A DNA stretch of 64,000 nucleotides. Origin: an uncultured Pelagibacteraceae bacterium (GTDB lineage Bacteria; Pseudomonadota; Alphaproteobacteria; Pelagibacterales; Pelagibacteraceae). The position numbers and the translations under genes were made by a program. The notes under the pieces were generated by a model. That model saw only the letters and a program-made list of their open reading frames with translations. It was not told where the DNA came from and ran no database searches. The DNA is taken from positions 62,001 through 126,000 of the forward strand of contig CABZXO010000002.1 of NCBI GenBank assembly GCA_902529645.1. Reading direction: 5' to 3'. Positions 1 through 64,000 of the stretch are shown one piece after another (within the stretch, counting starts at the first letter, position 1; every line of letters begins with the position of its first letter).

Positions 1-449
1 GGTCCTGCAGAAATTATAATATCACTCTCTCTTAAAGCTCTAACATAACTTTTTTGTTTTTCAGATCTAGGAATTATAGATTTTTTGGGAGTTTTAATAA
101 TGTCTGTAACGTTATTATTTTTTACTTTTTCGTTGATCATAAAGTTATCAACCGATGAAAGTACATCTTTGTTCTCTATGCTTCCATTATTAATAAACTG
201 ATTAGCCAAAAACTGAATAGCATTTTTAATTGTTTCATTCTTTTCAGGTGTTGATTTAATTAAAATTGAATTTCCCCTTGAATATAAGCTACAATTTGTA
301 ATTTTTTCCAATTCTTGTAAATTCTTATTAAATTCTCCGACAACACCCATTAACAAGTTATTGTCATGAAATATAACACTTAAAGAATTGTTATCTGAAT
401 AAACAAATTTTAAAGACTGATCGATATTTTTTTTTGTTATTCCACTCAA
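1..449 (-). CDS. phoH: PhoH-like ATPase, N-terminal part (runs off window start; TTG start likely)
   Basis: Reverse-strand frame reads LSGITKKNIDQSLKFVYSDNN...IIPRSEKQKSYVRALRESDIIISAGP, ending at the start of the PhoH Walker A; directly downstream of miaB, a common order. Confidence 0.8.
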   Translation of the reverse strand, partial: MSGITKKNIDQSLKFVYSDNNSLSVIFHDNNLLMGVVGEFNKNLQELEKITNCSLYSRGNSILIKSTPEKNETIKNAIQFLANQFINNGSIENKDVLSSVDNFMINEKVKNNNVTDIIKTPKKSIIPRSEKQKSYVRALRESDIIISAG

Positions 450-452
450 TTT

Positions 453-1826
453 CTATGCAACCTTCTTGTCTGAATTAACTATAATTTCTCCAAATAAAGT
501 ATTTCTGTTACTGTCCTTAATTTTTACTTGCACTATTCTACCAACATCTTTCTTTTTACCATTAAAAATTACAGATGTCATATACTCAGATCTACCAAAA
601 GCTTTGCTTTTATCGTCGGTTAAATTTTCGACCAAAACATCAATAACTTTACCATTCAATGATTTGTTCATTTGAGTTTGATTTTCGAATAAAATAGTTT
701 GAATTTTTTCTAATCTTTCAACAGAAATTTTTTTTTCAATTAAGTCTAAATTTTCAGCTACTGTTCCAGGTCTTGGACTAAATATAAATGAATAAGAGTT
801 AATAAATTTAACTCTTTCAATTAACCTAATAGTGTCCTTAAAATCCTGATCTTCTTCACCAGGATAACCGATTATAAAATCACTTGAAAATTTTATGTTT
901 GAGTTAATTTCTTTTAATTTATCGAAAGTGCTTAAATATTCCTCAATAGTATGTTTTCTATTCATCAACTTTAAAATTTTATTAGATCCACTTTGAACAG
1001 GTAAATGCACAAGTGGCATTAACTTTTCAGAAGTTTTATATACTTCAATTAAATCCTCGGTCATATCTTTTGGGTGAGATGTTGTATATCTAACTCTCTT
1101 AATTTCAGACAATTTTTCAATATTTAAAATCAAATCTGATAATCTATATCCTTGATTATCATAAGCGTTCACATTTTGACCAAGTAAAACTATTTCTCTT
1201 GCACCATTATCAGCTAAATATTTTGCTTCATCCAAAACTTGTTTAAATGGTCGAGAATATTCTGGTCCACGTGTGTATGGAACTACGCAAAAATGACAAA
1301 ACTTATCGCATCCTTCCTGAATAGTTAAGAAGGATGAAACTTTTCCAGCTTCATTTTTTAATTTACTCAAATATTTAAATTTAGAAACTGCATCAAATTC
1401 AGTTTCTTCAATCTTTTTCTTTTTTTTAGTATAACTTAAAATTGTATCATTAATTTTATGGTAAGCTTGAGGACCAATAACTAAATCTATGTAAGGTTCT
1501 CTTTTAAGCATCTCTTGATTTTCTGCTTGAGCAACACAGCCCGCAATAATTACTAATGGTTTTTTTTTAGATCTAAAAATTTTTTTTACTCTACCTATTT
1601 CTGAGTAGACTTTTTCTTTTGCTTTATCTCTGATGTGACATGTATTTAAAAGATAACAATTTGCTTCCTCATATTTTTCTGTCTTTTCATAACCAATTTT
1701 TTTTACTAAATCGTATATTCTATTTGAGTCATACTCATTCATTTGACATCCAAATGTTTTAATAATTATTTTATTTGTTTTTTTTAATTTATCTAAGTCT
1801 TGCTGCATCTTCATCAATCTTTGCAT
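453..1826 (-). CDS. miaB: tRNA-2-methylthio-N6-dimethylallyladenosine synthase MiaB
   Basis: TFGCQMNEYDS, radical-SAM GCDKFCHFCVVPYTRG, C-terminal TRAM. Confidence 0.97.
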   Translation of the reverse strand: MQRLMKMQQDLDKLKKTNKIIIKTFGCQMNEYDSNRIYDLVKKIGYEKTEKYEEANCYLLNTCHIRDKAKEKVYSEIGRVKKIFRSKKKPLVIIAGCVAQAENQEMLKREPYIDLVIGPQAYHKINDTILSYTKKKKKIEETEFDAVSKFKYLSKLKNEAGKVSSFLTIQEGCDKFCHFCVVPYTRGPEYSRPFKQVLDEAKYLADNGAREIVLLGQNVNAYDNQGYRLSDLILNIEKLSEIKRVRYTTSHPKDMTEDLIEVYKTSEKLMPLVHLPVQSGSNKILKLMNRKHTIEEYLSTFDKLKEINSNIKFSSDFIIGYPGEEDQDFKDTIRLIERVKFINSYSFIFSPRPGTVAENLDLIEKKISVERLEKIQTILFENQTQMNKSLNGKVIDVLVENLTDDKSKAFGRSEYMTSVIFNGKKKDVGRIVQVKIKDSNRNTLFGEIIVNSDKKVA

Positions 1827-2430
1827 TAAATGAAACAGATCTCCTTTCTTCAGAGGAATCTAAAAAAGGATAAACTGTGTGCATCATGTAGCTTGGAAAA
1901 AAATAAAAATCTCCTTTTTTAGGTGTAATTACATAAGTAGGATTACATAAAAATTTCTTCGATCCATCTATCAATACTAATTTTCCGTTATGGTTGTTTT
2001 TTTTGCTTCTCTGAATAGTTTCTCCCATATTCTTAGGTACTTTTAGATATCCCACCCCTGATATTTGACCACTATGATAATGAATTGGGTTGTAATCATT
2101 TTTATATTGTTGAATAATCCACGAAGCAATTATATCAAACTTTTTAATAGAAATACTGTGACCCTCAAATAACCACTTTTGACAGGAGTCAGCTAAGAAC
2201 TCTGCCCATTTAATTTTTTTCATAAATTCCACATCTAATCTAAACTCACGATGCACATTTCCTTCTAAATATTTACCATGATCGAGATTATCTATTTTTT
2301 CTTGATCAAGAATTGATTCATCAACATATTTATTCATTTCTGAAACAATTTCGTCAGGAATACTTACTTTTAAAATCGATGGACCAAATGGCTTTAAAAT
2401 TTCGGTTGACATATTATTTCTTCTTAACAC
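1789..2430 (-). CDS. putative 2OG-Fe(II) oxygenase family protein
   Basis: HYHSGQISGVGYLKVP...GDFYFFPSYMMHTVYPF; His/Asp/Arg pattern of the putative 2OG-Fe(II) oxygenase family. Confidence 0.75.
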   Translation of the reverse strand: MLRRNNMSTEILKPFGPSILKVSIPDEIVSEMNKYVDESILDQEKIDNLDHGKYLEGNVHREFRLDVEFMKKIKWAEFLADSCQKWLFEGHSISIKKFDIIASWIIQQYKNDYNPIHYHSGQISGVGYLKVPKNMGETIQRSKKNNHNGKLVLIDGSKKFLCNPTYVITPKKGDFYFFPSYMMHTVYPFLDSSEERRSVSFNAKIDEDAARLR

Positions 2431-2821
2431 CGTAAAGTTCTAGCTTATGATCAACTAATTTATATCCATATTTTTCGGCTACTTTTTTTTGAAGATTTTC
2501 AATTTCTTCATCTACAAATTCGATAATTTCGCCAGTTTTCACATCAATTAAATGATCGTGATGGCCTTCATTTAACTCTTCATATCTAGCTTTTCCACCT
2601 TTAAACTCATGCTTAGCAAGAATTCCTGACTCTTCAAATAACTTTACTGTTCTATAAACAGTTGCAATACTTATTTTTGGATCAATTTTAGATACTCTAT
2701 TATAAAGCTCATCTACATCCGGGTGATCACTAGACTCTGACATCACCTGAGCAATTACTCTCCTTTGATCAGTTAGTTTAACACCTTTTGCTAAACATTT
2801 TTGCTCTATTGTTTCTGACAT
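2414..2821 (-). CDS. fur: Fur family ferric uptake/metal regulator
   Basis: LTDQRRVIAQVM, SIATVYRTVKLFEESG, HHDHLIDVKTGEIIEF. Confidence 0.92.
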   Translation of the reverse strand: MSETIEQKCLAKGVKLTDQRRVIAQVMSESSDHPDVDELYNRVSKIDPKISIATVYRTVKLFEESGILAKHEFKGGKARYEELNEGHHDHLIDVKTGEIIEFVDEEIENLQKKVAEKYGYKLVDHKLELYGVKKK

Positions 2822-2830
2822 AAAATAATT

Positions 2831-3217
2831 CTAACTTAAATAAATAGGGTTAATCAAATTTTTTTTAACATTAAATTTATCGCACAAATCAGGGATATTT
2901 TCGTATTTTATATCTTTTTCACCTTTAAAATCTTGAATACTATAACAATAATAATCAATATTATTAGTTAAATTAAATGCTTTAACTATAGAGAGTGAAT
3001 TTCGGATTCCCGCATAGCTTCCAGGCCCTCTATTTAAATAAATTTTATTAATGTCTTTCAAACTTAATTGATGAAAATTTAAAAAATCATTAATAATCAA
3101 AGTTAATTTTTCATAATTAATTTTAGTATTCTCTTTAGTAATATTATAAATATCATTACTAGTAATGATCATTAAAAAAATTTTTTCACTGGCTACATCA
3201 ATTATCAGTTTATTCAT
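2831..3217 (-). CDS. tsaB: TsaB-like tRNA threonylcarbamoyladenosine biosynthesis protein (short form; start taken at MNKLIIDVAS)
   Basis: IYLNRGPGSYAGIRNSLSIVKAFNL and C-terminal NPIYLS; only about 128 aa. Confidence 0.75.
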   Translation of the reverse strand: MNKLIIDVASEKIFLMIITSNDIYNITKENTKINYEKLTLIINDFLNFHQLSLKDINKIYLNRGPGSYAGIRNSLSIVKAFNLTNNIDYYCYSIQDFKGEKDIKYENIPDLCDKFNVKKNLINPIYLS

Positions 3218-4226
3218 AATTATTTTATTTTCTAATATCAGTTCTAAATCAGATGAAAATAATATCAAATACTATTCTAATGATGAGGGAATTCTTTCAA
3301 TAATGTATCACCGTTTTAACGAAAATAAATACCCTTCAACTAACATAAAAATGGATATATTTAGGGAACATATAAATATTATTAATAACTCAAATTTTAA
3401 TTTTCTTAATCCAAAAAATTTTGATGAACAGTTTAAAAAATCAAAGTCAAAAAAAGAAATTCTCATGACTATCGATGATGCTTTTGAATCTTTTTATACA
3501 GAGGCATGGCCTTATCTAAAAGATAATAAAATTCCATTTATTTTATTTGTTTCAACTGAACCTGTAGGAAAAAGAGGTTATATGACTTGGGAGCAAATTA
3601 AAGAAGTTGAGAGAAATGATTTTGCGTATATAGGACATCATTCCCATACTCATGAATATCTTATAGATGTAAACAATGATGATTTTATTTTAGATATTGA
3701 AACAGCTAATAAAATTTTCCAAAGAGAACTTGGTTACGTACCTAGTCTATTTTCATATCCATTTGGTGAATACTCTAAGTTTATGAAAGATTATATTTCT
3801 GAAAATTTCAAATATGCTTTTGGTCAGCATTCTGGTGTAATTGATTTAAATAAAGACAAATTTGAATTACCTAGATTTCCCATAAATGAAAAATACGGAG
3901 AGTTAAAAAGATTTAAATCAATAATAAATTATTTTCCACTTGAATATAAAAGAATACTTCCTGAGGAAAAACAACTACTCACAAACACTAACCCTCCAAA
4001 TTTTAAAGTTGAATTTTTCAAGGAACAAAAAAATATAACTAATATCAATTGTTATTCTAATGAGGGAGATGTTTGGGAAAAATCGAAAACAATCTTTACC
4101 GACAACTCTTTAACGATTGAATTTAGAGAGCCATTTAAACCAAGAAGAGGTAGAATTAATTGTTCGCTGAATGATAATGGAAAATGGAGATGGTTTGGTG
4201 TTCAATTCCCTATAAAAGAAAATTAA
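3165..4226 (+). CDS. polysaccharide deacetylase family protein
   Basis: Signal/TM N-terminus; LSIMYHRFNE, MTIDDAFESFYTEAWPYL, GHHSHTHEYL, FSYPFGEYS (NodB-like motifs). Confidence 0.88.
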   Translation: MIIKKIFSLATSIISLFIIILFSNISSKSDENNIKYYSNDEGILSIMYHRFNENKYPSTNIKMDIFREHINIINNSNFNFLNPKNFDEQFKKSKSKKEILMTIDDAFESFYTEAWPYLKDNKIPFILFVSTEPVGKRGYMTWEQIKEVERNDFAYIGHHSHTHEYLIDVNNDDFILDIETANKIFQRELGYVPSLFSYPFGEYSKFMKDYISENFKYAFGQHSGVIDLNKDKFELPRFPINEKYGELKRFKSIINYFPLEYKRILPEEKQLLTNTNPPNFKVEFFKEQKNITNINCYSNEGDVWEKSKTIFTDNSLTIEFREPFKPRRGRINCSLNDNGKWRWFGVQFPIKEN

Positions 4227-5287
4227 ATCAAACTTTCCAAATCTTTGCTTGATGGTAGTAATCTAGCCTCATCAAAATCCTTTAAATTATTCTGTTCAAT
4301 AATTTTTTGTAAAACCTCTATATATTGGTTTCCTGTTTCTGCATATTTATCTAAATGTTTAGATAGAACTAAACTGTCTAAAGGTTTATTTAGATTTCTA
4401 AGTTCTGTTCTTGCTTTTCTTAAATTTTTGTATGTAGAGTGAGTGTTTAAATTTCTTAAATACGCTCTTACAGAGAGCTGTAAGCTATGAAACTTCATAA
4501 CTTTATGATCTTTTCCCTCATCAGCATTTTTAGGTTTTAATCCCTCTCCAGACCAAGTCCATTGACCAAATAAAGCATTTCCTTTTAATGCGAACCTTGA
4601 AGTACCCCAACCGGTTTCTTTAGCGGCTTGAGCTATTGCTAATGAAACTGGTATTTCATCCATTCTTACTTTTAAAGTAGATAAGTCATCTTTTCTTACA
4701 CCATATTGTTTATATTTTTTTTCTAACCATTTTTTTTCAATATCAGTGTTGCTATTTTTATTTAAAATTGTGAATAACCTTTTTCTATCAACTCTAATTT
4801 TATTATTTTCCTTAACTATTAAAGGTAAAATAATTTTAATAAACATATCTTTTCTTTTTTTAGTGTTAGATATGCTTTTAATTTCATTCGGAAGAAGTCC
4901 AATGTCTATTGGTTTTACTAATTTCGTATCTCTTACATCTTTTAAATTATAATTTACTTCTTTAAACAATGAATCGATTTCGGATGTTGTATATCTTATT
5001 AGATTAATTTCAGAATTATTCTCCTCTAAAATATCATATAACAAATCTCTCTCATCAGCATCTGTTGTTAAATCTTCCTCAATTAATTTATCTTTGTTTA
5101 AAGTATTGTTTAAAATGTTTTTGGAATTATTAGTAAATTCCTTATTATTAAAATTATTATCAGTAAAATTAATAATTAAAGGCACTACATAAAAAAAAGA
5201 AATTACTATAAAAGAACTTAAGAAAAATCTTGAGACTATATTAAAACCCTTGTTTTTTATAAAACCTTTTTTTTTAAATTTTCTCAT
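4223..5287 (-). CDS. Bax-like / glucosaminidase domain protein
   Basis: N-terminal TM; VSLAIAQAAKETGWGTSRFALKGNALFGQWTWSGEG...HKVMKFHSLQLSVRAYLRNLNTH. Confidence 0.85.
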   Translation of the reverse strand: MRKFKKKGFIKNKGFNIVSRFFLSSFIVISFFYVVPLIINFTDNNFNNKEFTNNSKNILNNTLNKDKLIEEDLTTDADERDLLYDILEENNSEINLIRYTTSEIDSLFKEVNYNLKDVRDTKLVKPIDIGLLPNEIKSISNTKKRKDMFIKIILPLIVKENNKIRVDRKRLFTILNKNSNTDIEKKWLEKKYKQYGVRKDDLSTLKVRMDEIPVSLAIAQAAKETGWGTSRFALKGNALFGQWTWSGEGLKPKNADEGKDHKVMKFHSLQLSVRAYLRNLNTHSTYKNLRKARTELRNLNKPLDSLVLSKHLDKYAETGNQYIEVLQKIIEQNNLKDFDEARLLPSSKDLESLI

Positions 5288-5293
5288 AAAATT

Positions 5294-5836
5294 TTACTGT
5301 ATTGCAACAACCTCTTTTACTTCTGGTAAATAATGACATAAGAGATTTTGTACACCTTGTTTTAAAGTCATAGTTGAACTAGGACAACCAGAACAACTTC
5401 CTTGTAATTGCACCTTTACAACTCCATCTTTAAATTCTTTAAATCTAATATCTCCTCCATCTCTTGCAACAGCAGGTCTTATTTTTTGCTCTAAAATTTT
5501 TACTATTTTTTCCTCAATTTCACTTAAATTTGATTCTACTTCTTTTATATTTTCATCAATTACAAACTCTTTACCATCTGCATAAAAATCATTTATTAAA
5601 GAAATAACTATATGTTTTATTTCATCCCATTTAATATTTTCTTTCTTGTTTACTGAAATAAAATCCTGACCTAAAAAAATACCCTCAACACCATTTATTG
5701 ACAAAATGTTTCTAACCAATTCATTTTGAATATCTTCCTTATTTGTAATTTCATAAGGCCCACTATTAGAAACTTTCTTCCCAGGAAGAAATTTCAAAGA
5801 ATTTGGATTTGGTGTTACTTCTGTTTGAACGAACAT
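5294..5836 (-). CDS. nfuA: NifU/NfuA family Fe-S scaffold protein
   Basis: N-terminal Nfu_N (TPNPNSLKFLPG), C-terminal GSCSGCPSSTMTLKQGV. Confidence 0.93.
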   Translation of the reverse strand: MFVQTEVTPNPNSLKFLPGKKVSNSGPYEITNKEDIQNELVRNILSINGVEGIFLGQDFISVNKKENIKWDEIKHIVISLINDFYADGKEFVIDENIKEVESNLSEIEEKIVKILEQKIRPAVARDGGDIRFKEFKDGVVKVQLQGSCSGCPSSTMTLKQGVQNLLCHYLPEVKEVVAIQ

Positions 5837-5888
5837 AATTTATATATAGTGAATATTTTAAAAATTAAAACTTGATAATAAATTTTTA

Positions 5889-6890
5889 TTAAAAACCTAC
5901 TATTTCTTTGATTCTCTCAATCTTTTTGTTGGCGATTAAATTCGCTTTTTCAACTCCATCTAGAAGAATTTCATCAAGATATTTTTTATCTTCCAAAAGT
6001 TTTTTTATCTCTTTTGAAATTGGTTCAATTTTATCAGCTAACTCTGCTGCTAATCTTTCTTTAAATTCTGAAAAATTTTTACCCATAAAAGTTTTAATTG
6101 AATTTTCTATAGTAGAATTTGTTAAGCTTGAATAAATTACCAAAAGATTTTTTGCCTCTAACCTGTGATTAAGTTCCTTTACATCTTGAGGCATTGGTAA
6201 AGGATCAGTTTTTGCCTTTTTAATTTTATTGATTATTTGATCCCTATCATCTGTCAAATTTATTCTACTTAAATCAGATAATTCAGATTTACTCATTTTT
6301 TTTGACCCATCTTTTAAACTCATTATTCTTGAAAATTCGTTTTGTATTAATGGCTCGGGGACTCGTAGAAAATTATCAACTTTGAAATCATTATTAAATT
6401 TTTGAGCTATGTCTCTACATAATTCCAAATGTTGCTTTTGATCGTCACCCACTGGTACGTGCGTAGCATCATAAAGGAGAATATCAGCTGCCATAAGAAC
6501 CGGATAAGAATATAAACCAATACTGGCTTTCTCTTTGTCTTTACCAGCTTTCTCCTTAAATTGGGTCATTCTATTCAACCAACCCATTCTAGCAACACAA
6601 CTCAGTATCCATGCTCCTTCAGCATGAGCGGCTACACTAGATTGATTAAAAATTATACCTTTTTTTGGATCTATTCCACTTGCTATAAAGGTTGCAACAG
6701 TTTCTCTAATATTATTTTTTAATATTTTAGGATCTTGCTTTACAGTAATAGCATGGAGATCAACAACACAAAAAATACATTCGTTATCATTATCATTATT
6801 TAAGTCTACAAAATTTTTTATAGCCCCTAAATAATTTCCTAGATGAAGATTACCTGTAGGCTGTACACCAGAAAAAATTTTTTTACCCAT
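5889..6890 (-). CDS. trpS: tryptophanyl-tRNA synthetase
   Basis: [17 protein letters not shown] (HIGH) and KKMSKS (KMSKS). Confidence 0.97.
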
Positions 6891-6894
6891 AAAA

Positions 6895-8423
6895 TTAATA
6901 CTTTAATTTAATATCATTGATTTGAAAAGCTTTGATGAAATAACACACAATTAAATAAAACAATAATCCTAAAATAACAGATAAAACTAGATAAAAAGAT
7001 TTAAATGATTGATTAAATGCTAATTCATTTTGAAAAAAATTTAATAAAAAGTTAAAAAATAAACCCATAAGAATTGATGCAAAAATTATTTTAATAAACT
7101 TGATAAAAAATTTTTGATTAAAATAAAATAATTGTCGATTTTTTAAAAATATAAATAATAATATTGAATTAAACCATGATGAAATAGATGTTGCAATTGG
7201 AATAATAATAAAGCCAATTTCACTGAAATAATAAACACTAATTAAAATGTTAAGAATTACTGAAATCAAAGAAATATAAAATGGGGTTTTGGTATCATGA
7301 TTTGCAAAGAAAAAACTTGAAAAAACTTTTATCAAAGCAAATGCAGGAAGACCTAATGCAAAATAGTATAAAGCCAAACTTGAATTATTGACTGAATTTT
7401 CATTAAAAGAACCATAACCAAATAAAGCTGAAATAATTTGTTCTGATCCAATAATTAGAGCGATAGTTGCTGGGAGACTTAAAAATAAACTTAATTCGAG
7501 TGCTTTATTTTGTATATACAAAATCTTATCCTTTTTTCTAGATTGAATATATTTTGATAACTGTGGAAGAATAACAACACTGATCGCAATACCAGCTATG
7601 GCAAGGTTAATTTGATAAATTCTATCTGCATAATATAAATAGGAAACTGCACTTGCTTGAAATGATGCAATTATTGTGCCTACTAAAATATTAATTTGGG
7701 TAACTCCAGAGGAAAAAATACTTGGTAAAAGTTTTTTAAAAAAAACTTTACCTTATTACTTACCTTGAATTTGAAATTAAATTCAAGGGAATAATATTTT
7801 GATACATATTTATATAAAAATATTAATTGTAAAAAACCAGCAAAAGAAACACCATAAGACAAATAATAAACTAATTGATCTTCTAAAAATTTAGAAAAAA
7901 TCAATACTAAAATTAAGACAATATTTAAAATTATTGGGGCAGCGGCTGCAACTGCAAACTTATTATGTGAGTTTAGAATTGCAGAAAAAAAAGAAGCTAA
8001 GCAAATAAAAAATAAAAAAGGGAAACTAATTCTAGTTAAACTTATAGCTACCTCCATTTTTTTTAAATCACCTACAAATCCTGGAGCAATAATTGAAACA
8101 AATACAGGCATAAAAATCTCAATTATTATTGTTATAAATAATAACCCTAAAAAAAGGAGATTAAAAATATCGTTAGCAAATTTGTTTGATTGTTTTTTTC
8201 CCTTAATAATTTCTGAAGAATAACTTGGAACGAATGCTGCATTAAATGTACCTTCGGCAAATAATCTTCTAAAAGTATTTGGAATTCTAAATGCTACAAA
8301 AAAAGCATCCGCCAACATCCCTGTTCCTAGAAAAATTGCTATTAAAATGTCTCTTAAATAACCCAGCAATCTACTAATGATAGTATAAAAACCAAATGTA
8401 CCTGTTGACTTAAGTAAGTTCAT
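6895..8423 (-). CDS. murJ: lipid II flippase MurJ, reading frame interrupted; -1 shift at 7731-7743 joins ORFs 7683-8423 and 6895-7521
   Basis: N-part [33 protein letters not shown]; -1 frame continues [62 protein letters not shown]; joined length 509 aa. Confidence 0.9.
7731..7743 (-). other. tandem overlapping -1 slippery heptamers U UUU UUA / A AAA AAC in murJ
   Basis: Zero-frame codons AAG TTT TTT TTA AAA AAC TTT; both heptamers are in X XXY YYZ phase; -1 slip gives the MurJ-like frame. Confidence 0.6.
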
Positions 8424-8475
8424 AAATCATATTAGTCTTAATTTTACCCCAATTGTAGACTTATTGTTATCACAA

Positions 8476-10761
8476 ATGAAAAAAACAAAAATTGATCGTT
8501 ACACAGATAAAGAAGCTTTAGATTTTCATCAAGACAAAAAACCAGGCAAGATTGAGATTATTTCTTCTAAAAATATGATAACTAAACGAGATCTTGCTTT
8601 AGCATACTCTCCGGGAGTTGCTGCACCAGTTAAAAAAATAAGCGAGGACCCAGAGGCTGCTTACGATTATACAAGTAAAGGAAACCTTGTTGCTGTAATA
8701 AGTAATGGTTCGGCAATATTAGGGATGGGAAATTTAGGTGCTCTTGCATCGAAGCCGGTGATGGAAGGAAAGGCTGTATTATTTAAAAGATTTGCAGATA
8801 TCGATTCAATTGATTTAGAGATTGATTGTAATAATTCAGATGAAATTATAAATTCAATTAAAAATTTTTCACCTAGCTTTGGTGGAATAAACTTAGAAGA
8901 CATAGCTGCCCCAGATTGTTTTATAATTGAACAGAAATTAAAAGAAATTTTGGATATTCCAGTTTTTCATGATGATCAACATGGGACAGCAATTATAACG
9001 ACCGCAGCATTAATTAATGCCTTAGATATTTGTGGAAAATCAATTAAAAAAATTAAAGTTGTAGTTAATGGTGCTGGAGCTTCAGCACAAGCTTGTACTG
9101 AGTTATTTATAAACTCGGGGGTAAAATCTGAAAATATAATAATGCTAGACAGAAAGGGCGTGATTTACGAAGGAAGAACTGAAGGAATTGATCAATGGAA
9201 ATCCAGATATGCGGTTAAAACCAAAACTAGAAATTTAGAGGATGCTGTTAAAGGTGCAGATGTTTTTTTAGGGTTGTCTGCAAAAGGTGTTTTGAAAAAA
9301 GAGATGGTTAAATCAATGGCAAAAAATCCAATTATATTTGCCTGTGCAAACCCTGATCCAGAAATCACTCCAGAAGAAGTTAATCAGGTTAGATCTGATG
9401 CAATTATTGCAACTGGACGATCAGATTACCCTAATCAAGTAAATAATTTAATTGGTTTCCCCTATATCTTCAGAGGGGCTTTAGATGTTAGATCAAAAAC
9501 AATAAATGAAGAAATGAAAGTTGCTGCAGCTAATGCGATAGCTAAACTTGCAAGAGAGGATGTTCCAGATGAGGTTGTCGCGGCCATGGGTGGTGAAAGG
9601 CCACATTATGGAAAAGATTATATTATTCCATCTACATTTGATCCTAGATTAATCAGTGTGATACCAGCAGCTGTAGCAAAAGCAGCAATAGATAGTGGTG
9701 TAGCAAGAAAAAATATAGATAATTTTGATGATTATAAAGAACGATTAAAACAGAGACTAGATCCAACAGTAACTATTATGCAGGGTATAAATTCATTTAT
9801 TAAAAAAAATCAGAAAAAAATTGTTTTTGCAGATGGTGAAGATGAAAATACTTTAAAGGCTGCAATTGCATTTAAAAATTCAAAATTAGGTATTCCGATT
9901 TTAGTTGGAAAAGAGAAAAAAATTAAAGAGCAAATAAAAAAAATTGGTTACAGTGAAAATTTTGACATTGAAATTGTTAATTCAAAAAATGAAGAAAAAA
10001 GAAAAAAGTATGTAAAAGATTTATTTGAAAAATTACAAAGAGAACAAGGTTTATTAGAAAGAGATTGTGATAGAATGATAAGAAATGATAGAGTTGTCTG
10101 GGCAACAAGCATGGTTGCTTGCGGTGATGCAGATGGGGCTGTAACAGGAAATACCAGACGTTTTGGGTCCTCTTTAGAGAAAATCAAACAAGTTGTTGAT
10201 GTTAGAAAAGGAGAGATAATGTTTGGATTAAACATGATAGTTCATAAAGGAAAAACTATTTTTATCGGTGATACTAGCGTACACGAATATCCAACATCAG
10301 AACAAATGGCTGAAATAGCGGTATCTGCAGCAAGAGTGGTAAGACTGTTTGGATTTGATCCAAAAGTGGCTTTTATATCTCATTCCACATTTGGACAGCC
10401 TCTTACGAGTAGAACTAAACATATTCGTAATGCAGTTGAAATATTAAAAGAAAGAAAGGTTGACTTTGAATTTGATGGAGATATGCAGCCAGATGTTGCT
10501 CTTGACCCAGAATACCAAGAACTTTACCCTTTTGCAAAAATTGTTGGCAAAGCAAATATTTTAATAATGCCTGGACAACATAGTGCTGCAATTTCATATA
10601 AATTAATGAAGACTTTAGGAGAAACTAAAGTTATTGGTCCCTTACTTATAGGACTTGGACTTCCAATAGAAATTGCGCCTTTAAGATCATCAACTTCTGA
10701 AATACTGAACCTGGCATCAATAGCAGCTTACTCTTCTCAGGTAATTGATTACAATAAATAA
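8476..10761 (+). CDS. maeB: NADP-dependent malic enzyme with phosphotransacetylase-like domain
   Basis: Malic enzyme N-domain (LALAYSPGVAAP, FHDDQHGTA) plus PTA-like C-domain; about 761 aa. Confidence 0.96.
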   Translation: MKKTKIDRYTDKEALDFHQDKKPGKIEIISSKNMITKRDLALAYSPGVAAPVKKISEDPEAAYDYTSKGNLVAVISNGSAILGMGNLGALASKPVMEGKAVLFKRFADIDSIDLEIDCNNSDEIINSIKNFSPSFGGINLEDIAAPDCFIIEQKLKEILDIPVFHDDQHGTAIITTAALINALDICGKSIKKIKVVVNGAGASAQACTELFINSGVKSENIIMLDRKGVIYEGRTEGIDQWKSRYAVKTKTRNLEDAVKGADVFLGLSAKGVLKKEMVKSMAKNPIIFACANPDPEITPEEVNQVRSDAIIATGRSDYPNQVNNLIGFPYIFRGALDVRSKTINEEMKVAAANAIAKLAREDVPDEVVAAMGGERPHYGKDYIIPSTFDPRLISVIPAAVAKAAIDSGVARKNIDNFDDYKERLKQRLDPTVTIMQGINSFIKKNQKKIVFADGEDENTLKAAIAFKNSKLGIPILVGKEKKIKEQIKKIGYSENFDIEIVNSKNEEKRKKYVKDLFEKLQREQGLLERDCDRMIRNDRVVWATSMVACGDADGAVTGNTRRFGSSLEKIKQVVDVRKGEIMFGLNMIVHKGKTIFIGDTSVHEYPTSEQMAEIAVSAARVVRLFGFDPKVAFISHSTFGQPLTSRTKHIRNAVEILKERKVDFEFDGDMQPDVALDPEYQELYPFAKIVGKANILIMPGQHSAAISYKLMKTLGETKVIGPLLIGLGLPIEIAPLRSSTSEILNLASIAAYSSQVIDYNK

Positions 10762-11355
10762 CTATTCACGTTGAATTCGTAAATCTTCAAGAAGTATAAT
10801 ACTGGCAATTACATCTTCAACATCAAGAATTTCTTTAGCCTCACTTATTACTAAATCTTTTTCTTCTATAGTCAAAGCAATACCATAAACATAAACTTTT
10901 TTCTTATAGGTATCTATTTGATAATTGGTTGCTTTTATATTTTTATTTAAAATTATTGCTGTTCTTAATTGAGAAGTAATAAGTAAATCTTTTGCAGATT
11001 GTTTGAAATTAAACTCTTCTTTAAGCTTAATATCATTTCTAACTGATCTAGCACCCTTAGTTTCCCAGGCTAATTTTGTAATTATTAATTTTTCTTCTGG
11101 GTTATCTACTTTTCCAGTTATAAAAATTCTCCCATCTAAAACTTTAGTTTTTACAGCTAAGAGGTATTTTTTATCTTTGGCTAGAATTTTTGCAGTTATA
11201 CTTTTTTGCATAATGGAATCATCTATTTGAGTACCAACTGTTCTAGGATCTAAAGCAACTGAAACACCTGTTCCAAAAAGACCCTTGGAGCCTACTCCAA
11301 CACAACTAGTTAAAAAAAAGCTCATTAAGATAAAGGTTAATAATTTATTTTTCAT
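10762..11355 (-). CDS. BON domain lipoprotein
   Basis: Lipobox LTSC, two BON-like repeats. Confidence 0.85.
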   Translation of the reverse strand: MKNKLLTFILMSFFLTSCVGVGSKGLFGTGVSVALDPRTVGTQIDDSIMQKSITAKILAKDKKYLLAVKTKVLDGRIFITGKVDNPEEKLIITKLAWETKGARSVRNDIKLKEEFNFKQSAKDLLITSQLRTAIILNKNIKATNYQIDTYKKKVYVYGIALTIEEKDLVISEAKEILDVEDVIASIILLEDLRIQRE

Positions 11356-12208
11356 TTTTTAATTCTATGCAATAATTATATATTTCTTTGTTTGGTAAGT
11401 TGGTGCTTTCACTTAAAATGTCTATAATTTCTTTAGTAGATAATTTGTAAAACATTTTTTTTATTATATTCTTATCTGATTCATTTAGTTTTTGAGATAT
11501 ATTTTTATTTATTTTTTTTTCAGATATTACAACTGTAAGCTCACCTTTTGGCTCTTTTTCAAATAATTCCAATTCATCTACATTTTTCCTAATAAATTCC
11601 TCATACATTTTTGTCATCTCTCTGCAAAAAACTATCTTTCTCCCAGTAAAATTCCTTTTTATTTCAGGTATGATTTTGTTAATTTTTTTTGGAGAAATAA
11701 AAAAAACTAAAGAATTTTCAAATGCAGAAAATTTTTTTAATTCATTTGATAAATTCTGTTTTTTATCTGGAAAAAAACCACAAAACAAAAATTTATCAGA
11801 AAATCCACTAATTGAAATAGCTGCAGCAAGTGCGGACGGTCCTGGAATAGGGAATATTTTTATACCATTATTAATACACTCATTAACTAATATTGATCCT
11901 GGATCTGAAATAATAGGTGTACCAGCATCAGATATCAAAGAAATTATTTTTCCAGAATTAAGATAATCAATAATTTTTATTAAGTTTTTTTTTTCATTAA
12001 ATTTATGATTTGAAATTAACTTTGATTTTATTTGATATTTATTTAAAAGATTTTTTGATATTCGAGTATCTTCACATAAAATATAATCAGATTTTTCTAA
12101 AACCTCAATTGCTCTTAAAGTTATATCTTTAAGATTCCCCAAAGGAGTCGACACTAAATAAAGGCCATTTTCATATTCTTTTAACTTAAATTGTGGTTTT
12201 ATGATCAT
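11345..12208 (-). CDS. rsmI: 16S rRNA (cytidine-2'-O)-methyltransferase RsmI
   Basis: LYLVSTPLGNLKDITLRAIEVL, CEDTR, SDAGTPIISDPG. Confidence 0.96.
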   Translation of the reverse strand: MIIKPQFKLKEYENGLYLVSTPLGNLKDITLRAIEVLEKSDYILCEDTRISKNLLNKYQIKSKLISNHKFNEKKNLIKIIDYLNSGKIISLISDAGTPIISDPGSILVNECINNGIKIFPIPGPSALAAAISISGFSDKFLFCGFFPDKKQNLSNELKKFSAFENSLVFFISPKKINKIIPEIKRNFTGRKIVFCREMTKMYEEFIRKNVDELELFEKEPKGELTVVISEKKINKNISQKLNESDKNIIKKMFYKLSTKEIIDILSESTNLPNKEIYNYCIELKNEK

Positions 12209-12242
12209 AATTTAGCTTAAAAAATATTATACTAACATCAAA

Positions 12243-13397
12243 ATGACTAAATTAATTAAAATTATTTATTTGATTATTTTAAGTTTTTACTTTCTTTTTC
12301 TGCCACCAGTAAGCGCTCAAGAAAAAATAAAAATAGGATTATTAGTCCCTATGACTGGAGAAAATAAAAAAATTGGAGAATCGATTATTAAAGCAGTTGG
12401 ATTAGCTGTAAAAGATATTGATAATGATTTTATAGAAATCTTTCCAAAAGATACAGCAACTAAAGCTAATCAAACCTTAAAATCAGCATTTGAATTGAGT
12501 GAAATGGGGGTAAAAATTGTAATTGGACCCGTGTTTTATGAAAGTTTAACTTATTTAGATGAAATGAAGGATTTAACATTTTTATCATTAACTAATAAAA
12601 CTTTAGATCTTCCCAAAAATATAATTTCTGCTGGAATCAATTCTACATCACAATTTAATACAATAAAAAAATTTTTAGATTCTAATAAAATAAAAAAGAC
12701 TATTTTTTTAACACCTATAGAAGATTATGAGTTTGAGGTTAAAAAAGGAATGAAAAATTCAAAAATAAAAATTTATAAAGATTATGAGTATGATACTGAA
12801 CCCACAAAACTAACTAAGCAAATAGAAGAAATTACAAATTACAGAATTAGAAAACAAAATTTAGAAAATGAGATAAAAAGAGTAAAAAATTCAAATGAAC
12901 CCAACAAAGAAAAAAAAATCAAGAGATTAGAAAAAAAATACTCATTAGGTGGTTTAGACTTTGAAGCTGTTGTAATTGCAGATTTTGATGAAAGTCTAAA
13001 AAGTGTATCAACATCACTTTTATACACAGATGTTCTTCCTAAAAACAAATATTTTATAACTTTAAATCAATGGTTTGACGAAAGTTTATTAAACGAAACT
13101 GATATTCAGCCTTTATACTATCCATCAATAAATAAAGAAAATTTTGATAAGTACAAAATAAAGTATTTTAACGCATTTAATGAGGATCCTACCCATTTAT
13201 CTTTATTGAGTTATGATCTTGTTGGCTTAGTTTATTATTTATCGTTAAACTCAAATGTGGAAAACTTAAACAAAATTTTTAAAAGAAAAAATTCATTTAA
13301 AGGAAAAATAGGAATTTTTGATATCAAAAATAATAAAATTAATCATAGACTTAATTTTTATAAAATTGAGAACCAAAGACTTATAGAAATTTTTTAA
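12243..13397 (+). CDS. penicillin-binding protein activator / periplasmic binding-like protein
   Basis: Signal peptide, IKIGLLVPMTGENKKIGESI..AVGLAV, FEAVVIADFDESL. Confidence 0.7.
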   Translation: MTKLIKIIYLIILSFYFLFLPPVSAQEKIKIGLLVPMTGENKKIGESIIKAVGLAVKDIDNDFIEIFPKDTATKANQTLKSAFELSEMGVKIVIGPVFYESLTYLDEMKDLTFLSLTNKTLDLPKNIISAGINSTSQFNTIKKFLDSNKIKKTIFLTPIEDYEFEVKKGMKNSKIKIYKDYEYDTEPTKLTKQIEEITNYRIRKQNLENEIKRVKNSNEPNKEKKIKRLEKKYSLGGLDFEAVVIADFDESLKSVSTSLLYTDVLPKNKYFITLNQWFDESLLNETDIQPLYYPSINKENFDKYKIKYFNAFNEDPTHLSLLSYDLVGLVYYLSLNSNVENLNKIFKRKNSFKGKIGIFDIKNNKINHRLNFYKIENQRLIEIF

Positions 13398-13983
13398 TTT
13401 TTTTAAAAGCTTGGTATCTATGATCCATTTTATATTTTTGAGATGGCTTCATTTCTCCAAAAGTTTTTCTTTTTTTTAAAGGAATAAAAATTGGGTCATA
13501 GCCAAATCCATTATTTCCTCGCGGCTTATCTGAGATATAACCCTCTACTTTTCCCAGGACACATGCAATTTTTTTATTTAGGTATGAAATAGAAAGAGCA
13601 CAAATAAATCTAGCTTTAATTTTTTTAATTTTCCAATTTTTATCTTTTTTCTTTAGCTCTCTGTAAACTCTTCTGATAGCTTTACTAAAATCTCCATATT
13701 TTCCTCCCCACCTTGCAGAATAAATTCCAGGATTTTTATTCAAAAAATCTATCTCTAAACCCGAGTCGTCAGCCAAACATATTAGTCCTGTTTTTTTTGA
13801 AAAATATTTAGATTTAATTAAAGAATTCTCTTTAAAGGTCTTACCATTTTCAATTGGGCTTCTAAGATTAAACGATGATGTAGAATAAATTTTTATACTT
13901 TTTGGCAACAAATTCTTGATTTCACGTAGTTTTCCCCTGTTATTAGTACCAATAAGTAATTTATTAATTTTTTGTTTTGACAT
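13381..13983 (-). CDS. rdgB: non-canonical purine NTP pyrophosphatase (RdgB/HAM1)
   Basis: LLIGTNNRGKLREI, ADDSGLEIDFLNKNPGIYSARWGG, GFGYDPIF. Confidence 0.95.
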   Translation of the reverse strand: MSKQKINKLLIGTNNRGKLREIKNLLPKSIKIYSTSSFNLRSPIENGKTFKENSLIKSKYFSKKTGLICLADDSGLEIDFLNKNPGIYSARWGGKYGDFSKAIRRVYRELKKKDKNWKIKKIKARFICALSISYLNKKIACVLGKVEGYISDKPRGNNGFGYDPIFIPLKKRKTFGEMKPSQKYKMDHRYQAFKKIKKFL

Positions 13984-14011
13984 CTAGAAATTATCAAAAT
14001 CCATACCATAT
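13984..14011 (+). promoter_or_regulatory. candidate RpoH-type promoter for grpE: CTAGAA-N14-TACCATAT
   Basis: Resembles CTTGAA / CCCCATNT; -10-like octamer ends 8 nt before the grpE ATG. Confidence 0.5.
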
Positions 14012-14019
14012 AAGAACGT

Positions 14020-14673
14020 ATGGAAAAAGAAGAAAACCAAAATAGCACTTCTGCAAATCAAAACCAGGATGCGGTAAAAGAAACTGATAAACCTGAAGAA
14101 AACTTAGCAGAAGAAAATAAACAAGAAACAGACAAAGATCCTAAAGAAGAAATTAAAGAACCAACTCCAGAGGAAAAAATTATTGAACTCGAAGATAAAG
14201 TAGCAAGAACTTTTGCTGAAATGGAAAATCAAAGAAGAAGGTTTGAAAAAGAAAAAGAAGATGCTTTTGAATATGGTGGCTATAGTTTTGCTAAAGAAGC
14301 ATTAAATTTGATTGATAACTTAGATAGATCAAAACATGTTCTTGAAAGTGATGATAAGTTAAAAGAGACTGAAGCATTAAAAAAAACCTTAGAACATTTA
14401 GAAATTATTAAAAAAGATCTAATCTCAATATTTAAAAAAAATAACATTAAACCAATTGATAGCCTCAACAAAAAACTAGATCCAAACTTTCATCAAGCAA
14501 TGATGGAAATTGAAGACGACACTAAAGAACCTGGAACAATAGTGCAGGAAATTCAAAAAGGCTTTACGATAAAAGACAGATTGCTTAGACCCTCATTAGT
14601 AGGAGTGTCAAAAAAAATTGAAATTAAAGAGGAAAAAACTCAGGAAAATAAGGAAATTTCAGAAAATAAATAA
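14020..14673 (+). CDS. grpE: nucleotide exchange factor GrpE
   Basis: Acidic N-terminus, AEMENQRRRFEKEKEDA, NPNFHQAM-like motif, upstream of dnaK. Confidence 0.95.
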   Translation: MEKEENQNSTSANQNQDAVKETDKPEENLAEENKQETDKDPKEEIKEPTPEEKIIELEDKVARTFAEMENQRRRFEKEKEDAFEYGGYSFAKEALNLIDNLDRSKHVLESDDKLKETEALKKTLEHLEIIKKDLISIFKKNNIKPIDSLNKKLDPNFHQAMMEIEDDTKEPGTIVQEIQKGFTIKDRLLRPSLVGVSKKIEIKEEKTQENKEISENK

Positions 14674-14685
14674 TTATGAGATCAA

Positions 14686-14713
14686 CTTGTAGTTTCACAT
14701 TTAAACCCTATAT
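14686..14713 (+). promoter_or_regulatory. candidate RpoH-type promoter for dnaK: CTTGTA-N14-CCCTATAT
   Basis: In the grpE-dnaK gap, -10-like octamer 23 nt before the dnaK ATG. Confidence 0.6.
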
Positions 14714-14736
14714 GACGAAAGAGAGACATTAATATT

Positions 14737-16662
14737 ATGAGCAAAATTATTGGAATAGATTTAGGAACAACAAATTCTTGTGTTGCCATTATGGAAGGAA
14801 CACAAGCTAAAGTTTTAGAAAATGCTGAAGGAGCAAGAACTACTCCATCAGTAGTAGCATTTACAGATGAAAACGAAAAATTAATCGGACAACCTGCAAA
14901 AAGACAGGCTGTTACAAATCCTGAAAATACTATCTTTGCTGTAAAAAGATTAATTGGAAGAAATTTTGATGACCCAACAGTGAAAAAAGATGTGGAGGCT
15001 GCACCTTTTAAAATAGTTAATTCTGAAAAAGGTGATGCTTGGATTGAAGCTAAAGGAGAAAAATATTCACCTTCTCAAATATCAGCGTTCATTTTACAAA
15101 AAATGAAAGAAACAGCAGAAAAATATTTAGGTCAGGCTGTTACTAAAGCTGTGATTACAGTACCAGCGTACTTTAACGATGCACAAAGACAAGCTACTAA
15201 AGATGCTGGGAAAATTGCAGGGTTAGAAGTTTTAAGAATTATTAATGAACCAACTGCAGCATCACTTGCGTATGGTTTAGACAAAAAACAAAATAAAAAA
15301 ATTGCCGTATATGATTTAGGTGGAGGAACATTTGATGTTTCTATCTTAGAATTGGGTGATGGTGTATTTGAAGTTAAATCAACTAATGGTGATACTTTTT
15401 TAGGTGGCGAAGATTTTGATAATGCTGTTGTAGATTATTTAGTTTCTGAATTTAAAAAAGATAACGGAATTGATCTTAAGTCAGATAAACTTGCTTTACA
15501 AAGATTAAAAGAAGCTGCAGAAAAAGCAAAAATAGAATTATCATCTGCAGAACAAACAGATATTAATTTGCCTTTTATTACAGCAGATAAAACAGGTCCA
15601 AAACATATTAATTTAAAAATGACTAGAGCAAAACTTGAAGCTTTAGTTGAGGACTTAATTGTTAGAACAATGCCTCCGTGCAAAACTGCTTTGAAAGATG
15701 CAGGAGTTACAGCAAGCGAAATTGATGAAGTAGTTATGGTTGGTGGTATGACTAGAATGCCAAAAGTAATTGAAGAAGTTAAAAACTTTTTTGGAAAAGA
15801 CCCTAACAAAAGTGTTAACCCGGATGAAGTAGTTGCTATGGGAGCAGCTATTCAGGCGGGAGTGTTACAAGGTGATGTTAAAGACGTACTTCTATTAGAT
15901 GTAACTCCTCTATCACTTGGTATCGAAACACTTGGTGGAGTTTCTACAAAACTGATTGATAAAAACACAACAATACCAACCAAAAAAAGCCAAGTTTTCT
16001 CAACTGCTGAAGATAATCAGCCAGCAGTATCTATTAGAGTTCTACAAGGTGAGAGAGAAATGGCGGCCGACAATAAAGCTTTGGGTAACTTTGAACTAGT
16101 GGGTATTGCACCAGCGCCAAGAGGAGTGCCTCAAATTGAAGTTACATTTGATATTGATGCTAATGGTATCGTAAATGTTTCAGCAAAAGACAAGGGAACT
16201 GGTAAAGAACAGAAAATTCAAATTCAAGCTTCAGGTGGACTAAGTGATGAAGAAATTGAAAAAATGGTTAAAGATGCAGAAGCTAACAAAGAAGCTGATA
16301 AGAAAAAAAGAGAGTCGGTTGATGTTAGAAATCAAGCTGATACTCTAATTCACTCTACTGAAAAAAATTTAAAAGAGCATGGATCAAAAATTACTGATGC
16401 AGAGAAAAAAGCAATTGAAGAAGCATCATCTGCTGTAAAAGAAGCTTTAAAGGGTGAAGATATTGAGGATATTAAGAAAAAAACCGAAGCTTTAGTTCAA
16501 GCTTCAATGAAACTTGGAGAAGCAATCTATAAATCACAACAAAGCGCAAAACCAGAGGCTGGAAAAGATGACGATAATGGTGATGCAGGTAAAAAAGACG
16601 AGAATGTTGTTGATGCTGATTTCGAAGAAGTAAAAGACGAAAATAAAGAAAAAAGCGCTTAA
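14737..16662 (+). CDS. dnaK: chaperone DnaK (Hsp70)
   Basis: [18 protein letters not shown], full-length 641 aa. Confidence 0.99.
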
Positions 16663-16691
16663 ACTGACATTTAATTGTCTGGGGTAATTTG

Positions 16692-17819
16692 ATGGGTAAA
16701 AGAGACTATTATGATGTCCTAGGCGTCAATAAAAGCGCAAACTCTGAAGAATTAAAATCTGCATACAGAAAGTTAGCCGTTAAGTACCATCCTGATAAAA
16801 ATCCTGGAGACTCAAAAGCAGAAGAAAAATTTAAAGAAGCTAGTGAAGCTTACGGAATTCTTTCAGACAAAGAAAAAAAACAAAACTACGACAACTTTGG
16901 ACATGCCGCTTTTGAAAATAGTGGTGGAAGACCAGGTAGTGGTTTTGGTGGTTTTAGTGGAGCAGACTTTTCAGATATTTTTGAGGATTTTTTTGGAGAT
17001 TTTGGTGGAGGTGGAAGGTCTAGAAGCAGAAAATCAAATAATAGAGGCTCTGACTTAAGATATGATTTATCAATTTCTCTTGAAGAGGCTTACAGTGGAA
17101 AAAAACAAGACATAAAATTTTCAACAACAGAACAGTGTGGTACATGCAGAGGAAATGGATCTAGGCCAGGTTATTCACCAGACAGATGCTCTTATTGTGG
17201 AGGTAGTGGTAGAATTAGGTCTAACCAAGGTTTTTTTACTGTCCAACAAACATGTCCTCAATGCAATGGAAATGGTGAGGAAATAACAAATCCTTGTAAT
17301 GATTGTAATGGCCAAGGTAAAAAGCAAGCTTCTAAGAAAATTTCTGTGACAATTCCAAAAGGTGTAGACGACGGAACAAGAATTAGATTAGCAGGAAAAG
17401 GTGAAGCTGGAACAAGAGGTGGAGCGACAGGTGATCTTTATTTATTTATTAATGTGAATTCTCATAACTTATTTAAAAGGTCTGATGAAAATTTATTTTT
17501 TGAGTTTCCACTTTCTCTTGCAGATGCAGCATTAGGAACAACAATAGAAATTCCAACTATTGATGGTGGAAAAGCCAAAATTAAAATTCCTGATGGAACT
17601 CAAAATGGTAAACAATTTAGATTAAAGGGTAAAGGTATGCCATTTATGAGAAGAGGCGATTTCGGGGACTTATATGTTCAAGTTAAAACAGAGGTGCCTG
17701 TATATTTAAATAAAAAACAAAAAGAATTATTAGAGCAATTTAGAGAAATTGAAAACGATAAATCAAATCCAAGTATTAAAAAATTTTTTCAAAAAGCAAA
17801 AGATTTCTGGAAAAACTAA
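16692..17819 (+). CDS. dnaJ: chaperone DnaJ
   Basis: J domain with HPD, G/F region, four CxxCxGxG-like zinc repeats. Confidence 0.98.
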
Positions 17820-17855
17820 AAGACTAATCTTCTAAAAAGGGTTAATATTCGCTAA

Positions 17856-18632
17856 ATGAAAAAAATTAATTTAGCTATTTCAGGTTGCATGGGCAGGATG
17901 GGCCAGCAATTAATTAAGTCTTCTAAGAAAAATAAAAACTTCAAACTAATTGCACTTACAGAAAATAGATTAATAAATAAAAAGTTTAATGGAGTTAAAC
18001 CTGAATTAAATTCCGACAAAGCTTTTAAAAAAACTGATGTTATTATTGATTTTACGGTACCAAATTGTACTCTTGAAATTCTAAAAATAGCATCAAAACT
18101 AAGGAAAAAAGTAGTAATTGGTACTACAGGATTTACAAGGAACCAGGAAAATCAAATTAAAAAATATTCAAAAAAAATACCTATTCTAAAAGCAGGTAAC
18201 ATGAGCTTGGGCGTAAATTTATTAATGTATTTAACAGAGATTGCATCAAAATCACTAAATGATGAATACTTAAGCAAAATATTTGAGGTACATCACAAAC
18301 ATAAAAAAGACTACCCTTCTGGTACTGCCTTAATGCTTGGAAAAGGAATTGCAGATGGAAAAAGTAAAAATTTATACAATTTAATTGGAAAAAAATTTTT
18401 AAATAAAAAATCTTTTCCATATGGAAAAAAAATTAATTTTAATTCTATAAGAAAAGGTGAAATTATTGGTGAACACGAAGTGAAATTCTCAAGTGGAAAA
18501 GAAATAATTACATTAAACCATGAGGCTTTTGATAGAGCACTTTACTCAGATGGAGCTTTAACTGCTTCTAAATGGTTGATGAAAAAAAAACCAGGCTTAT
18601 ATTCTATGAGAGATTTGCTAAATTTTTCATAA
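17856..18632 (+). CDS. dapB: 4-hydroxy-tetrahydrodipicolinate reductase
   Basis: ISGCMGRMGQ, EVHHKHKKDYPSGTAL. Confidence 0.96.
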   Translation: MKKINLAISGCMGRMGQQLIKSSKKNKNFKLIALTENRLINKKFNGVKPELNSDKAFKKTDVIIDFTVPNCTLEILKIASKLRKKVVIGTTGFTRNQENQIKKYSKKIPILKAGNMSLGVNLLMYLTEIASKSLNDEYLSKIFEVHHKHKKDYPSGTALMLGKGIADGKSKNLYNLIGKKFLNKKSFPYGKKINFNSIRKGEIIGEHEVKFSSGKEIITLNHEAFDRALYSDGALTASKWLMKKKPGLYSMRDLLNFS

Positions 18633-19285
18633 TGGATGAAAAACAAAAAGCGAAAATAATTATTAAAACTCTAAATAAAATTTATCCAAAAGCACCTGTT
18701 CCACTTAAAAGTAAAAATACTTTCACACTATTAATTTCTGTACTGCTTTCAGCACAATGTACTGATGTAAATGTTAATAATGTAACAAAAGATATCTATC
18801 CTAAATACTATAAACCAGAACACTTTGTGAGATTAGGAAGAAAAAAAATTGAAAAATTAATAAAAAAAATTGGTATTTTTAGAATTAAAGCCAAAAGTAT
18901 TTACTTAATGTCAAAACAAGTGTTAGAAAAACATAAAGGGAAAGTACCTAAAACCTTTGAAGAACTTGAAAAATTACCTGGTGTAGGACATAAAACAGCA
19001 AGCGTAGTAATGTCTCAAGGATTTGGATATCCAGCTTTTGCGGTTGATACTCATATTCATAGACTTGCACAACGATGGGGTTTAACAAGTGGGAAAAATG
19101 TAATTCAAACTGAAAAAGATTTAAAAAGAATATTTCCTAAAAAAACCTGGTCCAAGCTTCATCTGCAAATAATTTTTTATGGTAGAGAATATTGTAAGGC
19201 TAGAGATTGTTATGGTTTAAGCTGTAAAATATGTACTACTTGCTACCCAAATAGAAAAAAACCTGTTATTACCAAAAAAGCTTAA
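18632..19285 (+). CDS. nth: endonuclease III
   Basis: LLSAQCTDVNVN, LPGVGHKTASVV, C-terminal Cys cluster CKARDCYGLSCKICTTC. Confidence 0.96.
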   Translation: MDEKQKAKIIIKTLNKIYPKAPVPLKSKNTFTLLISVLLSAQCTDVNVNNVTKDIYPKYYKPEHFVRLGRKKIEKLIKKIGIFRIKAKSIYLMSKQVLEKHKGKVPKTFEELEKLPGVGHKTASVVMSQGFGYPAFAVDTHIHRLAQRWGLTSGKNVIQTEKDLKRIFPKKTWSKLHLQIIFYGREYCKARDCYGLSCKICTTCYPNRKKPVITKKA

Positions 19286-19286
19286 T

Positions 19287-20216
19287 ATGAAAATTTTAGG
19301 AATAGGAAACGCAATTGTAGATGTCATTTGTAAAGTAGATGACAATTTTATTACCAAAAATGATCTTACAAAGAGTACAATGAAATTAATCTTTAATGAA
19401 AATGAGTTCAAAAATTTATTAACAAATCTAAAAATTGAAAAAACTGTATCAGGTGGATCCGTAGCAAACTCTATAGTTGGATTATCTCAACTTGGCGATA
19501 AAGTTGGTTTTATAGGTAAAGTTTCTGATGATGAATTTGGTAGTAAATACGAGGAAGGTTTAAAAAAAGAAAAAGTTAAATATTTTTATTCAAAAAAAAA
19601 AGAAAAATTACCAACAGGAACTTGTTTAATTTTAGTAACGCCAGACTCTGAAAGAACAATGTGTACTTTCCTAGGAACTGCAGGAAAGATTAATGAAAAT
19701 GATGTGAGTTCTGATGCAATAAAAAAAAGTGAGATAATTTTTTTAGAAGGTTACTTATGGGATGAAGGAGAACCAAAGAAAGCATTCGATAAAGCTATAA
19801 ATAATGCAAACAAAGTTGCTATGTCACTCTCAGATCTATTTTGTGTAGATAGACACAAACCCCATTTTTTAAACTTAGTAAAAAACAGACTTGATATAAC
19901 TTTTGCTAACGAACAGGAAATTACATCCTTAATTGGAGCAAAAAATTTTGATGAAGTTATAAACTTTTCAAAACAACTTAATAAATTAATGATTGTGACA
20001 CGAGGAGAAAGAGGCGCAGTTGCAGTTAATGGTGATGAAGTTATTGAAAGTGATATAAAAAAAAATTTAAAAATCATTGATCTTACAGGTGCAGGTGATC
20101 TTTTTGCTGCTGGTTTTTTACATGGGTATATTAACAAATTATCTATAAAAGAGTGCCTTGAAAAAGGTACTGAAATGTCATCTAAAGTAATACAGCAAAT
20201 AGGAGCAAGACTTTAA
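19287..20216 (+). CDS. PfkB family carbohydrate/adenosine kinase
   Basis: GIGNAIVDVICKV, GGSVANSIVGLSQLG, DLTGAGDLFAAGFLHGY. Confidence 0.88.
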   Translation: MKILGIGNAIVDVICKVDDNFITKNDLTKSTMKLIFNENEFKNLLTNLKIEKTVSGGSVANSIVGLSQLGDKVGFIGKVSDDEFGSKYEEGLKKEKVKYFYSKKKEKLPTGTCLILVTPDSERTMCTFLGTAGKINENDVSSDAIKKSEIIFLEGYLWDEGEPKKAFDKAINNANKVAMSLSDLFCVDRHKPHFLNLVKNRLDITFANEQEITSLIGAKNFDEVINFSKQLNKLMIVTRGERGAVAVNGDEVIESDIKKNLKIIDLTGAGDLFAAGFLHGYINKLSIKECLEKGTEMSSKVIQQIGARL

Positions 20217-20217
20217 C

Positions 20218-20337
20218 TTAAATTTTCTTTCTTTTAAAACTTCCCTTGCCTTTTTTGGGCTTAACTATTTTTGGTTTGTACTTTTTAGTAAATAAATCTT
20301 TAGCTATAGGGTTCTTCTTATTTGATTTGATAGCCAT
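20218..20337 (-). CDS. arfA: small protein resembling alternative ribosome-rescue factor ArfA (39 aa, below the ORF-track cutoff)
   Basis: Translation MAIKSNKKNPIAKDLFTKKYKPKIVKPKKGKGSFKRKKI; C-terminal KKGKGSFKRK matches the ArfA signature. Confidence 0.7.
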   Translation of the reverse strand: MAIKSNKKNPIAKDLFTKKYKPKIVKPKKGKGSFKRKKI

Positions 20338-20929
20338 TTTTTTCACTAATTATAAAATGTTTATCATTAAATGTGTTTGAAATTTTTTTTCTTAATCGAT
20401 AAATATGAGTTTCAACAGTATGCGTTTCTATATTAGACTGATAACTCCAAACTTTTTCTTGTAGCTCATTAATACTAACAGGTTTTTCTGACTTAGATAA
20501 ATAAGTTATTGTATTAATTTCTTTTTCAGTCAACTTAAGCTTGATATTATTTTTTAGCATTTCTCTAGAGTTTAAATCAATAGTATAATTATTTACTATC
20601 ACTTCAGACTGACTATTGAATTGTAATTTTAAAAATTCAATATTTATCTTTTCGATTAATTTAAAAATATTAATTGGTATATGATCTAAAACAAATTGAT
20701 TATGAATATATGAATATTTTTTATTAGATATAACTAAATAATTGTGAATTTTTTTTGTTTTTTCATTTAGGGTCTCTTCATTATCTACAATAATAATCTT
20801 AAAATTTAAATTTAAACCAAGTTCTTCGAGAATTTGATATAATTCATTAAACTTATATATTATTAAATTCTGAGTACTCACAAAATAGAGAATATGATAA
20901 TTTTTATTAAAAATAAACACACTCTTCAA
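20318..20929 (-). CDS. winged-helix (OmpR-type) regulator with degenerate receiver-like N-terminus
   Basis: LKLTEKEINTITYLSKSEKPVSINELQEKVWSYQSNIETHTVETHIYRLRKKI..FIISEKNGYQI. Confidence 0.75.
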   Translation of the reverse strand: MKSVFIFNKNYHILYFVSTQNLIIYKFNELYQILEELGLNLNFKIIIVDNEETLNEKTKKIHNYLVISNKKYSYIHNQFVLDHIPINIFKLIEKINIEFLKLQFNSQSEVIVNNYTIDLNSREMLKNNIKLKLTEKEINTITYLSKSEKPVSINELQEKVWSYQSNIETHTVETHIYRLRKKISNTFNDKHFIISEKNGYQIK

Positions 20930-21388
20930 ATAGATGAATTTAAATTTATTTGCTGTATTGGCAAAAAAGGTTCAACAACTAATAAAAAAGAAGGAGATAA
21001 AAAAACACCAAAAGGAATTTTTGAAATTGGGAATTTATACTATCGAAAAGATCGCATAAAAAAACCATTAACTTTATTAAAATGTATAGAAATTAAAAAA
21101 GAAATGGGTTGGTGTGATGATATCCGTTTCCCAAAAAAATATAACAGGCTCATTAGAGTAAATAATAAAATAAGACACGAGAAATTAAAAAGAAAAGATT
21201 ATAAGTATGATTTACTAATTCCAATTAAGTACAATTTTAAAAAACCTATCGTTAAACTAGGAAGCTGTATTTTTATTCATCTCACTAGAGATTATAAACC
21301 CACAGTTGGATGTGTTGGTTTAAAAGAAAAAGATTTTTTAATTATGTTAAAATTGATTAAAAAAAATTCAAAAATTAAAATTTTTTAA
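20894..21388 (+). CDS. L,D-transpeptidase (YkuD-type) family protein
   Basis: IGKKGSTTNKKEGDKKTPKGIFEI..MGWCDD..LGSCIFIHLTRDYKPTVGCVGL. Confidence 0.85.
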   Translation: MIIFIKNKHTLQIDEFKFICCIGKKGSTTNKKEGDKKTPKGIFEIGNLYYRKDRIKKPLTLLKCIEIKKEMGWCDDIRFPKKYNRLIRVNNKIRHEKLKRKDYKYDLLIPIKYNFKKPIVKLGSCIFIHLTRDYKPTVGCVGLKEKDFLIMLKLIKKNSKIKIF

Positions 21389-22044
21389 GATCTTTGCCCA
21401 AAAATACTAGATCCAACTCTAACATATGTTGAGAAGTTTTTAGCAGCAATTAAATAATCTGAGGACATGCCCATACTTAATTCTGCTAGACCTAGATCTT
21501 TATTTAATTTGTTCATTTCTACAAAATAAACCTCAGGATCACTATTTATTGGAGGAATACACATCAAACCAATTACATTTAAACCAATTTGTTTACTAAA
21601 TGAAACTAATTGATCCACTTCATTTTTATTTATACCTGATTTCTGGTTTTCGTCACCAATGTTAACCTGTAAAAAAATTTTCATTTTTTTATTAACTTTA
21701 TTTTGTTCCTCAGCAATTTTTCTTGCAAGCTTTTCACTATCTACTGAATGAATATAATCAAATATTTTTACTGCAAATTTCACTTTATTAGTTTGTAATT
21801 TTCCAACCATATGTAATCTTATTTTTGGATTTATTTTTTTTACTTCTGACCATTTTTCTAATGCTTCCTGTACCTTGTTTTCACCGTAGTCTCTATGACC
21901 ATACTCAATTAGAGGTGATATTTTATCAATCTTGAAAGTCTTGGAAACTGCAACAATTTTGGGATTAGTATCAATATTTAATTTATTAAGATGAATTTTA
22001 ATATTATTCTTGATGTCTAATAAATTTTTTACACTGCTATGCAT
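21385..22044 (-). CDS. YggS/PLPBP family pyridoxal phosphate homeostasis protein
   Basis: IVAVSKTF, YGENKVQEAL, LHMVGKLQTNK, GLMCIPP, LSMGMSSDYLIAA, VRVGSSIFGQR. Confidence 0.94.
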   Translation of the reverse strand: MHSSVKNLLDIKNNIKIHLNKLNIDTNPKIVAVSKTFKIDKISPLIEYGHRDYGENKVQEALEKWSEVKKINPKIRLHMVGKLQTNKVKFAVKIFDYIHSVDSEKLARKIAEEQNKVNKKMKIFLQVNIGDENQKSGINKNEVDQLVSFSKQIGLNVIGLMCIPPINSDPEVYFVEMNKLNKDLGLAELSMGMSSDYLIAAKNFSTYVRVGSSIFGQRS

Positions 22045-22563
22045 AAGATGAATAAATATTACTTTATTAATAAATTTGATACAAATATTATCGACAAGCA
22101 AGACAAGCAAACTACAATTATTTATAGAAATTATAATTCAAAAAAAATAAATCAAGATCTTATCCTGAAAATAAAAAAATACTGTAAAAAAAGTAGAGTT
22201 AAATTTTATTTATCCAACCATATTAAGCTTGCAATAAAATTAGACTTGGATGGTGCATATATTCCTTCTTTTAATAAATCTACAAAACACCTTTCTTTTA
22301 CACTTAAGAAAAAATTTAGTATAATTGGTTCAGCCCATAATATTAAGGAAATTAAAATTAAAGAAATACAGAATGTAAATAGAATTTTTTTATCTTCGAT
22401 TTTTAAAAAAAATAAAAATTACTTAGGAATTAATAAATTTAAATTAATTTCAAATTTCACCAAAAAAAAAATTGTTGCTTTAGGTGGAATATCTAAAAAA
22501 AATATAAAAAAAATAAAACTCTTAAATAATCCTGAATTTGCTGGAATTTCTTATTTTGAATAA
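22039..22563 (+). CDS. ThiE/TenI-like (thiamine phosphate synthase family) protein, divergent
   Basis: Barrel pattern: KFYLSNHIKLAIKLDLDGAYIP, GSAHNIKEI, IVALGGISKKNI; an alternative start exists at 22048. Confidence 0.65.
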   Translation: MHKMNKYYFINKFDTNIIDKQDKQTTIIYRNYNSKKINQDLILKIKKYCKKSRVKFYLSNHIKLAIKLDLDGAYIPSFNKSTKHLSFTLKKKFSIIGSAHNIKEIKIKEIQNVNRIFLSSIFKKNKNYLGINKFKLISNFTKKKIVALGGISKKNIKKIKLLNNPEFAGISYFE

Positions 22564-22596
22564 AAAAAAGGCCCCATAAAGGGGCCCTTTTTAAAA
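22562..22596. terminator. bidirectional intrinsic terminator: GGCCCC-ATAAA-GGGGCC with flanking A8 and T5
   Basis: Perfect 6-bp GC stem between convergent thiE-like gene and porin. Confidence 0.9.
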
Positions 22597-22615
22597 TTAT
22601 TCTTATCTAACTTAA

Positions 22616-23560
22616 TTAGAATGAGAATGTCACTCCAATATTGTAACCAGATCTGTCATCAGTTGCAGTACCTGCAATGTTGTCAACAGTGTTGTGGTTA
22701 GCTTTTACTGTCATAGAACCCATTACATATGATACAGAAATACCAGTCGCTTCTTGGTCAGATAACGTACTGTTTTCGTACTCAATTGTAGATGAGTTTA
22801 ATGAAATAGACATTTCATCACTCATAGCATACGAAAGACCGATTGCTGTAAAGTCTTTGTCAGCATTTGCAGTCTCTGAATCAGACTCAGAAGTTTGGTA
22901 ACCTACTGAGAATGCATCCATTGTGTATGTTAAGTACATGTTAGTTAGGTCTAAAGAAGCAGCAGCAGTGTTATCTTCACCCATACCACCACCGATAGTT
23001 AAACCGTCAACTCCAGTAAACTTAATACCGTAGTCAGTTGAACTTTCAACTTCTGTAGTTCCATCAGATGGAGTGTAAGAAGCTGATACTGTTAAACCGT
23101 CCATGAAAGATGAGTTTGAATAATGGAACATGTTATTTCCAGATGGTCCACCAGGAATAGCGTCAGCACCAGTTACATCATCCCATGATTCTTCACCAGC
23201 AGTTGGTGTTACATCATCGATAGCACTTAGTACACCACTTCCACCAGTACCTGAGAAAGTTACCACACCAGTGTCACCCATGTCGATTTTCAAAGTTCTA
23301 GTATCAAATACTTGGCTTGATCCTACATCATCGTCATTAAGTACTTGTGTTGCTGTAACAATAAAACCATTGTCTTGTTCGACAGTAGCTGCAAATGTTA
23401 CACCATTGTTCATAGACCAACCGTTACCAGTTGTTTGTTTCTCTTCACCATAAAAGTCAAGAGTAGCACCACCTGTAACAGATAGATCTGCAGCGTTAGC
23501 TGATACAGATACCATAGCACCTGCTAATGCAGTTAACCCTACTTTTTTTAAATTGTTCAT
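22616..23560 (-). CDS. outer-membrane porin
   Basis: Signal peptide MNNLKKVGLTALAGAMVSVSANA, Gram-negative porin-type beta strands, C-terminal GVTFSF. Confidence 0.88.
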   Translation of the reverse strand: MNNLKKVGLTALAGAMVSVSANAADLSVTGGATLDFYGEEKQTTGNGWSMNNGVTFAATVEQDNGFIVTATQVLNDDDVGSSQVFDTRTLKIDMGDTGVVTFSGTGGSGVLSAIDDVTPTAGEESWDDVTGADAIPGGPSGNNMFHYSNSSFMDGLTVSASYTPSDGTTEVESSTDYGIKFTGVDGLTIGGGMGEDNTAAASLDLTNMYLTYTMDAFSVGYQTSESDSETANADKDFTAIGLSYAMSDEMSISLNSSTIEYENSTLSDQEATGISVSYVMGSMTVKANHNTVDNIAGTATDDRSGYNIGVTFSF

Positions 23561-23584
23561 ATTAATTACTCCTTATTTTGATTG

Positions 23585-23600
23585 TTATTATTAATAATAA
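23585..23600. repeat. perfect 16-bp palindrome TTATTATTAATAATAA upstream of the porin
   Basis: Self-reverse-complementary, 24 nt upstream of the porin ATG. Confidence 0.7.
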
Positions 23601-23775
23601 ACATTTGGTTTATATTGAATTTTTTGAGAAATTTTTCAATTTAGCTATTATTTAAGTATGATTTTTAAGTTATGTTGTAATTTTGCAACAGCTTATTTAT
23701 ATTGAATTTTCTATATTTTTTGATGATTTTCAATTATATGTTTATTTTAATTTAAAGAATTTCTATTATTTAAGG

Positions 23776-24336
23776 ATGTTTTCAACAAAAACTATAAATA
23801 TTGCCTTTTTATTGATTTTTGGATCATTTTTACTGAGTTCATGCGCACCATTTAATTCTGTTGATGCAAAAAAATACCCCCCGAACCCCGAATTGAGAGT
23901 TAAGAAAAATCTGGAGGAAGGACGTGGTTTTAGATTGTCGAATAGTATTAAAAATAAAAGTGGAACAACCTATGAATTTGCTAGCTCCAATGAATTATGG
24001 AGAGCTTCATTGGATACTATTGATTTTATGCCACTAGCATCTGTGAATTACAGCGGTGGGATTATAATTACTGATTGGTATGGAAATAATCAAGTTTCAA
24101 ATGAAAACATAAAAATCTCAATTAGATTTCTAACAAACGAAATAAGAAGTGATGCATTGGATATAAAAGTTTTTAAAAAAGTTTGTGATAATTTAAATAA
24201 GTGTAAAATATCTGAGACATCGGGAGAATTGATAAAAGAACTAAAAAAAAAGATCTTAAAGCAAGCAAAAATTTATGAGGTTAAAAATAAAGATAAAAAT
24301 ATTAAACCTTATACACAACATAAATTTGAAAAATAA
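23776..24336 (+). CDS. DUF3576-like lipoprotein
   Basis: Lipobox [34 protein letters not shown]. Confidence 0.8.
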
Positions 24337-24353
24337 TAAGCCATAATATTTCA

Positions 24354-26891
24354 GTGGAAAGATACAACTTCAAATCAATTGAACAAAAATGGCAAAAAAA
24401 ATGGGAAGAAAATAAAACTTTTTTTTCCAAAATCGATAATACAAAAAAAAAATTTTATTGTTTAGAAATGTTTCCATATCCATCTGGAAAAATTCATATG
24501 GGTCATGTTAGAAACTACACCATAGGTGATGTGCTAGCTAGGTTTAAGATTCTAAAAAATTTTAATGTTCTGCATCCTATGGGATGGGACTCTTTTGGTA
24601 TGCCGGCAGAAAACGCTGCAAGACAAAATAATTTAGATCCGAAATCATGGACTGAAAAAAATATATCTATAATGAAATCTCAATTAAAAAAATTAGGTTT
24701 ATCAATTGATTGGGATAAAGAAATATCAACATGTTCTCCAGAATATTACAAACATCAACAAGAATTTTTCTTAGAACTATATGACAAAGGACTAGTCTAT
24801 AAAAAAGAAAATTATGTAAATTGGGATCCAGTTGATCAGACAGTTTTAGCTAATGAACAAGTAATTGATGGCAAAGGTTGGAGATCTGGGGCCCCTGTAG
24901 AAAGAAAAAAATTAAGTCAATGGTTTTTCAATATTACTAAATTCTCAAATGAATTACTTAATAGCCTAAATAGTCTATCAGAATGGCCCAATAAAGTAAA
25001 AATAATGCAACAAAATTGGATTGGTAAATCATATGGTTGTGAAATTAGTTTCAAAATCAACTCAAAAAAAGGAATAGAAAATATTAATTGTTATACCACA
25101 AGGCCCGATACACTTTTTGGTATGTCCTTTTTGGCTCTATCAATTGATCACCCAATTGCTAAATTTTATCAAAATGATCCGGATTTTAGAAAATTTAAGG
25201 AAGAATGTTCTAGGACTGGAACAACGGAAGAGTCGATCGCAATTGCAGAAAAACTTGGATATAGGACAGATTTAGAAGCAATTAATCCTCTCAATGAAAA
25301 AATTAAAGTCCCAGTTTATTTTGCTAATTTTGTTTTAATGGATTATGGTTTGGGGGCTGTTTTTGGATGCCCTGCACATGACCAGAGAGATTTAGATTTT
25401 GCAATAAAATATAATTTAAAAATTATACCAGTTGTAAAACCAGAACATAACGAAAATTTCGAAATTAAAGATGTGGCTTATACTGGAGATGGTAAATTAA
25501 TTAATTCAGAATTTTTAAATGATCTAAAAGTTCCCTCTGAGTCAATTAATAAAACAATAGAACATCTTGAACAAAAAAAAATCGGTCGAAGAAAAACCAA
25601 TTTTAGACTAAAAGATTGGGGAATTTCAAGACAAAGATATTGGGGATGTCCAATTCCAATTGCATATGATGAGAATAACAATCCAATTAAAATTCCTAAA
25701 GAAATGCTTCCAATAAAACTTCCTGAGATAAAAAAATTTAATTCAATGGGCAATCCACTTGAGGAAATGGAAGATTGGAAAAAAATTGAAATTAATGGGA
25801 AAAAATGCAGAAAGGAAACAGATACATTGGATACATTTGTAGACTCGTCTTGGTATTTCCTAAGATTTTGTTCACCCAAAAATTCAAACTACGGTTTCAA
25901 TCAAAAAGATGCAGATTACTGGATGCCTGTGGATCAATACATAGGTGGTGTTGAACACGCAATTCTTCATTTGTTGTATTCAAGGTTTTTTATGCATGCC
26001 CTTTCACATGAAAACAAAAATTTTAATATAAAAGAGCCTTTTAAAGGCTTATTTACACAAGGTATGGTCTGTCATGAAACCTATAAAGACAAAAATAACA
26101 ATTGGGTAAGCCCTGATGAAGTTATTACTAAAGATGGAAGGAAATTTTTAAAGAATGATAATAATCATGAAATCAAAGTAGGGCCTTCTGAGTCAATGTC
26201 AAAATCAAAAAGAAATACAATTGATCCCGAGGAGATTATTAAAAATTTTGGAGCTGATGCGGTGAGATTATTTATATTATCTGATAGTCCACCAGAAAAA
26301 GATGTGCAATGGTCAGATGAAGGAATGGTCTCTTCTTATAAATTTGTTCAAAAGTTGTGGATATTAAATCAAAAAATTTTAGATCAAATTAAGGTCACTG
26401 AAACAAACGAACAAAGTAAGGAACTTAAAAAAATATCTAATCAATTTATTCAAGATGTTGAAAATAATATAAATAATTTTAGCTATAATAAAATAATTGC
26501 GAACTTTTATGAGGTATATTCCAAATTAACTAAAATAGTTGAAAAAAAAATCAGCCGAGAAGACTGGATAAAGAATTACAAAGAAATCTTAATAGTTATG
26601 AGTCCTGTTATACCTCATTTTTCCCATGAATGTCTGGAAATGCTTAAGGTAAAAGAAGAAATTTTATGGCCATTGATTGATAAAGAGATTCTTATTGAAG
26701 AAAATGTAAACATAGTAGTTCAAATTAACGGCAAAACAAGAGGTATAATTAATACTAAAAAAAATATAAATGAAGAGCAACTTTTATCTGAAATAAATAA
26801 AGATTTCAAAATTAGTAAACATTTAAATGATAGAATTATAAAAAAAAAAATATTTATACCTCAAAAATTAATTAATATAGTCGTCAGTTGA
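24354..26891 (+). CDS. leuS: leucyl-tRNA synthetase (GTG start)
   Basis: [32 protein letters not shown]. Confidence 0.98.
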
Positions 26892-27343
26892 TGAAATTAA
26901 AAAACTTAATTTTAATATTTATATTAATAACCATTTATGGTTGTGGTTTTTCCTCTATTTATTCGAGTAATAACAGTTCTAATTTTTCTATAAATGAAAT
27001 TATATTAGAGGGTGATAGTTCTTTGAATAACTATTTAAAATCGAATTTAATTAAATATCAAAATAAAGATACTGAAATTCAGTTTATTGTAAAAGTGGAA
27101 ACAAATTATGAAAAAAATGTTTTAACAAAAAGTAAAACAGGCAAAATAACCAATTACGAATTAATAGGAGAGGTAATATTTGATATACAGCCAATTAATA
27201 AAAAAATATCTTTCAAAGAAGAAAAAATAATGGAAAGTATGTCAGATAAATTTCAGGAAAGAAAATATGAAAAAATCATAAAACAAAATTTTGCTAAATC
27301 ATTTTCAGATAAATTAGTTTTTGAATTAGAATTATTAAAATGA
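26891..27343 (+). CDS. lptE: LptE-like LPS assembly lipoprotein
   Basis: Lipobox IYGC, position between leuS and holA. Confidence 0.8.
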   Translation: MKLKNLILIFILITIYGCGFSSIYSSNNSSNFSINEIILEGDSSLNNYLKSNLIKYQNKDTEIQFIVKVETNYEKNVLTKSKTGKITNYELIGEVIFDIQPINKKISFKEEKIMESMSDKFQERKYEKIIKQNFAKSFSDKLVFELELLK

Positions 27344-28332
27344 TTTTTAAGTATTATGATATAAAAAAAATTAATCTTGAGAAAAATAAAATTATCTTAT
27401 TTTATGGTCAAAACGAAGGATTTAAAAATGAAACCATAAACATTTTGCTTAATAATAGTAATAATATCTCAACTTATGATGAAAAGGAAATTTTAGATAA
27501 ATCTGAAAATTTTTTAGAAGAAGTATTTTCAAAATCGCTTTTTGATACAAAAAAAAAAATTATAATTAAAAGAACTACTGATAAAATTGTAAAAATATTA
27601 CAGGAAATAAATTCAAAAAATCTTGACGATTTAACGATTATTTTAAACTCTGATAATCTTGAAAAAAAATCAAAATTAAGAACTTTCTTTGAAAAAAGCA
27701 AAGATTATGTCTGCGTGGCGTTTTATCCGGACACTGATCAGACTATGTCAAATTTAATTTTAGATTTGCTTAAAAGAAAAAAAATATCTTTATCACAATC
27801 AAATATCAATCTCATTGTTAGTAAATGTAATGGTGATAGAGAAGTTTTAAAAAATGAGTTAAGTAAAATTGAATTTTTTTCAAAAAATGGAAAAAAACTT
27901 ACCACTGAAAATATAACAAAATTAATTAATCTTACTGAAGATCATAGCATTTCAGAGCTTGTAGATAATTGCCTTGCAAAAAATAATAAAAAAACAATTA
28001 GTATTTTGAATGAAAATAATTTTAATAGTGAAGATTGCATAAGAATTACAAGAGTATTTTTAGATAAATCAAAAAAAATACTCAAACTATCTAACGAATA
28101 TAATAAAAGTAAAGATATTAATTTAACAATTTCATCAGCTAAACCTGCTATTTTTTGGAAAGATAAAGAAATAGTAAAACAACAAATTTACAACTGGAAA
28201 CCAAAAAATATAAAAAACTTAATTTTTAAATTAAATGAAATTGAGTTACTTATAAAGAAAAATATAAATAGCAGTGTAAATTTAATTACCGACTTTATTT
28301 TAAAACAGTGTTCTTCAGAAATTAATAATTAG
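27340..28332 (+). CDS. holA: DNA polymerase III subunit delta
   Basis: ILFYGQNEGFKNETINILL..., leuS-lptE-holA order. Confidence 0.87.
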   Translation: MIFKYYDIKKINLEKNKIILFYGQNEGFKNETINILLNNSNNISTYDEKEILDKSENFLEEVFSKSLFDTKKKIIIKRTTDKIVKILQEINSKNLDDLTIILNSDNLEKKSKLRTFFEKSKDYVCVAFYPDTDQTMSNLILDLLKRKKISLSQSNINLIVSKCNGDREVLKNELSKIEFFSKNGKKLTTENITKLINLTEDHSISELVDNCLAKNNKKTISILNENNFNSEDCIRITRVFLDKSKKILKLSNEYNKSKDINLTISSAKPAIFWKDKEIVKQQIYNWKPKNIKNLIFKLNEIELLIKKNINSSVNLITDFILKQCSSEINN

Positions 28333-29164
28333 TTTTAATAATATCTATAATTTTATTTAATTGATCTAGATCTTTATACTCAAAAGTAATTTTACCTTTA
28401 TTTCTGTTGTTATTTTGAATATCAACATTTAAGCCAATTTTATTAGATATAGATAGTTCAAGTGCAATTATATTTGTATCTTTGTTATTTTTAGATTTAA
28501 GTTTTTTATTTTTAAATAATTTAACAAAGTTTTCTGTTTGTCTTACAGATAGTTTTTTTTCTAAAATTTTGTTGGCTACAAAAGTAGCATTACCAAGACC
28601 AACTAAAATTTTAGCATGACCTGCAGTCAATTTTTGTGTCTCAATTAATTTTATTACATCGTCTGGTAATGTTAAAAGTCTTAAAGAGTTTGTAACATGG
28701 CTTCTGCTTTTACCAATAAATTTTGACACTTTATCTTGATCATATGAAAAATCATCTATCAAACGTTTGTAGCCCTGTGCTTCCTCAAGTGGATTAAGAT
28801 CATTTCTTTGAACATTTTCTACAATAGCAAATTCCAAAGATTTTAAATCATCTGCTTCAGTAATAACTACTGGTACATCATGGAGAGAAGCTCTTTGAGC
28901 TGCTAACCATCTTCTTTCACCAGCAATTATTTCAAATTTTGATTTATCATCATTTGATTTTCTAACTATTATGGGTTGGATCACGCCTCTTTCTTTTATC
29001 GAATTTGTTAATTCCTCTAAATGAGTTTCGTTAAATATTTTTCTTGGTTGATATTTATTGGGCACTAAGTCACTAATAGGTATATGATTTTTTTGAGACT
29101 CTACTTTTATTTCACCTATCAAGGAAGATAAGCCTCTACCTAATCCTTTTTTAATTTTATCCAT
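28322..29164 (-). CDS. parB: chromosome partitioning protein ParB
   Basis: GLGRGLSSLIG, NKYQPRKIF, IIAGERRWLAAQRA, IVENVQRNDLNPLEEAQGY. Confidence 0.97.
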   Translation of the reverse strand: MDKIKKGLGRGLSSLIGEIKVESQKNHIPISDLVPNKYQPRKIFNETHLEELTNSIKERGVIQPIIVRKSNDDKSKFEIIAGERRWLAAQRASLHDVPVVITEADDLKSLEFAIVENVQRNDLNPLEEAQGYKRLIDDFSYDQDKVSKFIGKSRSHVTNSLRLLTLPDDVIKLIETQKLTAGHAKILVGLGNATFVANKILEKKLSVRQTENFVKLFKNKKLKSKNNKDTNIIALELSISNKIGLNVDIQNNNRNKGKITFEYKDLDQLNKIIDIIKTNY

Positions 29165-29958
29165 TAAGCAGCACTACCAATTGTTGATTCTTGATTCATA
29201 AACTCGTCAGTAAAACTAAAGTAAGATTTACTGCCAGGACAGTTCTTGTCATAAAGCAATACAGGCATACCATGGGAGGGTGCTTCTGATAGTCTAACAT
29301 TCCTTGGTATGACTGTTGAGTAAACTTTTTCACTAAAATAATCTCTAGCTTCTTTCTCAACTTGAGATGAAAGTTTATTTCTTTTGTCATACATAGTTAG
29401 AAGTATGCCCCGGATTTTCAAATCTGGATTTAAACTAGCTTTAATCCTTTCGATCGTTTTCATTAACTGAGTTAAACCCTCTAAAGCAAAAAATTCAGTC
29501 TGAAGTGGTACCAATAGAGAATTTGAACTTACAAGTGCCATTACCGTCAACAAGCTTAAAGAAGGTGGGCAATCGATCAAGACATAATCATATGATCCTC
29601 TAGAATCGTTTAAATATGCGTTTAATTTAGTCTTTAGTATAAAAGCCCTGTTACTATCATCAGCTGTCTCTAGTTCTAAGCCCGATAAGTCAACATTAGA
29701 TGTGATAATATCTAAATTTTCAAACTGTGTTTTTTTAATCACCTCGCTAATTTCTCTAGTTCCATTCAAAACCCCATAAATTGTATAACTTGAGTTATCC
29801 ATATTAGATAATCCTAGACCTGTAGTAGCATTTCCTTGGGGATCTAAGTCGATTACTAAAATTTTTTTATCTATTTGAGACAAGCCAGCTGCAAGATTTA
29901 TCACCGTAGTGGTTTTTCCGACCCCACCCTTTTGATTAATGACTGAAATAATTTGCAT
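29164..29958 (-). CDS. parA: chromosome partitioning ATPase ParA
   Basis: INQKGGVGKTTTVINLAAGL, DLDPQGNATTGLG. Confidence 0.98.
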   Translation of the reverse strand: MQIISVINQKGGVGKTTTVINLAAGLSQIDKKILVIDLDPQGNATTGLGLSNMDNSSYTIYGVLNGTREISEVIKKTQFENLDIITSNVDLSGLELETADDSNRAFILKTKLNAYLNDSRGSYDYVLIDCPPSLSLLTVMALVSSNSLLVPLQTEFFALEGLTQLMKTIERIKASLNPDLKIRGILLTMYDKRNKLSSQVEKEARDYFSEKVYSTVIPRNVRLSEAPSHGMPVLLYDKNCPGSKSYFSFTDEFMNQESTIGSAA

Positions 29959-29979
29959 TTAATTTTTTTTACAATCCCT

Positions 29980-30624
29980 TCAATTTTTTTTTTTAATTTT
30001 TTTAATATTTATTAAATAAGAATCTTCACTTGTTAAACTTTTTTTTTCCATATAATCCATTTCCCATTTCTTTTTAGAATTATCAAAAATTTTTTTTCCA
30101 TTCTTTCCGATAAAAAAAATTAAATTTTTATATTTTGAAAAATTTTCATATACTAAATCTAAAACAACTGGCATTGGTTTGAATGCTCTAGACATTATTG
30201 TTCCTGTTTCTAAATTTTTTATTTCAAAAATATTTTTTTGAAAAACCTTTGTATTTAAATTTAAATTTTTTGAAACTTCCTTTAAAAAATGGCTTTTATG
30301 GTAACTTTTTTCATAAAGATGCACATTCATATTGTTTTTCATATTTTTTAGTATAATTGCCACGATTATCCCTGGCATCCCCCCTCCTGAACCTATATCT
30401 GTGGTTGTATTACTATTTAAGTCAACGAAATCAATAATTTGTGCAGAATCTATAATATGACGGTCAATTATAGCTTTTTTTGATGCTGTATTTTGGCTAA
30501 TTATGTTAATTTTTTTATTTTTTTCAAGAATCATAGATATATAGTTTTCGAAGTCCAAAATTGTTTCACGTGAAACATTTAAGTGATTGATTCTAGAATA
30601 AGAATTTAAAATTTCATTATCCAT
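29980..30624 (-). CDS. rsmG: 16S rRNA (guanine-N7)-methyltransferase RsmG
   Basis: NIISQNTASKKAIIDRHIIDSAQI, TDIGSGGGMPGIIVAI. Confidence 0.94.
   Translation of the reverse strand: MDNEILNSYSRINHLNVSRETILDFENYISMILEKNKKINIISQNTASKKAIIDRHIIDSAQIIDFVDLNSNTTTDIGSGGGMPGIIVAIILKNMKNNMNVHLYEKSYHKSHFLKEVSKNLNLNTKVFQKNIFEIKNLETGTIMSRAFKPMPVVLDLVYENFSKYKNLIFFIGKNGKKIFDNSKKKWEMDYMEKKSLTSEDSYLINIKKIKKKN
30562..30577. promoter_or_regulatory. parS centromere site TGTTTCACGTGAAACA
   Basis: Perfect 16-bp palindrome identical to the bacterial parS consensus, 1.4 kb from parB, inside the rsmG 5' end. Confidence 0.95.
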
Positions 30625-32495
30625 TAAGCTATATGCTTAATAGACTTTCTTTTGACATGTGACAACAAAATATATACGGCTGCAGGAGTTATTCCATCAA
30701 TTCTTAGAGCTTGGCCCATAGTTTTAGGCTTAATTTCTTTAAATTTAGCTTTTACCTCATTAGATAGGCCTGATAGTCTATCATAATTGATTTTATCGGG
30801 GATAATTAGATTTTCATCCCTCTTAAATGCTAAAATATCAGCTTTTTGCTTCTTTAGGTACCCACTATAATGAGCATTTATTTCTACTTGTTCGTCAATT
30901 TCTTTACTAAAAAAAGGTATATCAGACCATATTTCCCTAATTTTACTCATATTAACCCCTTTTTGAGTTAAAACTTCGCTAGATGATCTCAATATTCCGT
31001 CTTTTGCAATTTTAATTCCAAATTTCTCTGCTTTGGAGGGTGAAATCTTAGATTCTTTCATTTTTCCATTTATTTGTCTAATTTGTTCAAATTTACTCAA
31101 ATATAAGTCTTTTCTCTCATTACCTATTAAACCAATATCAATTCCCTTTGTAGTTAATCTTTGATCAGCATTATCTGATCTCAAACTTAATCTATATTCT
31201 GCTCTTGATGTAAACATTCGATATGGCTCAGCCACTCCTTTTGTCACCAAATCATCTATCATTACTCCAATATAAGCGTCAGATCTATCAAGAATAAATG
31301 GTTCTAATTTTTTAACAGATAAGGCAGCATTTACTCCTGCTATAAGGCCTTGAGCAGCAGCTTCCTCATATCCTGTTGTACCGTTAATTTGTCCAGCAAG
31401 ATAAAGATTGCTTATTTTCTTGGTTTCAAGGGTTAAGAATAGTTCACGTGGATCTATATAATCATATTCTATTGCATATCCTGGTCTTAGTATAGCAACA
31501 TTTTCTAAACCATTGATATTATTACATATTTCTTGTTGAACATCAGCTGGGAGTGATGTGGAGATACCATTTGGGTAAATTGTGTGATCATTTAGACCTT
31601 CTGGTTCTAAAAATATCTGGTGACGAACTTTATCTGCAAATTTTACTATCTTATCTTCTATAGAAGGACAATATCTTGGTCCCACTCCTTTTATATTGCC
31701 TGAGTACATAGCACTCTTAGATAAATTCTTTTCTATAATTTTATGAACCTTCTCATTTGTGTATGTCATTCGGCAGGATACCTGTTTGTTCAAATTTTTT
31801 TTTGTTAAGAATGAAAAGAAATAAGGATCGTCATCTGCAAATTGTTCCTCTAAGTTTTCAAAATTAATAGTTCTTGCATCTAGTCTTGGTGGAGTTCCAG
31901 TTTTTAATCTTCCAATTTTAAAATTATATTTAGCTAATTGTTCACTTAAACCTGTAGAGGGTTTTTCATCGTATCTTCCAGCAGGAGTTCTTTCATCACC
32001 TATATGTATCAAACCATTTAAAAAAGTGCCTGTTGTGAGTATTAACTTATTCGATAGAACTTTCTTACCTTCTTTAGTTTCAAACCCATTTATTGAATTT
32101 TTATTGAAAATAAACTTTACTACTGGATCTGAAAAAACACTTAAATTACAATAGTTTATCAATTTTTCTTGCATATATTTTCGATATAATGACCGATCTG
32201 ATTGAGTTCTTGGTCCTCTAACTGCAGGCCCTCTACTTCTATTTAATAATCTAAATTGTATACCTGATTTGTCTGCTATATCTCCCATAACACCATCAAG
32301 GGCATCTATTTCTCTAACCAAATGGCCTTTGCCCAAGCCTCCTATTGCTGGGTTACAAGACATCTCACCGATTGTTTCTATTTTATGAGTAAATAAGGCA
32401 GTGTTCACTCCAAGACGAGCAGAAGCTGCTGCAGCTTCACATCCAGCATGACCCCCTCCAATTACAACAACATCAAATGACAAATCATTTTTCAT
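30624..32495 (-). CDS. mnmG: tRNA uridine-5-carboxymethylaminomethyl modification enzyme MnmG (GidA)
   Basis: [31 protein letters not shown]. Confidence 0.98.
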
Positions 32496-32611
32496 AACCC
32501 AAATCTATATGTGATTATATAATTTACAAGATAGGCTTTATTTTTTGTAAATAAGCCCTATTTATCTATGTTTTTAGGTAAAAAAACCAAAATAACCAGC
32601 AAAATTAAGTA

Positions 32612-33943
32612 TTATTTACCAATGCAAAAATCGTTGAAAATACTACCTAATATCTCCTCTACATCGACTTGTCCAACAATCATACCCAAATGTCGAGTAG
32701 CTAATCTTAAATCTTCTGCAGCTTTATCGTAATCTTCGATTTCTTTTTTTTGATTAAAGTTATTTAGATGATCCAAACACTGTTGAAGATGTTGCCTGTG
32801 TCTCTCTCTTGTAATGAAAATATCATCACTTGTAAGAAACTTATTTTTTAAATTATTTTTTATTTTTAATATTAATTCCTCAATATTTTTATTTTCTTTG
32901 ATTGAAATTAAAACATGATTTGTTTTTTTAATTTCAGGATCAATATCTTTTTTTAAAAGATCAGACTTGTTTACAACTAAAATTGCATTTTCATCTAACA
33001 AATCCTTCAAAACATCAGTAAAATCAGTGCTTTTTGCATCAACCACAACAAGCTTTAAATCTGATTCTTCAGCTCTATTTAGAGATAATTTAATTCCTTT
33101 TTTTTCTATCTCATCTTTAGAATCTCTTATTCCGGCTGTATCAGAGATTATAACGGGATATCCGTCTATGTTTAGATGTGTTTCAATTACGTCTCTAGTG
33201 GTACCTGCTATTTCAGAAACTATTGCTACATCACGATTGGATAAATGATTGATCAAACTAGATTTTCCAGCATTTGTTGGACCAATAATAGCAATCTTGA
33301 AACCTTCTCTAATTCTTTCTCCAACTTTTTTATCATTTAATATTTTTCTAATTTTAGTTATTATTTCATCTGAACTATTTTTAATTTCATCTAAAATATT
33401 ATTTGGTAAATCTTCATCTGGAAAATCAATTTTAGCTTCAATATGAGATAACATTTTTAAAAGTTTTTCTCTTAAAAAATTGAATTGATCTGCTGATTTT
33501 CCATTCATAATTTTAATTGCTTGTTGTCTTTGAATTTCAGTTTCCGACGAAATTAAATCAGCAATACTCTCTGCTTTGAGTAAATTTATTTTTCCATTTT
33601 GAAATGCTATTTTTGTAAACTCACCTGGTTCAGCTAATCTACAATTTTCTATATCTGAAAGAGAAGAGTGTAGAGCATCCACCACAGCTTTACTTCCATG
33701 AACCTGTATCTCGGCCATATCCTCACCTGTGTAGCTCTCAGGGCCAGGGAAGCATATAATTATACACTCATCTATTAGCTCATAAGTGTTGATTTTATTG
33801 ATTTTTCTTAATGATGCCACTCTTGGCTTGGGTGGGTCTTTTCCAGTTAAAAGTTTGATTGCTCTAAATGTCTCTTTTCCTGAAATTCTTACTACAGCAA
33901 TACCTGAAATGCCAGGCCCACTAGATAGTGCATAAATTGTCAT
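32612..33943 (-). CDS. mnmE: tRNA modification GTPase MnmE (TrmE)
   Basis: GPTNAGKSSLINHLSNRDVAIVSEIAGTTRDVIE, C-terminal FCIGK. Confidence 0.98.
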   Translation of the reverse strand: MTIYALSSGPGISGIAVVRISGKETFRAIKLLTGKDPPKPRVASLRKINKINTYELIDECIIICFPGPESYTGEDMAEIQVHGSKAVVDALHSSLSDIENCRLAEPGEFTKIAFQNGKINLLKAESIADLISSETEIQRQQAIKIMNGKSADQFNFLREKLLKMLSHIEAKIDFPDEDLPNNILDEIKNSSDEIITKIRKILNDKKVGERIREGFKIAIIGPTNAGKSSLINHLSNRDVAIVSEIAGTTRDVIETHLNIDGYPVIISDTAGIRDSKDEIEKKGIKLSLNRAEESDLKLVVVDAKSTDFTDVLKDLLDENAILVVNKSDLLKKDIDPEIKKTNHVLISIKENKNIEELILKIKNNLKNKFLTSDDIFITRERHRQHLQQCLDHLNNFNQKKEIEDYDKAAEDLRLATRHLGMIVGQVDVEEILGSIFNDFCIGK

Positions 33944-33964
33944 AAGATAATTATACTTGGTTTT

Positions 33965-35527
33965 TTATAAGTTGGAATCAAGAATGTTAAACATCTCAGA
34001 TAAATATTTAACATAAGCTTCATTAGATTTAATTGAAGACTTATAAATAGGCTGACTTGCTTGTGCAACACTTACTGTTTGAACGGGAGTCTTTTTATTT
34101 TTATAAAAATTTAAACATTCTGGATCCCAGGGTAAATCACAAAATGAAATTATTTTTTTAACCTCAGTTTCTGGTGAATTTATAATTTTTTCATAATTTG
34201 CATCAAAAATATCATCTTTAAATTTAGATTTCCAATATTTCATTAATCTTGAATATAATACGTATTGCTCTGCTATACTTTTTTGATCGTATGCCCAGAA
34301 CATAGTTGGCGATGAAAAATAATTTTTAAAAATCGATAAACAATTATCTTTAGGATTTCTGAAACAGTGAATAATCTTACTATTGGGAAAAAAAATTTTA
34401 ATAAATCCAATCCAAATAAAATTTTGTGGGGCTTTATCAGTTACTATATGAGATTTAAAATTATGAAAATCGATTAAATTATTATACTTTTCATAAACCT
34501 GATTTTGTGAGTTTTTTATTTCATCCAGAATCTTTGATTTATTAAATTTAATACTTTCTAAAAAACTATATTTAATTATTTCGGAGAGATAATGAATTTC
34601 ACCAGCACCATTTACAGAATTATGAGAGGCTATCATTTGTTCAATCAAAGTAGTTCCAGATCTTGGCATCCCACAAATAAAAATATTTTTTTTTGAATTT
34701 ATTGATTTTGGCACACTAATATCTATAGAATCGAATAGCTTTATAATATTATCAAATAATTTTTTTGTATTTTCCAATTTAGGATCAAGATTATTTTTTT
34801 TTATAGAATTTGCTTTTTTTAAAAAAAGAAAAGAATTTTCAAAATCTTTAAGATCCTCATATGCTTTTCCTAGTGCAAAGAAAAGTTCTGTTTTTTGGTC
34901 TGAGTTTAAATTTTCAAAATTTTCATCATCAATCAATTTCCTCATTTCATTTAAATGCTTATTATCTTTATTATAGTAAATCATTGAGCTTAAAAGTTTA
35001 TGCGCTGTAGTGTTGAGGGGCTCAATACTAAGAATTTTTGACAAATAAATTTTTGAATCGTTCATTTCACCTAAACCTTGACAACAAACAGCAAGATTTA
35101 ACAAAAGATTGATGTTTTCAGGCTCTATTTTTATAGCTTTAAATAATAATTCTTTTGCTTGTTCATATTGATTAATTTCTCTTTTAAGATTTGCATAATT
35201 ATTTAAAGCTTTAACATTTTTAGTGTCATTACTAATAATGGTTTTATATAAATTTTCTGCCTCCTTAAATTCTAATAAGTTTTTATAAGAATTTGCTAAA
35301 TTATTCATCGCTGCATAATTATCCTCTTGCACAAATAATGATTTTTTAAAATAAATTATTGATTTTTTTGTTTGATTACATTGCTGCAAAATCAAACCAT
35401 GTAAATTTAAAACATAAGAATTATTAGGAAATTTTTTAACTAAACTCTCACATTTTGACAACGCCCGTGAAAATTTATTTAAACTAATTAAATTATTTAT
35501 TTCAATTATTCTGTTTTTAAGATCCAT
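33965..35527 (-). CDS. TPR-repeat sulfotransferase family protein
   Basis: N-terminal TPRs; NIFICGMPRSGTTLIEQMIASH (PAPS-binding loop). Confidence 0.88.
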   Translation of the reverse strand: MDLKNRIIEINNLISLNKFSRALSKCESLVKKFPNNSYVLNLHGLILQQCNQTKKSIIYFKKSLFVQEDNYAAMNNLANSYKNLLEFKEAENLYKTIISNDTKNVKALNNYANLKREINQYEQAKELLFKAIKIEPENINLLLNLAVCCQGLGEMNDSKIYLSKILSIEPLNTTAHKLLSSMIYYNKDNKHLNEMRKLIDDENFENLNSDQKTELFFALGKAYEDLKDFENSFLFLKKANSIKKNNLDPKLENTKKLFDNIIKLFDSIDISVPKSINSKKNIFICGMPRSGTTLIEQMIASHNSVNGAGEIHYLSEIIKYSFLESIKFNKSKILDEIKNSQNQVYEKYNNLIDFHNFKSHIVTDKAPQNFIWIGFIKIFFPNSKIIHCFRNPKDNCLSIFKNYFSSPTMFWAYDQKSIAEQYVLYSRLMKYWKSKFKDDIFDANYEKIINSPETEVKKIISFCDLPWDPECLNFYKNKKTPVQTVSVAQASQPIYKSSIKSNEAYVKYLSEMFNILDSNL

Positions 35528-35554
35528 AAAATATTTGGATAAAAAACATTTTAA

Positions 35555-36823
35555 TTATGCGGGTTTGTTCATAGAATTGAAAAACTCAGCATTATTTTTT
35601 GTATCTTTTAATTTAGAGTTTATAAACTCAATTGCATCCATTGTTCCCATGGGTGCAATTATTCTTCGGAGAACATTCATTTTTTGTAAATCATTTTTAT
35701 CAAATAATAATTCTTCTCTCCTTGTTCCTGATTTTGTTATATCTATTGCCGGATAAATTCTTTTATCTGCAATTTTTCTATCTAATATTGTTTCGCTATT
35801 GCCTGTTCCTTTAAATTCTTCAAAAATTACTTCATCCATTCTGCTTCCCGTATCAATTAAAGCCGTAGATATAATTGTTAATGAGCCGCCTTCTTCAATA
35901 TTTCTCGCTGCGCCAAAAAATCTTTTGGGTCTCTGAAGTGCATTTGCATCGACACCTCCTGTTAGAACCTTTCCTGAACTTGGTATTACAGCATTATATG
36001 CTCTTCCTAATCTTGTTATTGAATCTAATAATATAATTACATCTTTTTTATGCTCGGTTAGTCTTTTAGCTTTTTCGATAACCATTTCAGCTACTGCTAC
36101 GTGCCTTTGGGCTGGTTCATCAAAAGTAGAACTAATTACTTCTCCTTTTACAGTTCTTTGCATATCTGTTACTTCTTCAGGACGCTCATCAATCAACAGC
36201 ACCATTAAATAACATTCCGGATAGTTTTTAGCTATTGAGTTTGCGATGCTTTGCAAAATCATTGTTTTACCAGCTTTAGGTGGGGAGATAATTATAGATC
36301 TTTGTCCTTTTCCTATTGGGCTAACTAGGTCAATAAGTCTGGGGGTTAAATCTTGTTTTTTATCAACTTTCGTAGTTTCAACTTCCATTACCAGTTGCTT
36401 GTCTGGATATAACGGTGTTAAGTTATCAAATGCAATTTTGTGTCTGGCTTTTTCTGGTTCCTCAAAATTTATCTTACTAACCTGTAATAACGCAAAATAT
36501 CTTTCTCCTTCTTTGGGAGCTCTTACTGGTCCTTCGACTGTATCTCCAGTTCTCAAACCAAATTTTCTAATTTGGCTTGGGCTAACATAAATATCATCCG
36601 GTCCTGGAAGGTAATTTGACTCCATCGCTCTTAAAAAACCAAAGCCGTCTTGTAATAACTGTAAAACTCCTAAACCAGTAATTTCCTCTTTTTCGGCAAC
36701 CTTTTTAAGGATTGCAAAAAGTATTTCTTGTTTTCTCAAGGTACTAGCATTTTCTATGCCAAGTTCTTCTGCTTGAGTGATAAGTTGTTCAGATGATTTT
36801 AGTTTTAGTTCTTGAATATTCAT
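35555..36823 (-). CDS. rho: transcription termination factor Rho
   Basis: [47 protein letters not shown]. Confidence 0.98.
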
Positions 36824-36889
36824 GATTGGTTGTTTGATAAGGACTTATCAATTTATGATAATATATATACTGCTGTTGTTATTTCAACC

Positions 36890-37324
36890 CTAGATTGGCT
36901 TAAAAATAGCTAAAAAAACAACAATAATTAAGATAATAGTTGGAATTTCATTAATAATTCTAAAAAATTTTGCAGATCTTGTGTTTGTAGAATTTTTTAG
37001 CGCAACAAGACATTTTCCTAAATACCCATTATATGCTGATAACAGTATTACCAAGGCAATCTTAATTTGAAACCATAATTGAGAGAAAATATCTGTTCCA
37101 TTAAGATAAATTAATACTAATCCAAAAACCCAAGTAAAAATCATTGCGGGCCGCATGATATAAAAAAATAATCTTTTTTCCATCACCTCAAATATATCTG
37201 TTGCTTCTTTTTTTTCTTTATTTTCAACATGGTAAACAAAAATTCTAGGGAGATACAAAAGGCCAGCCATCCAAGAAACAAATGCAATTATATGTAAAGC
37301 TTTAAATAATAAATACGAATTCAT
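36890..37324 (-). CDS. hemJ: HemJ-type protoporphyrinogen oxidase
   Basis: KALHIIAFVSWMAGLLYLPRIFVYH, multi-TM, next to hemH/hemE. Confidence 0.88.
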   Translation of the reverse strand: MNSYLLFKALHIIAFVSWMAGLLYLPRIFVYHVENKEKKEATDIFEVMEKRLFFYIMRPAMIFTWVFGLVLIYLNGTDIFSQLWFQIKIALVILLSAYNGYLGKCLVALKNSTNTRSAKFFRIINEIPTIILIIVVFLAIFKPI

Positions 37325-37327
37325 ATA

Positions 37328-38323
37328 TCAAATATTTCTTTCAATTAAGGACTTTAGTAAAATGATATGGTCATTATTATCATTTAAACAGGGGACCATA
37401 TCAAAATTTTCTCCTCCTGAATTTATAAAGCTTTCTTTAGCTTGAATTTGTATTTCTTCTAGAGTTTCTACACAATCAGATGCGAAACCTGGACAAATTG
37501 TAAGAACTTTTTTAACACCCTCTTTTGGCAAACTTTCTAAAGTCTTGTCAGTATATGGCTGAAGCCATTCTTGTGGGCCAAATCTTGATTGAAATGTAGT
37601 TTTTATTTTAATTGAACTAAATTTTTCAGAGATAAGTCTTGTTGTTTTATGACAATAACAGTGGTAAGGATCGCCTTTATCAAAATATTTTTTTGGTATC
37701 CCGTGGTAAGAAGCTATGATCAGATCTGGTTTCCAGTTAATTTCATTTATTTTTTTATTAATTGAATTAACAAGAGCATCTATATAAAGTATTTCGGATT
37801 CGTAATGAGGAATTATTTTTAAAGAAGGTTGCCACCTCATTTTCATTAAAGTTCTGTATACCTCATCACAAACTGTTGCTGTAGTAGCTGCTGCATATTG
37901 CGGATAAAGAGGAAGTATTACTAAGTTTTCACAACCCATTTTATGTAATTTATGAATCTTGCTCTTAATACTGGGATTTCCATATCTCATCGCAAAATCT
38001 ATAACTATGTTTTTTTTTGATAGTGAATTCGAAATTTTCTCACTTTGCTTTTTCGTATAATAAAGTAGAGGCGATATATTTTCATCCTTCATCCATATTT
38101 CTTTATATGCTTTAGCGGTTTTAGAAGGTCTAAAGTTTAAAATGAACAAATTCAAAATTATTTGCCAAACTAACGGGTTTACTTCAATAACTCTTCTATC
38201 CGAAAGAAATTCTTTTAAATATCTTCTTATATCAAACCAGTTAGTTGAATCGGGTGTACCTAAATTAATTATAAGTACTCCTGTTTTACCATATTTTATA
38301 ATTGGATGATTTTTTTCAATCAT
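37328..38323 (-). CDS. hemH: ferrochelatase
   Basis: VLIINLGTPDS, AMRYGNPSI, SYHGIPKKYFDKGDPYHCYC. Confidence 0.97.
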   Translation of the reverse strand: MIEKNHPIIKYGKTGVLIINLGTPDSTNWFDIRRYLKEFLSDRRVIEVNPLVWQIILNLFILNFRPSKTAKAYKEIWMKDENISPLLYYTKKQSEKISNSLSKKNIVIDFAMRYGNPSIKSKIHKLHKMGCENLVILPLYPQYAAATTATVCDEVYRTLMKMRWQPSLKIIPHYESEILYIDALVNSINKKINEINWKPDLIIASYHGIPKKYFDKGDPYHCYCHKTTRLISEKFSSIKIKTTFQSRFGPQEWLQPYTDKTLESLPKEGVKKVLTICPGFASDCVETLEEIQIQAKESFINSGGENFDMVPCLNDNNDHIILLKSLIERNI

Positions 38324-39324
38324 TTAAAATCTTTTACAGTTTTGATTAAATTTTCAACCATTTCTGGGTTTGTTTCGGGTAGAATACCATGACCAAGATT
38401 AAATATATATGGATGATCTCGAAAAATTTCTAAATATTTATAAGTCTCTTTTTTTAATATTTCTATATCCGTTAACAAAATTTTTGGGTCAAGACCGCCC
38501 TGTATAGGTATATTTATATCTTTAAGTATCCTTTTTGGATCAACATTATAATCGATACTTACAGCATCAGGTTTAACAACATCACAAAATTCTTTATAAT
38601 TTTTTATTTCTCGAGGAAAACATATCACTGGTACATTTAAAGACTTTACATAATTTACTAGGTTTAGAGTCGGAGAATAAACATAATTAGGTAAATCTTT
38701 TTCTTCTAACAAGCCTGCCCAACTATCAAAAATCTGAATTACATTTGAACCATTGTCGACTTGGTTTTTTATATGAACTTTTAAGAATTTTTCAATAATT
38801 AATAAAGTTCTGTTTATTAAAAATTCATCTTTAAAAAAATCTTTTTTTAAATTTTTTTTAGGAGACTGTTGATTAATCATATAAACCAATAATGTCCACG
38901 GGGCACCAACAAAACCAATAGTATTTTTTTTATGTAGATTTTTGTCTGAACTAACTTTTTTTATTGCCTTATATACACGATGTATTTTTTCTACAAAGTC
39001 AATTTCATCGATTTTAATAATTTCATTTAAATTTAATTTTCCTAGCTTTGGACCAAAATTTTTCTCAAACTCCACCTTTTGACCTAATCCATACGGAAGC
39101 ATTAGGATATCTGAGAATATTATTGCAGCATCTAGGTCAAATCTTTTTAAAGGTTGTAGAGTTATTTCTGAAGATAAATCATCATTTAAACATAAATTAA
39201 TAAAATTAGGATTTTCTTTTCTAATTTTTCTAAATTCCGGTAAATATCTCCCAGCTTGTCTCATTATCCATATAGGATTGAAAGAAGTATCTTTATTAAC
39301 TATTACTTTGTTTAAAGGTTTCAT
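38320..39324 (-). CDS. hemE: uroporphyrinogen decarboxylase
   Basis: PIWIMRQAGRYLPEFR, IFDSWAGLL, NLGHGILPET. Confidence 0.98.
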   Translation of the reverse strand: MKPLNKVIVNKDTSFNPIWIMRQAGRYLPEFRKIRKENPNFINLCLNDDLSSEITLQPLKRFDLDAAIIFSDILMLPYGLGQKVEFEKNFGPKLGKLNLNEIIKIDEIDFVEKIHRVYKAIKKVSSDKNLHKKNTIGFVGAPWTLLVYMINQQSPKKNLKKDFFKDEFLINRTLLIIEKFLKVHIKNQVDNGSNVIQIFDSWAGLLEEKDLPNYVYSPTLNLVNYVKSLNVPVICFPREIKNYKEFCDVVKPDAVSIDYNVDPKRILKDINIPIQGGLDPKILLTDIEILKKETYKYLEIFRDHPYIFNLGHGILPETNPEMVENLIKTVKDFK

Positions 39325-39591
39325 AAATAAGTATTATTAATCATTGTAGTTGTAATATATCTTGTGAATAAAGGTGATTATTTTTTATAGACATAATTTT
39401 CACAATTTACCAACATTCTACTTAACAAAAATTGTTTAAAATGAAGCTTTTTTGATCACATTAATTCTTGTGGATTGTTTTATCCTATTTATTATTAATG
39501 TTAATAAATAGCATTTTTTACAAGGTTAATTTAAAAAATTTAAAATTGTGTAATTTAATTAAAATAATACATATTTATTAACAATTTATTC
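39325..39591. promoter_or_regulatory. candidate chromosomal replication origin (oriC)
   Basis: Divergent AT-rich gap between hemE and ppsR; TTATTCACA DnaA box at 39363-39371 (minus) plus 7/9 matches at 39396-39404, 39452-39460 and 39469-39477; strand switch; nearby parABS. Confidence 0.6.
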
Positions 39592-40419
39592 ATGAATAAT
39601 ACATATCAAATATATTTAATCTCTGATTCAACCGGCGAAACTTTAGACAGAATATTCTTAGCTCTGAAAGCTCAATTTTTAAACACAGAATATAAAGTAC
39701 ACTCTTATTCTTTTACAAGAACAGAAAATCAGATACTTAAAATTTTAGAAGACGCAAAAAATAATCCAAATTCAATAATATTATACACTATTGTAGATAA
39801 TAGCTTGGCTAAATATTTAGCGAATGTTAGTGAAAAAAAAAATATTCCATGTTTTGGTGTTTTAGGAAATTTAATTTTAAATTTTTCAAAAATATTAAAT
39901 CAAAAAGCAACACATGAGCCAAGTGGTCAACATATATTAAATGAAGAGTATTATGATAGAATTGAAGCAATTCAATTTACTATGAACCACGATGACGGAA
40001 ATTTAATAGACGAAGTGCATAAATCAGATATAATTCTTGTGGGCGTAAGCAGAACAAGCAAAACACCTACCTCTATTTATTTAGCAAATAAAGGATTTAA
40101 AACATCAAATATTCCTTTAGTAAACGAAAATTCATTACCAGAAACACTTAAAAACAATCCCAAGATGGCTTGCGTTGTTGGGCTAAGCACAGAACCACAA
40201 AGGTTAGCAGATTTGAGAAAAAATAGAATGAATTCCTTAAAAGAAACAGAAAACATCCAATACACAAATTTAGAAACTATTAAAAAAGAAGTTTTAGAAG
40301 CAAAAAAAACGTTTCAAAAATATAAATGGCCATCTATTGATGTAACGAGAAAATCTGTCGAAGAAACAGCGGCATCTATTATTAAAATTCATGAAATATA
40401 TCTAAATAATGCTAAATAA
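39592..40419 (+). CDS. ppsR: pyruvate, phosphate dikinase / PEP synthase regulatory protein
   Basis: IYLISDSTGETLDRI, LVGVSRTSKTPTSIYLANKG. Confidence 0.95.
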   Translation: MNNTYQIYLISDSTGETLDRIFLALKAQFLNTEYKVHSYSFTRTENQILKILEDAKNNPNSIILYTIVDNSLAKYLANVSEKKNIPCFGVLGNLILNFSKILNQKATHEPSGQHILNEEYYDRIEAIQFTMNHDDGNLIDEVHKSDIILVGVSRTSKTPTSIYLANKGFKTSNIPLVNENSLPETLKNNPKMACVVGLSTEPQRLADLRKNRMNSLKETENIQYTNLETIKKEVLEAKKTFQKYKWPSIDVTRKSVEETAASIIKIHEIYLNNAK

Positions 40420-40996
40420 AATTATACTCGCATCTAAAAGCAAAGTAAGAAAAGAAATACTAGATAAAAATAATATTGAATGTACTGTTGAGCCGTCAAA
40501 TGTAGATGAAGATATTGTTAAAGCAAGTTTATTGAAAGAACAGGCAAGCCCTGAGATAATTTCAAAAAATCTTGCTGAATTAAAAGCAAATAAAATTAGT
40601 ATTAAAAAAAATGATGAAATAGTGCTGGGAGCAGATAGCGTAATAGATCTAGATGGTGAATTAATATCTAAACCCAAAAGTAGAGAACAGGCAATGGAAA
40701 TATTAAAGAAACTTAACGGTAAATTACATTTTTTAATTAGTTCTGTCTGCATATCAAAAAATGGATCAATGATTTGGAATTATACCGATAAAGCAAAACT
40801 AACCATGAAAAAATTTTCTGATGAAGATTTAGAAGATTATTTATCCAAAATACCTGATGAAACTCTTTATGCATATAATGTTTATCAAATAGAAGGAGAG
40901 GGAAGGAATTTGTTCGAAAAAATAGAGGGCAGTGAAGATACGATTATGGGGCTTCCTGTAAAACGAATAAAGGAATACATGGGTTCTTTACAATGA
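40409..40996 (+). CDS. maf: Maf-like nucleotide pyrophosphatase
   Basis: KIILASKSKVRKEIL, VLGADSVIDLDG. Confidence 0.93.
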   Translation: MLNKIILASKSKVRKEILDKNNIECTVEPSNVDEDIVKASLLKEQASPEIISKNLAELKANKISIKKNDEIVLGADSVIDLDGELISKPKSREQAMEILKKLNGKLHFLISSVCISKNGSMIWNYTDKAKLTMKKFSDEDLEDYLSKIPDETLYAYNVYQIEGEGRNLFEKIEGSEDTIMGLPVKRIKEYMGSLQ

Positions 40997-41787
40997 AAAA
41001 ATATTTTGTAGTTGGGAATCCTATTGATCATTCCTTATCACCCAAGCTTCATAATTTTTGGTTTAAAGAAAATAAAATTAAAGCTGTATATGATAAAAAG
41101 AAAACAAATGAGAAAGGTCTTGAGTCTGTAATTTCTGAAGTTAAAGAAAAAAAAATAAACGGAATTAATGTTACCGTTCCATTTAAAAAATTAGTAATTC
41201 CTTATTTAGACAAATTAAGCCCTGAGGCAGAACAAACTCAATCAGTAAATACAATAATTCTAAACAACAAAAACTTGATGGGACATAATACAGATATTAT
41301 TGGTTTTACTAAAGCAATTAAAAATTTAAACTTTAATGTTGAGGGCAAAAAAATTTTTATTTTAGGTGCAGGTGGCGTAGTTCCTTCAATAATTTTTGCT
41401 TTAAATAAAATGAATGTTTCAAAAATAATTATTAGTAATAGAACCAAAAAAAAGGCAGAGAATTTAAAATCACAATTTCACAATTTAGATATTTTAAACT
41501 GGGGCGATATAGTTGAATTTGATATGATTATAAATGCTACTAGTTTGGGATTAAACAAAGAGTCCATTAATTTAGATTTTTCGAAATTTGGGAGGAATAA
41601 ATTATTTTATGATATAATTTATAATCCAACGGAAACAAATTTTTTAAAAGAGGGAAAAAAACTTGGTAATAAAATAGAAAATGGTAAATTAATGTTTATT
41701 TATCAGGCATTTGAAGCATTTAAATTATGGCACGGAATTGAGCCCAACATAAATGCTGATACTCTTAAACTTTTAAACAATGATTAG
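40993..41787 (+). CDS. aroE: shikimate dehydrogenase
   Basis: VVGNPIDHSLSPKLHNFW, GINVTVPFK, ILGAGGVVPSI. Confidence 0.95.
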   Translation: MKKYFVVGNPIDHSLSPKLHNFWFKENKIKAVYDKKKTNEKGLESVISEVKEKKINGINVTVPFKKLVIPYLDKLSPEAEQTQSVNTIILNNKNLMGHNTDIIGFTKAIKNLNFNVEGKKIFILGAGGVVPSIIFALNKMNVSKIIISNRTKKKAENLKSQFHNLDILNWGDIVEFDMIINATSLGLNKESINLDFSKFGRNKLFYDIIYNPTETNFLKEGKKLGNKIENGKLMFIYQAFEAFKLWHGIEPNINADTLKLLNND

Positions 41788-42352
41788 AATCGGGATTTTA
41801 GGAGAAATAGGTGCTGGGAAAAGTTATGTAGCTAACAAATTTGGTTATCCAGTCTTTAATGCAGATCTTGAAGTATCCAAGATTTACAAAAAAAATAAAA
41901 ATATATTTAATAAATTAAATAAAAAATTACCAAAATATATATCTTCTTTTCCAATTGATAAAAGCGAGGTTTCCAAAGCAATATTGAGTAATAATTCTAA
42001 TTTTAAAAAAATATTAAAGGTAATACATGCAGAAGTAAGAAAAAAAATGAACTTATTTTTAAAAAAAAATAAAAATAAAAAGATTGTAATTCTAGATATA
42101 CCATTATTTTTAGAAAATAAAATCTATAACCAAAAAAAGGATATCCTAGTTTTTGTTGAATCCCCAAAAAAAGAGATAAAAAATAGATTAAAAAAAAGAC
42201 CAAATTTTAACAATAAATTATTTAAAAAATTTAAACAAATTCAATTCACACCTGTATACAAAAAAAGAAAAGCACAATTTATAATTAAAAATAAATTTAC
42301 AAAAAAATCTGTTAGGATAGGAATAAAAAATATTTTAAGTAACATTCTATAA
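41780..42352 (+). CDS. coaE: dephospho-CoA kinase
   Basis: IGILGEIGAGKSYVANKFGYPVFNAD, DIPLFLE. Confidence 0.9.
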   Translation: MIRIGILGEIGAGKSYVANKFGYPVFNADLEVSKIYKKNKNIFNKLNKKLPKYISSFPIDKSEVSKAILSNNSNFKKILKVIHAEVRKKMNLFLKKNKNKKIVILDIPLFLENKIYNQKKDILVFVESPKKEIKNRLKKRPNFNNKLFKKFKQIQFTPVYKKRKAQFIIKNKFTKKSVRIGIKNILSNIL

Positions 42353-43021
42353 ATGAAAGAGATTGTATTAGATACAGAAACTACAGGAATATCAATTAAA
42401 GAAGGACATAGGGTTGTCGAAATTGCATGTTTAGAGTTAGAAAATTTAATACCTACTGGAAATAAATTTCATTGCTGTATTAATCCTCAAAGAAAAGTCT
42501 CAGAAAAAGCTTTTGAAATTCATGGATATAGTGATGAGTTTTTATCAAAGCAAAAAAACTTTGATGATATTAAAGAGGAATTTCTTAATTTTATTGAAAA
42601 CAAAAGATTAATTATCCACAATGCTGAATTTGATTTATCTCATTTGAATAATGAACTTTCTCTTTGTGGTAATGATAAAATAATCAATGATGTTATAGAC
42701 ACTTTAGTTTTAGCAAGGGATAAATTCCCTGGATCCCAAGTCAGTTTGGACGCGCTTTGTAAACGTTATAGAATTGATAATTCAATGAGAACTAAGCATA
42801 ATGCATTACTAGACTGTGAACTTCTAGCAAAAGTATATATTAATTTGACAGATCAAAAAGAACCAACTCTAGATTTTCATAAAAGTAATGAACAGAACAA
42901 TAATGAAAATTTAAATTTGAACGTATCTTATTTTAAAAAAGTAATTTTACCTAAAAATGATGAAATCTTAAATCATAAAAAATATTTAAAAGAAAAACTA
43001 AAAAAAAATTACTTTAATTAA
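42353..43021 (+). CDS. dnaQ: DNA polymerase III subunit epsilon
   Basis: EIVLDTETTGISIKEGHRVVEIA, HNAEFDLSHLN, H..LLDCELLA. Confidence 0.96.
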   Translation: MKEIVLDTETTGISIKEGHRVVEIACLELENLIPTGNKFHCCINPQRKVSEKAFEIHGYSDEFLSKQKNFDDIKEEFLNFIENKRLIIHNAEFDLSHLNNELSLCGNDKIINDVIDTLVLARDKFPGSQVSLDALCKRYRIDNSMRTKHNALLDCELLAKVYINLTDQKEPTLDFHKSNEQNNNENLNLNVSYFKKVILPKNDEILNHKKYLKEKLKKNYFN

Positions 43022-43436
43022 ATCTTTGATTATATAATTTTTCAAAATCTATTTTTTTTTCAAATTTGATATCAGGATAACCTGAATTATGAATTAAATT
43101 TAAAAAAGATTTTTCTAGGTTGGGATAAATTTTTAATTGTGAGTCACATAATATAATTTTCTCAAGTTCTTTTTTATCTACAACACTATCATCAACCTTT
43201 ATTACAGTTGCATAAGTAAGCTCGAAGAATGATTTTTTTTTATTACTCTCTTTATCCTCGAATTTCATAATAGTATTTATTTCTACCATCTTATTTTTTA
43301 AAGCTTTAGAATTAATATCTATGTTGAGTTGATACTTTGAAATAAAGTCTCTGACAAATATATATGTTTCGATATCTTTTGTTTCACTGGACATATCTTT
43401 GATATATTGAGCTAAAATTTTAAATTTTTTTGTCAT
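43014..43436 (-). CDS. secB: protein-export chaperone SecB
   Basis: FKILAQYIKDMSSE, FELTYATVIKV, GYPDI near C-terminus. Confidence 0.85.
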   Translation of the reverse strand: MTKKFKILAQYIKDMSSETKDIETYIFVRDFISKYQLNIDINSKALKNKMVEINTIMKFEDKESNKKKSFFELTYATVIKVDDSVVDKKELEKIILCDSQLKIYPNLEKSFLNLIHNSGYPDIKFEKKIDFEKLYNQRFN

Positions 43437-43845
43437 CTTCGTCTTCTATATCTTCAAAGTCTCCTTCAATAAAATCATTTTTTAGATTTTTATTTTTTTT
43501 TTTATTATTTAAAAATTTTTTAAACACTATTTTTCTTGTGACAGGAAAAATTAACAAAAACCCTATTAGATCTGTTAAAAATCCTGGCATGATAAGTAAT
43601 AAAGCAGCGAAAGCAATTCCCGCTCCAGATAAAATCTCATAGCTTGGAGGTTCATTTTTACTTAATTGAATAAAGCCCGACTTAAGTGTTTTTAGTCCTT
43701 CATATTTTGCATAATAAACACCAACTATAGCAGTTAAGAAAATCAACAATATGGTAGTAAAAGCACCAATTGCAGAACCAATACTAATAAAAAGATAAAT
43801 CTCAATTATAGTTAAGCTAATAATATATATTAATATTGAGCCCAT
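43420..43845 (-). CDS. FxsA family membrane protein
   Basis: Multi-TM, LLIMPGFLTDLIGFLLIFPVTR. Confidence 0.9.
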   Translation of the reverse strand: MGSILIYIISLTIIEIYLFISIGSAIGAFTTILLIFLTAIVGVYYAKYEGLKTLKSGFIQLSKNEPPSYEILSGAGIAFAALLLIMPGFLTDLIGFLLIFPVTRKIVFKKFLNNKKKNKNLKNDFIEGDFEDIEDEDDKKI

Positions 43846-43903
43846 TTGTCCTTAATCTAAATTGCTAGTTGAAATTAATCAACAGAGTAATTACTATAAA
43901 GTT

Positions 43904-44500
43904 ATGAATTACAGCTTTGAATATATTGATATAATTTTGTTAGCAATGATAGCTGGATTTATTTTTCTTAGATTAAGAGGAATACTTGGTAAAAGAACTG
44001 GATTTGAAGGCAAAGCATCCTCGCAGCTTAAAGAGGTATTAAAAACTGTAAATCAGGAACAGCCAAAAAAAATAAATGAAAAGTTTGATGATGAAGCTCA
44101 AAAAGAATTTCTTAAAGGCGCTAAAATTGCATACGAAACAGTCATAACCGATTTTAGTGATAACGATAATAAAATAACTACCAGCAAGTCATTGTTGAAT
44201 AACGAGATATTTAATCAATTCAATCAAGCACTTAAAGAAAGAAGTTCCAGAGGCCATTATGCAGAAATAACATTTATAGGTGTAAATTCAGCAAAAATAA
44301 AAGAGCATAAAAAAATTGGAAAAATTTTAAATGTTACAGTTGATTTTATTGCAGAAGTAATAACCTGCATAAGAGATAAAGACAAAAAAATTGTGTCTGG
44401 CGACCCAGAAAAGATAAAGAAAATTTACGATACCTGGGTGTTTTCTAGAGATACGACATCTGCAAATCCTAACTGGCAGCTTGTTAATATACTGACATAA
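43904..44500 (+). CDS. Tim44/TimA-like domain protein
   Basis: N-terminal TM; FLKGAKIAYETVI..., C-terminal WVFSRDTTSANPNWQLVNI. Confidence 0.88.
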   Translation: MNYSFEYIDIILLAMIAGFIFLRLRGILGKRTGFEGKASSQLKEVLKTVNQEQPKKINEKFDDEAQKEFLKGAKIAYETVITDFSDNDNKITTSKSLLNNEIFNQFNQALKERSSRGHYAEITFIGVNSAKIKEHKKIGKILNVTVDFIAEVITCIRDKDKKIVSGDPEKIKKIYDTWVFSRDTTSANPNWQLVNILT

Positions 44501-44923
44501 TTGAAAAATAATATTTCAGATAAAGATAAGAAAGATTGGGATGAATTTACTAAGAGTAAAGAAAAACTACCAAATAAAGATATTAAGTATAGGGAAAACA
44601 ATAAAGTCAAAATAAGATCAATTGATTTGCATGGTTACACTTTAGATGGAGCAAATAAGGCTGTAGAGGATTTTATAACCAAATCATTTGAAGAAAATGT
44701 AAATAAGTTGATCGTAGTTACAGGAAAAGGACTTCATTCAGATAATGAAAAAGATCCATATGTTTCAAAAGACTTTGGTATTTTAAAATATTCTATTCCT
44801 GAATTCATTTCAAATCACAGCAATTTAATGGGCATGATTAATGATATGACTGATGCGAAAATAGAAGATGGTGGCAAAGGTGCATTTTATATTTTTTTAA
44901 AAAAAAATAAAATTACAAAATAA
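44501..44923 (+). CDS. Smr domain protein (TTG start)
   Basis: [40 protein letters not shown]. Confidence 0.88.
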
Positions 44924-46286
44924 ACTTTGAGAGATCTGTATCCTTAACGAGTGTATCTAAGTTTTTATTGATGTATTCTTTATTTATAATAATTTTTTCA
45001 CCAGCACGATCAGTAGCTGTGAAACTTATTTCATCTAAAATCTTTTCAATAATAGTATGAAGTCTTCTGGCTCCAATATTTTCTACAGTTGCATTTACTT
45101 CTGAAGCTATGTTTGCAATTGCATCTATACCATCGTCTGAAAACTCTAAATCAACATTTTCGGTTTTTAAAAGGGCAACATATTGTTTAATTAAACTAAA
45201 ATCTGGCTCTCTTAAAATTCTCTTAAAATCCTCACTTGTTAAAGCTTCTAATTCAACTCTTATAGGTAATCTCCCTTGTAATTCTGGAAGTAGATCAGAT
45301 GGTTTTGCTAGCTGAAATGCACCAGAGGCAATGAACAAAATATGATCTGTTTTTATTGGACCGTGTTTTGTGTTAACAGTTGTTCCTTCTATTAAAGGTA
45401 ACAAATCTCTTTGAACACCTTCTCTTGAAACATCGCCACCAACTCTGTCAGTTCTTGCTGAAATTTTATCTATTTCGTCGAGAAATACTATTCCATTATT
45501 TTCTGTTGAGAGTTTTGCAGCTTTAATAATTTTATCTTGTTCGATTAGTTTATCTGACTCGTCATTAATTAAAATTTCATGAGACTCTTTGACGGTCATT
45601 TTTTTCTTTTTTTCTTTGGTTCCCATTGATTTTCCAATCATTTCACCAATGTTGATCATTCCAACATTAGCTCCAGGCATCCCAGGAATTTCAAAAGATG
45701 TACCACCTGAACCAGTGTCGCTCACTGCAATTTCTATTTCGTTATCGTCCAAATCTCCGTTTCTAAGTCTTTTTCTAAAACTTTCTCTAGTAGCTAAACT
45801 TGCTTTTTTTCCAACCAAAGCATCTAAAACTTTTTCTTCTGCAGCTTTCTGAGCTTTTGCAAAAACTTCTTTTCTTTTCTTTACTTTTTCCATTGAGATA
45901 GCTATCTCAATTAAATCTCTTACAATTTGCTCTACATCTCTACCAACGTAACCAACTTCAGTGAATCTTGTAGCCTCAACTTTTACAAAAGGAGCTTCCG
46001 CTAGTTTAGATAATCTTCTCGAAATTTCAGTTTTTCCAACACCTGTTGGTCCAATCATTAAAATATTTTTAGGTAAAACTTCATTTTTCATTTCACCTTT
46101 AAGAGCTTGTCTTCTCCATCTATTTCTTAATGCCACAGCAACAGCCCTCTTTGCTTTGTTTTGCCCAACAACAAATCTATCTAATTCTGAAACTATTTCT
46201 CTTGGCGATAAAGAACTGACCAAAGAAGCTTCTTCTTTTTGATTTTTATCTTTTGGGTGTAGTTGTGTTACGTTTGATTTATCCAT
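44913..46286 (-). CDS. hslU: ATP-dependent protease ATPase subunit HslU
   Basis: [46 protein letters not shown]-terminal DLSKFIL. Confidence 0.98.
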
Positions 46287-46801
46287 TATATTTTTTCAAT
46301 TTTAACGTTATGATTTGTAAAAACACATATATCTGCTGCTACTTTGATTGCTTTTTTTGCAACTTCCTCAGCTGAAATGTTGCCTTCCATCAAAACTTTT
46401 CCAGCAGCTAGAGCATAATTTCCTCCAGAACCAATTCCTATCACGTCTCCCTCTGGCTCAAGCACATCACCAGTTCCAGAAATAATATAACTGTTATTTT
46501 TATCACCAACAGCCATGAGTGCCTCTAATCTTCTTAAGTATTTATCTGTTCTCCAGTCTTTTGCTAATTCAACAGCAGCTCTAGACAAATTTCCAGCATG
46601 TTTTTCAAGTTTACCTTCTAATCTTTCAAATAAAGTTAATGCATCAGCAGTAGATCCTGCAAATCCTGCTACTACATCTCTTTTTTCAATTTTTCTAACT
46701 TTTGAAGCTGTGCCTTTTACAACAGTATTTCCCATACTTACTTGTCCATCACCAGCAACCACTACTTCATTATTTTTTCTAACTAATACAATTGTTGTCA
46801 T
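46286..46801 (-). CDS. hslV: ATP-dependent protease subunit HslV
   Basis: [30 protein letters not shown]. Confidence 0.98.
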
Positions 46802-46808
46802 AATTGAT

Positions 46809-46836
46809 AAATGGTAACTATTTTTGATACTTCAAG
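46809..46836 (-). promoter_or_regulatory. candidate RpoH-type promoter for hslVU: CTTGAA-N14-TACCATTT
   Basis: Exact CTTGAA -35 and CCCCATNT-like -10; ends only 7 nt upstream of the hslV ATG. Confidence 0.6.
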
Positions 46837-46890
46837 TGTTCAGACTGATATTGATATAGTGAGATTATGTATGTATACCATTAAAAATAT

Positions 46891-47481
46891 ATGGCTAGAA
46901 AAGGAAAAGTATCTCGAAAAACAAAAGAAACTAGTATCAATGTTGAGGTTAATATTGATGGTAAAGGAAAGTATCAAATTGACACTGGTATAGGTTTTTT
47001 AGATCACATGCTTGAACAATTGTCAAAGCATTCATTAATAGATTTAAAAGTAAAAGCTAAAGGTGATACTCATATTGATCTTCACCATACCACAGAAGAT
47101 ACAGGAATCGCTATAGGTGAGGCTTTAAAAAAGGCTGCTAAAAAATTTGTAGGAATAAAGAGATATGCTCACACCGTGATTCCAATGGACGAAACATTAA
47201 CAAGAGTAGCTATTGATGTTTCAAACAGGCCCTATTTAATTTGGAAAGTAAAATTAAAAGTTGAAAAACTTGGCGAGATGGACACAGAATTGTTTAAAGA
47301 ATGGTTTCAAGCTTTTTCTCAATCTGCTGGTATTACAATGCATATAGAAAATATTTATGGTGACAATAGCCATCACATAATTGAGTCTTGTTATAAGGCA
47401 TTAGCAAGATCGTTAAGAGCTGCGTTAGAGATGGATCCAAGAAATAAGAAAAGCATTCCATCAACTAAAGGCTCATTATAA
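46891..47481 (+). CDS. hisB: imidazoleglycerol-phosphate dehydratase
   Basis: [38 protein letters not shown]. Confidence 0.98.
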
Positions 47482-47486
47482 GTTTA

Positions 47487-48113
47487 ATGAACGTCACAAT
47501 TGTTGATTATAACTCGGGCAATATAAGTTCGGTGATAAACTCTTTTCAAGAGGTTGCTAAAGATAAGGTAAATATCGAGGTAACATCAGATTTAAATAAA
47601 ATTAAATCTTCAGACAAAGTTGTTTTGCCAGGGCAGGGTTCGTTTAAGAGTTGTGTTGATGCACTTAAAAAAATTAACGGCTTAGTTGATACATTAAATG
47701 ATTTTGCAATTAAAAATAAAAAACCTCTTCTCGGTATTTGTGTTGGATTGCAAATGTTTGCCGATATTGGATATGAAGAAACTGAAACCAAAGGTCTTGG
47801 GTGGGTTTCAGGTAAAGTGTCGAAAATAGATAACCTAAATGGAAAGTATAAACTACCTCATATTGGTTGGAACCAAATAAATATAGTTAGGGATAGTAAA
47901 ATTTTTAAAGACATAGAAAATAATTCTCATATGTATTTTGTACATAGCTACGAATTTCATCCAGAAGATAAAAAAGTAATTTCTGCTACAACAGATTATT
48001 CCTCAAAAATTGTTTGCTCTATAGAAAAAGAAAATATATTCGGAACACAATTTCACCCTGAAAAAAGTGACAAAGCTGGACTTAAAATAATCAATAATTT
48101 TATTAATTTATAA
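47487..48113 (+). CDS. hisH: imidazole glycerol phosphate synthase subunit HisH
   Basis: VDYNSGNISSV, GICVGLQMFAD, FGTQFHPEKS. Confidence 0.97.
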   Translation: MNVTIVDYNSGNISSVINSFQEVAKDKVNIEVTSDLNKIKSSDKVVLPGQGSFKSCVDALKKINGLVDTLNDFAIKNKKPLLGICVGLQMFADIGYEETETKGLGWVSGKVSKIDNLNGKYKLPHIGWNQINIVRDSKIFKDIENNSHMYFVHSYEFHPEDKKVISATTDYSSKIVCSIEKENIFGTQFHPEKSDKAGLKIINNFINL

Positions 48114-48256
48114 TGAGAATTTTCTTACTTTTTTTTTTAATATTAAGTCTAACGTCTTGTGCAAATACTAAAAAAAGTGAAATTGAAAAAAAAAATGAAA
48201 GAAAAGAAGAAATACCAATGAATGTTACAATGGAAACAACTATAAATATAAATTAA
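48113..48256 (+). CDS. small putative lipoprotein (47 aa) between hisH and hisA
   Basis: Translation MRIFLLFFLILSLTSCANTKKSEIEKKNERKEEIPMNVTMETTININ; lipobox LTSC; TAATG junctions at both ends; not in the ORF track. Confidence 0.7.
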   Translation: MRIFLLFFLILSLTSCANTKKSEIEKKNERKEEIPMNVTMETTININ

Positions 48257-48981
48257 TGAAAATATTTCCAGCGATTGATATTAAAGATAAAAAGTGTGTG
48301 AGGTTAGTCAAAGGAGATTTTGATAACAAAACTGAATATAAAATGTCGCCATTGGAACAAGCAGGGAAATATAAGGATCATGGCTTTAAAAACTTACATG
48401 TAGTCGATTTGGACGGGGCTCTAACAGGAGAAACAATTAATTTGGATATTATTCAAGAAATAGTAAGTAAATTTGATTTAAAGATTGAAATTGGTGGAGG
48501 GGTAAGAAATTTTGAAAGTATTCAGCAATATACTGATTCTGGTGTTGAAAAAGTTATTTTGGGAAGTGCTGCCATAAAAGATAAAAATTTTTTAAAGGAA
48601 GCTTGTGAAAAATTTCCAAATAAAATTGCTTTAGGTTTAGACGCAAAAAATGGATATTTATCTGTATCTGGCTGGAGGGAAAATTCAAATCAACTGATTT
48701 TAGATTATTTAAGAGAAGTGAATGATTATGGTACAAGCAGATTGATTTACACTGATATTAACAGAGATGGAATGAAAAGAAGTCCTAACTTTGAAGAAAC
48801 ATCTAGGGTTGCTGATATATCTAATTGTCCTGTAGTAATATCTGGTGGAGTTTCTTCAATTGAAGATATTAAAAAAGCTAAAGAATTAAATAATAATAAC
48901 ATAGAAGGAATTATAGTTGGAAAAGCTATTTATGATGGTGATATTAAATTGGATGAATTAGTGAAGGAACTTGATGCTTAA
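48256..48981 (+). CDS. hisA: phosphoribosylformimino-AICAR ribotide isomerase HisA
   Basis: [19 protein letters not shown]. Confidence 0.97.
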
Positions 48982-49729
48982 AAACAGAATTATACCATGT
49001 TTAGACGTTAAAAATGGACGTGTTGTAAAAGGAATTAACTTTGTTGATTTACAGGATGCAGGCGATCCTGTTGAGCAAGCTAAAATTTATTCTGATGGTG
49101 GAGCAGATGAAATTTGTTTTTTAGATATTACAGCATCAAATGAAAATAGAGACACTATTTACGATGTTGTAAAGAAGACTTCGAAGAAATGTTTTGTTCC
49201 ATTAACTGTCGGTGGCGGTGTTAGAAGCGTTGAAGATATTAATAAATTACTAAATTGTGGGGCTGATAAAGTATCTATTAATACAGCCGCAGTCCAAAAT
49301 CCAGAAGTAGTAGTTGAAAGCTCTAAAAAATTTGGTTCACAATGCATAGTTGTTGCAATTGATGCTAAAAAAAATTCTGATAAATGGGAGATTTTTACTC
49401 ACGGCGGAAGAAATAATACTGGAATTGATGCAATTGAATTTTCAAAAAAAATGGTAGATAGTGGAGCAGGTGAACTCTTAATAACATCAATGGATAGGGA
49501 TGGCACTCAAGTTGGTTATGATATCGATTTAATGTCAAAAATATCTTCGAAAGTAAATATTCCAGTTATTGCATCGGGTGGAGTTGGTAATTTAGATCAC
49601 TTAGTAGATGGAATTAAACTAGGAAATGCAAGTGCAGTTCTAGCAGCATCAATATTCCATTATGGTAAGCATTCTGTAAAAGAGGCCAAGGAATATTTGG
49701 ATTCAAAAGGAATTCCTGTTAGGATTTAG
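48974..49729 (+). CDS. hisF: imidazole glycerol phosphate synthase subunit HisF
   Basis: [32 protein letters not shown]. Confidence 0.98.
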
Positions 49730-49730
49730 T

Positions 49731-50003
49731 ATGCTTAGCACATTAGAAAACTTAATTAAACTTGTAAGAGAAAGAAAATCTTCTCCTGTCAAAGGTTCGT
49801 ACACTAATAAGTTGCTTAATGACAAATCATTAAGCAGGGCAAAAGTTATTGAAGAAGTTAATGAATTAATTGAAGCTGTGGAGCTAGATTCAAACAAAAT
49901 TCATGAGGCAGCAGATGTAATTTATCATTTGCTAATGTATTTAGAAGCTAATGATATAAAAATTGAAGAAGTAATGTCAGAGTTAGAAAAAAGAAAAAAA
50001 TGA
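49731..50003 (+). CDS. hisE: phosphoribosyl-ATP pyrophosphohydrolase
   Basis: SYTNKLLNDKSLSRAKVIEEVNELIEA, HEAADVIYHLLMYLE. Confidence 0.93.
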   Translation: MLSTLENLIKLVRERKSSPVKGSYTNKLLNDKSLSRAKVIEEVNELIEAVELDSNKIHEAADVIYHLLMYLEANDIKIEEVMSELEKRKK

Positions 50004-50365
50004 GTTACGATGACAATAATATTTTTGCAAAAATTTTACGGGGTGAGATACCTTGTAATAAAATTTATGAGGATGATTTTGTTTTGTCATTTCATGATAT
50101 CAATCCACAGAAAAAAATTCATGCATTAGTAATTCCTAAAGGGAAATATACTAATTTAGATGATTTCAGTTTAAATGCCTCATCAAGTGAGATGGTAGGA
50201 TTGTTAAAAGGTATCAATATTGTTGCGAAAAAACTAGGTATTTCAACAGAAGTAGGTAAGGGCTATAGAGCATTAGCTAATATAAGTGAACACGGTGGAC
50301 AAGAGGTTCCTCATTTGCACTTTCATTTATTTGGTGGAGAAAAAGTTGGGAAAATGGTTGAGTGA
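50000..50365 (+). CDS. HIT family protein (HinT-like)
   Basis: IFAKILRGEIPCNKIYED, QEVPHLHFHLFGG. Confidence 0.95.
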   Translation: MSYDDNNIFAKILRGEIPCNKIYEDDFVLSFHDINPQKKIHALVIPKGKYTNLDDFSLNASSSEMVGLLKGINIVAKKLGISTEVGKGYRALANISEHGGQEVPHLHFHLFGGEKVGKMVE

Positions 50366-50865
50366 CCGAAAAAGTTGAAAGAAATTATTTAGAAATAAAT
50401 TCAATTAAAGATCTTAAAGAAGGCCATAAACCTTCGGATGATTATACTTTAGATTTATTACATCCAATTAATTTTCAATTAAATAAATTTTTTTATAAAA
50501 ATATTGGTAAAAAACACAAGTGGGTTGATAGATTATCCTGGTCCGAAGAAAAATGGATTAACTATGCTTCGTCCAAAACAGTAAGAACTTATGTGTTTAA
50601 ACACCGAGATGATTTAGTTGGATTTTTTGAATTAATTTTTCATCCAGATAAGAATGAAACAGAAATTGCTTATTTTGGTATATTAGAACAATATCAAAAT
50701 AAAAAATTAGGCTCTTATTTATTATCGGAAGCTATAAAAAAATCTTTTAATGGTTTTGTAAAAAGGGTTTGGGTGCATACATGCTCTTTAGATCATAAAA
50801 ATGCTTTAAATAATTATATATCAAGAGGAATGAAAATTTTTAAAACTGAAATACTTCATGTTTAA
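50362..50865 (+). CDS. GNAT family N-acetyltransferase
   Basis: EIAYFGILEQYQNKKLGSYLLSEAI..VWVHTCSLDHKNALNNYISRGMKIFKTE. Confidence 0.85.
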   Translation: MTEKVERNYLEINSIKDLKEGHKPSDDYTLDLLHPINFQLNKFFYKNIGKKHKWVDRLSWSEEKWINYASSKTVRTYVFKHRDDLVGFFELIFHPDKNETEIAYFGILEQYQNKKLGSYLLSEAIKKSFNGFVKRVWVHTCSLDHKNALNNYISRGMKIFKTEILHV

Positions 50866-51410
50866 TTTTGAGAGGGTAGACTAAAAATATTTTTAGAAAT
50901 TACTCTATTTTTTCTGATAGAGGAAAGATAAGTAATATTAAAATTTTGATAAATATCTGTATTTTGCCAACCAATCAAATCAAAAGTTTGATTGTCAAAA
51001 AAAATATTGATTTCATTATCATTTATTAAGAAATTATAGTTAATAAGTTTATTATCAATAATTCGCTCCTCAAGTTTTAAAATTTCATTAATTAGAAATT
51101 TTTTATCTAGTATAAAATTTAAAGGTGTCTTATCGAGTGGATATCTGTAGTAACTAACTCTTGTTTTTATTACTAAGGATTTTCCATTAGACACCATAAT
51201 TTTGTTGTTACTTTTAGCATATTCACAAAATATTTTTTTTGGGTATTGAATTGTGCAGTTACCATTTTCAATTTTTCCATTAATATTTTGTTCGAATTTA
51301 AAGTCAAAATTATTAATATTAGATAAATTAGATATTATTTTTTCTTTATTATCTGCGTTTACATTTGATATAAAAAATAAAAAAAAGAAGATAAATATAT
51401 ATCGAACCAT
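50862..51410 (-). CDS. lolA: LolA-like outer-membrane lipoprotein carrier protein
   Basis: Signal peptide; FDFKFEQNINGKIENGNCTIQYPKKIFCEY, upstream ftsK. Confidence 0.8.
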   Translation of the reverse strand: MVRYIFIFFFLFFISNVNADNKEKIISNLSNINNFDFKFEQNINGKIENGNCTIQYPKKIFCEYAKSNNKIMVSNGKSLVIKTRVSYYRYPLDKTPLNFILDKKFLINEILKLEERIIDNKLINYNFLINDNEINIFFDNQTFDLIGWQNTDIYQNFNITYLSSIRKNRVISKNIFSLPSQN

Positions 51411-53494
51411 CAGAGAACATCTCTTTTGCCAACATGATTTGCTTTACTAACTACTCCTTCGGACTCCATCATATCAATAATTCTTGCAGCTCTATTATAA
51501 CCTATTTGGAGCTTTCTTTGTAAAAATGATGTTGAGGCTTTACCTTCAGACCTAATTATTTCTACCGCTTGTTGATATAAATCATCTTTATCTCCAAGAT
51601 TTTGATTTTCATTAATTTCTTTCTCATCAGCAAAATTTAATATCTCATCAACATAATCTGGTTCGGCCTGCGATCTTAATGAATTATTTATTTTTTCAAT
51701 TTCAACATCTGAAACAAAAGGCGCATGTATCCTTACTATTCTATTCGCAGATGACATATACAACATATCTCCCTTTCCTAGTAATTGCTCAGCCCCTTGT
51801 TCACCAAGAATAGTTCTACTATCGATTTTTGAGGTAACCTGAAAAGATATCCTAGTAGGAAAATTGGCTTTTATTGTGCCAGTGATTACATCAACACTAG
51901 GTCTTTGCGTAGCCATAATAATATGAATTCCTGCAGCTCGTGCCATTTGCGATAATTTTTGAATATAATTCTCAATTTCTTTGCCTGCTACCAACATCAG
52001 GTCTGACATTTCATCAACGACCACAACAATATATGGCATAGGTAGTTTATGTTTTGAATTGTAACCATCAATATTTCTAACACCTTCTTTAGTCATTAAC
52101 CGGTATCTACTCTCCATCTCCTTGACCACCCAACCTAAAACTGATGCTGCTTTTTTAGCTTCTGTAATAACTGGGCACAACAAATGAGGAATTCCTTCGT
52201 ATGTAGATAATTCAAGCATTTTTGGATCAATTAAAATAAATTTACACTTTTCAGGAGTATGACGATAGAGAAGAGATAAAATAATTGTATTGATACAAAC
52301 AGATTTACCCGATCCTGTAGTACCAGCAATCAAAAGGTGAGGCATTGAGGATAAATCGCCAACCAAAGGTTTGCCCGAAATACTTTTACCTAATGCAACA
52401 GGTAATTTAATTTCTTTTTTTTTAAAATCAGAGTTATTTAAAATTTCACTTAAATAAACATTTTCTCTTTTGTTATTAGGAAGCTCTATACCTATTGTGT
52501 TACTTCCTGGTATAGTTGCAATTCTTGCAGATTCTGAGCTTGTATTTCTAGCTATATCATCTGACAAGTTAATTATTTTGGAAACCTTTACTCCAGCTGC
52601 TGGTTCAAATTCATTCAGAGTTACAACAGGTCCACGACTTGTTTTTTTAATAGTACCATTCACACCAAAGTCTAGTAGTATTTTTTCTAAAAACTCAGGA
52701 TCATTATTTTCATTTTTATCGATGTTATCCCTTTCTTTTTTTGTTGGCTCTTTTAATAATTCTAAACTTGGTAATCTAAATTTTATCTTATTTGTGTCTT
52801 TGTTTTCAGTTTTTATAAAAGGCAAATCTTCTTGTATTAGATTTTTAATTTCATCTTGTGGGATATACTCATTTATAATTTCATTTTTGTTAGTATAGTT
52901 TTTCTGATTTTTATTTTTAAAACTAACAATAATTTTCTTTAAGACTTTATAAAATTTTATAGGATGAAAATTAATACTTATCAAAAAAAATATTAAAACC
53001 AAAATTATTAAAATATAATAAAAAATATTTTCATTGAATTGAACTAGAGAAATTAAAAAAGTTTGATTTAGGTAAAATCCAACAAATCCCCCGTTTCCAT
53101 TAATAAATAAAGTAAATGCATTTGAGTAAAAATAAGAAAAAAATAATGTACCGATTAAAATATAAAATATTGAAAAAAAAATATTTTCAATAATCAAGAA
53201 GAATTCTTTTGTTTTAAAAATATTAATTCCAGTAAAAATTAGTGTCAAAGAAAATAGGTAAGAAATTAACCCTATCGATTGAAAAAACAAATCTGATATA
53301 AAACTACCTTTATAACCTAAAATATTGTCTATTTCTTTAGTATCAGGAAAAATAAAATTTGGATCCTCTGGTGAATAGCTTAATAAAGATATTAATAATA
53401 ATGTTCCGGCTATTAATACAAACAGTCCGCAAATTTCCACAATTCTTTTAATACCAAAATTAATTAATAAATTAGCTGTTTTTTTAATATCCAT
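51410..53494 (-). CDS. ftsK: DNA translocase FtsK/SpoIIIE
   Basis: N-terminal TM helices, GTTGSGKSVCINTI, C-terminal gamma domain SFLQRKLQIGYNRAARIIDMME. Confidence 0.97.
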   Translation of the reverse strand: MDIKKTANLLINFGIKRIVEICGLFVLIAGTLLLISLLSYSPEDPNFIFPDTKEIDNILGYKGSFISDLFFQSIGLISYLFSLTLIFTGINIFKTKEFFLIIENIFFSIFYILIGTLFFSYFYSNAFTLFINGNGGFVGFYLNQTFLISLVQFNENIFYYILIILVLIFFLISINFHPIKFYKVLKKIIVSFKNKNQKNYTNKNEIINEYIPQDEIKNLIQEDLPFIKTENKDTNKIKFRLPSLELLKEPTKKERDNIDKNENNDPEFLEKILLDFGVNGTIKKTSRGPVVTLNEFEPAAGVKVSKIINLSDDIARNTSSESARIATIPGSNTIGIELPNNKRENVYLSEILNNSDFKKKEIKLPVALGKSISGKPLVGDLSSMPHLLIAGTTGSGKSVCINTIILSLLYRHTPEKCKFILIDPKMLELSTYEGIPHLLCPVITEAKKAASVLGWVVKEMESRYRLMTKEGVRNIDGYNSKHKLPMPYIVVVVDEMSDLMLVAGKEIENYIQKLSQMARAAGIHIIMATQRPSVDVITGTIKANFPTRISFQVTSKIDSRTILGEQGAEQLLGKGDMLYMSSANRIVRIHAPFVSDVEIEKINNSLRSQAEPDYVDEILNFADEKEINENQNLGDKDDLYQQAVEIIRSEGKASTSFLQRKLQIGYNRAARIIDMMESEGVVSKANHVGKRDVL

Positions 53495-53556
53495 AAATAT
53501 GAATCAATTTTATCACTTTGTATCATCTAATTTTTGTTGTTAAAATTAAAAATAAT

Positions 53557-54630
53557 ATGAAAGTTTGTATACTTGGATCTGGATTATCTGCTTTAACTTT
53601 AGCAAAAGCATTAGTTAATGAAAATATTAGTGTTGATATGGTTTCCTCAGAAAAAAAATTAAAAAAAAATTTTTCAAGGACTATTGGTATTTCTAAGAGT
53701 AATTTTGAATATATAAACAAAAATATAATTAATATTGAAAAAATTATTTGGAAATTAAAAAAAATTGAAATTTACAGTGATAACTTGAAAAATGAAAAGA
53801 TATTGAATTTTGAAAATAATGAACAACTTTTTTCAATTGTAAGAAATTTTAAGTTATATGAAATTTTGAAAAAAAGCCTCCTTCAAAGTAAAATATTTAA
53901 AATATTAAAATCTCAAAAAAATTTGATTTTTCTCGATAAATATAATTTGATTATAAATACAGATTACTCCAATTTATTTACTAAAAAATATTTTAATAAA
54001 AAAATAGTAAAAACATATAATAGTCATGCGTATACTACTATTATAAAACATGAGAAAATAATTAATGACACTGCATTTCAAATATTTACTAAAAAGGGGC
54101 CTTTAGCTTTTTTACCAATTTCCAAAAATGAAACCTCAATTGTATATTCAATTAATGGAGTAAAAAATAATAACCATGAGTATGTTAGAAGTTTAATTAA
54201 TCAATACAATTTTAAGTACAAAATAAAGGAAATTAAAAAACTTGATACATTTGAGCTGAAATCTTTTAATTTGAGATCTTATTATCATGACAAAATTTTA
54301 GCTTTTGGTGACTTACTTCATAGAATTCATCCACTTGCTGGTCAAGGTTTTAATATGACTATTAGAGATATGAATATTTTGATTAAAATAATTAAACAAA
54401 AAATTAATTTAGGTCTACCACTTGATAAATCTGTGAATGACCAATTTGAAAAAAAATTAAAACACAAAAATTATATCTTTTCAAATGCTATAGATTTAAT
54501 TCATGAGTTTTTTAACTTAGAGAGAAAACATAATAATAGTTATTTGAGTAAATCAGTTAGTTTTTTAGGAAAAAACCCTTCTATAAATAAAATTTTTACC
54601 AAAATTGCTGACGAAGGAATAACTTTTTAG
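53557..54630 (+). CDS. UbiH/UbiF-like FAD-dependent monooxygenase
   Basis: ILGSGLSALTLAKALV, LAFGDLLHRIHPLAGQGFNMTIRD. Confidence 0.85.
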   Translation: MKVCILGSGLSALTLAKALVNENISVDMVSSEKKLKKNFSRTIGISKSNFEYINKNIINIEKIIWKLKKIEIYSDNLKNEKILNFENNEQLFSIVRNFKLYEILKKSLLQSKIFKILKSQKNLIFLDKYNLIINTDYSNLFTKKYFNKKIVKTYNSHAYTTIIKHEKIINDTAFQIFTKKGPLAFLPISKNETSIVYSINGVKNNNHEYVRSLINQYNFKYKIKEIKKLDTFELKSFNLRSYYHDKILAFGDLLHRIHPLAGQGFNMTIRDMNILIKIIKQKINLGLPLDKSVNDQFEKKLKHKNYIFSNAIDLIHEFFNLERKHNNSYLSKSVSFLGKNPSINKIFTKIADEGITF

Positions 54631-55275
54631 TTATTGGATTGTGGTATTATTGAAATTATCAAAAGTATAAGTAGTTAATATCTCAGATATTTTATTTTTT
54701 CTAATATCTAAGTTTTCCGTTTCTAATAAAACTTGTTTTTCTTCCAAGGAAAATGGAGAAGCCATAGCAAGAGCATTGATAGTTTCATCTAGACTTTGAT
54801 TTTCTAAAGCTTTCCAATTTATTATAAATCCTTTTTTTTCAAATAATGATTTTAAATCTTTAAAAATCAATTCAAGATCAGAAAATTTTAAATTTTCTTT
54901 TTTATCACTTAAATCGTCACGGAAGTTTTTAAAATCTACCTCTAAAATTCTATAATTATTTTCGGTACTCATTTCTCTTATCGTTTTAAATCTTATCAAA
55001 CCTTTGAGTTCAATTAAATATCTTCCATCTTCTGTTTCTCTAAAACTCGTTATTTTTCCAAGGCAGCCCACATTATACAATTTAGGTATTACCTTTCGTT
55101 CATTTGAATTTTTGGGTTGTATCATCCCAATGAACTTATTTGATTTCATACTATCATTGATCATATCAATATACCGTGGTTCAAAAATATTTAAGGGAAC
55201 AGTTGTTTTGGGAAAAATAATAAAATTACTTAATGGAAATACAGGAATTTTATTTGGTAATTCTGCAAATGTCAT
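54631..55275 (-). CDS. LON substrate-binding domain protein
   Basis: IPVFPLSNFIIFPKTTVPLNIFEPRYIDMI, YNVGCLGKI. Confidence 0.93.
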   Translation of the reverse strand: MTFAELPNKIPVFPLSNFIIFPKTTVPLNIFEPRYIDMINDSMKSNKFIGMIQPKNSNERKVIPKLYNVGCLGKITSFRETEDGRYLIELKGLIRFKTIREMSTENNYRILEVDFKNFRDDLSDKKENLKFSDLELIFKDLKSLFEKKGFIINWKALENQSLDETINALAMASPFSLEEKQVLLETENLDIRKNKISEILTTYTFDNFNNTTIQ

Positions 55276-55293
55276 ATTGTAAGTTTATCTAAA

Positions 55294-56610
55294 TTATTTT
55301 AACAGATAATAATAAGATTGGTATTTTTTTTCATCATATCTTTTTATCGCACTTCTCACTTGCAAAAAACTATTTGTTTTATTAAATAATTTATTGTTAT
55401 TATTAAAATCCAGTAAGTCTTTTTTTGAGTTTATTTCACAAAATTTTAAAATTTTTTTAGTTTCTATTTCTTTTTGATTTGTCAGTTTATTTAAATCAAC
55501 ATCAATTATTCTATTAGGATATTTTTTTTTAAAATAATTCATAGTTTTTTTATACAATCTAATATAATAAATTATGTCTTCAATTTTATGACTCCAGGAT
55601 AATTCAGGTAGCATGGTTTGATATATTGCAATTACCGCATCTTTAAAATTTCTATAAGTATGTACAAACTTCGAATTTGGAAAAAATTCTAATATAATCT
55701 CTATGTTAAAAAAATTTTCTAAAGATTTATCAAGGAATATGTTATTCTCGAAATTGTTGTATTTTTCGTTTAAATTTTCTTGAAAAATTTTCCTATTAAT
55801 TTCTAGCTGATAATTTTTATTATCAAAATTTTTTGAGTAAATTTTATTACCTATCTGATTTAAAATTGATGTATTGATTGCATGAAATTCTCCAACTGAA
55901 GTAATATTTTCAGCATTATGTGTAATAATTGTCTCAACTAATGTCGAGCCTGATCTTGGCAAACCTACAATAAAAATATGCTTCGAATCATTAAATTTAT
56001 TTATTGATTTAAAATTATCAGAAAATTTTGTTTTATTATAAAAATTTGAAATTATATTTTTATAATAAAAATTTGATTGATTATTAAAAACTAAATTTGC
56101 TTTGTAACATTGATTATGTGAAAGTGATAAATAATTTATTTCATTTTTAATATTTTTATTTTTTTTTTCTATTTTAGAAAAAATAAAATTAATTAAACTG
56201 TTATCAAAAAGAGATATTTTTCCTTCATTTTTTAATGATTTTAAATTCTTATAAACCTTAGGAGTTATATTATTAATATTAAGAGAAAATAAACCATAAT
56301 ATGATTTTATATCTTTAGAATTTAAAGATATTAAATCTAAATATAATCTTTCAGCATCTTTAATTTTTCCAACAGCTTGTAAACTTAGAGCTAAATTAAA
56401 TAGAACATTTGGTGTATTCGGTTGAATTTGATTACATTTTTTAAAAAAAAGAATGCTTTTATTTAAGTCATTAAGTTCGTAATAAATTTTTCCAATATGA
56501 AAGTTTGCTCTTAAATCATTTGGTTTATCATTTAATATTGTTTTGAAAAAATATAAAGCTTTGGCAAATTGTTTATTTTTAATTAGTAATTTACCCAAAT
56601 CATAAGACAT
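55294..56610 (-). CDS. TPR-repeat sulfotransferase family protein (paralogue of 33965-35527)
   Basis: TPRs then HIFIVGLPRSGSTLVETIITHNAENITSVGEFHAIN. Confidence 0.87.
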   Translation of the reverse strand: MSYDLGKLLIKNKQFAKALYFFKTILNDKPNDLRANFHIGKIYYELNDLNKSILFFKKCNQIQPNTPNVLFNLALSLQAVGKIKDAERLYLDLISLNSKDIKSYYGLFSLNINNITPKVYKNLKSLKNEGKISLFDNSLINFIFSKIEKKNKNIKNEINYLSLSHNQCYKANLVFNNQSNFYYKNIISNFYNKTKFSDNFKSINKFNDSKHIFIVGLPRSGSTLVETIITHNAENITSVGEFHAINTSILNQIGNKIYSKNFDNKNYQLEINRKIFQENLNEKYNNFENNIFLDKSLENFFNIEIILEFFPNSKFVHTYRNFKDAVIAIYQTMLPELSWSHKIEDIIYYIRLYKKTMNYFKKKYPNRIIDVDLNKLTNQKEIETKKILKFCEINSKKDLLDFNNNNKLFNKTNSFLQVRSAIKRYDEKKYQSYYYLLK

Positions 56611-56622
56611 AAATATATAAAA

Positions 56623-57939
56623 TTAATTAAATAAATTTTTTTTTCTCATTTCGATTTTTTGCAGTTCAATATGTGAAAGATGATTAATTTCTATATTATA
56701 TTTGTAAACTTTTTTGTAAGAATTATCTCCAATAATTTTAGCGTATATAAGCCAGTTCTTAATTATTAAAAAGTCTGGAAGATTGAATATATTTAAAGTG
56801 CTATTAAAGATTCTCTCTTTTTTATTTTCTATTATAAAATTTTCTTCATCAAATTTTTTTTCAATATCTGACCAATTTTTTTTATATATTTGATTAAAAA
56901 CATTCTCATTTATATTTTTGTAACTCTCAAATTTTTCGTAATATTCAGTACAGCCGTGCTTTATTTCGATTTTATTTATATTTATTTTTTCCTGGAGGTC
57001 ATTTATAATATTTCTTTTAATATTTGCTGCTTCAATTAAAGAATCACAAAAAATATATCCTTTGTAATTACCATTAACATTTTTTCTTAATTCAACAATA
57101 CACTTTCTGATATTATCTTTTTCAAGAACTAAATTATTAAAATAAAAATATAATTTTAATAATTCTAAAACATTATTTAGATTTATTTGAACTTTATAGC
57201 AATTAAAACAAAATTTCGGAATTATTTCATGTTTTGCAAAAATATTTAAGTGTCTTTCACAGTTCAAATTTATTTTATTTTTCCTAAAAATTTGAGTATG
57301 TGGATAATTCAAATTAAAATTACCACTATTTAGAATTTCCTGGGATTTATTTAATATTTTTTTTATTTGAAAATTTTCTAAAAATATTTCTTTTGTATTT
57401 TTTAAATTTAATTTCTTAATATCGTCATTAATTTTTAAAATTAAATTTTGATTTTTTTTAGGTGCAAAATAGTTTAAAATATCGATTAGATTGTTTTTTA
57501 ACTTATTGTTTTCAGGTACTAATTTTAAAGCATCTAAACAAAATTTAATAGATAATTCATAATTACCTAATAATTTATTTGTAACACAAAAATTTTCATA
57601 AGCAGGAACATATTTATTATTATCATCAATTGATTTTTTAAATAATTCAGAGGCTTCAGAAAATCTTCCAAGTTTATACAATGTAACCCCCATATTATTT
57701 AAAATTTCAAAGTTAGTTCTTTCTTTGGGAATTTTTTGATAATGTAGAAGTGATTTTCTCCAATCTTTTTTGTTTAAATAAATTAAAGCTTTTAATTTGT
57801 TTATATAATTAGCGTCTTCTTTTTTAGCTAATAATTTATCTAAAAATTCTAAAGCTTCGTTGAATTCTTTGTTTTTAATAAAATTAAAGACAGGTAGGAA
57901 CAATTTTTTTGAAAAATTATGATTATTATTTTTTGTCAT
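56623..57939 (-). CDS. TPR-repeat protein with Cys-rich C-terminal domain of unknown function
   Basis: N-terminal TPRs; CERHLNIFAKHEIIPKFCFNCYKVQI, RKCIVELRKNVNGNYKGYIFCDSL, KHGCTEYYEKF. Confidence 0.75.
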   Translation of the reverse strand: MTKNNNHNFSKKLFLPVFNFIKNKEFNEALEFLDKLLAKKEDANYINKLKALIYLNKKDWRKSLLHYQKIPKERTNFEILNNMGVTLYKLGRFSEASELFKKSIDDNNKYVPAYENFCVTNKLLGNYELSIKFCLDALKLVPENNKLKNNLIDILNYFAPKKNQNLILKINDDIKKLNLKNTKEIFLENFQIKKILNKSQEILNSGNFNLNYPHTQIFRKNKINLNCERHLNIFAKHEIIPKFCFNCYKVQINLNNVLELLKLYFYFNNLVLEKDNIRKCIVELRKNVNGNYKGYIFCDSLIEAANIKRNIINDLQEKININKIEIKHGCTEYYEKFESYKNINENVFNQIYKKNWSDIEKKFDEENFIIENKKERIFNSTLNIFNLPDFLIIKNWLIYAKIIGDNSYKKVYKYNIEINHLSHIELQKIEMRKKNLFN

Positions 57940-58031
57940 AAAAATTTTACTTTATATTAATTTTTATCACAGCTGCTAACTATTACTTGCAAAATTTAAA
58001 AAAGCCTTTAACTTTAGTACTTATATAATAA

Positions 58032-58106
58032 GCGGGCATAGCTCAGTGGTAGAGCGTCTCGTTGCCAACGAGAAGGTCGAGGGTTCGACCCCCTTTGCCC
58101 GCTCCA
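58032..58106 (+). tRNA. tRNA-Gly (anticodon GCC), CCA encoded
   Basis: GCGGGCA/TGCCCGC acceptor, anticodon loop TTGCCAA, GGTTCGACC T-arm, 3' CCA. Confidence 0.98.
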
Positions 58107-58121
58107 TTAATAAGGTATTTT

Positions 58122-58466
58122 ATGAGTGATTTAGCAAATAAAAAGTGTGTGCCATGTGAGGGAAATATTCCTCCTTTTAATGTTGATGAAATACATAAAT
58201 ATTTAAAAAAAGTTGATGGCTGGCAAGTTTTAGAAGATAAAATCGACGGTTTTCATTTAATAAAAAATTTTAAATTTGATAATTTTTTACAAAGTCAGGA
58301 GTTTGTAAATAAAGTTGGAGAAGTTGCTGAGTTAGAGGGTCACCACCCTGATTTATGGTTTGGATGGGGTTATGCAAAGATTAAAATATATACACATGCA
58401 ATTAAAGGTTTAGCAGAAAGCGATTTTATCCTCGCAGCAAAAATTGATCAAATATCTAATGCCTAA
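58122..58466 (+). CDS. phhB: pterin-4a-carbinolamine dehydratase
   Basis: VDGWQVLEDKIDGFHLIKNFKFDNF, ELEGHHPDLWFGWGYAKIKIYTHAIKGL. Confidence 0.95.
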   Translation: MSDLANKKCVPCEGNIPPFNVDEIHKYLKKVDGWQVLEDKIDGFHLIKNFKFDNFLQSQEFVNKVGEVAELEGHHPDLWFGWGYAKIKIYTHAIKGLAESDFILAAKIDQISNA

Positions 58467-59994
58467 AGTGTCTTGTCTTTGAAAAAAGAAGCACAGTATC
58501 GGTTTCATTAGCAAAATTAATTATTTCTTTATCTCTTATTGATCCAGATGGTTGAACAATCGCTCTAACACCAGATTGGACTAATTTTTCAATACCATCT
58601 ATAAAAGGAAAAAAGGCATCTGAGGCAGCAACTAAATTATCATTTTGAAGATCAAATTTTTTCATTTTATTTATTGCTATTTGACAGCTGTCTAATCTAC
58701 TTGGCTGGCCAGAACCAATTCCAACCGTTGTTTCATTAGACGCTAATACTATTGCATTTGATTTAACGTATCTGCATACATTAAAAGCAAATATAAGGTC
58801 TTTAAATTGTTTTAATGTTGGTTTTTTTTTGGAGACTATTTTAAAATTTTTGTTCGAAAATAAATTTAAGTCTTCTGATTGTACCATTATATCTTGGTTA
58901 AATGATACAAATTTTAGAAGTTTTTCTGCTTTATAATTTGTTCCGTCAACTAATCTTAAGTTTTTTTTATTCTTCAATATTTTTATAGCTTTATTATCAA
59001 ATCCATTTGCAATTATTACCTCTATAAATAATTTATTTAATTCAACAGCCAAATTTTTAGTAATTTTAAAATTACAAGAAACTATTCCACCAAAAGCACT
59101 TATGGGGTCACAAGAAAGAGCGGATTTATAACTTTCTAAATTGTTATTTTTTGCAGAAACTCCACATGGATTTGCATGTTTAACTATGACTGTTCCTTTA
59201 CCCTTTGGTAAAGATCTTGAAATTGTTAGAGCACTAAATATGTCATTATAATTATTGTAACTTAGTTGTTTTCCATGAATTTGTTTTAAATTTGTATTCG
59301 AACTACTTGAATAGATTGCACTTTGTTGATGTGGATTTTCTCCATACCTAAGTTGTTCTGTAAGATTTCCATGAAAAATTTTTTTATCTGGGAAAATAGT
59401 ATTTGTTTTTTTATTAAAATAGTCTGAAATAACAGAGTCATAGTAAGCTGTTTCAGTGAAAGCTATCCTTGATAACTTTTCCCTAAAACTTGAGGAAGTG
59501 GATCCTTTGAATTTTTTTAATTCTTCAATTAATTCTTCATACTGATCTAAAGAAGTTATTACAGTTACATCATTATAATTTTTAGCTGCAGATCTAACCA
59601 TTGTAGGACCACCCACATCTATATTTTCTATTATCTTTTTTTGATTTTTTGTTTTTTTAAGGGTTTCTTCAAATGGATAAAAATTTACAACAACTAAATC
59701 TATATTTTCAAAATTATTGTCTTTTAAATCTTTAAGATGAGATTTTTTTTCTCTTTTATTTAAAATTCCAGCATGTATTTTTGGATGCAGAGTTTTTACC
59801 CTACCTTCTAAAATCTCAGGTGAATTTGTGAACTCAGATACTTCTAAACATTTAAATTTTAATTTTTTAATTTCTTTATATGTACCACCAGAACTAATTA
59901 TTTTAATTTTATTCTTTTTTAAAATATTTAATAGTGGTTTTAAGTTTTTTTTATTAGATACAGAAATAAGAGCTGTTTTGATTTTTTTCTTCAT
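58456..59994 (-). CDS. purH: bifunctional AICAR formyltransferase / IMP cyclohydrolase
   Basis: ALISVSNKKNL, FTNSPEILEGRVKTLHPKIHAGIL, LRYGENPHQ. Confidence 0.98.
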   Translation of the reverse strand: MKKKIKTALISVSNKKNLKPLLNILKKNKIKIISSGGTYKEIKKLKFKCLEVSEFTNSPEILEGRVKTLHPKIHAGILNKREKKSHLKDLKDNNFENIDLVVVNFYPFEETLKKTKNQKKIIENIDVGGPTMVRSAAKNYNDVTVITSLDQYEELIEELKKFKGSTSSSFREKLSRIAFTETAYYDSVISDYFNKKTNTIFPDKKIFHGNLTEQLRYGENPHQQSAIYSSSSNTNLKQIHGKQLSYNNYNDIFSALTISRSLPKGKGTVIVKHANPCGVSAKNNNLESYKSALSCDPISAFGGIVSCNFKITKNLAVELNKLFIEVIIANGFDNKAIKILKNKKNLRLVDGTNYKAEKLLKFVSFNQDIMVQSEDLNLFSNKNFKIVSKKKPTLKQFKDLIFAFNVCRYVKSNAIVLASNETTVGIGSGQPSRLDSCQIAINKMKKFDLQNDNLVAASDAFFPFIDGIEKLVQSGVRAIVQPSGSIRDKEIINFANETDTVLLFSKTRHFRH

Positions 59995-61619
59995 TATAAT
60001 TTACTGATCTCCCACTTTATTATCTGCTCTTTTTCATTATTCATTCCTGAGATAAAAATATTCTGGTTTTCTTTATATGAATTTTTATCACCGAAATATA
60101 AACCATTATCAATATTAATATCAAAATTATCACAACTAAATTTCCAACCCTCTTCATCTATTTCAATTAGTATAGATTTGTTATCTTGTGTTTTCATTAC
60201 TTTTGAGCTTGGATCAAGATGAAACCTAATATCAAATTTAATTTCTTTATCAGGTGTTTTTCTAAATAATTTATCATAACCAATAAATTTCATTTGTTCT
60301 GGATAAAACTCAATCTGTCTCTCATAATTTGTTCCAAATTTAATTAGATATCCATCATGTTTACCCGAAATTTTCCAATAATTATTTTCATAAACTACAT
60401 TTTTTTTTGATACTTTCAGTCCTTTATTTATAATTAAACCTTTTTGATTCCTAGTAAAATTGCAAGAAGAATAATCCTCAATGGTTAAAGCACAATGAAG
60501 AGATGTGCTTCTAGATAATTTATTAAATTTATTATTTCTATCTGAGTAATAACCAGCATTTGAAATTAATTTTTTTTCATTTGAAAATATCTCAAACGAT
60601 AAGGCACCTGCTTGATAGTCATTGGAAAAGGATTTATTGGGACTAGATCCAATATCAGCAGCAAGAATTATTTTTTTATTTTTTAGTACTGCATATCCAC
60701 CAAGTTCATTGATTTGATTTTTAAAAGTATAACCAAACCTTTTTAAATATTGATCAAATTCTTTATTTTCAGAAAAATAATTACCATTAAAAAATATATC
60801 TTGTTTTATATTTTGCCATATAAAAGCGTAACTTGACCCTAAATAATAAATGTTTTCATCAATATATTCAGGAATTAAACTTTGAGATTCTTTAAACCAC
60901 TCCCTAATAATAATAAAATATTTTAAATAAAATATAAGTTGTCGGATATTTCTTGATTTTGGAAACCCTTGATTATCAATCGAGGATTTAATGATATTTT
61001 TCAATAAATTTAATCCATTTACAAGATATTGTTTTTCATTTTTGTAAGCTAATCCAGTTAAAATAATTGCAGCACACCCAACCATTTTATTCTCCACTTC
61101 TTTTGAGTTATTGATTTCATTTAACAAGTGATTAGTTTGTTTTTGAATCATATAATTAAAGCTGGATCTATATTCTTGGTCACTGTCTTCATAAGTGAGT
61201 TGGTGATTTGATAACCATGAAATAATTCTTTTTGCTGTTAAATTAAATTCCCAGCTTTTTTTCTGATATTTACTATTATTTGAAATCCAATTTTTTATAA
61301 CTGTTTGTGTAGTTTTTTTTGAAGATTTTAAATCTAAGCTAAAAAACCAAAAAAAATTATTTAATTTTTCATAATCCTTTGAGCTTAAATTATTTTGCCA
61401 AAGTGACTCGGTAGCAAAGTCTTCAATTTTGTATTTTTTATTCTGGTATTTAATTATAGACGAAAGTAAATGAGGGCTTGGTTTATATTCAAAACCATTA
61501 TCAAAAGTTTTTGATATTTTTTTTTCGTAAAAATTTGAATTTTGATAAATTGATTTAAAACTTTCTTTTATATTAAAATAAAATTGACCTAAAATGCCTA
61601 AGGAATTTGTATTAATCAT
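59994..61619 (-). CDS. heparinase II/III family protein
   Basis: WQNNLSS..., ILAADIGSSPNKSFSNDYQAGALSFEI..LISNAGYYSDRNNKFNKLSRSTSLHCALTIEDYSSC. Confidence 0.88.
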   Translation of the reverse strand: MINTNSLGILGQFYFNIKESFKSIYQNSNFYEKKISKTFDNGFEYKPSPHLLSSIIKYQNKKYKIEDFATESLWQNNLSSKDYEKLNNFFWFFSLDLKSSKKTTQTVIKNWISNNSKYQKKSWEFNLTAKRIISWLSNHQLTYEDSDQEYRSSFNYMIQKQTNHLLNEINNSKEVENKMVGCAAIILTGLAYKNEKQYLVNGLNLLKNIIKSSIDNQGFPKSRNIRQLIFYLKYFIIIREWFKESQSLIPEYIDENIYYLGSSYAFIWQNIKQDIFFNGNYFSENKEFDQYLKRFGYTFKNQINELGGYAVLKNKKIILAADIGSSPNKSFSNDYQAGALSFEIFSNEKKLISNAGYYSDRNNKFNKLSRSTSLHCALTIEDYSSCNFTRNQKGLIINKGLKVSKKNVVYENNYWKISGKHDGYLIKFGTNYERQIEFYPEQMKFIGYDKLFRKTPDKEIKFDIRFHLDPSSKVMKTQDNKSILIEIDEEGWKFSCDNFDINIDNGLYFGDKNSYKENQNIFISGMNNEKEQIIKWEISKL

Positions 61620-61623
61620 TAAA

Positions 61624-62283
61624 TTATTTTAATTTTAATAAATTAATATTTTTCTTTATATCTCCATCATTACTTTTGAACACTGTAGTACCGGAAACAA
61701 GAATGTTTGCACCAGCATCAATTGCACTTTTGCAGTTATCAAAATTGATTCCACCATCAATTTCTATGTCAAAATTTAACTTTTTTTGCTCCCTTATTTT
61801 TTTTAATTCTTTAATTTTATCTAAAACTTCTGGCATAAATTTTTGCCCTCCAAATCCAGGATTTACACTCATAATCAGGACTAAATCTATTTGATCTAAT
61901 AAATCTATTATTAAATCAATTTTAGTTTCAGGATTAAGCGAAACTCCAACATTTTTATTTTTTTCTTTTATTTTTTTAATTGAATTTTCTAAATTATCAG
62001 TTGCCTCAGGATGAATAGTAATAATATCTGCTCCCGCATCAGCGTAAGCATCTATATATTTATGCACTGGTGATATCATCAAATGAACATCAAATATTAA
62101 TGAACAATGCTTTCTAAGAGCTTTAATTACCGGAGGTCCTATTGTTAAATTAGGAACAAAATGACCATCCATCACATCTACATGAATCATATCAGCCCCA
62201 CCTTCTTCAAGTCTTTTTATCTCTGTACCTAACTGACTAAAATCAGCCGATAGTATTGATGGTGAGATTTGTATATTTTTCAT
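61624..62283 (-). CDS. rpe: ribulose-phosphate 3-epimerase
   Basis: ISPSILSADFSQLGTEIKRLEEGGADMIHVDVMDGHFVPNLTIGPPVI. Confidence 0.98.
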   Translation of the reverse strand: MKNIQISPSILSADFSQLGTEIKRLEEGGADMIHVDVMDGHFVPNLTIGPPVIKALRKHCSLIFDVHLMISPVHKYIDAYADAGADIITIHPEATDNLENSIKKIKEKNKNVGVSLNPETKIDLIIDLLDQIDLVLIMSVNPGFGGQKFMPEVLDKIKELKKIREQKKLNFDIEIDGGINFDNCKSAIDAGANILVSGTTVFKSNDGDIKKNINLLKLK

Positions 62284-62310
62284 TGATTACTAGATTAACT
62301 AGTATCAATT

Positions 62311-62667
62311 TTAAAAATTAAATGAATTAAAAAATTGATAAATTTGTCTAGAAATTTCACTCTCCAAAGGAAATGACAACATTCCCATGACTGAATAGCC
62401 TAAGATCCAAGGCATTATATAAAATCTAATCATGTAGAAAAACCAAGCAACATACAAGGGCACCAATGGCCCAATGATAAATGAGGGTGTTATTGGTTTA
62501 AATAATTTTATAAGAGGATTGGTGTATTTCACAAATACTCTCATGAAAAAGAATTGAGAATCCTCTCTTTGAAAAATATTCATCGCCACTCTTCCAATTA
62601 GAGTCCACATGATAATTCCAAGTAAATAATCAATAAAATATATTAAAGGATGAAAATTTGCTGACAT
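62311..62667 (-). CDS. YggT-like membrane protein
   Basis: YggT-like helices: LGIIMWTLIGRVAMNIF..FVKYTNPLIKLFKPITPSFI. Confidence 0.65.
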   Translation of the reverse strand: MSANFHPLIYFIDYLLGIIMWTLIGRVAMNIFQREDSQFFFMRVFVKYTNPLIKLFKPITPSFIIGPLVPLYVAWFFYMIRFYIMPWILGYSVMGMLSFPLESEISRQIYQFFNSFNF

Positions 62668-62698
62668 TTAAATTTTATATTGGAAAATGTATTTAAAT

Positions 62699-62727
62699 AA
62701 AAGGGGCGAAATTAATCGCCCCTTTAA
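62699..62727 (-). terminator. intrinsic terminator AAAGGGGCGA-AATTAA-TCGCCCCTTT
   Basis: 10-bp perfect stem, 6-nt loop; downstream of the symporter. Confidence 0.88.
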
Positions 62728-62736
62728 AAGATTTAT

Positions 62737-64000
62737 TTAGTGTGATTTACCAAGAATTGATTTACCACTTGGTACACGTACATCATCAACCATTTTTTGA
62801 GTAGCTTTATCTGGTTCTGCAGTCATTAAACTAACTACTACCATTAAAACTAAACTAACAGCTGATCCGAAGATACCAAATGTTAACTGTGTAATTCCTA
62901 GGAATCCGCTTCCACCAGTTCGTACCCAAACTAAGTACCATGCACCGGCGATTAGACCACCTAGCATACCAGCAATCGCACCTTGTCTATTAGCTCTCTT
63001 CCACCATACACCAAGTACAAGTGGGAAGAACAATCCAGACATCGCAAAATCAAAAGCCCAGATAACCGAACCTAAGATTCCTTGAATCTCCATTGCTGCA
63101 ATAGTTGCTCCAGCAAAACCAATTATTACAAGTAATACCCTAGCAACAAGTAGTCGTTTTGCAGTTTCCGCTTTTGGATCAATGATCTTATAGTAAACAT
63201 CATGTGATATAGCGTTTGCAATCGCTAGAATCAAACCATCAGCAGTAGACATGGCAGCTGCCATACCTCCTGCAGCAACTAGACCTGAAATTACATAAGG
63301 TAATCCAGCTATCTCTGGTGTTGCTAATACAACGGCTTTACCACCCATGAAGAACTCATTTAATTCAAGAGTTCCATTTCCGTTAAAGTCGCTGATAAAC
63401 ATTAGGTTTGCTTGGTTCCAGTTTTGGTACCAATCTATCGCTTCCACTTCTGCAAATGTCTTACCGATAATACCAGTTGGTAAATTCGGGTCTATCAATG
63501 ATAACTTAGATAATGTAGCTAACATTGGAGCAGAAGAATAAAGTAGGAAGATAAAGAATAATGACCAACCTACTGATTTTCTAGCTGCTTTTACACTTGG
63601 AGTAGTAAAGTATCTCATCATCACGTGTGGTAATGAAGCTGTTCCCATCATCATCGCTAATGCTAATGAAATAAATGCCCAAGGTGTAGCGTTAACTGCA
63701 GAGTGAGCTTTAGTTATTCCTGCTAAGCCTTTCGGTACTGATTTTAGATCAGCAGCTGCGTTTTTAACAAAACCGAACTGTTGTTCTAATTCACCAATTC
63801 TAGCTACCTCATCAGCTAACATAAAGTGAGGGAAGAAACCCGCACCCATTTTGTTACTGATCCAGAATACTGGAAGTAGGTATGCTATAATTAGTACAAT
63901 ATATTGTGCAACCTGTGTCCAAGTTACCCCTCTCATACCACCTAACATTGAACATAATAAGATACTTATTAGTCCAACATAAACTGCGTATTGGAATGGG
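62737..64000 (-). CDS. sodium:solute symporter family protein (5' end beyond window)
   Basis: Frame stays open past the listed start to 64000 (PFQYAVYVGLISILLCSMLGGMRGVTWTQVAQYIVL); AAAMSTADGLILAIANAISHDVYYKII. Confidence 0.92.
   Translation of the reverse strand, partial: PFQYAVYVGLISILLCSMLGGMRGVTWTQVAQYIVLIIAYLLPVFWISNKMGAGFFPHFMLADEVARIGELEQQFGFVKNAAADLKSVPKGLAGITKAHSAVNATPWAFISLALAMMMGTASLPHVMMRYFTTPSVKAARKSVGWSLFFIFLLYSSAPMLATLSKLSLIDPNLPTGIIGKTFAEVEAIDWYQNWNQANLMFISDFNGNGTLELNEFFMGGKAVVLATPEIAGLPYVISGLVAAGGMAAAMSTADGLILAIANAISHDVYYKIIDPKAETAKRLLVARVLLVIIGFAGATIAAMEIQGILGSVIWAFDFAMSGLFFPLVLGVWWKRANRQGAIAGMLGGLIAGAWYLVWVRTGGSGFLGITQLTFGIFGSAVSLVLMVVVSLMTAEPDKATQKMVDDVRVPSGKSILGKSH

Follow-up and report, generated by a model that had tools for sequence, protein, structure and literature searches.

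The best reading of the region upstream of hslV in this SAR11 genome, and one that we hold to be highly probable, is that an RpoH-driven promoter lies so close to the start codon that the hslV(U) mRNA is leaderless. SAR11 bacteria are abundant in the ocean. The window, i.e., the whole stretch of DNA that was analysed (64 kb, from an uncultured member of the Pelagibacteraceae), contains the following features of interest:

46831..46836, minus strand: CTTGAA, -35 element of the hslV promoter, read directly
46809..46815, minus strand: ACCATTT, -10 element of the hslV promoter (CCATTT = 46809-46814)
46802..46808, minus strand: 7-nt gap between the -10 element and the hslV start codon, free of a Shine-Dalgarno sequence
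46801, minus strand: predicted hslV transcription start, at the A of the ATG (+/- about 2 nt)
46286..46801, minus strand: hslV, peptidase subunit of HslVU, 171 aa, MTTIVLVRK... (TIGR03692, E=3.7e-79)
44913..46286, minus strand: hslU, ATPase subunit of HslVU (TIGR00390, E=2.7e-179)
46874..46879, plus strand: TATACC, -10-like element of the hisB promoter, with -35-like TTGATA at 46851-46856 and a spacer of 17
46891..47481, plus strand: hisB (NF002109, E=1.8e-101)

An earlier note on this DNA had described the layout as CTTGAA-N14-TACCATTT-atcaatt-ATG, with only 7 nt between the -10-like element and the start codon, and both statements were confirmed base for base. On the minus strand, CTTGAA (46836-46831) is followed by 14 nt, TACCATTT (46816-46809), atcaatt (46808-46802) and the ATG (46801-46799). 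The same promoter can be written as CTTGAA-N15-ACCATTT, which equals N16-CCATTT, followed by 7 nt and ATG; N15-ACCATTT is the more natural notation and puts hslV in register with the promoters that this genome has at groES, dnaK and hsp20. CTTGAA-N15-17-CCAYNT matched once in the 64-kb window, where shuffles predicted 0.30 matches, and once N4-10-ATG was appended the hslV site was the only match in all 1.29 Mb of the genome. The reversed version of this longer pattern, used as a control, had no match here and averaged about 0.4 matches per genome, and a genome scan with altered spacing (N13-15 before CCAYNT) recovered no hslV promoters. With hsp20 set aside, the remaining CTTGAA matches inspected in this genome lay mostly within open reading frames.

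The hslV start is well fixed, as had been claimed. The TIGR03692 profile (264 bits vs a cut-off of 158) begins at residue 2, with the catalytic Thr directly after Met; the reading frame upstream is closed by a TGA about 10 codons away, with no in-frame ATG, GTG or TTG in between; and every one of the 83 same-genus genomes has an ATG at the same position. The start codon is ATG in all 105 SAR11-order genomes (83/83 of the genus and 22/22 of the sister family). In the sister family, HslV carries a short propeptide before the Thr, ending in WHG or a close variant, and a second genus of Pelagibacteraceae (L343) also retains a propeptide, with a gap of 9 nt to the ATG. Comparison of L343 and L085-L092 with the window indicates that this N-terminal propeptide (such as MENQ...WHG) was lost within the Pelagibacteraceae, yet the start codon still lies beside the promoter.

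Lack of conservation of the two boxes had been named as an observation that would refute the proposal, and the comparison with relatives did not refute it. Both boxes were kept, with a 7-nt gap in 83/83 same-genus genomes and with 9-10 nt in 22 sister-family genomes, so that the promoter adjoins the start in all 105 SAR11-order genomes where the site was readable. The same-genus upstream regions (73 distinct 40-mers) aligned without gaps. All six bases of CTTGAA were invariant, as were the C, C, A and last T of the -10 element, while the T after CCA was present in 81/83; the distance to the ATG was exactly 7 nt throughout. The five columns next to the ATG were among the least conserved (0.20-0.78 bit), and position -1 was a pyrimidine (T or C) in 77/83. 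The sister family showed the same promoter type in 22/22 genomes, as CTTGAA-N16-CCACAT, with CTTGAA in 21 and GTTGAA in one. The sequences within each family are related, and the 83 genomes therefore do not stand for 83 independent events.

In other proteobacteria, RpoH is known to control hslV. The SAR11 genome analysed here encodes RpoH (TIGR02392, 363 bits vs a curated cut-off of 323), and promoters of the same type and register as that of hslV precede dnaK (CTTGTA-N15-CCTATAT), groES (CTTGAA-N15-TCTATAT) and hsp20 (CTTGAA-N15-CCCATAT). The proposal of an RpoH-like promoter is thus supported and the sigma-32 reading well founded, and we infer from these sequences that RpoH uses the hslV promoter in the cell. 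The hslV -10 element ACCATTT agrees with the Sinorhizobium meliloti RpoH1 consensus CCTATAT at 4 of 7 positions, a weaker match than that of the -35 element; its core C, A and T are invariant, and the dnaK, groES and hsp20 sites form intermediates toward CCTATAT. All four sites are similar to the full consensus, CTTGAA-N15-16-CCTATAT (PMC4843759). ClpB, sought as a further RpoH gene, was absent from the genome, in which only HslU and other weak AAA matches were recovered.

The members of this putative regulon differ in the distance from the -10 element to the start codon, which is 7 nt for hslV vs 23 for dnaK, 37 for groES and 62 for hsp20, and the groES and hsp20 leaders carry AGGAG. Other SAR11-order genomes gave 24-49 nt for groES (83 at one uncertain site), 18-31 for dnaK and 57-58 for hsp20. 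The hsp20 leader (L334, G000:C9:30121 onward; about 55 nt) recalls a ROSE thermometer in its hairpin-like stretch and in CTTGC...AAAGGAGG, and is possibly thermosensing. Rfam searches of the hsp20, hslV, groES and dnaK loci gave no thermometer match; one weak HOTAIR match in the heat-shock loci was dismissed as chance.

At Ehrlichia sigma-32 promoters with mapped starts, transcription begins 5-8 nt beyond the -10 hexamer, in most cases 7, with clpA as an outlier (PMC3836757); the promoters behind this distance rule include groE TATATAtgatctT, grpE TATATAtttcttA and dnaK TATATCtgtgattA. With the hslV hexamer taken as CATTTA, the rule would put +1 at the A of the ATG, give or take about 2 nt, and a start 1-2 nt further downstream would truncate the AUG. 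Applied to the sister family, the rule predicts leaders of 2-3 nt; where the gap is 10 nt, 19 of 20 sequences, read by eye, have an A at the expected +1. Our literature search found no 5'-end maps of SAR11 hslV.

hslV and hslU form an operon on the minus strand, divergent from hisB. The hslV stop and the hslU ATG overlap as TAATG (46284-46288), as in 30/30 genomes checked, and in these 30 genomes the 22 bases preceding the overlap showed no Shine-Dalgarno sequence for hslU. Given this overlap, hslU translation probably relies on ribosomes arriving from hslV, and both subunits would therefore depend on the 5'-terminal AUG. In the proposed mechanism, both genes would be transcribed from the sigma-32 (RpoH) promoter, with 7 nt left between its -10 element and the start codon. 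RNA polymerase would initiate at or no more than about 2 nt from the A of the ATG, yielding an hslVU mRNA with a leader of 0-2 nt. The ribosome would then recognize the 5'-terminal AUG without a Shine-Dalgarno sequence or standby leader, presumably by 70S-type initiation, and hslU would be translated next by coupling through the start/stop overlap.

The earlier note had expected no room for a Shine-Dalgarno sequence before hslV, and none occurs there, either in the window or in the 83 + 1 + 22 SAR11-order sequences examined. This absence is not itself unusual here and is weak evidence for a leaderless hslV, because only 8 of the 64 predicted genes in the window have a Shine-Dalgarno-like string. 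Most genes of this genome seem to start translation without a Shine-Dalgarno sequence, and the telling feature of hslV is its fixed short gap. A search of the assembly, which is incomplete, did not recover the 16S 3'-end pattern; AGGAG at groES and hsp20 suggests that an anti-Shine-Dalgarno sequence is in use. TATAAT-like boxes 5-13 nt before start codons were not enriched among 32 window genes (6 vs 6.6 expected), which argues, within this small sample, against leaderlessness being simply a genome-wide tendency. The first 60 nt of the predicted hslV mRNA fold weakly (z = +1.03), with the AUG unpaired in the minimum-energy structure, in agreement with Caulobacter, whose leaderless mRNAs were reported to have unstructured starts (PMC4117421). 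All leaderless mRNAs mapped in S. meliloti start with AUG (PMC3616915).

A RegA/ActR-like response regulator of SAR11 (L402, G000:C17 near 15270; L372-L401) is a second conserved near-leaderless candidate. A CYATAT box lies shortly before its ATG, at 7 nt in 21/31 sequences and at 8-10 nt in 7/31, and most have CTTGAA or ATTGAA upstream of the box.

We also surveyed the class with one genome per alphaproteobacterial family, searching for RpoH-type sites within 120 nt upstream of 85 hslV genes. Such sites were found in 58 of the 85 families, vs 3.6 in shuffles. Fifteen lay 7-11 nt from the start codon (0.4 at 4-12 nt in shuffles), two at 13-15 nt, none at 16-22 nt and the rest at 23 nt or more, with an abrupt onset at 7; a Shine-Dalgarno-like string accompanied just 2 of the 15 sites at 7-11 nt. 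The empty range of 16-22 nt is what one would expect if genes either lack a leader or have one long enough for a Shine-Dalgarno sequence. Start codons in this survey were assigned automatically by taking the closest ATG in frame, a rule that fails in some genes (e.g., L416), so that individual cases may be off.

Three other explanations were weighed against an RpoH-driven leaderless mRNA. The strongest of them, which we nevertheless consider improbable, accepts the promoter and assigns the main mRNA to a second, upstream promoter with an ordinary leader, leaving the abutting boxes a minor or heat-only role. Dual starts are indeed common, as 59 of 171 leaderless S. meliloti genes had another transcription start too (PMC3616915). 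Against this stands the lack of room: only 89 bp separate hslV from the divergent hisB, and the upstream half is occupied by the hisB promoter, which fills the rest of the intergenic region and whose GTATAC/GTATAT core recurs in most relatives. Moreover, the hslV strand showed no sigma-70-like match upstream of the gene (46802-47050), and none of the 105 SAR11-order genomes has a Shine-Dalgarno sequence before hslV. Within 46851-46890, the hisB promoter itself (TTGATA-N17-TATACC) ends 11 nt before the hisB ATG, and the hisB leader may therefore be only about 4 nt long.

It is less probable still, and in our view quite unlikely, that the boxes form a housekeeping sigma-70 promoter (TTGAAG-N16-CATTTA) and that hslV is leaderless but constitutive. 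Such a promoter would not account for the invariance of the C that opens CTTGAA or of the CC in front of the A, and the -10 sequences (CATTTA, CATCTA; CACATA-like in the sister family) are far from TATAAT. It also sits poorly with the RpoH dependence of hslV in other proteobacteria and with the motif shared by dnaK, groES and hsp20 here. In its favour, the -35 elements of both sigma factors overlap (TTGA), and in Ehrlichia the promoters of the two are much alike (PMC3836757). Finally, there might be no promoter at all, or the true hslV start might lie elsewhere. AT-rich DNA does yield spurious promoter-like matches, and our scan found 4 where 2.1 were expected. Conservation makes such an artefact very unlikely, to the point that we give it almost no weight: the arrangement is invariant in 83 genomes and unique in this one, no alternative start codon exists, and the profile begins at the Thr. 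Together, the results support hslV as a well-conserved, putatively leaderless mRNA transcribed from an alternative-sigma promoter.

Leaderless mRNAs are common in Alphaproteobacteria, and their purpose is unclear. We tentatively suggest, as a speculative idea that we consider rather unlikely, that leader type could be a selected, gene-specific second layer of control within the RpoH regulon. groES and hsp20 would carry Shine-Dalgarno leaders, hslVU would be leaderless across SAR11 and some other alphaproteobacterial families, and hslVU translation would thereby escape stress limits on leadered mRNAs. A stress advantage for leaderless hslVU translation is only a possibility. The MazF stress-ribosome model was not reproduced by other laboratories, although leaderless translation reportedly increases under oxidative stress (PMC9031893); Caulobacter in normal growth translates leaderless and other mRNAs equally well (PMC4117421). 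Whether stress favours leaderless translation is the question for which hslVU, with its 7 nt fixed genus-wide and 7-11 nt in 15/85 families, offers a natural controlled comparison beside leadered members of the same regulon. hslV also shows how streamlined genomes can dispense with an untranslated leader.

Leaderless mRNAs and RpoH promoters are both known, and we found their conserved pairing undescribed. Mapped leaderless mRNAs number 375 in Caulobacter (PMC4117421), 171 in S. meliloti (PMC3616915) and 192 exactly at the start codon in Bradyrhizobium (PMC4842269); the main texts of these three papers do not name hslV. The SAR11 hslV mRNA, from the same bacterial class, would likewise have its 5' end at the A of an AUG start codon, but this end is predicted, whereas those of the three other organisms were mapped by sequencing. 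The S. meliloti RpoH1 promoter, CTTGAA-N15-16-CCTATAT (PMC4843759), is identical to that of hslV in the -35 element and spacing and has a -10 element of the same type; hslV differs in its ACCATTT and in a distance to the start codon that leaves no leader. Ehrlichia chaffeensis, likewise an alphaproteobacterium, has an hslVU operon with a sigma-32-type promoter and a mapped start, but its -35 TTTACA and -10 TATAGA differ from those of SAR11 (PMC3836757). A parallel in architecture comes from the '-10 region adjacent to ORF' genes of Deinococcus-Thermus, in which the -10 element also lies a few bp before the ORF, at a required spacing, and the mRNA is leaderless (PMC12340547). There the element is the housekeeping motif TANNNT, serving about one third of D. 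radiodurans genes (PMC12340547), whereas in SAR11 an RpoH-type promoter with an invariant -35 element serves one heat-shock operon.
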